Assembly (NCBI GenBank): GCA_018820315.1
Contig: JAHJOQ010000101.1
Coordinates: 1-34,733 of the forward strand
DNA from: Candidatus Zixiibacteriota bacterium
Lineage (GTDB): Bacteria; Zixibacteria; MSB-5A5; JAABVY01; JAHJOQ01
DNA: 34,733 nucleotides
Reading direction: 5' to 3'
Below are positions 1-34,733 of the stretch, one piece after another. A program made the position numbers and the translations under genes. The first letter of the stretch is position 1, and each line of letters starts with the position of its first letter. The notes under the pieces were generated by a model, which saw only the letters and a list, made by a program, of their open reading frames with translations, was not told the DNA's origin and ran no database searches.

Positions 1-15
1 GGCACGGCGATTGCT
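1..15 (+). promoter_or_regulatory. sigma-54 (-24/-12) promoter for the PEP-CTERM gene
   Basis: GGCAC, a 5-nt spacer and TTGCT start at the first base of the window and match the sigma-54 consensus TGGCAC-N5-TTGCW, with both invariant dinucleotides GG and GC. The base before the first G is outside the window. Transcription should start near position 25, leaving a leader of about 60 nt before the ATG at 86. Scanning other GGCAC occurrences by eye, I found no second match in the window. Many PEP-CTERM genes are known to be sigma-54 dependent. Confidence 0.65.
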
Positions 16-85
16 CAATAGTTGAACAGCTATGAAATCAATTGAGAATTTAGAACACTGTTGTTTTCTTTTCCAGGAGGATGAA

Positions 86-733
86 ATGAGAAAGCTCACG
101 AGAATCGCCGTAGCACTGCTGATGGTTTTCGCGATCAGCGGAACTGCCAATGCATGGTTCCTCGATTTCGAGGATGGACTGGGTCAGGATCAGGTTCCTA
201 TCGCAAGTTCGATCCCGGGCCTTCAGTTTACGACCACCGACGGTTATGACTGGATCTACGGTGACGCCACTACCGGCAACTGGAACGTTTCCAACAACCT
301 TGGTGATATCTGGGGTAGCGGTAACTACAACATGGAAGGTTACGTATTTGCATTCCTCGGCACCAGCCAGGGATCTGGTCGTATCGACTTTTTGAATCAG
401 GATGGCTCATTCTTCACGACCGGCTACAGCTCTCAGTCAGACTTCTTTGTTGAAGCTTATGATGTGAACGACAACCTGATTTCTTCGGCATCAGGTGCGG
501 CGAACACAGACGATTTCGGTGGCTCTTCGCTCGATTACCTGACTGTGTCGTCCGCGATGAATGACATTGCTTACGTCATGGTTCATGACACTGGCAACTA
601 CTGGTTGACCGACAACATGTCTGGTGACGCCTCTGGCGTTCCGGATGATACCATTCCTGAGCCGGCCACTCTGCTCCTTCTTGGCGCTGGTCTGCTCGCT
701 GGTGGTATTGCCCGTCGCAAAGCTCGCAAATAA
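86..733 (+). CDS. PEP-CTERM sorting domain protein
   Basis: An exported protein of 215 residues. The start at 86 is chosen over an upstream in-frame ATG at 32 because AGGAGG lies at 75-80 and the signal peptide then begins directly with MRKLTRIAVALLMVF, ending near GTANA-W. The mature part is rich in Gly, Ser, Asn, Asp and aromatic residues, as in other PEP-CTERM cargo, and has no recognised enzymatic domain. The last 25 residues are a textbook PEP-CTERM tag: IPEPAT, a hydrophobic helix LLLLGAGLLAGGIA, and a basic end RRKARK. Such tags are recognised by an exosortase (EpsH/XrtA type), which must be encoded elsewhere. A sigma-54 promoter precedes the gene and a strong terminator follows, so it is monocistronic. 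The function of the mature protein is unknown; a surface or extracellular-matrix role is the usual inference. Confidence 0.9.
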   Translation: MRKLTRIAVALLMVFAISGTANAWFLDFEDGLGQDQVPIASSIPGLQFTTTDGYDWIYGDATTGNWNVSNNLGDIWGSGNYNMEGYVFAFLGTSQGSGRIDFLNQDGSFFTTGYSSQSDFFVEAYDVNDNLISSASGAANTDDFGGSSLDYLTVSSAMNDIAYVMVHDTGNYWLTDNMSGDASGVPDDTIPEPATLLLLGAGLLAGGIARRKARK

Positions 734-765
734 TAGCGAAAAAGAGTTAGGTGAGTGATCACCGA

Positions 766-797
766 AACAGGGTCGCATTGGCGGCCCTGTTTTCTTG
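766..797 (+). terminator. rho-independent terminator of the PEP-CTERM gene
   Basis: An 11-bp stem, AACAGGGTCGC / GCGGCCCTGTT (one G-T pair), with loop ATTG, is followed by a T-rich stretch TTCTTG. It lies 32 bases after the stop codon. Confidence 0.85.
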
Positions 798-881
798 TAT
801 GCTGATTGCACGATTAGAATCACATTACAATTAGTGGTCTATGAGGAGACTTTGCATACAGCCGCAACGAGGCAATGACGC

Positions 882-918
882 AATAAAAAGCGGCTCGCTT
901 GCATGACAAACGAACCGC
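882..918 (-). terminator. rho-independent terminator of the PrpD-family gene
   Basis: Read on the minus strand, a 12-bp stem (890-901 with 907-918, two G-U pairs, 5-nt loop) is followed by TTTTTATT. The pairing is complete only on the minus strand, where the two mismatches become G-U pairs. It therefore serves the gene ending at 951 and not the plus-strand gene. Confidence 0.75.
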
Positions 919-950
919 CCGAGATTAGTTCTTTCCCCCCATCCAACCAA

Positions 951-2321
951 CTATACAATGAGCGCCCTCATGAGTTCCTCAATCGATCGAACTTTTTCCA
1001 GATCATAGACCATGTCCCGGATCATCTTGCGCCTGTTCTCCGGCAGGAAATCGGCAGTCAGACCGTAGAACTTGACCATGAGGTCGCTATCTGTCATAGT
1101 CTCGCGAGGATCGCCTTTCGCGTAGTCGACTCTCTGTGTGAAAGTTTCGCCCGTGCTGGTTTCTATGTCGACGACCGACGGCTGAAGTTCCGGGAATTCG
1201 GCTTCGAGCTTATCGTCAGCGACAACTTTGATCTTCTGAATGAGATCAATCAACTGAGGATCCGCGATACGTTCTTCCTTGAACTGCAGAGGCGTAACCA
1301 TGCGATCCATGATCGCCGCACCGACGCAATACGGCATCGAGTGATCGGCAGTCTCCTTGCTGGTCGGATGATACTTGCTCGGATCGGCCAGAATGTCGAC
1401 TGCCCGGTGAATGGTGTGCACGGTAACGGCAGAGACATCCTCCCACTTGATGTCATTCTCTTTGATGAGCTTCAGAGCCGCAGTCACGGGTGATTGTGTC
1501 AGAAATTCTGTCGGGAATGCCTTGAAGGAACAATCCTTGATCTTGAAGTTCTTCCCGAGCCCGTCGAAAAGGACTTCCGGCTTATAGCCTTCGCCCATCT
1601 GCTGACAGAAGCCTTCTTTTCCCTCATAAATGGCTTCAGTTCCGATGTAGCCGTTTTCGGCAAGAAGGGCTGCCAACACGCCGGACTGAGTCGCCATAGG
1701 ATCGACGGTATTCTTCATCATCGTAAGTTTGCCTGCAGCGACTGCACCGAGAGTGAAGTTGTGACATCCCGATATGCCGGTGGCGTTCGTGAGTTGATCG
1801 ACATCAAGTCCGAGCATTTTTCCCGCCACGAGCGGCGAAACTAATTGTGTGAGTGTCGCGTGGTGCCATCCTCTTTCGCGAATGCCGGGGGTGACATATT
1901 CGCAGAGTCGCATTTCGATTTCGTGGCCGATTATGATTCCGACTATCAGATCCTTGCCGGAGCATCCCTCGCGCTCCCCGACAGCCAGTGCCGCCGGGAT
2001 AATATCTGACGGATGCGACGGGTCCTCTTTCCAGTAAATGTCATTGTAATCCATCACGCGGACCATCAGCGCGTTTGCCAGAGCGGCCATGTATGCATTG
2101 GTCTTGAATCCGGTGGCAATCAGCGTTGATTCCGGTGTGCCGCCGAGCTTCTCGATAACCCCCAATGATATCTTACAATCCTCGGCGCGGTGTCCACCGA
2201 GTGCGCATCCAAGAGTATCAAACAGAAATCTCTTGGCATGTCGAACTGACTCGGGGTCGATATCTTCGTACTTGAGCTTGTGGGCGAACTCTGCGAGCCG
2301 CCTCGAAATTGTCTTCTCCAT
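951..2321 (-). CDS. MmgE/PrpD family protein (2-methylcitrate dehydratase-like)
   Basis: A cytosolic protein of 456 residues, the usual family length. It begins with the typical all-helical PrpD start (LAEFAHKLKYEDIDPESVRHAKRF..DTLGCALGG) and continues with family blocks such as the N-terminal alanine-rich stretch MAALANALMVRVMDYND, GMLGLDVDQL-type helices, and the C-terminal alpha/beta domain with KIKVVADD and the late FTQRVDYAKGDPRETMT. Known members dehydrate 2-methylcitrate (propionate catabolism), isomerise or decarboxylate related C6 acids, or act on aconitate. The exact substrate cannot be read from sequence, and no prpB or prpC lies nearby, so a dedicated methylcitrate cycle is not supported here. 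GAGGA lies 8 bases before the ATG. The gene stands alone between its own terminator and a 200-bp gap. Confidence 0.88.
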   Translation of the reverse strand: MEKTISRRLAEFAHKLKYEDIDPESVRHAKRFLFDTLGCALGGHRAEDCKISLGVIEKLGGTPESTLIATGFKTNAYMAALANALMVRVMDYNDIYWKEDPSHPSDIIPAALAVGEREGCSGKDLIVGIIIGHEIEMRLCEYVTPGIRERGWHHATLTQLVSPLVAGKMLGLDVDQLTNATGISGCHNFTLGAVAAGKLTMMKNTVDPMATQSGVLAALLAENGYIGTEAIYEGKEGFCQQMGEGYKPEVLFDGLGKNFKIKDCSFKAFPTEFLTQSPVTAALKLIKENDIKWEDVSAVTVHTIHRAVDILADPSKYHPTSKETADHSMPYCVGAAIMDRMVTPLQFKEERIADPQLIDLIQKIKVVADDKLEAEFPELQPSVVDIETSTGETFTQRVDYAKGDPRETMTDSDLMVKFYGLTADFLPENRRKMIRDMVYDLEKVRSIEELMRALIV

Positions 2322-2474
2322 CAGTTATTCCTCGAGATATTAAGTGACCTATATTCTATTCGATTTATGGATTCAGGCATTACCTGCATTTCTGCAATAA
2401 TAAGCTACGATTACAGCGTGAAAGGTCAATAGAAAAAGGGCGGTTGATCAGGAGGATTCTCTTTGTATGTAAGA

Positions 2475-2500
2475 ATCGCCGGAGCGACAACTCCGGCGAT
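2475..2500 (-). terminator. hairpin downstream of the ferritin-like gene
   Basis: A perfect 10-bp stem, ATCGCCGGAG / CTCCGGCGAT, with a 6-nt loop lies 20 bases past the stop codon at 2521. The minus-strand tail (TTCTTACATAC) is only weakly T-rich, so termination efficiency is uncertain. The rest of 2322-2474 holds no gene that I can see. Confidence 0.55.
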
Positions 2501-2520
2501 CTAGAATGGTTCGGGCAGAG

Positions 2521-3012
2521 CTACACTAACCCAAGGTCTTTCATCATCGTTTCGATTTTGGCGATGTGACCTGTCTCGAAGCGAACGAGATATGCGTAGG
2601 TCTCCTTGCCTTTGGGATCTGTGACCTGTTTCCCGAGTTCGGTGTAGAGATCACGTGCTCGCGTCTCTAGAATCAGTCCGATTTCGAGAATTCTCTTTGC
2701 GGTCATATTTTCATCGACCTCGTCGATAAGTTCATCATGGATCTCGTCGGTTCTCTCATCGATATCCGGCAGGCCTTCTTTGAGCATGATGTCGTTATAT
2801 GCGACCCACAGTTCTGATCTAACCAGGTTGTCGTACTGCCGTTCCAATAGCCGGTAGTGTTCTCTCTCTTCGCCCGCCAGCCAGCTCAATATCTCTTTCA
2901 CTTTCTTGTCTCTGGTATTATCAAGCGCCTTCTTGTAAAAGACATACGCTGATAGCTCTGCCTGAATTCCTCTGCTGAGTCCGTCAAGCACGCTCTTCTC
3001 AACCGATGACAT
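2521..3012 (-). CDS. ferritin-like / rubrerythrin-family diiron protein
   Basis: A four-helix-bundle protein of 163 residues. Iron ligands fit the rubrerythrin pattern: a Glu in helix 1 (IQAELSAYVFY), ExxH in helix 2 (EEREHYRLLE), a Glu in helix 3 (ILETRARDLY) and ExxH in helix 4 (FETGHIAKIE). There is no C-terminal rubredoxin domain, so it is an erythrin-only form. Family members reduce peroxide or store iron in the cytosol, taking electrons from rubredoxin; a free rubredoxin is encoded 1.7 kb upstream at 4736-4912. The start at 3012 is preferred to the longer frame starting at 3096 because GGGAG sits just before this ATG and the promoter (3050-3078) lies inside the longer frame. Confidence 0.85.
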   Translation of the reverse strand: MSSVEKSVLDGLSRGIQAELSAYVFYKKALDNTRDKKVKEILSWLAGEEREHYRLLERQYDNLVRSELWVAYNDIMLKEGLPDIDERTDEIHDELIDEVDENMTAKRILEIGLILETRARDLYTELGKQVTDPKGKETYAYLVRFETGHIAKIETMMKDLGLV

Positions 3013-3049
3013 GTTCACTCCCTTCGTTGTTCGAAATATCCATTGCCTG

Positions 3050-3078
3050 AATTTAATTGAACAATACCTCAATGTCAA
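3050..3078 (-). promoter_or_regulatory. sigma-70-type promoter for the ferritin-like gene
   Basis: On the minus strand a perfect TTGACA (3073-3078), a 17-bp spacer and TAAATT (3050-3055). The predicted start is near 3043, giving a leader of about 30 nt with a Shine-Dalgarno site. Confidence 0.65.
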
Positions 3079-3115
3079 TTGATCCGGCGAATTCATTCAG
3101 CGAAAAGCAGCTCGA

Positions 3116-4027
3116 CTAACGAAGGAGACTCTCCAGAGCCGACTCCAATTCAGGTGTATCGAACTCGAATCCTGATTCGAGTAGTTTTCGAGGAATTACA
3201 TTCTGGCTCGAAAGAATAGTCTCGTCAGCCATTTTGCCGAATAGCAGGCGGGCGGCGACCGCTGGAAGGGAAGCAACTGCCGGTTTGCCGAGGATTTTGC
3301 CGAGCAAGTGCGAAAACTCGGCATTCGAGACTGCGTTGGGGGAGACAATGTTGACTGGTCCGGTCAGGCTCGGCTCATTAATTACGTGGATGATCGCCCT
3401 AACAGCGTCATCTAATGTGATCCAGCTCATCATCTGTCTACCGGAACCGATCTTGCCGCCGAGACCCTTCCTGAACATCGGCAGCATCTTCGCAAGCGCT
3501 CCAGCGTCTGGAGTCAGGATGATCCCGAAGCGCAGATGCACTGTGCGAATGCCTGCGGCTTCAGCAGCCGAGGTCGAATTTTCCCACAGTTTGCAGAGAT
3601 CCGCAAGAAAGCCCTCTCCGGCGTGGCTTTGTTCATCTGCAGTCATATCAGGAGCCATATTCCCGTAGAAGCCAACGGCTGATGCTACCAGAAAGACGTT
3701 CGGTATCCGGCGTAGTCGGGCGATTGTCTCTGAAAGATAGGCTGTCGGCTTTACTCGACTGTCGACCAGTACCTGCATTCTTCTGTCGGTCCAGCGCGAG
3801 TCTGAGATGGCCGCTCCAGATAGGCAGATAATGGTATCATGTCCGTCAATTTCATCGAGGTCGATCTTTTTCTCGTATGGATTCCAGAGAGAGGATTGTG
3901 AGCCGGAGGGGGTGGGCGATGGCCTGCGAATCAGGCAGGTAACTAAGTCTCCCTGCAAGAGGAGCTGTTCAGTCAGTGCTGTTCCGACCAGGCCGCTCGA
4001 TCCGGCTATCAAAATTCGCGACATCAT
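3116..4027 (-). CDS. TIGR01777-family NAD(P)-binding epimerase-like protein (YfcH-like)
   Basis: 303 residues with an N-terminal Rossmann motif, ILIAGSSGLVGTAL (residues 5-18), an extended-SDR body (CLSGAAISDSRW, then ASAVGFYG with the active-site Tyr region) and a C-terminal helical DUF1731-type end (RLLFGKMADETIL..SQNVIPRKLLESGF). This is the architecture of E. coli YfcH and relatives, whose substrate is not established. The ATG overlaps the stop of the upstream fumarylacetoacetase-family gene (ATGA at 4027-4024), implying translational coupling. A second ATG follows immediately, so the start may be 4024. I see no clear terminator after the stop. Confidence 0.88.
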   Translation of the reverse strand: MMSRILIAGSSGLVGTALTEQLLLQGDLVTCLIRRPSPTPSGSQSSLWNPYEKKIDLDEIDGHDTIICLSGAAISDSRWTDRRMQVLVDSRVKPTAYLSETIARLRRIPNVFLVASAVGFYGNMAPDMTADEQSHAGEGFLADLCKLWENSTSAAEAAGIRTVHLRFGIILTPDAGALAKMLPMFRKGLGGKIGSGRQMMSWITLDDAVRAIIHVINEPSLTGPVNIVSPNAVSNAEFSHLLGKILGKPAVASLPAVAARLLFGKMADETILSSQNVIPRKLLESGFEFDTPELESALESLLR

Positions 4028-4683
4028 GGTCTCAAAATTGCGAATTTCAACGGAGGCAATCCGGAAATCTCGGCATCGATCTTGTCGCCATCTTTCACTT
4101 CTCCAACACCTTCGGGTGTCCCGGTCATGAATAGATCGCCTGCATCGATGGTCATGAATCGGGATACAAAGCTGACCACTTCGGCTGGCGAGAAGATCAT
4201 CTGACCGGTGTTCGCAGACTGACGGATATTGCCGTTCAATGACAGCTTGATATCGAGTGCCAACGGATCGAAATCAGAACCGGTAGTGACAAACTCACCA
4301 AATACCGCTGCGCAGTCGAAACCCTTGGATATTGTCCACGGTCCGCCGGCTTTCTTTGCCGCACTCTGGATATCCCTGAGAGTGAAATCGATGCCGACAC
4401 CCCAGCCGGATATGGAATCTCCAGCCTCCTGCTCGGATGCTCTGCTCAGCGTGCGGGAGATGACGAAACAGAGTTCGACTTCGTGATGCAGGACGCCATG
4501 AGCGGCGGGTATCGCGACTTCATTCGCGCCGCTGACTATAGCTGAATTCGGCTTCATGAAGATCGTCGGCTCCGGCATCGGTCTTGAGCCTCCCATTTCG
4601 CGTAGGTGTGCCAAATAGTTCTTGCCGACACAGAGAATCTTGCCGGGTGTGATATTCACTTTGTCCACTGTAATTGCGCGCAT
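4024..4683 (-). CDS. fumarylacetoacetate hydrolase (FAH) family protein
   Basis: 219 residues, the size of the compact single-domain FAH family (FAHD1/YcgM type). Visible family blocks are KILCVGKNYLAH near residue 14, PTIFMKPNSAIV, the metal-binding HHEVELCFVI with its E-x-E pair, GIDFTLRDIQ, the Gly/Lys block PWTISKGFDCAAVFG and the C-terminal FMTGTPEGVGEVKDGD. Known members are acylpyruvases, oxaloacetate decarboxylases or 2-hydroxyhepta-diene-dioate isomerases acting on C-C bonds of 2-oxo acids with Mg2+. The exact reaction cannot be assigned. It lies 52 bp after the rubredoxin gene and overlaps the epimerase gene by 4 bp, so the three probably share a transcript. Confidence 0.9.
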   Translation of the reverse strand: MRAITVDKVNITPGKILCVGKNYLAHLREMGGSRPMPEPTIFMKPNSAIVSGANEVAIPAAHGVLHHEVELCFVISRTLSRASEQEAGDSISGWGVGIDFTLRDIQSAAKKAGGPWTISKGFDCAAVFGEFVTTGSDFDPLALDIKLSLNGNIRQSANTGQMIFSPAEVVSFVSRFMTIDAGDLFMTGTPEGVGEVKDGDKIDAEISGLPPLKFAILRP

Positions 4684-4735
4684 ATATGGCCTTTCGTTGC
4701 AATCGGAAAATGACTTTCCAGGAGAGAGTATTTAT

Positions 4736-4912
4736 CTAAATTGGTGAGAAATGCTCCTTGGTCGCCGCACAGACCGGGCAGAAGAATGCCTCGGGCAGGT
4801 CTTCGAATGGAGTTCCCGGTTCGATTCCATTTTCCGGAAAGCCCTCCTCTGGATCATATATCCAGCCGCAGACCATGCATATATGTTTTCTAGCGGAGCT
4901 ATGATCAACCAT
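4736..4912 (-). CDS. rubredoxin
   Basis: A small iron-sulfur electron carrier of 58 residues with the two knuckles CMVCGWIYDPEEG and FFCPVCAATKEHF that ligate one Fe through four Cys. The start at 4912 is favoured over the ATG four codons upstream because GGAG lies 6 bases before it, whereas the first ATG has no ribosome-binding site. It probably supplies electrons to the ferritin-like protein encoded at 2521-3012 or to another peroxide-reducing enzyme. It is first in the run rubredoxin - FAH - epimerase and has its own promoter overlapped by an inverted repeat. Confidence 0.95.
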   Translation of the reverse strand: MVDHSSARKHICMVCGWIYDPEEGFPENGIEPGTPFEDLPEAFFCPVCAATKEHFSPI

Positions 4913-4947
4913 TTCTCTCTCCATCCAGGTCTGGACTATTCTCCACC

Positions 4948-4980
4948 CCTCGTGCGGGTGTTCTGACTATCTGCACGAGG
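4948..4980 (-). promoter_or_regulatory. inverted repeat over the rubredoxin transcription start (candidate operator)
   Basis: CCTCGTGC (4948-4955) and GCACGAGG (4973-4980) form a perfect 8-bp inverted repeat separated by 17 bp. The distal arm overlaps the predicted -10 box at 4978-4983. The geometry suits a dimeric repressor site; an RNA hairpin at the 5' end of the message is the alternative. Confidence 0.45.
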
Positions 4981-5006
4981 ATAATCTTGTGGTGATTAGA
5001 AGTCAA
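4978..5006 (-). promoter_or_regulatory. sigma-70-type promoter for rubredoxin-FAH-epimerase
   Basis: On the minus strand TTGACT (5001-5006), a 17-bp spacer and TATCCT (4978-4983). The predicted start is near 4971, about 60 nt before the ATG at 4912. Confidence 0.55.
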
Positions 5007-5738
5007 GTATGCAATTGCAATATGGGCCATGTGGGCGGCACATGTCCTTGAAGTAGGTTGTGTGGCCGCGATCTCTGATCGCGGTTTACAAGCAGCGTGT
5101 CAGGATCTCCTCACATGCGTTCGGACCTGCTCTTCGCTTCGCTCCAGCAGGCAAGGATCACTAACCTGCTGGATTGGCAATGTGCTGCTGGTAATGGGTC
5201 CCCACCTTCGGGGGGACGACAGAGCTGTTTTCAACAACATGACAGCAAAATGTCTGGCTGGTCTGAGATATAGGGAGGAGAGCCGAGACTGCCGTAAGTG
5301 CAACCATCGTAGCAATCCCGGCTCAAGCTTGTAGATTACAATACCATCGCAAGAATCGATTGATGCCGTTTCGCGGGGGCACTCTTGGTGTCCATGCGCA
5401 GAAAGGCTGCATTGTCTTCTGATGCGTTGCCGCATCTATCCGGTAAGATCACGAAACAATTGTCCTCAATTGCTGTTTGCGAGTTGACGAATCGATTTCA
5501 GAATATCTATATCTGGCTGAATCGAGGTCCTGCACCCTGTGAACATCCTTGCTCGCAATTTCCTCCGGTACTCACTGAACGCACCTACGAGCCAAGAACG
5601 TCTTGAGGGAAACCCGGCTCAGACGTGCGTTCTGTCCATACTCGTGTAAACGCGCTATTTGCAGTGTGGTTCCCGACAATTGAATATGCCTGCAGGAGAT
5701 GACTTTCATTGGAGTCGAACTGAGAGGAGATTGTCCGC
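5007..5738. other. gene-free region with palindromic repeat debris in its left third
   Basis: No convincing coding frame: the open frames here lack ribosome-binding sites, family motifs and coherent composition. Positions 5028-5217 hold several short palindromes (listed separately). From about 5220 to 5738 I see nothing that I can name: no tRNA, no terminator with a T-run, no clear pseudogene. The minus-strand lptG gene ends at 5739 without an obvious terminator. Confidence 0.6.
5028..5217. repeat. cluster of intergenic palindromic repeat units
   Basis: Four palindromes occur in 190 bp: CATGTG-GGCGG-CACATG (5028-5044); CCGCGATC-TCT-GATCGCGG inside 5061-5085, which recurs inverted at 19422-19446 with 22 of 25 bases identical; CCTGCT...AGCAGG around 5127-5151, whose loop contains TCGCTTCGCTCC (5134-5145), the exact reverse complement of 31113-31124; and GTCCCC...GGGGAC (5198-5217). 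They look like units of a dispersed family and not a gene. Confidence 0.6.
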
Positions 5739-6848
5739 CTATTTTCTCGCTTTGAGCATCAGAATAATACCGACGAGCAAGAACAGACCGTTGACCCCCC
5801 ACGATGCAAGCAGCGGGGGAATCGAACCATCGGTGCCGAGTTTCTGACCTATCTCGAAAAGCAGTATATAGAAGAACGCGATCCCGGCTGAGAATGCGAA
5901 TCCGATTGCGACCGAACCGCGCCGGGGATCAGATGCCAATGGCACTGCGAGAAGTACTATGATGAAACTTGCCAACGGCAGCGAGAATTTGATGTGAAAA
6001 AAGACCTCTTCCTGCGTGGTTTCGATCGCAGCCATACGGCGATACTCGATGATCTTCGCAAGGTCTGCTACGGATAGATCGAAGCCGAGATTCTGGTCTG
6101 ATCCTTTGCGGATCATCTCTGATTTTTCGAATCGCTCCGGCGGCTCCTGGATTTCCGGCAGGTACAGCGTATCGAATTCGGTCAGCTCTTCGGTGCCGGA
6201 CTCTGACGAGAACTTCCGCAATCGTCCATCTACAGCGATCCAGATAGAATCGAGCCATTCCATTCGCCGACAATCAAGCTGGCTTTCCTGGCGGTTATCA
6301 GTCACAGTGTGGATCGTAACCTGCTGTGCGGTTTGCGTTATCGGATCATAATTGCTGAATCGGAAAATGCGACCGTCGCTGCCCCTGTACATCAGGTTAT
6401 GCACCTGCTCTTTGCCGTAGTTCGGGTTATTTTCGATCTCACCGTATCGTATCTGTGTCTTTCGACGGTTTGCTTCCGGCACGATTCTATCGGAGAAGAT
6501 GTAGATGGCTGCGCTGATCAGGAGTCCTCCGAGCAGGAGAGGCTGCGCGATTCGGTACATGCTAACGCCTGATGAATTCAGAGCAAGAATCTCCTTCCTG
6601 CGCGCCATCAGTCCTATGGTAAACATTGAACCGAGCAGCACAGCGACCGGAGTTACCTGCACAATTATGAAAGGGAAGAAATAGAGGTAGTACCGGACGA
6701 CCATCGAAAGTGTGGCATCGTTATCGATATAATCATCGAGATGCTCGACATTGTCAATAATCAGATATACGAGTAGAAAGACGAACAGAGAAACCAGTGT
6801 TGCCTTAATGAAAGTCTTAAACAGGTATCTATCTATTACTTTGATCAT
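5739..6848 (-). CDS. lptG: LptF/LptG-family LPS-export permease, second in pair (LptG-like)
   Basis: 369 residues with the YjgP/YjgQ layout: an N-terminal block (IDRYLFKTFIKATLVSLFVFLLVYLIIDNVEHLDDY gives TM1), two further helices ending with MARRKEILALNSSGVSMYRI (the conserved coupling region), a periplasmic beta-jellyroll domain, and three C-terminal helices. In the known system LptF and LptG form the inner-membrane core of the LptB2FG transporter that extracts lipopolysaccharide and passes it to LptC/LptA. The start at 6848 is chosen because it gives the family N-terminus MIKVIDRYLFKTF and an ATGA overlap with the upstream lptF stop. The longer frame to 6959 lies entirely inside lptF. lptA, lptB and lptC are not in the window. 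Confidence 0.9.
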   Translation of the reverse strand: MIKVIDRYLFKTFIKATLVSLFVFLLVYLIIDNVEHLDDYIDNDATLSMVVRYYLYFFPFIIVQVTPVAVLLGSMFTIGLMARRKEILALNSSGVSMYRIAQPLLLGGLLISAAIYIFSDRIVPEANRRKTQIRYGEIENNPNYGKEQVHNLMYRGSDGRIFRFSNYDPITQTAQQVTIHTVTDNRQESQLDCRRMEWLDSIWIAVDGRLRKFSSESGTEELTEFDTLYLPEIQEPPERFEKSEMIRKGSDQNLGFDLSVADLAKIIEYRRMAAIETTQEEVFFHIKFSLPLASFIIVLLAVPLASDPRRGSVAIGFAFSAGIAFFYILLFEIGQKLGTDGSIPPLLASWGVNGLFLLVGIILMLKARK

Positions 6849-8188
6849 CGCCTGGGCTTCCGTCCGAAATAAGTTGAAAACCGTGTCAGTTCTTTCTCGG
6901 TCATCACTTTTAGGAGAAGCAGCAGACCAACCCCACCGAGCAATACATTTGCAGCCCACATTGTCACGGCCGGTGACAGGAATCCTCTGTCGGAAATCTC
7001 TTCGCCACCGATAAGAAACGCCCAGTAGACGATGAACAAGGCGATAGAAATTCCTATAGAGACCGCCATTCCCCCTCGCTGAGCCATTATGCCGAGCGGC
7101 GCTCCGATGAGAACAAAGACTATGCAGGCGGCGGGCAGCGAATATTTCTTATGGACTTCCAGGAGGTAGGTATTCACCAGGTGTTCTGTGTGGTCTTTGT
7201 TCTTGATGGACTGCTCAAGGCTTTTTGCTACATCCGCCGCGCGTTGGTAGGCGAGAATGACAGCTTTTCGTTTGAATACGTCGGTTTCGACAGACTCGTC
7301 CCTTGTCAGGCCGTAGAAAAGCCGCCTCCCCTCGTCATCGACCCGTCGGAATGAGAGCATGTCGGTCTTCCTGATTCTCTCTCGCCATTTCCGAATCTCG
7401 ACAAGCATATCCTCGGCCGACTGTTCACGATCTCCCCTATATGACGAATCGGTTCTTTTGAGTGAACGGCTTATATCGCGGATATTGAATGTTTGCTTCT
7501 CAAATTTGACCCAACGCCATTTCTCCGGATCGTTTCCCACCGGCTCATGAATCTCACCATCCTCCAGGACAAAGCTGAGAACCGTACCCCCCTCCAGATA
7601 CTCCAGCTCACCTTCCTGCGCGAGGATAATTCTGGGATTCCTCGGATCTTTCTGATCGAAAATGGTAACGTCTTTGATGCGCGATGTCTTGTGATCTATT
7701 TTCTTTATCAGAATGACATAGCCCGGAATGTCATTGAGGAATATATTGCTCTTGATCGACAGTGTCGGACGCATCACGCGAATATCGCTCATCAGCACCC
7801 GCGCCTTATGATTCGCATCGGGGAGGACCTCGTTGTTAAACCACACCATTCCTGCAGCCAGAAAGACACTCGCTATCAGCACCGGGCGGATGAGTGTAAT
7901 CAAGTGTATCCCTGAACTCTTGATTGCGAGCACCTCGAAATCGGATTGCAGTCTGCCAAATGCGGTCAGAGACGCCACGAGGGTTGCCATCGGCACCGAC
8001 AGCGCCAGCATCCATGCGAGATTCAGAACGAATACCCAGAGAATGGTCAGCAGGTCGATATCTTTGCCTATCGCCATGTCTATCACATTCGGCACGAAAT
8101 CGAGGATGAGAACGAATGTAACCACACAGAATGAGAAGAGGAAAGGTCCTATGTGTTCTTTAAGAATATATCGACTCAGTACGCGCAT
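6845..8188 (-). CDS. lptF: LptF/LptG-family LPS-export permease, first in pair (LptF-like)
   Basis: 447 residues, longer than the ~360 residues of the E. coli proteins. It has the family N-terminus (MRVLSRYILKEHIGPFLFSF), TM1-TM3, the coupling segment FGRLQSDFEVLAIKSSGIH, a periplasmic beta domain (RIKDVTIFDQ..PRIILAQEGELEYL) and three C-terminal helices. The extra length sits between the beta domain and TM4 as a charged helical insert of about 90 residues (from EQSAEDMLVEIRKWRERI to HLVNTYLLEVHKKYSLP), seen also in LptF/G relatives of Bacteroidetes-type lineages. The start at 8188 is chosen on homology and because a TATAAT box lies 27 bases upstream. No Shine-Dalgarno sequence is visible. 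It is translationally coupled to lptG. Confidence 0.9.
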   Translation of the reverse strand: MRVLSRYILKEHIGPFLFSFCVVTFVLILDFVPNVIDMAIGKDIDLLTILWVFVLNLAWMLALSVPMATLVASLTAFGRLQSDFEVLAIKSSGIHLITLIRPVLIASVFLAAGMVWFNNEVLPDANHKARVLMSDIRVMRPTLSIKSNIFLNDIPGYVILIKKIDHKTSRIKDVTIFDQKDPRNPRIILAQEGELEYLEGGTVLSFVLEDGEIHEPVGNDPEKWRWVKFEKQTFNIRDISRSLKRTDSSYRGDREQSAEDMLVEIRKWRERIRKTDMLSFRRVDDEGRRLFYGLTRDESVETDVFKRKAVILAYQRAADVAKSLEQSIKNKDHTEHLVNTYLLEVHKKYSLPAACIVFVLIGAPLGIMAQRGGMAVSIGISIALFIVYWAFLIGGEEISDRGFLSPAVTMWAANVLLGGVGLLLLLKVMTEKELTRFSTYFGRKPRR

Positions 8189-8215
8189 TTTGGCCAAGTT
8201 ATTTAAGTTCCATTC

Positions 8216-8221
8216 ATTATA
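8216..8221 (-). promoter_or_regulatory. -10 box (TATAAT) for lptF-lptG
   Basis: A perfect TATAAT on the minus strand, 27 bases before the ATG at 8188. No good -35 hexamer is found at the right distance. It faces the divergent yhaM promoter, whose -35 lies only 13 bp away, so the two promoters may interfere. Confidence 0.5.
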
Positions 8222-8233
8222 CAAGTATTTTCC

Positions 8234-8262
8234 TTGCAGAGACTTCCGGCGCGCATTATTAT
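8234..8262 (+). promoter_or_regulatory. sigma-70-type promoter for the YhaM-like gene
   Basis: TTGCAG (8234-8239), a 17-bp spacer and TATTAT (8257-8262). The predicted start is near 8269, directly upstream of the Shine-Dalgarno AGGAG at 8270-8274. Confidence 0.55.
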
Positions 8263-8279
8263 GACAAAAAGGAGTCCGC

Positions 8280-9200
8280 ATGATATCTGATTTTGCGCAA
8301 GGGGATAATGTAACAGGGTTCTTCGTTCTGACTGCCGCTCAGGTTATTCCGTATGACCGGGGGGAAAGGCTGCGACTCGAATTCTCCGATTCCTCCGGAA
8401 AGATCGAAGGTATTATATGGGAGGATGCAGCTCTTGTCTACAATCAGATTAAAGATGCTGAAGTTGTGAAGGTGCGCGGGCTGGTGTCAACATTTCGTGA
8501 CAAAGCGCAGCTCAAAGTTGAGAAGATGCGACCCGCCAAAGACGGAGAATATGATCTCTCCGAGTTGTTGAAGGTTGTCGACGGCGGAATCGAAAGACAG
8601 CAGGAGATCTTTGATGAGATCGCGGTTACTATTGAGAATGAATTCCTTTCGGAGCTTCTACGGCTACTCAGAAATGACGCTGAATTGTTCGAGAAATACA
8701 CTGCTGCGCCTGCGGGCAAGAGATTCCATCACGATTACATCGGTGGGTTGGTTCAGCATTCCCTCTCGATTGCTTCTTTGGCGGACAGAGTATGCAAACA
8801 TTATCCATTGCTCGATCGCGATCTACTGATATGTGGAGCCATATTCCACGATATCGGCAAGACATATGAGCTGACGAGTGGTGTGAAGCTCGACTATACG
8901 GATGAAGGACGATTGGTGGGGCATATCACTCTCGGCGATCAGATCGTGGTGGATTACATATCGGAGATACCTGATTTTCCGGAGAAGCTGGAAAACAAAT
9001 TGCGGCATTTGATAGCATCGCACCACGGCGAGCGGCAGTACGGGTCGCCGGTCGTTCCGCTGACGCGGGAGGCATATGTGCTGCACCTGCTCGACCGAAT
9101 CGACAGTGGATTGAATGTATTCGATGACTATGACCAGAAGCGCGACAGCGATTGGGGGGGCTACGTCAGCCTGTGGGAGAGATATCTCTACTTCGGATAG
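8280..9200 (+). CDS. YhaM-like 3'-5' exoribonuclease (OB-fold + HD domain)
   Basis: 306 residues. Residues 1-95 form an OB-fold nucleic-acid-binding domain (GFFVLTAAQVIPYDRGERLRL..GKIEGIIWED). Residues from about 140 form an HD phosphohydrolase domain with HHDYIGGLVQHSLSI, ICGAIFHDIGKTYEL (the HD pair) and the YhaM-type block YTDEGRLVGHI, followed by SHHGE and a late Asp in LLDRIDSG. Bacillus YhaM is a Mn-dependent 3'-5' exonuclease acting on RNA and single-stranded DNA. AGGAG lies 5 bases before the ATG. It starts an mRNA-facing cluster with RNase R, with mreB between them. Confidence 0.88.
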   Translation: MISDFAQGDNVTGFFVLTAAQVIPYDRGERLRLEFSDSSGKIEGIIWEDAALVYNQIKDAEVVKVRGLVSTFRDKAQLKVEKMRPAKDGEYDLSELLKVVDGGIERQQEIFDEIAVTIENEFLSELLRLLRNDAELFEKYTAAPAGKRFHHDYIGGLVQHSLSIASLADRVCKHYPLLDRDLLICGAIFHDIGKTYELTSGVKLDYTDEGRLVGHITLGDQIVVDYISEIPDFPEKLENKLRHLIASHHGERQYGSPVVPLTREAYVLHLLDRIDSGLNVFDDYDQKRDSDWGGYVSLWERYLYFG

Positions 9201-9219
9201 GTATCATTTCAAGTTTTTG

Positions 9220-10310
<1,091 letters not shown>

Positions 10311-10366
10311 CGCCCGCCCACTCTGCCACTTTGGCATAAAAACCCAGCCACATTTGCATTTTTTGT

Positions 10367-10395
10367 TTGACTTATCGCAGGTACTGCCGAATATT
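10367..10395 (+). promoter_or_regulatory. promoter giving a near-leaderless rnr mRNA
   Basis: TTGACT (10367-10372), a 17-bp spacer and AATATT (10390-10395). Only 8 bases separate the -10 box from the ATG at 10404, and no Shine-Dalgarno sequence is present, so transcription should begin at or just before the start codon. Confidence 0.5.
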
Positions 10396-10403
10396 TGACG
10401 TAT

Positions 10404-12569
10404 ATGCCAGTCACAAGGGAGAAATTAGTCGAATTCGTTTCGGCGACGAGCTACAAGCCAGTCAAAATTCGTGAATTAGCCAAAGGCCTCCGTGTGCCGG
10501 AATCAGAGTACAGGTCGTTCCGGAAGCTGGTAAGGGAGCTAATGAATGATGGCACGGTGGTCAGGCTGCGCGGCAGCCGCGTCGGGTTGCCGGGCAAGCT
10601 GAGTCTCAAAGTCGGTATCCTGAACATGAATCGAAAGGGATCGGGATTCCTGAAACCTGAGGATGGGACTGAAGAAATCTATGTTCCACCTGAGGATACA
10701 GGCACCGCTCTCGATAGCGACCGGGTTGTGGTGAGGGTCAAGCCGGGAAGGAGAGGGAAATCTCCTGAAGCGGCAGTGGTGAAGGTATTGAAGCGAAACC
10801 GGACTACTATCGTCGGGACAATCCACCGCGCGAGGTATTTCACAACTGTAGAACCTGACGACCCCAAGATTACCCGCGAAATCTATGTTCGCAAAACCGA
10901 AGGGCTTCAGGCATCAAGCGGCCAGAAGGTAGTTGTTGCGCTTTCCGAGTGGAAGAATCCACTCATGAATCCGGAAGGCGAAGTCATCGAGGTGCTCGGC
11001 TATCCCGATGATCCCGGCGTCGATATTCTATCGACGATCAGAAAATTCAACCTGCCTACGGAGTTTCCTGCTGAAGTTACCAACGAGGCTGACAAGCTCG
11101 AACTCGATATTTCTGTGGATAGAGATCGTCTTGATTTGAGAGACAAAGTCACGTTCACGATCGATCCGGCGGATGCTAAGGATTATGATGACGCAGTATC
11201 GCTGGAAATCCTCGATAACGGCAATTATCTCCTCGGCGTGCATATCGCTGATGTGTCGCATTATGTGACCGAGGGGTCCGAGATTGATATCGAAGCGAGA
11301 GAGAGAGCGACATCTGTCTATCTCGTAGACAGGGTGCTGCCGATGCTTCCGGAGAAGCTTTCGAACGAAATCTGCAGTCTGAAGGGTGATGTCGACCGCC
11401 TTACATACTCCTGCATAATGGAGCTGGCACAAACCGGCAGGATATTGAAGACTCAGATCACGCCTTCCATAATACATTCCGGTGGGAGGTTGTCGTACGA
11501 CGAGGTTCAGGATTATTTCGACAATGGAAATCCGCCCGATAAGCTGCAGGGACTAACCGAAAGCCTTGATCTTATGCGATCGGTGGCGGAAATTCTCCGC
11601 AAGAAGCGACTTGCCACGGGGAGTCTCGATTTTGACTTGCCGGAGCCGAGAGTCGTACTCGACCAATCGGGTGATGTAGTCGACATCAGTCCGCGTCCCC
11701 GAAAGGAGAGCCACAGGCTTGTCGAGGAGTTTATGTTGCTGGCGAACAAAGCTGTGGCAGAACACATGACACGGCTCGGTCTTCCTACTCTGTATCGTGT
11801 TCACGATGTGCCCGATAGCGGGAAACTCGAAGCATACAGAGCGTTTGTCAGTGGTTTCGGATGGGATCTCAAGCTGACTGATCCTCCCAAGCCGATTCAA
11901 CTGTCGAGATTCCTGAACAAGATCGAGGGAAAGCCTGAGGAAGGCGTACTCAATGAATTCTTGCTGAGGTCTCTGAAGAAGGCCTGTTATCAGCCGGAAA
12001 ATATCGGCCATTTCGGGTTGGCGTTCAAACACTACCTGCATTTCACATCTCCAATCAGACGCTATCCGGATCTTCTGGTGCACAGGTTGCTGAAAGAGAT
12101 TGTCAACGGACACTATCCCGGAAAGCGCCTATTGAACATCAAGCGACTGCTGGTGCGAGTGGGTGAGCATTCGTCGGCACGCGAAAGACTGGCCGAGGAA
12201 GCTGAGAGGGAGACAGTTCGGATCAAGCAGGCGATCTATCTCTCGCGGCACATCGGTGATATTTTCGAGGGCGTCATCTCCGGCATCGTATCATTTGGAT
12301 TCTTCGTGCGATTGATCAAGTTTTCGGCAGAGGGTATGGTGCGTCTGTCGACACTCGGTGACGATTACTATGAAGTCAGCGAGAGCAGAGTGTCAGTCAC
12401 CGGCTCGCACACGGGAAACACGTACTCTCTTGGCGAGAGAGTTTCGGTGCAGATAATCAACGTCGATCTCGAACGGTACCAGATTAATCTGCGGATAATC
12501 GGCAACGACGCTCCCCCCAAGAATAGATCGCAGAGGCCAAAATCTGGCAAATCCAAGAGGAGAAGATGA
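10404..12569 (+). CDS. rnr: ribonuclease R (RNB/S1 family 3'-5' exoribonuclease)
   Basis: 721 residues with the full RNase R order: an N-terminal winged helix (about 1-70), cold-shock OB domains (GILNMNRKGSGFLKPEDG..EEIYVPPEDT, then GTIHRARYFTTVEPDD), the RNB catalytic domain with FTIDPADAKDYDDAVSLE (the Mg-binding aspartates) and the distal LHFTSPIRRYPDLLVHR, and a C-terminal S1 domain (GDIFEGVISGIVSFGFFVRL). It ends in a basic tail rich in Lys and Arg (KNRSQRPKSGKSKRRR). It degrades structured RNA processively in the cytosol. An upstream TTG at 10395 is in frame but lies in the -10 box; ATG 10404 is the likely start. Its stop overlaps the next ATG (ATGA at 12566), so rnr and the sigma-54 activator are coupled. 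Confidence 0.95.
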   Translation: MPVTREKLVEFVSATSYKPVKIRELAKGLRVPESEYRSFRKLVRELMNDGTVVRLRGSRVGLPGKLSLKVGILNMNRKGSGFLKPEDGTEEIYVPPEDTGTALDSDRVVVRVKPGRRGKSPEAAVVKVLKRNRTTIVGTIHRARYFTTVEPDDPKITREIYVRKTEGLQASSGQKVVVALSEWKNPLMNPEGEVIEVLGYPDDPGVDILSTIRKFNLPTEFPAEVTNEADKLELDISVDRDRLDLRDKVTFTIDPADAKDYDDAVSLEILDNGNYLLGVHIADVSHYVTEGSEIDIEARERATSVYLVDRVLPMLPEKLSNEICSLKGDVDRLTYSCIMELAQTGRILKTQITPSIIHSGGRLSYDEVQDYFDNGNPPDKLQGLTESLDLMRSVAEILRKKRLATGSLDFDLPEPRVVLDQSGDVVDISPRPRKESHRLVEEFMLLANKAVAEHMTRLGLPTLYRVHDVPDSGKLEAYRAFVSGFGWDLKLTDPPKPIQLSRFLNKIEGKPEEGVLNEFLLRSLKKACYQPENIGHFGLAFKHYLHFTSPIRRYPDLLVHRLLKEIVNGHYPGKRLLNIKRLLVRVGEHSSARERLAEEAERETVRIKQAIYLSRHIGDIFEGVISGIVSFGFFVRLIKFSAEGMVRLSTLGDDYYEVSESRVSVTGSHTGNTYSLGERVSVQIINVDLERYQINLRIIGNDAPPKNRSQRPKSGKSKRRR

Positions 12570-14023
12570 TTGGGAGGCTGGTTCTTTTAACGCCGGATGA
12601 TCAATCATCTGATTTGTTGGGTCAGGTTCTGAAGGCGAAGCGCATCGTTTTCGATCGTTGCACATCGGCTTCGGAATTTATAGCGACGCTTGAGAATGCC
12701 TCACCCTCTATTGCACTCATAGACTCTGAGGGCTGCGCGAGCGAGCTTCTACCGCTGCTGCGGACAATTCTGCGACAGTACCCGAGCCTGGTGACGTATC
12801 TATATAACAATCCGGTAGCTGATACTCGATCTGCGTCACTGGAACTGAGTGTTTCCGGTCTGTTCGATCAGGGTGTCACTCCCGCGCAGATAATAGCAGA
12901 AATCGAGAATCAACTCGGTTTGCTCGGGCAACTTCGTGATCAGGGAATATTCGGGCATTCGGCGGCGTTGATCAGAGCTGCAGAAACGATTGTCCAACTT
13001 GCGCAGGCCGATGTGATCGTTCTGATTGGCGGCGAGAGCGGCACCGGCAAAGAGATGTTTGCTCGCGCGATACACAATCTGAGCAGGAGAGCGAAGAAGC
13101 GTTTCGTCCCGGTCAATTGCGGCGCAATCGCCGAGGGCGTTCTTGAAAGCGAGTTATTCGGGCATGAGAAAGGTGCGTTTACCGGCGCTGCAGGTAGGCG
13201 GGAGGGGTACTTCGAGAGTGCCGACGGTGGGACAATATTTCTCGACGAGATTGGAGAGATCAAACCGGACGTTCAGGTGAGATTGCTCAGAGTGTTGGAG
13301 CAGCGGAGCTTCATGCGCGTCGGCGGGACGGAACAGGTTTCCTTCGATGTTCGCGTGATTGCCGCATCGAACAGGGACCTCAGAGATTTGACAGACGAAG
13401 GCAGCTTCCGTGAAGATCTGTTCTACCGGCTCTCTGTGGTAACGCTGAATGCTGTTCCACTCAGAGAGAGACCCGTAGACATAATGCCACTGATTCAGAG
13501 ATTCCTCGAAATCAGGGGGCGGGGTGATGTTTCTGTTGATCCGGAAGCTGTTGAACTCCTCCTCAGGTACAGCTGGCCCGGGAATATCAGGGAGCTGCGA
13601 AATTTCGTGGAATCATCGCTGGTCACACTCGCCGACAGCAACATATCGAAGTTTAGCGTAAGTGAATATATCAGCCGGCAGACAAGATCGAACCGACAAT
13701 TGCCGGTTGTGACCGGTCATACGCGTCAGACTGCCGATTTTCAGCTGATATATCAGGCACTACTGAACCTTGCTCAGGAAGTATCGGGCTTGAAAGACTT
13801 GATAGTGTCGAATAGCGACAGAGGGAGAGGGCATATCGCTCCGGAATTCCACGCTGATATGGAAATTCAATCCGATGGCGCATCGTCGACTTTGCAGCAG
13901 ATGGAACGCCAGATGATTGCGGACGCTCTCGAAAAAGTCGGAGGAAATCGGAGAAAAGCTGCAGAAATGCTTGGAATCGGCCAGCGAACATTGTATCGTA
14001 AGATCAAGGAGTACGATTTGTAG
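12566..14023 (+). CDS. sigma-54-dependent activator with a degenerate receiver domain
   Basis: 485 residues. Residues 1-125 have a receiver-like fold with acidic D11-D12 and D53 (IALIDSEG), but where the conserved Lys of receivers should be (normally KP) the sequence reads GVTP, so phosphorylation signalling is doubtful. The AAA+ domain is complete: Walker A GESGTGKE (156-163), the sigma-54-contacting GAFTGA (203-208), Walker B TIFLDEIGE (223-231), the arginine-finger region FREDLFYRL (281-289) and WPGNIREL (337-344). A Fis-type helix-turn-helix closes the protein (ADALEKVGGNRRKAAEML..RTLYRKI). It should open sigma-54 promoters at sites bound upstream. GGAG precedes the ATG; the gene overlaps the rnr stop and lies 20 bp before the next gene, heading an operon with three exported proteins. 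No two-component kinase is nearby. Confidence 0.93.
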   Translation: MIGRLVLLTPDDQSSDLLGQVLKAKRIVFDRCTSASEFIATLENASPSIALIDSEGCASELLPLLRTILRQYPSLVTYLYNNPVADTRSASLELSVSGLFDQGVTPAQIIAEIENQLGLLGQLRDQGIFGHSAALIRAAETIVQLAQADVIVLIGGESGTGKEMFARAIHNLSRRAKKRFVPVNCGAIAEGVLESELFGHEKGAFTGAAGRREGYFESADGGTIFLDEIGEIKPDVQVRLLRVLEQRSFMRVGGTEQVSFDVRVIAASNRDLRDLTDEGSFREDLFYRLSVVTLNAVPLRERPVDIMPLIQRFLEIRGRGDVSVDPEAVELLLRYSWPGNIRELRNFVESSLVTLADSNISKFSVSEYISRQTRSNRQLPVVTGHTRQTADFQLIYQALLNLAQEVSGLKDLIVSNSDRGRGHIAPEFHADMEIQSDGASSTLQQMERQMIADALEKVGGNRRKAAEMLGIGQRTLYRKIKEYDL

Positions 14024-14043
14024 CAAAGGGGTACGGGCTCCAC

Positions 14044-15612
14044 ATGTCAGTAGATAGATTATCAAGGGGGATAATCACAATTGCGCTGTTTGGTGCGTTC
14101 ATTGCACCTGAACTAAACGCGCAGTTCCTCAGCAGTTACTTCGTAACCGACTACGAGACTCTCGAATGGCTGTTCGACACCGGCCAGATCGATTCAGATG
14201 AATTCGATCGATGGAGCGAGTTCTTCACAGACTCCATTCAGGAAAGCACCACCGACTTGCACACTGTCGAAGGCGCAGAGATGCCCACGATCAAGGCGAC
14301 GGGCATCGAAAACCCTACCAGAGACGCAACTGCGAGTTTCCGCATGTATCACAGAGGTTGCGATAGCGAACCATACAGACGAATAATCAGAATGAGCTAC
14401 TCGGGCAAGCCGGGATTCTACGGAAGTCTGATTGCAGAGAGCTCGGCGAATCAGGAAATCTATCTCAGGAGCAGGAGTATCGGATGGAGAGACGACAATA
14501 TGAGGATCGAAGTGGGCGGTGTTGATCCTGTCTGGTGCGGGGGGCTTGTTGCCGGGCGACACCCGATCTTTCTCACCGACAAAGACCTTGGCATGTCAAT
14601 GCTGTATTCTCAGCGGGACAGATTCAACGGGATTCTGATCGAGAGACGGTTAGATGACTTCACTGTCAGCACAGTGACATCTTATGATCGTGACAGACTG
14701 TTCACTGCGGCAATCAATGGTGGCAGGATCAGATATTTGGCTGGTGGGCAATCTATCGATATTGCTCTTATCGACGGCAAGATCACAAACAGGGAAAACG
14801 GCAGTTCGGCAGAAGTACGGGTGATCGGAACGGGACTTGAGACTGAAGTCCGCAAAGTGAGCGTTAGATTCGATCTGGCTGTGGATCGCGGGGGGAAAGC
14901 TGCATATTTAGCGCGGATATCGAATGTTGGTGACCAGCATCGTGTCTACGTATGGCGCTATGATACGATGTTTCGCAATCCGTTCGGTGCAGGAAGGGCA
15001 AATACCGATACTCGTGAGGTAAGAATCGACGACATCGGCCTCTCTTACAGGTCCCGATATGCAGGAGAAACAGGCGTGCAAACCAGAAGTGAGTTTCCGC
15101 TCTCGAACTCTCAGAATCTGATTGTCGAATCGAATTGGTGGAAAACTGGTGGATCAGAGAAATTCCGGTTGCGTGGAACTTATACTAACACTTTCGCATC
15201 CACGAGCAGATTCAAGCTCATTCTGCTCGCCGGTGACGATAACATCAGGACTGAGGGCTACGACATCTGGTCGGTAGTCGCGAGCTGCGGTACAAATCTG
15301 CCACCGAGACACAGGCTGAGTCTGACAGGTCGTGTCAAATCTGCTCGAATCGGCGCGAGACGAAAGAAGCTTTACTGGATCGATGCTCGCTGGTCGGCCA
15401 ATTCGTGCTGCCACAGCAGCCACTTCATGATTCGCTGGTTCGACCCGGATCAGAAATCGGCTCGCGATCACTACTTGCTCTGTTCTGTGAAGGAATCATT
15501 CGTTCTCGGTTCCGGACTGCATTTGTCGTTGGCTGCCAGCACGCGATTCGGTCCCGATCAGCAAGCAATAGATAAAACCAGGATCACATTAGAATCAACC
15601 TGGAGGTTATAG
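14044..15612 (+). CDS. exported beta-rich protein, probable outer-membrane barrel, unrecognised family
   Basis: 522 residues. A signal peptide (hydrophobic core GIITIALFGAFIAP, likely cut after ELNA) is followed by a short helical segment (YETLEWLFDTGQIDSDEFDRW). After that come many alternating hydrophobic/polar strands with frequent Arg, Tyr and Gly (for example FYGSLIAESSANQEIYLRSR), ending in the aromatic/Leu terminus TRITLESTWRL, as in outer-membrane barrels. I do not recognise a named family. The overall plan recalls large outer-membrane proteins of Bacteroidetes-type bacteria that start with helix-hairpin-helix repeats, but those repeats are not clearly present here. It sits between the sigma-54 activator and a lamin-tail protein, and the next gene starts 1 bp after its stop. 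AGGGG lies upstream of the start. Confidence 0.7.
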   Translation: MSVDRLSRGIITIALFGAFIAPELNAQFLSSYFVTDYETLEWLFDTGQIDSDEFDRWSEFFTDSIQESTTDLHTVEGAEMPTIKATGIENPTRDATASFRMYHRGCDSEPYRRIIRMSYSGKPGFYGSLIAESSANQEIYLRSRSIGWRDDNMRIEVGGVDPVWCGGLVAGRHPIFLTDKDLGMSMLYSQRDRFNGILIERRLDDFTVSTVTSYDRDRLFTAAINGGRIRYLAGGQSIDIALIDGKITNRENGSSAEVRVIGTGLETEVRKVSVRFDLAVDRGGKAAYLARISNVGDQHRVYVWRYDTMFRNPFGAGRANTDTREVRIDDIGLSYRSRYAGETGVQTRSEFPLSNSQNLIVESNWWKTGGSEKFRLRGTYTNTFASTSRFKLILLAGDDNIRTEGYDIWSVVASCGTNLPPRHRLSLTGRVKSARIGARRKKLYWIDARWSANSCCHSSHFMIRWFDPDQKSARDHYLLCSVKESFVLGSGLHLSLAASTRFGPDQQAIDKTRITLESTWRL

Positions 15613-15613
15613 G

Positions 15614-17263
15614 ATGACATATCTGACATGCGTAATTCCGCTGCTTGTGCTGTGTCTGCAAGCAAATGCTGGAGTACTTATCAACGAAGTGATGTCCAAC
15701 GAGCCGGGCAGAGAGACCTCGCTTGAGTGGGTAGAGCTTTGGAATTTCTCCGACACTGTGATATCGCTGGAAGGTCTAGTAATTATCGACGGTGATCTCT
15801 CGTCGCCTTTGTCCGATTTGGACGAGCTCTCGGCGTTTGAGTTTGTGGTGCTTGTGAGCGATGAAGCCCGATTCGAGGGATTCTGGGGAGATAGCTCTGG
15901 CGTCTGGGGAGATGCGCCCACCGAGGATTTTCGAATCATGCCAGCGGAGATGTCTCTGCGAAACAGCGCCGATACGGTGGAGTTGTATGACATGGAGAAT
16001 TCGCTTCTCTCTCGTTGTGCCTGGTCGGTTACGGCACCTGACGGCGTCTCTTTCGAACGTTTCGATCCGAGGCATGATGACAATTCCGCAGTCTGGAGTT
16101 ATTCGGTTGCGGAATCAGGATCGACACCGGGTCGGATGAATTCCATCAGCCCCGGATTCAACGATCTTGAGCTAGTGGCTGCATTCGCAGCGGTCGGCGA
16201 ACAGCGGGATTGGTTGAGAGTCGATATACTGGTCAGGAATATTGGTCTCGCAGCTTCAGACTCCAATCGGCTGACCGTCGGCATCGATTACGATGGAGAC
16301 GGTGATATCAGTTCAGAGGAGCAGGTAGGAGGCGGGATTATTGAACCGCTGGATGTGTACGACTCTGTGCAGATTTCCGTTCAGGAGGCTGTGGCCCTGG
16401 GACGATTCGATGTAGTTGCATCACTGTTGCCGGATGATGTTCCGCAGAACAACGTTGCCTTGGCGACCCTCCGGTTTGGGATCGGTGCGTCCGAGATTGT
16501 AATCAACGAAATCCTCCCCGATCCGGAAATCCCATTGGAAACAGAGTGGGTCGAGTTGCTCAATATCTCAGATGAGGAAATTGATTTGACCGGATGGTCG
16601 ATTTGCGATGCTTCCGGCTGCGCCGATTTAGACTCACTTGTGATAGCCTCATGCGAGTACGTGATCTTGTGCCAGGACAAGCCTGCATTTGATGCCTTCT
16701 ATCCGGATGTCAATGTCAGGGTTGTTTCGACGGGGACCTGGAGATCTCTCAACAATGATGGCGACACTCTATTCATCGTTGATGAAACCGGAGCCATGGT
16801 CGACTCGATGTTATACAGCGATGTGTTCGGCTCCAATGTGTCAGGTGAGAGGATTGACCCATTCTCAGCAGGCTTTGATTTGTCCAATTGGTACAGGTCG
16901 ACGGCGCCCGAAGGCTCTACGCCGGGCCGGCCAAACAGCGTGGTGGAAGGATTTGCCGAACAGTCGTCAGTGTGGCTTGAATCGAAGCTGATCTCTCCTG
17001 ATGGTGACGGCAGGGATGATCTGCTTGTCATCAAATACGATCTTGCGAAAGGAGCAGCACTGACTCTGAAAGTCTTTGATCTCGGCGGACAGCTCATGAA
17101 GACGATTCTCGACCGGGCTTTTCTGACGTCTGGAGAATTCGAATACGATGCTACGTTGGATGACGGCAGCAAGCTGGAGGTCGGCCTCTACGTGATTCTG
17201 GCCGAAATTTCCGGCAAGGTGGAGACGAGGCGGAAGCTGGTACTGGCGGTCGTGGGCGAATGA
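15614..17263 (+). CDS. secreted protein with two lamin-tail domains and a FlgD-like C-terminus
   Basis: 549 residues. A signal peptide (1-19) leads into lamin-tail domain 1 (about 20-178: VLINEVMSNE..LEWVELWNFSD, closing with STPGRMNS) and a CARDB-like beta domain (about 183-288: NDLELVAAF..VLVRNIG-like pattern). Lamin-tail domain 2 follows (about 292-442: IVINEILPDP..EWVELLNISD, closing with STPGRPNS), then a FlgD-Ig-like end (about 452-546: ISPDGDGRDDLLVIKYDL..GLYVILAEI). Bacterial lamin-tail domains are extracellular and are often tied to membranes or to nucleases, but no nuclease motif is present. GGAGG precedes the ATG. The stop overlaps the next gene's start (ATGA at 17260), so co-translation with the PorV-like protein is expected. 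A structural or adhesive surface role is inferred. Confidence 0.85.
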   Translation: MTYLTCVIPLLVLCLQANAGVLINEVMSNEPGRETSLEWVELWNFSDTVISLEGLVIIDGDLSSPLSDLDELSAFEFVVLVSDEARFEGFWGDSSGVWGDAPTEDFRIMPAEMSLRNSADTVELYDMENSLLSRCAWSVTAPDGVSFERFDPRHDDNSAVWSYSVAESGSTPGRMNSISPGFNDLELVAAFAAVGEQRDWLRVDILVRNIGLAASDSNRLTVGIDYDGDGDISSEEQVGGGIIEPLDVYDSVQISVQEAVALGRFDVVASLLPDDVPQNNVALATLRFGIGASEIVINEILPDPEIPLETEWVELLNISDEEIDLTGWSICDASGCADLDSLVIASCEYVILCQDKPAFDAFYPDVNVRVVSTGTWRSLNNDGDTLFIVDETGAMVDSMLYSDVFGSNVSGERIDPFSAGFDLSNWYRSTAPEGSTPGRPNSVVEGFAEQSSVWLESKLISPDGDGRDDLLVIKYDLAKGAALTLKVFDLGGQLMKTILDRAFLTSGEFEYDATLDDGSKLEVGLYVILAEISGKVETRRKLVLAVVGE

Positions 17264-18075
17264 TACGACGCGTCAATACAATCCTGATCGTGCTGATTAT
17301 CTGTGGATCGCCAGTCTCTGGTGCATTCAGGCATCCGGCAACATCTCCTGCCACAGCGGCGAGCGCTGAGACTCTGGCCGGAGTGCAATCAGCCGGAGTA
17401 CTGTCCGAGAATCCGGCTGCATTTGCTCTGCTGGCTCCACTGAGCATTGAATTCTCCGGACAGCGATTGTATGATATTTCTGAGTTGGACAGCTATGTAG
17501 CAGCGGTGTCTTTCAGGCCGGGAAAGTGGGGAGTTGGAATCAGCTTCCAGTCTATGGGCGAGAGCGATTTCTATCTTGAATCAACTATTGCTGCAAGTCT
17601 CGGGTACAGTCCGGCTACGAATCTTCACGGTGGGTTAGCAATAGAGCTCAATCGTATAGATATCGCCGAGCCGTACGGAAGTCTCAGTTCGTTCTCATCA
17701 TGCGCCGGATTGATTTTCTCGCCTTCCGGGGACTGGTTTGTCTATGCCGATATCAGGAATCCCACAGAATCGCGTATATCAGGGGGTACAAATCATCGCA
17801 GAGAATTCAGCGCCGGAGTTTCCGTACATGGTGTCGATAATGTAGGATTTGCTTTCGAGGTCTGCGCAGTGCGGGGAGCGGATGTCAGGTACAAGATCGG
17901 GGAAGAGTACCGGCTGACTTCTCGATTTTCCGCTTCGGCAGGCATCATGACCTCGCCGTTCGTGCCGTCATTCGGGTTCCGATTCGGCCTGGGGGATTTC
18001 GATTTGCTCTACACCTATCGTTATCACCCGGAGCTCGGAGGGACACATGCGTGGGGAATCGCATATTCGAGGTAA
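17260..18075 (+). CDS. putative outer-membrane beta-barrel protein (PorV/UPF0164-like)
   Basis: 271 residues. A signal peptide (MIRRVNTILIVLIICGSPVSG) is followed by the segment GVLSENPAAFALL, which matches the 'NPA' signature near the N-terminus of PorV/PorQ/UPF0164-type barrels. Beta-hairpin sequence runs to the end (VAAVSFRPGKWGVGISFQ, GFRFGLGDFDLLYTYRYH). In type IX secretion systems PorV shuttles cargo at the outer membrane; here there is no other type IX component, so only the fold is inferred. It is the last gene of the operon starting at 12566: its ATG overlaps the lamin-tail stop, and the dgt promoter begins just after its end. The remote family assignment is the weak point. Confidence 0.65.
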   Translation: MIRRVNTILIVLIICGSPVSGAFRHPATSPATAASAETLAGVQSAGVLSENPAAFALLAPLSIEFSGQRLYDISELDSYVAAVSFRPGKWGVGISFQSMGESDFYLESTIAASLGYSPATNLHGGLAIELNRIDIAEPYGSLSSFSSCAGLIFSPSGDWFVYADIRNPTESRISGGTNHRREFSAGVSVHGVDNVGFAFEVCAVRGADVRYKIGEEYRLTSRFSASAGIMTSPFVPSFGFRFGLGDFDLLYTYRYHPELGGTHAWGIAYSR

Positions 18076-18083
18076 CAACAAAC

Positions 18084-18111
18084 TTGGCATATCGTGGCTG
18101 ATGCATATATT
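18084..18111 (+). promoter_or_regulatory. promoter giving a leaderless dgt mRNA
   Basis: TTGGCA (18084-18089), a 16-bp spacer and TATATT (18106-18111, 5 of 6 consensus bases), then only 6 bases to the ATG at 18118. It begins 9 bases after the stop of the preceding operon. No Shine-Dalgarno sequence. Confidence 0.55.
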
Positions 18112-18117
18112 ATCCAC

Positions 18118-19296
18118 ATGGAAGATTTTGGCGGGATCATAAATTTACGGGAAGAAATCGAATCGTGCGAGGAGCGGACCCTTGCGCCGTTTGCTGCGCT
18201 GAGCAGAGACTCGCAGGGGCGCAAGTATCCCGAAGAGGATCATCCGTTTCGCACGCGGTTTCAGCGTGATCGTGACCGTGTGGTTCATTCCGCCGCATTC
18301 AGAAGGCTCGAATACAAGACGCAAGTGTTTGTCAATCACGAGGGGGATCACTATCGTACGCGACTGACACACACGTTGGAAGTAGCCCAGATATCCCGCA
18401 CGATCGCCAGAGGACTCAAGCTCAACGAGGATCTCGCAGAGACAATCGCCCTCGTACATGATCTCGGACACACGCCTTTCGGTCATGCCGGCGAGGATGT
18501 TCTGGATGGTTTGATGCAGAAGCATGCCGGTTTGAGGTTTAATCACAATCGGCAGAGCCTTAGGGTTGTCGAGCATATCGAGAGACGCTATCCCGATTTT
18601 CCGGGGTTGAATCTGACCTACGAGACGCGCGAGGGGATAGTCAAACATGAAACCTCATACGATCTTTCGGAGGCTGACGACTATAATCCTGATCTGAATG
18701 CCACTCTCGAAGCACAGTTAGTCAATTATGCCGATGAGATTGCCTACAATTGCCATGATGTCGATGATGGGCTCTTTTCCAATGTTCTTGATCTCGACGA
18801 GATAATGCAAATTCCTCTCTGGGGAGATTTGTTTCGACGTTCTGAGAAAATGCAGCCGGATCTCTCGCGCTCGAAACGCCAGTATCATGTTATCAGAATG
18901 CTCATAAATCGCGAAGTGACGGACTTGATCACGAATACAGCCCGGAATTTGCAGAAGCATGGAGTTCAATCCCTGGATGATGTCAGGAAAAGCAAAGAGC
19001 CGATAATGCGATTTTCTGATGAGCTTGATTCCGAAAACAGAGTACTGAAGCGTTACCTGATGGACAATATGTACCGTCATTGGCGGTTGATTCGGATGAC
19101 CGCGAAAGCGAAGCGCATCCTTACGTCGCTCTTTGAGGCTTATATCGATGATCCGAAGCAGTTGCCGCCGAAATATGCAAGAATGGTGGAGGAAGAGTCT
19201 GCCGCGCAGGTTATCTGTGATTATGTCGCCGGTATGACCGACCGATTTGCGCTTTCCGAACACCAGAAGCTTTTCGATCCTCTCGAAAGAGTCTGA
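18118..19296 (+). CDS. dgt: deoxyguanosinetriphosphate triphosphohydrolase-like (dNTPase, HD domain)
   Basis: 392 residues. The family N-terminus is present (SRGRKYPEE-like SQGRKYPEEDHPFRTRFQRDRDRVVHSAAFRRLEYKTQVF). The HD metal site is intact: RTRLTHTLEVAQ, ALVHDLGHTPFGHAGE and the distal Asp in NYADEIAYNCHDVDDG. Such enzymes release triphosphate from dGTP or other dNTPs and tune nucleotide pools. The ATG at 18118 is preferred to an in-frame GTG at 18094, because the GTG lies between the -35 and -10 boxes and would not be in the transcript. A small hairpin (19309-19324) follows the stop. Confidence 0.92.
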   Translation: MEDFGGIINLREEIESCEERTLAPFAALSRDSQGRKYPEEDHPFRTRFQRDRDRVVHSAAFRRLEYKTQVFVNHEGDHYRTRLTHTLEVAQISRTIARGLKLNEDLAETIALVHDLGHTPFGHAGEDVLDGLMQKHAGLRFNHNRQSLRVVEHIERRYPDFPGLNLTYETREGIVKHETSYDLSEADDYNPDLNATLEAQLVNYADEIAYNCHDVDDGLFSNVLDLDEIMQIPLWGDLFRRSEKMQPDLSRSKRQYHVIRMLINREVTDLITNTARNLQKHGVQSLDDVRKSKEPIMRFSDELDSENRVLKRYLMDNMYRHWRLIRMTAKAKRILTSLFEAYIDDPKQLPPKYARMVEEESAAQVICDYVAGMTDRFALSEHQKLFDPLERV

Positions 19297-19680
19297 TCTA
19301 GACGTGTAAGGGCAGTAATGCCCTCACTCCATCCGACATCGGTTTGCCAATTACGTAAGTCGAAAGCCTCGCGCATACGACAATTCATGCTGCTCGCACA
19401 TGTGTGAAATGCGCAACGTATACCGCGATCGAAGATCACGGCCACATAGTCTATGCATCAAATGTGAAAATCTCTTCACAGCGAACCTCACGAAGGACTG
19501 GCCGCATTCACAATGTCCGATCTGTTCAACAATTGAACAAGCATGTTTGTATGTTTTGATTCAATCGATTAGGCGGGGTGCAAATCGCAATTATGACGAT
19601 TGAATCCTGTTCGATCTGTGTAGCCTTGCGCGGCATGGACTTTGCTTTTGACGGTATGAACTTCACCTGCAGGAGTATTC
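19297..19680. other. 384-bp intergenic region
   Basis: Contains a weak hairpin, AGGGCA-GTAA-TGCCCT (19309-19324, no T-run), just after dgt and one copy of the dispersed palindrome (19422-19446). An open frame across 19400-19603 encodes two CxxC pairs but has no ribosome-binding site and runs through the repeat, so I do not call it. Nothing else is recognised; a promoter for the gene at 19681 must lie here but is not obvious. Confidence 0.6.
19422..19446 (-). repeat. second copy of the dispersed palindrome found at 5061-5085
   Basis: The reverse complement matches 5061-5085 at 22 of 25 positions. The core is CCGCGATC, a 3-base centre and an imperfect GATCACGG arm. Confidence 0.65.
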
Positions 19681-20058
19681 ATGGAGTGTTATTTCAGCTC
19701 GACCAGCATAGATTCCGATTCAGAGAAGCACAACGCCCTGCTGTCATTTACCGTTCCTGATCTTGGCATCGTCTTCAGAGCACAATACTCAGGCGACGAA
19801 ATCGAGTGCGAATATGCCTCGCTTCTGAGCCTTCTAGAATTTGTAGACATCAATCCCCAGCTCTTCAGGAACAAGACTGTCGAAATATTCGGTGACAGCT
19901 TTGTTGTAATCAATCAGGTGAATGACAAGATGTATTGCCAAAAGGACCTTGAACCGTATCGCAATATGGCGCTGCTCTTCAAGAGGAAAATCCCGTATGT
20001 CTTGAATTATGTGAAAGCGAAAGAAAATCCCGCCCAAAACCGAACCAGCAGTGATTAA
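19681..20058 (+). CDS. small RNase H-fold protein, probably catalytically degenerate
   Basis: 125 residues. The pattern after residue 40 follows the RNase HI / reverse-transcriptase-associated fold: ECEYASLLSLLEFV resembles the acidic helix 'E..Al..aL', VEIFGDSFVVINQVN resembles 'v.i.sDS.lvv.qv', and YVKAKENPAQNRTSSD resembles the last 'v.rE.N..AD' block. The first catalytic Asp-Gly is replaced (CYFSSTS) and the last Asp by Gln (NPAQ), leaving only the helix Glu and the DS Asp, so RNA cleavage is unlikely. AGGAG lies 5 bases before the ATG. It is monocistronic, followed by a strong terminator. A nucleic-acid-binding role is possible. The family call rests on motif spacing only. Confidence 0.6.
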   Translation: MECYFSSTSIDSDSEKHNALLSFTVPDLGIVFRAQYSGDEIECEYASLLSLLEFVDINPQLFRNKTVEIFGDSFVVINQVNDKMYCQKDLEPYRNMALLFKRKIPYVLNYVKAKENPAQNRTSSD

Positions 20059-20086
20059 GTATATCCCGTCTCCACCCCTTTCCCTG

Positions 20087-20115
20087 AGCGGCCCCTTGAG
20101 GGCCGCTTTATTTTT
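20087..20115 (+). terminator. rho-independent terminator of the RNase H-fold gene
   Basis: An 8-bp perfect GC-rich stem, AGCGGCCC / GGGCCGCT, with loop CTTGA is followed by TTATTTTT. Confidence 0.9.
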
Positions 20116-20128
20116 GATAACAAAGAGA

Positions 20129-20157
20129 TTGACTTAAACTGCGAGTGAATCTACTAT
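20129..20157 (+). promoter_or_regulatory. promoter giving a leaderless holA mRNA
   Basis: TTGACT (20129-20134), a 17-bp spacer and TACTAT (20152-20157), then 6 bases to the ATG at 20164. Canonical spacing puts the transcription start on the A of the ATG. No Shine-Dalgarno sequence. Confidence 0.65.
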
Positions 20158-20163
20158 TCACCT

Positions 20164-21183
20164 ATGGCAAGAGACCAGGTGAGTAAGCTGAAGTTCGAGG
20201 ATCTATACTCCCGAATCGACAAAGGGAGCGTTGAGCCGATTTATTTCCTGAATGGGAGCGAGGAGTATCTCAAAGTCGAGTTCCTGAAGCTTCTGAGATT
20301 GAAGCTGTTCGGCGATAAGAAGGCGACTGCCAATGTGGAGAAGATTTCGGCATCGGCCGGTTCCGCACCCGCGATTATCGATCTAACGTCTGACTATTCG
20401 CTGTTCTCCGGCGGGCGGCTGGTGGTTGTGTATGATATTCAGCGAATATCCAAAGCTGGACAGGAGATGCTGCTCTCGTATTTCCCGACCATTCCCGACG
20501 GTAACCATCTGGTGTTGTTCGGACCGGCGTCTTTCGATATGCGGACGAAGTTTTACAAGTATCTCACGCAGAATGCGACCTGGTCATCACTTTCGGCCCT
20601 CAGTGAGCGATCCGCACCGTTTTGGATCAAGAGGCGGATAAGTAAGTATGGTCTAAAGATTGAACAGCCCGCACTCGAACAGCTGCTGCGATATGTCGGC
20701 AACTCATACGGACTGCTCGCGAACCAAATAGATAAGCTTGTCATTGCAGCGGGGGACAAACAGACAATCGATGTCGCTGATATCGATAAACATACTGCGG
20801 TGGCGGCCGAATTCGAGGTCTTTAAGCTTCTTGAACTCGTTGATTCTCGCGATAGGACCCGTGCGCTGCAAGTATTGACCCGGCTGATGGAGAAGTCCGA
20901 CGGAATCCGGTCGGTGCTGTTCTGGCTGAGCGAGCGGTTTTTCCAGTACTATTTTATATCCTCAAACCACCGGCATTTGTCCGATGGAGAGATGGCCGCG
21001 AGTCTTCACATGTCGCCATATATCCTGAAGCGAATGATGGATTTGGTTCAGAAAGTGCCTTCCGAGCATTTCGAGAAGTCTATAAGAGCTATCACACAAG
21101 CCGAAGTCTCCCTGAGGTTTGCAAGCCTGCCGTCCAGGCTGGTTCTGGAGAATCTGATTATTTCTTTGACGGGTAGAGATTAA
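20164..21183 (+). CDS. holA: DNA polymerase III delta subunit (HolA)
   Basis: 339 residues, the normal family length. Recognisable blocks are the N-terminal PIYFLNGSEEYLKVEFLKLL (domain I), LFSGGRLVVVYDIQRIS, GNHLVLFGP, the middle helical domain with LLRYVGNSYGLLANQIDKLVIAAG, and the C-terminal collar domain (EFEVFKLLELVDSRDRTRALQVL). Delta opens the sliding clamp within the clamp-loader complex. It is divergent, as HolA proteins usually are, and has no intact Walker A motif, as expected. It is preceded by a leaderless-type promoter and followed 30 bp later by the ECF sigma gene, whose promoter lies in that gap. Confidence 0.9.
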   Translation: MARDQVSKLKFEDLYSRIDKGSVEPIYFLNGSEEYLKVEFLKLLRLKLFGDKKATANVEKISASAGSAPAIIDLTSDYSLFSGGRLVVVYDIQRISKAGQEMLLSYFPTIPDGNHLVLFGPASFDMRTKFYKYLTQNATWSSLSALSERSAPFWIKRRISKYGLKIEQPALEQLLRYVGNSYGLLANQIDKLVIAAGDKQTIDVADIDKHTAVAAEFEVFKLLELVDSRDRTRALQVLTRLMEKSDGIRSVLFWLSERFFQYYFISSNHRHLSDGEMAASLHMSPYILKRMMDLVQKVPSEHFEKSIRAITQAEVSLRFASLPSRLVLENLIISLTGRD

Positions 21184-21184
21184 C

Positions 21185-21210
21185 GGGAATAAACTGATGC
21201 TGCTTTTGTC
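21185..21210 (+). promoter_or_regulatory. ECF-type promoter element before the sigma factor gene
   Basis: GGGAATAA (21185-21192), 15 bases, then GTC (21208-21210) within TTTGTC. The same element with the same spacing is at 23067-23092. The ATG at 21214 is only 3 bases after GTC, which is closer than expected: either translation starts further in (a TTG at 21256 is in frame) or a sigma-70 promoter (TTGACG upstream) is also used. Confidence 0.6.
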
Positions 21211-21213
21211 TGT

Positions 21214-21792
21214 ATGAAGGCGAAGCCGAAGCAGGACGGCCAGCTCGATGAGGAGTTGGTCCTGGTCAGGAAAGCGAAACGGGGCGACCACGACGCTTTC
21301 TCACGGCTGGTTAGATTGAATCAGAAGAGAATCTACCGGCTGGTTTACAGGTTCTGCCGCGACCATGACACTGCTGACGAGCTTGCACAGGAGACTTTTG
21401 TGAAGGCGTATATGTCGCTCGACACATTTCGCGAGGAGTACCGGTTCTCCAGTTGGATCGGCACGATAGCCACGAATCTCGCGTTCAATCACCTGAAGAG
21501 ACAGAAGCGGCAGGTTTCCATAGTGGATTATCCTATCGAGGAGATCATCGCCGATCCCAATCCGGGAGCTGATCCATCGCGGAGCCTGACTGATAGAGAA
21601 ATGATGGACAGGCTTGAAGAAGAGGTCGAGAAGCTGCCGCCGGAATACAAAACTGTGTTTATTCTGAGAGTGAATGAAGAGCTGAGTTACGAAGAGATCG
21701 CGAAAAGGCTCGGAATAGAAATGGGAACCGTGATGTCGCGCTTGTTTCGAGCCCGTTCGAGGCTAAAGAAGGCTCTGGAGGATTATCTGTGA
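21214..21792 (+). CDS. ECF-family RNA polymerase sigma factor
   Basis: 192 residues. Region 2 covers roughly 20-85 (ELVLVRKAKRGDHDAFSRLV, CRDHDTADELAQETFVKAY, then FSSWIGTIATNLAFNHLKRQKR). Region 4 covers roughly 130-185 (LPPEYKTVFILRVNEELSYEEIAKRLGIEMGTVMSRLFRARSRL) with its helix-turn-helix. There is no region 1.1 or 3, and no C-terminal extension. The stop overlaps the GTG of the following membrane protein (GTGA at 21789), the classic sigma/anti-sigma arrangement. The shared upstream element suggests autoregulation. The assigned ATG lacks a Shine-Dalgarno sequence. Confidence 0.93.
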   Translation: MKAKPKQDGQLDEELVLVRKAKRGDHDAFSRLVRLNQKRIYRLVYRFCRDHDTADELAQETFVKAYMSLDTFREEYRFSSWIGTIATNLAFNHLKRQKRQVSIVDYPIEEIIADPNPGADPSRSLTDREMMDRLEEEVEKLPPEYKTVFILRVNEELSYEEIAKRLGIEMGTVMSRLFRARSRLKKALEDYL

Positions 21793-23060
21793 GCAAAGAT
21801 GATCGTGACAGATTAGAAATCGAGATAAACAGGTATCTCGACGGCGAGACATCCGACGGCGACTTTGAAAAGTTCCTGAAAGGTCGGCCTGAGGATTTCG
21901 ATGTAGATAGCTTCAGATCTCTCAAAACACGAGTCGAGAAGATTGAGGAACTCTACCGCCAGTTGGAGGAGCCTTCTGTTCCCGATGGCTACTGGGAAAC
22001 GTTTACTGATCGCGTCGTTGAGAAACTTGGTGCCAAGGAGACATCATCGCTATGGGATAGAGTGCTGGGAATCATCCTTCCGACAAGATGGCCGAAGATG
22101 GCATTCGGATATGCAGGCGCGCTGGCATCGGTGCTACTCGTTTTTGTAATTGGCAAGGCAATTATGGAGAGTGGCGCGGACACATACTCGCCAGCTTCAT
22201 ATCAGACGCCCGTTGTTGAGGATAAGTCTGCGGAGCACCCTGCGAAAGACGAAGTCGAAATCAGTGACGACGCAGAACCGAAACGCGTTGAGCTGCCTAA
22301 AAGTGCCAGCAGACTCGAACCGGTGGGAGTTGGGAACGTCGAGATTGATCGTGAGAAGAAATCGGGTATTGACGAATTTACAGTGGACGACAGGCAGATA
22401 GAAGCCGAAGCGCCATCGGGAGTTCCTGAAGGTGGCAAAGGAGCGGCGGAGAAAAAGGCCACAGCAGTTCCTGTTCCTGAGCCGAGTGAAGAGGATGTCA
22501 GGCTTGCGACTATCGAAATCATAGAAGGAGATGCTGAGCCTCATGATGATGTCGTCCCTGAAATGCTCCAAATGCCGGAGCCAATAGCAAATGATTTCGT
22601 GCCCGAGATCGTCAGAGAAGAACCATCCCCTATACCACCCATTGAGGGAGAGGAGCCTTCTCTGCATGAACTGAGCGATATAACACCTGACATTAGCAAG
22701 CAAAGTGCCATGCAATTTGCCATAAAGAGCACGTCGGGGCTCTCGGATGAAACCGATGGAAAGGGTGTCCGCGAGACCAGCGTCTGGAAATACGATAACT
22801 GGAATCTGGAAGACTTGCGCTCCCGCCTAAGATTCTACGAGGCGATTGTTGCCGACTCTGCGTTCTCAAGCGAGACATTCTCAGAATATGCCGAAATCAG
22901 ATCTTCTGTGGCCATTCTAACTCGCGATTCTATCGACATATACGACGCCGTGAACACAATCGACACCCTTCTCAACTACAATCAACAAATCGACAGACCT
23001 ACCTGGATGCTGCGTAGAGAGCAGATACGATCCCTCCGAAATTCGATGACTAATCCGTAA
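21789..23060 (+). CDS. putative membrane-bound anti-sigma factor
   Basis: 423 residues, GTG start coupled to the sigma gene. The cytoplasmic part (1-100) is charged and helical, with INRYLDGETS near the N-terminus as in anti-sigma factors and a PSVPDGYWETFTDRVVEKL segment. The zinc-binding HxxxCxxC motif is missing. One transmembrane helix (about 104-123, FGYAGALASVLLVFVIG) is followed by a long outer region of about 200 residues, rich in Glu, Pro and acidic residues and probably disordered, and a compact C-terminal domain of about 100 residues (VWKYDNWNLEDLRSRLRFYEAIV onward). Function is inferred from gene order and topology. The large periplasmic part suggests that it senses an envelope signal and releases the sigma factor. 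Confidence 0.7.
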   Translation: MSKDDRDRLEIEINRYLDGETSDGDFEKFLKGRPEDFDVDSFRSLKTRVEKIEELYRQLEEPSVPDGYWETFTDRVVEKLGAKETSSLWDRVLGIILPTRWPKMAFGYAGALASVLLVFVIGKAIMESGADTYSPASYQTPVVEDKSAEHPAKDEVEISDDAEPKRVELPKSASRLEPVGVGNVEIDREKKSGIDEFTVDDRQIEAEAPSGVPEGGKGAAEKKATAVPVPEPSEEDVRLATIEIIEGDAEPHDDVVPEMLQMPEPIANDFVPEIVREEPSPIPPIEGEEPSLHELSDITPDISKQSAMQFAIKSTSGLSDETDGKGVRETSVWKYDNWNLEDLRSRLRFYEAIVADSAFSSETFSEYAEIRSSVAILTRDSIDIYDAVNTIDTLLNYNQQIDRPTWMLRREQIRSLRNSMTNP

Positions 23061-23066
23061 ATTTCC

Positions 23067-23092
23067 GGGAATAATCGATTCTCTTGTTTGTC
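23067..23092 (+). promoter_or_regulatory. ECF-type promoter element before the VIT/VWA gene
   Basis: GGGAATAA (23067-23074), 15 bases, then GTC (23090-23092) within TTTGTC, identical in architecture to 21185-21210. The predicted start is near 23100, 30 bases before an ATG with a strong Shine-Dalgarno site. Confidence 0.65.
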
Positions 23093-23129
23093 AACTAACT
23101 GAGACGACAAAATCAAACGGGAGGTCAAA

Positions 23130-25409
23130 ATGAACCGGAACTTAGCTCCAAAACTGCTTGCTCTTACAGCGATGCTGCTTCTTTGCAGCAGGGCATTCGG
23201 CATCATCATTGTCGATCGGCCCAATCCAAACGACCGTTTCATATCGCTGCAGCAGCAACACGTTGATGTCTCCATTGTCGATGGTGTATCGCAGACGACC
23301 ATTTCGCAGACATTTCACAACAATCAGGGACGTCAGCTCGAGGGCACGTATCTATTTCCGATCCCGGAGGGAGCATCGGTATCGAATTTCAGTATGCTGA
23401 TTGGCGGAGTGGAAGTCGAAGGAGAAATCCTCGACAAGCGCGAGGCCGCTCAGCGTTATCACGAAATTGTGCGGCGCATGCAGGATCCGGGACTGCTTGA
23501 GTATGTCGGCAAGGATTTGTTTCAGGCACGTGTCTATCCGATTCCGCCGCATGGCGATGTCAAGATCAAGATCTTCTATCAGCAGGTGCTGCCATACGAC
23601 AACGGTGTCGTGACATATAGATTCACTTCAGAAGATCCGAAGTTTTATGCGGCTCCTATCGCCGATTACCGCCTGAATGTGGTGATCGAATCGCAATCAA
23701 AGCTCAAGGCTGTCTATTCTCCGACGCATAGCGTAGACATCGACCGTCCCGATGAATGGAATGCGGATGTGCTTCTTTCGCAGTCGAATCAGACAAGAAC
23801 GAAAGATTTCCTGCTCTACTATTCTGTTTCGAAAGAGGATGTCGGGCTGAATCTGCTGACTCATTATGACAGAGATGAGAATCAGGGTTACTTTCTCGGG
23901 CTGATCGCTCCCGATCTGAAGCAGGAGGAGGGTGCGGCTGCTCCGAAAAACGTGCTGTTTGTGCTGGACGTTTCCGGTTCGATGGCGGGCGAGAAGATCG
24001 AGCAGGCGAAGCAGGCGCTCAGGTTCTGTCTTAATTCACTGAATGAGAATAATAGATTTGGGATTGTCAGCTACTCTGATGAGATCACGCGGCTTTTCCC
24101 GGAGATGCTTGAGGCAAGCAGAGAAAGTGTGAGGGAAGCCATCGCGGCTGTCGATCAGCTCAAAGCTGAGGGGGGAACAAATATCAACATGGCGTTGCTG
24201 GAAGCGATTGGCATCGGTGGAGACAGATCATTTGCAGACTACATCATCTTCCTCACCGATGGCGAACCGACAGTTGGCGAAACCAATCCGCAGCACATTG
24301 CTGAGAATATCAAGATCGCAAACAAGGCAGGGTGGAAGATATTCTCGTTCGGCGTTGGATATGATGTCGACGCTAAGCTCCTCGACCGGCTGTCATCGGA
24401 GTCGAACGCTGTTGCGAGTTATGTGCGACCGGGCGAGGATACCGAAGTCAAGGTGTCGAGCTTCTTTGCTAAAATCGCCAATCCAGCCATGACCGATATC
24501 AAGATTGTATGTGACGGTAACAGCTTGGCTCAGATCTACCCACGGACGCTGCCCGATTTGTTCTATGGCATGCAGCTCGTGGTTGCCGGCAAATTCGAGT
24601 CAGCGGGCGGGGCGACTGTGAGGCTCGAAGGTTTCGTAGAGGGCAAGCCGAAAGCATACACATACAATGTCGAATTCTCGCCGAGACCTGGCGCTGACGA
24701 GCTTGTTCCGAGGCAGTGGGCAGTTCGACGAATCGGGTATCTTCTGGATCAGGTCGGACAGGGCTCTGCCACGACAGAAATCAAAGATGAGATTGTGAGA
24801 CTGTCGAAGAAGTACGGGATCGTGACGCCGTACACGTCTTTCTTCGTCGAGGACCCGGCATTGGCGCACCATCAGCCCGGATTTCCGACAATATTCAATG
24901 AAGAGGCTGTAAGACTCATGGCCATGCCTAGCAGCAATTCTATGCTAATTCTGGACGCGGAGTCAGGAAATGGCGGCAGCAAGAAAAGCGCGATCGCCCG
25001 GTCGGATGTGTCTAAGATGATGCTTGGGGATGTTTATGAGGAATTCGACGGCAAGGCTGCGCATGATTCTCCTTCCGCAGACGCATACCTGCCGACTACC
25101 GAGCTTGAGGCAAAGGTGACATCGCAGGTCGGTTCGGAGAGACTTTCACGACTGGCATCAATAGGTGACCGAACATTTCAGATGATCGGCAACACTCTGG
25201 TTGACAGCAAGTATGATGGCTCGCAGCAGATTATCAAGATCAAGCCGTTCAGCGACGCCTATTTCATGCTTCTGGAGATGAAGCCGGAAATCGGGAAGTA
25301 CCTGGTGACAGGAGACGAGATAATCGTGGTTGTAGGAGACATCGCGGTAAAGATATGCGAGGATGGCGAGGAGACGCTTAGCCAGGAGATTCGGGAGACA
25401 ATCGGCTAG
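23130..25409 (+). CDS. exported VIT and von Willebrand A domain protein
   Basis: 759 residues. A signal peptide (1-23, LLALTAMLLLCSRAFG) leads to a VIT domain (about 30-160: QQQHVDVSIVDGVSQTTISQ, TYLFPIPEGASVSNF, then KREAAQRYHEI). A VWA domain spans about 274-430 with a complete metal-ion site: D280-x-S282-x-S284, T350 and D377. The C-terminal third is helical and beta mixed, with a late segment (FQMIGNTLVDSKYD) of unknown function. This is the inter-alpha-trypsin-inhibitor heavy-chain arrangement, in bacteria a periplasmic or surface protein likely to bind other proteins through the metal site. There is no LPXTG or PEP-CTERM tag. GGGAGG lies before the ATG. Its promoter element matches that of the ECF sigma gene, and a strong terminator ends the unit. 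Confidence 0.92.
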   Translation: MNRNLAPKLLALTAMLLLCSRAFGIIIVDRPNPNDRFISLQQQHVDVSIVDGVSQTTISQTFHNNQGRQLEGTYLFPIPEGASVSNFSMLIGGVEVEGEILDKREAAQRYHEIVRRMQDPGLLEYVGKDLFQARVYPIPPHGDVKIKIFYQQVLPYDNGVVTYRFTSEDPKFYAAPIADYRLNVVIESQSKLKAVYSPTHSVDIDRPDEWNADVLLSQSNQTRTKDFLLYYSVSKEDVGLNLLTHYDRDENQGYFLGLIAPDLKQEEGAAAPKNVLFVLDVSGSMAGEKIEQAKQALRFCLNSLNENNRFGIVSYSDEITRLFPEMLEASRESVREAIAAVDQLKAEGGTNINMALLEAIGIGGDRSFADYIIFLTDGEPTVGETNPQHIAENIKIANKAGWKIFSFGVGYDVDAKLLDRLSSESNAVASYVRPGEDTEVKVSSFFAKIANPAMTDIKIVCDGNSLAQIYPRTLPDLFYGMQLVVAGKFESAGGATVRLEGFVEGKPKAYTYNVEFSPRPGADELVPRQWAVRRIGYLLDQVGQGSATTEIKDEIVRLSKKYGIVTPYTSFFVEDPALAHHQPGFPTIFNEEAVRLMAMPSSNSMLILDAESGNGGSKKSAIARSDVSKMMLGDVYEEFDGKAAHDSPSADAYLPTTELEAKVTSQVGSERLSRLASIGDRTFQMIGNTLVDSKYDGSQQIIKIKPFSDAYFMLLEMKPEIGKYLVTGDEIIVVVGDIAVKICEDGEETLSQEIRETIG

Positions 25410-25427
25410 GAAACCCACCTTCAGGAC

Positions 25428-25459
25428 GAGGGGCGCTCGATCCAGGCGCCCCTCTTTTG
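25428..25459 (+). terminator. rho-independent terminator of the VIT/VWA gene
   Basis: A 9-bp GC-rich stem, GAGGGGCGC / GCGCCCCTC, with a 9-nt loop is followed by TTTTG. The pcm promoter starts 4 bases later. Confidence 0.88.
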
Positions 25460-25462
25460 TTA

Positions 25463-25490
25463 TTGACAACGAAACCGTGCGTGGTATTTT
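25463..25490 (+). promoter_or_regulatory. promoter giving a near-leaderless pcm mRNA
   Basis: A perfect TTGACA (25463-25468), a 16-bp spacer and TATTTT (25485-25490), then 8 bases to the ATG at 25499. No Shine-Dalgarno sequence before that ATG. Confidence 0.55.
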
Positions 25491-25498
25491 TCATACGT

Positions 25499-26230
25499 AT
25501 GTGGAAAATGGTGAGATTACTCGTGGGGATAGCGGCGATTGCATCCGCCGTAGCGATTGGTGGCACCGATATGCCGTTCTATTCAGAAAAGACAGATCCG
25601 TATGTAGAACTGCGCAAGAAAATGGTGAAAGAGCAAATCGAATCGCGAGGCATCGCAGACAGCATTGTGCTGGAGTCGATGAGGAAGGTGCCGAGACACC
25701 TCTTCGTTCCCGGACGGTTTGTGAAGCGTGCGTATGATGACGGCCCACTGCCAATTGGCCACGATCAGACAATTAGCCAACCCTATATTGTGGCACTGAT
25801 GACCGAACTCCTTGACCTGGAAGGTGACGAGCGGGTTCTTGAAATAGGGACAGGCTCCGGCTACCAGTCTGCGGTGCTGGCGGAAATCGTCGATTCGGTA
25901 TATTCCATCGAAATCGTATGTGAGCTTGCGGAGTCAGCCACAGATTTGCTGGCCAAGCTCGGCTATCAGAATATCAAAGTCGTTTGCGGCGATGGCTATC
26001 GCGGGGATACAACGGCGGCACCATTCGATGCAATAATTGTCACAGCGGCGCCTGATCACATTCCGGAACCGCTGGTGGAGCAGTTGAAGTTTGGCGGACG
26101 CATGGTTCTTCCGGTTGGCGATTTCTATCAGGAACTGGTGGTTATCGAGAAGACCGAGGACGGCATAGTCAAGCGGCGATCGATACCCGTAAGGTTCGTG
26201 CCGATGACCGGCGAAGCCGAGGAAAAATAG
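25499..26230 (+). CDS. pcm: protein-L-isoaspartate O-methyltransferase with a signal-like N-terminus
   Basis: 243 residues. The methyltransferase part carries all PCMT blocks: VPRHLFVPGRFVKRAYDDGPLPIGHDQTISQPYIVALM, SAM motif I VLEIGTGSGYQSAVLAEI, motif II FDAIIVTAAPDHIPEPL and GGRMVLPVG. It transfers methyl from SAM to isoaspartyl residues, starting repair of aged proteins. Unusually, an N-terminal hydrophobic segment (RLLVGIAAIASAVAIGG) precedes it and could be a signal peptide or membrane anchor. The start at 25499 fits the promoter; a second ATG at 25508 is possible. Upstream in-frame TTG codons lie within the promoter itself and are not used. Confidence 0.92.
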   Translation: MWKMVRLLVGIAAIASAVAIGGTDMPFYSEKTDPYVELRKKMVKEQIESRGIADSIVLESMRKVPRHLFVPGRFVKRAYDDGPLPIGHDQTISQPYIVALMTELLDLEGDERVLEIGTGSGYQSAVLAEIVDSVYSIEIVCELAESATDLLAKLGYQNIKVVCGDGYRGDTTAAPFDAIIVTAAPDHIPEPLVEQLKFGGRMVLPVGDFYQELVVIEKTEDGIVKRRSIPVRFVPMTGEAEEK

Positions 26231-26318
26231 CGATCCTCAACTGTCGAGCCGTATCTGCCGGTGAAACATTGGGATCGGGTCTCCGTATGATGAAAGGACA
26301 AGAAGGAGATAATGTCGG

Positions 26319-26501
26319 ATGTTTGTTGGATTTGTTCTCATATTGATCGGCGGGTTTTTTCTGCTCAAGAATCTCGATATCATCCCTTACTGGTATGGCT
26401 GGCATGAAATGTGGCCGCTGGTGCTGGTCGCAGTCGGTCTGGCGATGATCTTCGACACGGTCGTCAAGAAGAGAAAATCGAGTTCGAGCAAGAAGACTTA
26501 G
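26319..26501 (+). CDS. small two-helix membrane protein (LiaF/DUF5668-type)
   Basis: 60 residues: helix 1 (VGFVLILIGGFFLLKNLDIIP), a short loop with WYGWHEMWPL, helix 2 (LVLVAVGLAMIFD) and a basic Lys/Ser tail. The pattern 'G..LI..G...LL.NL.ii......lWPl.LI..G' is that of the membrane region of LiaI/LiaF-like proteins. The same pattern recurs in the proteins encoded at 28862-29269 and 29250-30152, tying this small gene to the same module. AGGAG lies 10 bases before the ATG. An ATG at 26311 in another frame gives no coherent protein. Confidence 0.75.
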   Translation: MFVGFVLILIGGFFLLKNLDIIPYWYGWHEMWPLVLVAVGLAMIFDTVVKKRKSSSSKKT

Positions 26502-26613
26502 TAGAGCAGCGCCGATTCCATTCGCTGATTTCCAGACCCATCTGGTCCTGCTATTCTCGCTCCGGGACCTTGTTTGGAATTTTTCATAACTCCACTCGTA
26601 ATAACAGTTTTTG

Positions 26614-26641
26614 TTGACTGCATCTTTCCATAATGAATATT
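26614..26641 (+). promoter_or_regulatory. candidate sigma-70 promoter for the NfeD-flotillin operon
   Basis: TTGACT (26614-26619), a 16-bp spacer and AATATT (26636-26641), about 50 bases before the ATG at 26695. Confidence 0.4.
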
Positions 26642-26694
26642 TGTTCGCGAGAGCTGTAAGGTACTCCAGACCATGATTTCCTAATGAGGCAGCT

Positions 26695-27279
26695 ATGACT
26701 CTATCCGGGTTCTTTTTTCTCTGCCTGCTGGCAGGTCTTATATACGCAGTAATCAGCTTAATAATGTCGGGTGGTTTTGGCGGCGCGGATGCTGCTGAAG
26801 TCGCAGCGGACAGCAGCGGTATCGACGCCGGTGATGTTGGCGGAGAGATCACATTCTCGCCGGCATCTCCAGTCGTGATTGCGACGTTTATTACCGCATT
26901 TGGCGCCGGTGGAATTGTTGGCATCGAAGGATTGAAATGGTCCGCTCTACAGTCGACATCGCTTGCTGTTGGTTCGGGGCTTCTGATAGCTGGACTCGTG
27001 TACGGTGTGCTGAATGCTGTATACAAGAGGACACAGGGATCATCTGAGGCGAAAGCGGATGATCTGATTGGCATGACCGCTGAAGTCATCACGCCGATAT
27101 CCAAAGAAGGCACCGGTGAATTGGCATACGTCGTCCGGGGAGCAAGATTCACGGGTGCGGCGCGCTCAGTCGACAATGAGAAGATCGATAAGAATAGCCT
27201 GGTCGAGATCGTTCGTGTAGTCGGATCAACCATGTATGTTAAGCCGTGGTCCGGCGACTCATCGAATCAGAAGGGATAG
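26695..27279 (+). CDS. NfeD-like membrane protein
   Basis: 194 residues. Three predicted membrane helices (about 5-25, 60-80 and 85-107) surround a Gly/Asp/Ala-rich loop. A C-terminal OB-fold domain of about 65 residues follows (DDLIGMTAEVITPISKEGTGELAYVVRGARFTGAAR..SLVEIVRVVGSTMYVKP). This short form without a serine-protease domain is the NfeD1b/YuaF type, known to be encoded next to flotillins and to work with them. GAGG precedes the ATG and the flotillin gene starts 3 bases after the stop, so the pair is one operon. Confidence 0.85.
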   Translation: MTLSGFFFLCLLAGLIYAVISLIMSGGFGGADAAEVAADSSGIDAGDVGGEITFSPASPVVIATFITAFGAGGIVGIEGLKWSALQSTSLAVGSGLLIAGLVYGVLNAVYKRTQGSSEAKADDLIGMTAEVITPISKEGTGELAYVVRGARFTGAARSVDNEKIDKNSLVEIVRVVGSTMYVKPWSGDSSNQKG

Positions 27280-27282
27280 ATT

Positions 27283-28614
27283 ATGTTCGGACTTGATGTA
27301 AGCTGGATATTCGCCGTATTCGCCTTGATAATCGTTGTCTTCGTGATGTTTGTCGTCATCTCGAAGAGGTATATCAAGGTCGGTCCCAACGAAGTGCTTG
27401 TGATATCAGGTATGCGGCACAGAATCAAGACCGCTGCAGGTGACAGGGAATCGGTCGGATTCAGAATTCTCAAGGGCGGCGGAACATTCGTGATCCCGGT
27501 ATTCGAACGAGTGGATCACCTTTCTCTCGAATTATTCACCCTCGATGTAAACACTCCGGAGGTTTACACGGCGAAGGGTGTTCCGGTTATGGTGGATGGA
27601 GTCGCGCAGGTTAAAATCAAGGGCGATGAAGTTTCGATACGAACTGCTGCGGAGCAGTTCCTCTCCAAGGCAAAACAAGAGATCATGGAGATTTCGTTAC
27701 AGACCATGGAAGGTCACCTGCGCGCCATCCTTGGAACGATGACAGTCGAAGAGATCTATTCGAATCGTGATGCATTTGCCTCTCAAGTTCAGGATGTAGC
27801 CGCCGCCGACATGGCGAACATGGGAATGGTGGTGGTATCGTTCACCATACGCGATATCCGCGACAAGCAAGGTTATCTCGATGCACTCGGCAAGCCAAGA
27901 GTGGCGCAGGTCAAGAAGGATGCCAGGGTCGGAGAAGCGGAAGCAGAACGAGATGCCACGATCCAATCAGCTGAAGCGCGGAAAATCGGAGAGGTCGGAA
28001 GACTTGAAGCCGAAACCAAGATTGCCGCCGCCGATCGCGATTATCGTATGAGATTGGCGGAATATGAGGCATCTGTCAATCAGAAAAAGGCCGAAGCAGA
28101 TCTGGCCTATGACCTGCAGAGGTACAAGACAGAGCAGTTGGTCAAGGAAGAGGAAGTCGCCGTGAAAGTCGTTGAGAAAACGAAGGAAATCGAGATCGGC
28201 GAACGCGAGGTGCGGAGAAAAGAGCTCGAACTCAACGCATCGATCGAACGTCCTGCCGACGCCGAGCGGTATCGCATGCAAACGATAGCTGAAGCAGATA
28301 AGTTCAAGCTGCAGACCATTGCTGAAGGTCAATCGTCTGCAATCAAGCTGACCGGGTCGGCAGAGGCCGATGCCAACAAGGCGAGGGGTTTCGCAGAAGC
28401 GGATGTTATCAAGGCGCAGGGACTTTCTGAGGCGGAGGCGATGGCCAAGAAAGCAAGTGCATGGCAGGAATACAATCAGGCTGCGATCGCGCAGATGTTA
28501 ATAGAAAAGCTTCCCGAAATAGCCAGGGCTATCTCAGAGCCACTGGCAAAAACTGAGAAGATCGTCATAATCAATTCCGGGGGAAATGGCAGGGGGGGGG
28601 AGCCTCCAAGCTGA
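27283..28614 (+). CDS. flotillin-like SPFH-domain protein, C-terminus probably frameshifted
   Basis: 443 residues in the open frame. One membrane helix (about 8-26), then an SPFH/band 7 domain (about 28-200: KRYIKVGPNEVLVISG..VDHLSLELFTLDVNTPEVYTAKGVPVMVDGVAQVKI). A long Glu/Ala-rich coiled coil follows (about 205-400) with the repeated AEA-type motifs of flotillins. Flotillins scaffold membrane microdomains and oligomerise through this region; the NfeD neighbour is the usual partner. The reading frame ends soon after a run of nine G (28592-28600) with GEPPS, whereas the next frame continues with what looks like the true flotillin end (see 28592-28760). AAGGGA precedes the ATG. Confidence 0.93.
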   Translation: MFGLDVSWIFAVFALIIVVFVMFVVISKRYIKVGPNEVLVISGMRHRIKTAAGDRESVGFRILKGGGTFVIPVFERVDHLSLELFTLDVNTPEVYTAKGVPVMVDGVAQVKIKGDEVSIRTAAEQFLSKAKQEIMEISLQTMEGHLRAILGTMTVEEIYSNRDAFASQVQDVAAADMANMGMVVVSFTIRDIRDKQGYLDALGKPRVAQVKKDARVGEAEAERDATIQSAEARKIGEVGRLEAETKIAAADRDYRMRLAEYEASVNQKKAEADLAYDLQRYKTEQLVKEEEVAVKVVEKTKEIEIGEREVRRKELELNASIERPADAERYRMQTIAEADKFKLQTIAEGQSSAIKLTGSAEADANKARGFAEADVIKAQGLSEAEAMAKKASAWQEYNQAAIAQMLIEKLPEIARAISEPLAKTEKIVIINSGGNGRGGEPPS

Positions 28615-28760
28615 CAGGTGACATCACAGAAATACTCGCTCAGCTTCCCCCGGTAGTTGAATCTCTCACGGGTCTCAAATTCGAGGATATTCTGGGGCGG
28701 ATCCCGGGTGTCAAGAAGGAGAGGACGGCCGAGGTGAGGATCGAGGATCCAGAGGAATAG
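28592..28760 (+). other. out-of-frame flotillin C-terminal extension after a G9 tract
   Basis: After the nine-G run, a shift into the -1 frame (re-reading one G, or one extra G in the transcript) bypasses the TGA at 28612. It then reads about 50 residues containing GDITEILAQLPPVVESLTG and LGRIPGVKKERTAEV before a TAG at 28758-28760. To my knowledge bacterial flotillins often end with a '..lPpvveslTGv.l..ll' segment, so this looks like coding sequence. Possibilities are ribosomal or transcriptional slippage, phase variation, or a sequencing/assembly error at the homopolymer. Confidence 0.7.
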
Positions 28761-28861
28761 CGCGGTAAGGCGTCACATTGATGTCCGGAGAATCACCACC
28801 AACTGTAACAAAAGCTACGTGAATCCGTACTATTAGGTGGTTCCGATAGAAGGAGGATTCA

Positions 28862-29269
28862 ATGAAGAAGCTTGAACGATCGCGCCAGAGCAATGTAATC
28901 GGAGGTGTTTGCGGAGGGCTCGGCGAATACTTCAACATAGATCCGATCATATTTCGGATAACTTTTGTCATTCTCGCTTTCGCCAAGGGTGTCGGTGTCA
29001 TTGCCTACGTTATCTGCTGGATTGCGATCCCGCGTCGTGCTGAGGGAGAAATTGCGGATGTGACCCCACCGAGATCAGAAATCATCAGGTATATTCCGGG
29101 CTTGGCGCTGATTCTCATCGGTTTGGCATTCCTTGCAGATGATCTGTTCTTCTGGTTCAGTTTCTCGAGTCTCTGGCCGTTGATTCTGATAGTCGTAGGC
29201 GCGGTTTTGATCTACGGTTCCATGCGCAAGAAAAAGGAGAATAACGAAAGTGAATGCCGGCAAAATTAA
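28862..29269 (+). CDS. PspC-domain membrane protein
   Basis: 135 residues. Residues 1-60 are a PspC domain (KLERSRQSNVIGGVCGGLGEYFNIDPIIFRITFVIL..VICWIAIPRR). Residues 75-125 repeat the two-helix LiaF/DUF5668 pattern (IPGLALILIGLAFLADDLFF..SLWPLILIVVGAVLIYG). PspC is an inner-membrane component of the phage-shock/envelope-stress response in known systems, where it cooperates with PspB and PspA; neither is visible here. GGAGG lies 5 bases before the ATG. The end overlaps the next gene by 20 bp. A promoter in the 100-bp gap after the flotillin is not clear. Confidence 0.9.
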   Translation: MKKLERSRQSNVIGGVCGGLGEYFNIDPIIFRITFVILAFAKGVGVIAYVICWIAIPRRAEGEIADVTPPRSEIIRYIPGLALILIGLAFLADDLFFWFSFSSLWPLILIVVGAVLIYGSMRKKKENNESECRQN

Positions 29270-30152
29270 TTTCGGACTTGTTCTGATAATTATCGGAGCG
29301 GCGGCGCTCGCCGTGAATCTCGATCTCATGGACTGGACGGTGTACCTTGAGCTCCTGGATCTCTGGCCGGTACTGCTGATTGCGGCCGGTATTGGAATGA
29401 TTTTCAAGAGGCTGCCGGCGCCACAATTTGCATATCTTTCGAGCATACTTATCCTCGCGGTCGGCGCGTATGTTTTGTATTCGAATTATGAAATCTATGC
29501 AGGAGTGGCGAGCGAAAGAACAACCGGTGTTGATCTGTCGCAACTGAGTGATGAAATTTCCGGTATCGAATTCGATATCGACATTGACGACTGCGATATG
29601 ACAGTTGGTGGCAGCGCATCAAGTGTTGTACGCTGCTCATACAGTGATTTTCCGGGCAAGCCGAGTATTGAATTCGATACCGTGTCCGACGTGGCAAGAG
29701 TCTCTCTAAAAGAAGGCAAAATACCGGGAATCAGTTTCTTTCATGTCGACTCCTATCAGTTCGACTGGAATGTCAAACTCTATGACAAACTTCCTATCTC
29801 ATTGAATCTCGATTGTCGCGATTGCGACCTGCGCTTGAATTTGGACGGACTGCAAGTCGATAAATTAGTCTCACGCACGCCGTACTCGCAAGTGGATCTC
29901 CGGCTCGGAACCCTGAGGCCTGATGTGAATATCGCAATGAAGGCGCACAGATCTGACCTTCAAGTGCGCATTCCCGACAGTGTGGGAGTAGAGATTTTGG
30001 ATCCGGGGACATTCAGCGAATACTACGTCGGTGACATCGATTTTGTCCGCGATGGTGCACGACTTGTCACATCTAACTTCGATTCTGCCGCTGTCAAATA
30101 TCATTTTGACTTCGATGACGAAGCGAAGATCCTGCGGATGGTGCATTACTGA
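29250..30152 (+). CDS. LiaF-like membrane protein with an outer beta domain
   Basis: 300 residues, GTG start with GGAG 10 bases upstream inside the pspC-like gene. The N-terminus has three membrane helices (about 8-24, 33-50 and 57-77) in the LiaI/LiaF pattern (FGLVLIIIGAAALAVNLDLMDW..LDLWPVLLIAAGIGMIF). Residues about 95-300 are beta-rich (GIEFDIDIDDCDMTVGG..LRLNLDGLQVDKLVSR..DLRLGTLRPDVNIAM), resembling a repeating beta-helix or DUF4097-type adhesin fold. In Firmicutes LiaF restrains the LiaRS envelope-stress system; no LiaRS is present here. The 20-bp overlap suggests coupled synthesis with the PspC protein. Confidence 0.78.
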   Translation: MNAGKINFGLVLIIIGAAALAVNLDLMDWTVYLELLDLWPVLLIAAGIGMIFKRLPAPQFAYLSSILILAVGAYVLYSNYEIYAGVASERTTGVDLSQLSDEISGIEFDIDIDDCDMTVGGSASSVVRCSYSDFPGKPSIEFDTVSDVARVSLKEGKIPGISFFHVDSYQFDWNVKLYDKLPISLNLDCRDCDLRLNLDGLQVDKLVSRTPYSQVDLRLGTLRPDVNIAMKAHRSDLQVRIPDSVGVEILDPGTFSEYYVGDIDFVRDGARLVTSNFDSAAVKYHFDFDDEAKILRMVHY

Positions 30153-30242
30153 AATATTGTACGCGAGCGGACGGCTTCACTTAGCATCCGATTTCCCCTT
30201 GCCATAATTCTATCAAATGCTCTTATTCGATGCATAACATAG

Positions 30243-30280
30243 GTCGAATCCCTTGCGGATTCGACAATGCTCAGGAGCAT
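30243..30280 (+). promoter_or_regulatory. two adjacent palindromes over the ribosome-binding site of the substrate-binding protein gene
   Basis: GTCGAATCC-CTTGC-GGATTCGAC (30243-30265, perfect 9-bp stem) is followed by ATGCTC-AG-GAGCAT (30267-30280). The second contains the Shine-Dalgarno AGGAG (30273-30277). They could be an operator or an RNA structure limiting translation. There is no T-run, so this is not a typical terminator for the previous gene. Confidence 0.5.
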
Positions 30281-30284
30281 TCTG

Positions 30285-31049
30285 ATGAGAAATCTCTTGT
30301 TCGTTGCGGCTGTTGTTGTATTGCTTGTTGCGATAGTTCCTGGATGCGGCAATAATGACGATATCTCCACTGCCGGGAGAATTGAGCGCGATGGCGTGAT
30401 GCTCGTCGGAACCGATGCGACGTATATTCCATTCGAGTATGTCAGCACCGAGACCAGCAAGCCCGAAGGTTTCGACATCGATCTCATGAACCGACTCTGT
30501 GTCGAACTTGGTGCAAAGCCTGAATTTATTATCTCGCCTTTCGATGGTATCATCGCAGGTCTGACCACAAGCAAATTCGATTGTATCATTTCAGCGATGA
30601 CGATTACAGATGAGCGTGCAGAGCGGGTGTCGTTTTCGATGCCGTACTATGCCGCCGGGCAGACAATTGCTGTCAGAAGTGATAATGAGACCATCAAATC
30701 GATTGATGATCTGAAAGGCAAAAAAGTTGGCGTGCAGATGGGGACTACCGGTATGTATCTGGCGCAGGGACTAACCGATGTTGAGGTATTTCCGTTCGAT
30801 CATATCGGCGCAGCATTCATCGACCTCGAAAATGGTCAGGTCGATGCTGTAATCAATGACAAGCCGGTGACTTTGATAGCCATCAGGGAGAGGGGAACAT
30901 TTCGCATGGTCGGTGAGACGTTGACAACTGAATCTTACGGTATCGCCGTGCGTCAAACCGACACACTTCTGCTCGGGAAGATCAATGCTGCTCTCGAAAA
31001 GCTGGAGCGCGAAGGTTTCCTTGATGAATTACAGGCGAAGTGGTTTTGA
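30285..31049 (+). CDS. amino-acid ABC transporter substrate-binding lipoprotein (SBP family 3)
   Basis: 254 residues. A lipoprotein signal (LLFVAAVVVLLVAIVPG-C21) anchors it to a membrane. The mature part is a family-3 periplasmic binding protein: VGTDATYIPFEYV, KPEGFDIDLMNRLCVELG, FDGIIAGLTTSKFDCIISAMTITDERAERVSFSMPYYAAGQ, LKGKKVGVQMGTTGMY and VDAVINDKPV. These bind polar or charged amino acids such as Gln, Arg or Lys; the exact ligand is not readable. The start at 30285 (AGGAG 7 bases upstream) is preferred to the ATG at 30267, which lies in the palindrome. The matching permease and ATPase follow after a 179-bp repeat-bearing gap. Confidence 0.93.
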   Translation: MRNLLFVAAVVVLLVAIVPGCGNNDDISTAGRIERDGVMLVGTDATYIPFEYVSTETSKPEGFDIDLMNRLCVELGAKPEFIISPFDGIIAGLTTSKFDCIISAMTITDERAERVSFSMPYYAAGQTIAVRSDNETIKSIDDLKGKKVGVQMGTTGMYLAQGLTDVEVFPFDHIGAAFIDLENGQVDAVINDKPVTLIAIRERGTFRMVGETLTTESYGIAVRQTDTLLLGKINAALEKLEREGFLDELQAKWF

Positions 31050-31101
31050 TGGACGCTTCGATTATCGGGCTGGATGAAGAAGCATCGGATCTACCAGACG
31101 T

Positions 31102-31135
31102 CGTCATCGCGAGGAGCGAAGCGACGTGGCGATCT
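31102..31135 (+). repeat. dispersed repeat of the GAGGAGCGAAGCGA type
   Basis: CGTCATCGCGAGGAGCG and the following AAGCGACGTGGCGATCT match in form a short repeat seen between genes in many unrelated bacteria (CGTCATTGCGAG..CGAAGCGA..GGCAATCT). Twelve bases (31113-31124) recur inverted at 5134-5145. Confidence 0.7.
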
Positions 31136-31142
31136 CACGCGC

Positions 31143-31168
31143 GCTGTCAGGAACCCCTTCCTGACAGC
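31143..31168. repeat. 26-bp perfect palindrome, first of a pair
   Basis: GCTGTCAGGAA, loop CCCC, TTCCTGACAGC: an 11-bp perfect stem with a 4-nt loop and no T-run. Confidence 0.85.
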
Positions 31169-31176
31169 TCGATAAT

Positions 31177-31202
31177 GCGGGCAGGAAAGGATTCCTGCCC
31201 GC
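31177..31202. repeat. 26-bp perfect palindrome, second of a pair
   Basis: GCGGGCAGGAA, loop AGGA, TTCCTGCCCGC: the same 11+4+11 layout as 31143-31168 and the same inner CAGGAA/TTCCTG, with different outer bases. It ends 26 bases before the permease start. Confidence 0.85.
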
Positions 31203-31228
31203 GCAGTTAAATTGTATAGAGATTCCTC

Positions 31229-31918
31229 ATGAATGACGCACTAGCCTGGATTGCAGATCAACTTGCGCTCCTCGCAGACATACTCATCTATCTCCTGCCG
31301 GCTGTTCCGGTCACGATTGAAGTCACGTTTCTGTCGTTTGCGCTCGCGCTTGCAATTGGAGTCATAGCAGGAACGATTCGCGTTGCAAAATTGAGATTTT
31401 TCTCATCTGCGGCGAGAGTGTATGTCGATGTAATACGCGGCGTGCCACTTCTCGTTCTCATCTTCTTCATCTATTTCGGCCTGGGAGGAATTCTAAATAT
31501 TGGTAGAATGACCGCCGGGGTGATATCTCTCGGAGTCTGCTATGGGGCTTACATTGCAGAGATCTTCAGGGCGGGCATTCTTGCGATACCGAAAGGGCAG
31601 TTCGAGGCTGCTCTAGCGCTTGGAATGACGCGGCAACAGACATTCAGGCATGTTATTATCCCCCAAGCATTCCGAATCGCTATTCCTCCGATTGCGAATG
31701 AGTTCATAGCATGTCTCAAAGATAGTTCACTCGTGTCAGTGATTGCGATGCGAGAGATTACACGTGCGGGGAGAGAGTATTTTTCGCGAACATTCGCGGA
31801 TTTCCAGGTCTGGCTTGTCGTCGCGATTCTCTATCTTGTCCTGACCATAACGCTCGCGAAAGTTGTATCGATTATGGAGCGCAAGTTCAAAATGCGTGGC
31901 TACGGAGTGTCATCTTGA
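31229..31918 (+). CDS. polar amino-acid ABC transporter permease (HisM/GlnP family)
   Basis: 229 residues with about five membrane helices. The family N-terminal block is present (LIYLLPAVPVTIEVTFLSFALALAIGVIAG, with the transition to RVYVDVIRGVPLLVLIFFIYFGLGG). The cytoplasmic EAA loop, which docks on the ATPase, is EAALALGMTRQQTFRHVIIPQAFRIAIPPIANEFI. It forms the inner-membrane channel for the amino acid delivered by the protein encoded at 30285-31049. No clear Shine-Dalgarno sequence is seen; a weak -10-like TATAGA lies 8 bases before the ATG. The stop overlaps the TTG start of the ATPase gene. Confidence 0.93.
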   Translation: MNDALAWIADQLALLADILIYLLPAVPVTIEVTFLSFALALAIGVIAGTIRVAKLRFFSSAARVYVDVIRGVPLLVLIFFIYFGLGGILNIGRMTAGVISLGVCYGAYIAEIFRAGILAIPKGQFEAALALGMTRQQTFRHVIIPQAFRIAIPPIANEFIACLKDSSLVSVIAMREITRAGREYFSRTFADFQVWLVVAILYLVLTITLAKVVSIMERKFKMRGYGVSS

Positions 31919-32652
31919 GTTCAGAAATCATCAAATGCGAGGAGATTTCTCGCAGATTCGGAAGCCATGTGGCGCTCGATAATGTCACTTTCTCAGTGGG
32001 ACGGGGCGAGAAGATCGTTGTGATAGGGCCATCGGGCGCGGGCAAGAGCACGCTGTTTCGATGCATAAATGCACTGGAAGAGATCGATTCGGGTAAAATC
32101 ATCATTGACGATGTCACACTTGATTCAACTCACAGAGATATTGCGAAAGTCAGGGCCGATGTCGGTTTTGTTTTTCAGCATTTTCATCTCTTTCCTCACC
32201 TGACCGTGCTCGGGAATATCACGCTTGCACAGACGGTTGTCCGAAAGAAATCGCAGGAGGAGTCGACTGAAACAGCGCGAATCCTGCTGAACCGGTTCGG
32301 GTTGCTGGACAAAGAGCAGAGTTACCCGTCTGAACTGTCGGGAGGGCAGTGCCAGAGAGCAGCTATTTGCCGGGCGATGGCGCTGAATCCGAAAATCCTG
32401 CTCTTCGATGAAGCTACGTCGGCCCTTGATCCGGAAATGATGAGCGAGGTTGTCGATGTAATGAATTTGCTTGCGCGGGAAGGCATCACTCTTATGATTG
32501 TAACGCATGAGCTCGGGGTCGCGCGAGAGGTGGCCGACAGAGTGATATTCATGGATGATGGAAGGATTGAGGCTATCGGCACGGTGGAGGAGATTCTTGT
32601 CAGCCCGGAAAACGAACGAGTGAAGACATTTCTCGCAAAGGTACTTGCGTAG
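31915..32652 (+). CDS. polar amino-acid ABC transporter ATP-binding protein (GlnQ family)
   Basis: 245 residues, TTG start overlapping the permease stop (TTGA). Walker A GPSGAGKST (38-46), the Q-loop VGFVFQHFHLFPHLTVL, signature LSGGQCQRAAICRAMA, Walker B ILLFDEATSALDPE and the switch His in LMIVTHELGVAREVADRV are all present. It powers amino-acid import from the cytosolic face. Cys in the signature (GGQCQRA) replaces the more usual Gln or Arg but should not block function. Confidence 0.95.
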   Translation: MSSEIIKCEEISRRFGSHVALDNVTFSVGRGEKIVVIGPSGAGKSTLFRCINALEEIDSGKIIIDDVTLDSTHRDIAKVRADVGFVFQHFHLFPHLTVLGNITLAQTVVRKKSQEESTETARILLNRFGLLDKEQSYPSELSGGQCQRAAICRAMALNPKILLFDEATSALDPEMMSEVVDVMNLLAREGITLMIVTHELGVAREVADRVIFMDDGRIEAIGTVEEILVSPENERVKTFLAKVLA

Positions 32653-32667
32653 TAGAGGACTTGCGAC

Positions 32668-34377
32668 ATGGGAAGAACACGATACATAGCCGCAATATTC
32701 ATATTTGCCGCGATAACGATTTGTTCGATTGCATCGGCAGAAATGCCGCTGTTGACCAAGTATAACGGGCTCGGCCACGAGGGTGTTGAGTCAGAAACCG
32801 GTCGATACTGGGTGTTCTTCACAGATAAGGGGACACACGAAGAGTTGTTGAAGTCATCACCACAAACAGTGAAACTGCCGCTATCGGAGCGAGCTATCAG
32901 ACGTAGGGCAATGCGTGCATCTGATACCGAGCCGGTTATGACATGTGATTTGCCGGTTGAAGAGAGATATATTCAGCAAATCACCGATGCCGGGTTTGAG
33001 GTCCATACTGTATCTCGTTTGCTGAATGCCGTCTCGGTTGTCGCCGTACCGGAGCAACTGCCGCTACTCGATGATTTTGATTTTGTCAGCGAGATCCGCC
33101 CTGTGCTGAGATTCAGGCGTGAGAGAATACCTGTGGAAAAAACGACAGGATTCTTCAAAGCTGAGCCGATGCAGCAATGGTCGCTTGATTACGGCAAATC
33201 ACTCGGGCAGCTCCAGATGATGCTCGTGCCACATCTCCATGAGCAGGGGCTTACCGGCGCCGGTGTCATGATCGCCATATTTGACACAGGCTTCAAGATG
33301 GGAATTGAAGCCTATGAGAATGCGGACATCGTGGCAACTTACGACTTCATTCATGAAGATGAAGATGTTGATGACAACGATGCTCTACAGGTCGACCATG
33401 GCACATCGGTACTGTCTGTCATGGGTGGTGCGCTCGATGGTGAGTTGTACGGTCCCGCATTCGGCGCAAGCTTTCTGCTGGCGAAGACTGAGGATGAGCG
33501 GAATGAAATCCCGATAGAAGAAGAATATTTCGTGGAGGCGATCGACTGGGCAGAGGCGTTAGGGTGCGACATCATATCTGCATCTCTTGGTTACACAGAC
33601 TGGTTTGATTTCTCCGACATGGATGGCAACACAGCGACCACCACAATAGCGTGCGACGCAGCCGCATCGCGGGGTGTCACAGTGGTCGTTTCAGCAGGCA
33701 ACGAACGACTCCATCTGTGGGGGCATGTCAGTGCTCCTGCGGATGGCGATAGCGTGATCGCGGTCGGAGCGGTCGATCCGAATGGGCTCCTTACGAGTTT
33801 CTCATCTCCGGGACCGACGGCTGATGGTCGAATCAAGCCCGATATATGTGCGCAGGGGACGAGCGTATGGGCGGCGGGTCACTGGGGAGGCTTTTACAAC
33901 TTCTCCGGAACATCAGCCGCAGCGCCGCTTGCGGCGGGTGCGATTGCGCTGCTACTGGAGCTGCATCCGGATTGGGGACCCATCGATGTGCGCAACGCGA
34001 TCTGGTCTACTGCCCGCAAGCGCGGCGATCGGACGTATCCCAACAATGACTATGGCTATGGTATCGTAGATGCCGCTGCGGCATCGGGACTTTTCGGTAC
34101 ACCGACCGGAACCAACGCAGTGATCGCATATCCGAACCCATTCGACGAGTGGGTTAGATTCAAGTTTCCGGGCGAGGCGTCGGCGGGGATGCTCTATATC
34201 TTTGCATTAGACGGCTCGAAAGTCTTCGAAAAACCGCTTGCATCTGCAGAGCCGATTTACGAATATGAATGGGACGGCAGAAACAGCAGCGGCAATGAAG
34301 TCGCTGCGGGAATCTATATCGTCAAAATCACCGGCATCGGTTTCGAAGAGCTGGTTAAGGTTGCGAAGGTGAATTGA
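32668..34377 (+). CDS. secreted subtilisin-like (S8) serine protease with a FlgD-like C-terminus
   Basis: 569 residues. A signal peptide (1-24, IFIFAAITICSIASA) is followed by a propeptide-like region (about 45-150) and the S8 catalytic domain (about 195-475). The triad is D206 (IAIFDTGFK), H244 (DHGTSVLS) and S416 (GTSAAAPLAAG), with oxyanion N345 (SAGNE). The last 85 residues form a FlgD/T9SS-type beta sandwich (VIAYPNPFDEWVRFKF..YEWDGRNSSGNEVAAGIYIVKI), common on exported proteins in this kind of lineage. GAGG precedes the ATG. It follows the ABC operon by 15 bp but has no functional tie to it that I can see. Confidence 0.94.
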   Translation: MGRTRYIAAIFIFAAITICSIASAEMPLLTKYNGLGHEGVESETGRYWVFFTDKGTHEELLKSSPQTVKLPLSERAIRRRAMRASDTEPVMTCDLPVEERYIQQITDAGFEVHTVSRLLNAVSVVAVPEQLPLLDDFDFVSEIRPVLRFRRERIPVEKTTGFFKAEPMQQWSLDYGKSLGQLQMMLVPHLHEQGLTGAGVMIAIFDTGFKMGIEAYENADIVATYDFIHEDEDVDDNDALQVDHGTSVLSVMGGALDGELYGPAFGASFLLAKTEDERNEIPIEEEYFVEAIDWAEALGCDIISASLGYTDWFDFSDMDGNTATTTIACDAAASRGVTVVVSAGNERLHLWGHVSAPADGDSVIAVGAVDPNGLLTSFSSPGPTADGRIKPDICAQGTSVWAAGHWGGFYNFSGTSAAAPLAAGAIALLLELHPDWGPIDVRNAIWSTARKRGDRTYPNNDYGYGIVDAAAASGLFGTPTGTNAVIAYPNPFDEWVRFKFPGEASAGMLYIFALDGSKVFEKPLASAEPIYEYEWDGRNSSGNEVAAGIYIVKITGIGFEELVKVAKVN

Positions 34378-34474
34378 GCGGGCCGATCGGGTGAGAGGTC
34401 CCCGTAGTCACAACCCAGATTACGCAAGAACATGCCTGGCACTATTGACAGGCGCATAAAGGAGGTTGAGAGGT

Positions 34475-34733
34475 ATGCCGTTCGAGGAATTCAGGTACTA
34501 TCTAGTAGGCGCACCGATTCTCTTTGCCTTTCTATTCGTCGTTGGGATCTATGTCTATCTGAGGAAAATAAAGCACTTCTGGGGAATCAAGGACAAAGTG
34601 ATTGACTTGTTGATTGCATGCTCGGCAAGTGTTCTTTCGTTCGCTTTCGCTCTAGTGTCCCGTCAACCACATAATGTAGGATACAATCTCTTTAGTTTAA
34701 TCCTGGCATCTTCATTGGTGAAGCGCCAATCTA
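34475..34733 (+). CDS. membrane protein, 3' end beyond the window
   Basis: 86 codons are open to the edge of the window with no stop. AGGAGG (34461-34466) precedes the ATG at a usable distance. Two predicted membrane helices (about residues 11-30, VGAPILFAFLFVVGIYVYL, and 46-63, LLIACSASVLSFAFALVS) flank a charged loop (RKIKHFWGIKDK). I do not recognise a family. Confidence 0.65.
   Translation, partial: MPFEEFRYYLVGAPILFAFLFVVGIYVYLRKIKHFWGIKDKVIDLLIACSASVLSFAFALVSRQPHNVGYNLFSLILASSLVKRQS

Follow-up and report, generated by a model that had tools for sequence, protein, structure and literature searches.

An ECF sigma factor of Zixibacteria is predicted to read matching promoters before its own gene and a neighbouring VIT/VWA gene

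A contig of Zixibacteria carries two short elements built from the same two boxes, one just before the gene of an ECF sigma factor and the other just before a VIT/VWA gene. Are both elements promoters, and are they read by the sigma factor encoded between them? If so, sequence by itself would have yielded a predicted regulon for a phylum that is uncultured, and the VIT/VWA proteins, widespread in bacteria and of unclear function, would be tied to sigma factors of envelope signalling.

The locus and its two promoter-like elements

The window (the whole stretch of DNA analysed, 34,733 nucleotides) contains, in this order, holA, the ECF sigma gene, an anti-sigma gene, the VIT/VWA gene and pcm. 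The gene holA (20164..21183, + strand; DNA polymerase III delta, TIGR01128, 1.1e-55) is a conserved neighbour on the 5' side of the sigma gene throughout the class. The sigma factor (21214..21792, +) has 192 residues and consists of sigma2 and sigma4 only, joined by a short linker (PF04542, residues 32-99, 1.1e-17; PF08281, residues 132-184, 3.5e-18), which is the domain composition of ECF (group IV) factors; it scores 110 bits against TIGR02937, above the cut-off of 42.9. A cognate anti-sigma gene is expected next to such a factor, and the adjacent gene (21789..23060, +) is its predicted partner, given its homology to the zf-HC2 membrane anti-sigmas encoded at the same place in relatives and its helical model. 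The VIT/VWA gene (23130..25409, +; PF08487, 2.7e-32; PF00092, 4.4e-21) has a GGAGG Shine-Dalgarno sequence at 23120..23124 (+).

The anti-sigma factor comprises a cytoplasmic anti-sigma domain, a transmembrane helix near residues 105-123 and an extracytoplasmic part. The anti-sigmas of relatives match PF13490 and keep the zinc ligands of the His-Cys-Cys motif (ZAS, zf-HC2). The copy in the window gave no Pfam match, and the ligands are missing in the alignment. An AlphaFold model of the domain shows four helices plus the transmembrane helix at low confidence (mean pLDDT 62). A Foldseek search with this domain gave no significant match; RslA and RsiW were among the five best PDB entries, with E-values above 5.

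The first element (GGGAATAAACTGATGCTGCTTTTGTC, 21185..21210, +) has a -35 box GGAATA at 21186-21191, a 16-nt spacer and a -10 box GTC at 21208-21210. Only 3 nt lie between it and the sigma ATG (21214), which thus begins 6 nt past the G of the -10 box, and transcription is predicted to start at about 21218-21220. The second element (GGGAATAATCGATTCTCTTGTTTGTC, 23067..23092, +) has GGAATA at 23068-23073, again a 16-nt spacer, and GTC at 23090-23092, with 37 nt between GTC and the VIT/VWA ATG. A preliminary description of this DNA had reported GGGAATAA-N15-GTC at both places, and it located them accurately: the N15 gap and the TTT before GTC are common to both, and the spacers otherwise differ. 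It had also suggested searching the genome, where we found seven matches to GGGAATAA-GTC with a gap of N13-17 in 3.78 Mb. Only the pair in the window has the N15 gap, and only this pair is in promoter position; the remaining matches, as far as they were placed, lie inside genes or are not 5' of a start on the same strand.

We then scanned both strands of the window with a two-box matrix trained on 23 sites from other genomes, the window being excluded from training. The first element ranked first (18.8) and the second ranked second (16.1), followed by scores of 15.4 and 11.2. The third-best promoter-like site (GGAATTTTTCATAACTCCACTCGTAATA, 26575-26603, +) lies 120 nt 5' of an nfeD-flotillin pair. 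We rejected it as a target of the sigma factor, as it is conserved at neither of the two nfeD orthologs that we compared.

The likeness to ECF promoters pointed out in the preliminary description holds for the type of promoter and fails for the standard GGAAC-GTC form. Relatives show GGAATA-N16/17-GTAT, which excludes an element that is exactly GGAAC-GTC and places the pair in a GGAATA-N16/17-GT(A/C) class. The GTC form of the -10 box was seen in the window's family only, and relatives mostly have GTA(T). The promoter hallmark no longer defines the ECF family (PMC8103513). Compared with it, the elements have GGAATA at -35 and GTC or GTAT at -10, mostly without a C before GT.

Conservation of the element and co-variation with the sigma factor

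Conservation at orthologous loci, a check proposed with the original observation, bore it out. In each of the ten relatives where sigma, anti-sigma and VIT/VWA genes occur together, the element stands 5' of both the sigma and the VIT/VWA gene, in the form GGAAT(A/T)-N16 or N17-GT(A/C), with one VIT site starting AGAATA. Where the VIT/VWA gene is unlinked from the sigma gene, the element still stands 5' of it in most genomes, and the orthologous sigma gene, which adjoins holA and the anti-sigma gene, carries its own copy. Two genomes lack the element 5' of VIT/VWA (G019, p = 0.19; G032, p = 0.81), and no holA-linked sigma ortholog was found in either. In a third, G048, holA directly adjoins the VIT/VWA gene and the element is degenerate. 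Together they serve as natural deletion controls, although they are few and their genomes incomplete. The genome G036 keeps the VIT element and has none recognisable 5' of its sigma gene.

The -35 box offers a closer look at who reads the element. The crystal structure of E. coli sigmaE shows a hydrogen bond between R171 and the guanine of base pair -31, which is the final position of GGAAC (PMC6713349). The aligned residue in the window, the x of GTVxSR, is Met174 (codon 21733..21735, +), in the sequence GTVMSR. Across relatives this residue and base -31 vary together. Lysine pairs with GGAAC in 2/2 sigma genes, Met or Leu with GGAAT in 27 of 28, and Asp or Asn with GGAAG in 21 of 22. Not one mismatch occurs among the 52 sigma genes, the remaining two having no recognisable element. 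Base -31 is moreover identical at the sigma's own promoter and at the unlinked promoter of a YfbK-like target in 21/21 paired genomes. The tree has one well-supported switch from Met to Asp. Because this is a single event, the 50 sigma genes do not count as that many independent tests; the change from Met to Asp with T to G is one shared change at two promoters and not many independent ones.

A specificity code for ECF sigma factors, derived from how residues of the sigma factor and bases of the promoter co-vary, has been reported (reference 50 in PMC8103513). To the extent that the citing article describes it, that code and our observation are alike in that one sigma4 residue predicts one -35 base. 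Our case differs in being a natural switch (Met to Asp with T to G) within one orthologous sigma lineage and at two unlinked promoters. One residue and one base changing together in this way make the code directly testable.

These results suggest that the neighbouring sigma factor almost certainly reads the two elements. A direct regulatory link from it to the VIT/VWA gene is very likely, because the promoter changed across relatives together with the residue that is predicted to recognise it. We consider it highly probable that both elements are promoters of the following system. Region 4 of the sigma factor encoded at 21214 would read the GGAATA box by means of Met174; in canonical ECF sigmas, Arg or Lys at this position reads GGAAC. 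The membrane anti-sigma encoded at 21789 would hold the sigma factor until an extracytoplasmic signal, whose control of the anti-sigma we infer, frees it. The freed factor would then switch on the sigma/anti-sigma operon and the secreted VIT/VWA gene, together with no fewer than two other genes of this genome for extracytoplasmic products, a YfbK-like VWA protein and a serpin.

The sign of feedback at the sigma gene

The preliminary description read the first element as evidence of an autoregulated sigma factor. A promoter is indeed present 5' of the gene, but plain positive autoregulation, an older hallmark of ECF factors, does not follow, since the sigma ATG sits between the -10 box and the expected start of transcription. 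In E. coli, sigmaE-dependent transcription starts about 10 nt past the G of the -10 box (from MicA). With the ATG at only 6 nt, the transcript is expected to miss it, which makes self-activation doubtful. A variant of our explanation, which we put forward tentatively, is that the first promoter serves chiefly to express the anti-sigma gene, which would make the feedback negative and homeostatic, and that the sigma factor is made from transcripts that run through holA.

Several observations favour this variant. The ATG lies exactly 6 nt past the -10 G in the window, in its family-mate G002, in all four genomes sampled from its order (G004-G007) and in G011; in G002 the holA stop codon also overlaps the sigma ATG. 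The anti-sigma gene has its own ribosome-binding-site-like GGAGG (21777..21781, +), 7 nt 5' of its GTG, so that its translation may not depend on the sigma start codon. In families f8, f18 and f19 (L354, L364-L384) the element lies inside the sigma reading frame, usually at about codons 6-14, with the ATG 17 nt before GGAAGA, and about half of these genes have no ATG, GTG or TTG after the element. The valine codon overlapping the -10 box is GTA in 22/22 cases in these families, against 15.7% among nearby valine codons, which argues for selection on the DNA. Other observations speak against the variant. In families f13, f14 and f16 the ATG lies 16-24 nt past the -10 box, so that self-activation is possible there. 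Some other relatives have it at +9, where a leaderless message could result, and a TTG at 21256 in the window could start a shorter sigma factor. The sign of the feedback may thus differ between lineages. Slightly less probable still than the variant itself is its fullest form: a sigma-dependent promoter on or inside the sigma start through which the active factor makes its anti-sigma and not itself, a homeostatic loop fed by sigma from the housekeeping holA transcript, in a lineage with a naturally re-coded -35 specificity.

Alternative readers, other phyla and further targets

Could another ECF sigma factor of this genome read both sites in place of the neighbouring one? One of nine sampled paralogs (C74, GSVMSR) also has Met at the position of sigmaE R171, and its specificity could therefore overlap. 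The element, however, follows the holA-linked sigma gene throughout the class, both where that gene is missing and in the switch to GGAAG, and we regard this reading as improbable. Less probable again is that the two copies are operators bound by a different DNA-binding protein: the element has two boxes, a 16-17 nt spacer, a fixed strand and a position shortly 5' of gene starts, the sigma factor varies together with the base that its region 4 reads, and canonical GGAAC-GTC stands at the same place in other phyla. Chance similarity, against which a genomic count of so few copies would by itself be no proof, is rejected, since GGGAATAA-GTC with a gap of N10-20 occurs exactly twice in the window and twice in 0/100 shuffles (mean 0.11), and the element is conserved in all ten syntenic relatives.

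In other phyla, GGAAC-N15-18-GTC was found 5' of VIT/VWA genes in 33 of 76 loci, compared with 1 on the opposite strand, 3 in the reversed sequence and a mean of 1.3 (maximum 5) in shuffles. In Omnitrophota, locus L261 repeats the gene order of the window (sigma, zf-HC2 anti-sigma, VIT/VWA), with near-identical GGAACA-GTCTAA promoters 5' of both the sigma and the VIT/VWA gene. More VWA-type genes occur beside VIT/VWA and ECF sigma genes in Armatimonadetes and Spirochaetes (L293, 2490-4333; L298, 8803-9942).

The system predicted here resembles RpoE-RseA of E. coli and SigW-RsiW of B. subtilis in its sigma2+sigma4 factor, its downstream single-pass membrane anti-sigma (of zf-HC2 type in relatives), its promoters (-35 GGAA, -10 GT) and its envelope targets. 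It differs in several respects. Their -35 boxes are GGAAC/TGAAAC, whereas the window has GGAATA and sister families GGAAGA; they have Arg or Lys at the -31 contact, and here it is Met or Asp. In the present system, the anti-sigma of the window has lost the zinc ligands, the promoter is sited at the 5' end of the sigma gene or within it, and the targets are VIT/VWA, YfbK-like VWA and serpin genes. The marine proteobacterial sortase-target proteins (TIGR03788) are likewise secreted proteins with VIT and VWA domains; the VIT/VWA protein of the window scores 282.2 bits against that model, below its cut-off of 551.65. Literature searches for VIT/VWA with ECF sigma factors, or for Zixibacteria with anti-sigma factors, gave nothing relevant.

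The VIT/VWA gene had been proposed as the direct target. It is supported as a target by conservation, by the loss of the element in genomes without the sigma gene and by residue/base co-variation, but not as the sole one. A relaxed motif search of the same genome gave 43 matches, compared with 8 when the pattern was reversed. Since nearly all of the matches fall within genes, much of this excess is explained by codon bias. Besides the sigma operon, the matches in promoter position with secreted products precede the VIT/VWA gene, the gene of a YfbK-like VWA protein with CarboxypepD_reg (contig C6, L213 4869-6925; YfbK_C, 6e-38) and that of a secreted serpin (C122:16858, L200 1501-2854; 4e-111), the last directly behind a GGAATAAG-N15-GTAT element. 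With these two genes, a dedicated regulon of two promoters had to be abandoned. Throughout the class, nearly all of the 29 YfbK-like orthologs have an ECF-like upstream element, GGAATA or GGAAGA depending on the family, and serpin genes with the element occur in five more genomes (G004, G005, G006, G024 and G057). A serpin and an ITIH-like VIT/VWA protein under one promoter type suggest a theme of protease control, and the serpin of this genome hints at such a role outside the cytoplasm; these roles of the target proteins we infer.

In other genomes, the motif also outnumbers its reversed control (G057, 35 versus 4; G049, 20 versus 3; G023, 18 versus 5; G035, 16 versus 7). Sampled sites in G057, G049 and G035 lie 5' of many genes for apparently exported proteins and of three ECF genes, two of which are the orthologous sigma gene. 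Signal peptides were scored with a crude hydrophobicity test in 34 of 44 genes downstream of sites in these three genomes and a few others, against 48 of 83 controls (Fisher p = 0.03), a weak indication that exported products are enriched over neighbours. Secreted DUF4139-like proteins (L141, L156, L166 and L168, with a Pfam family call for L156 and L166) stand behind the same promoter in G049, G035, G044 and G061, and they are a possible further shared member of the predicted regulon.
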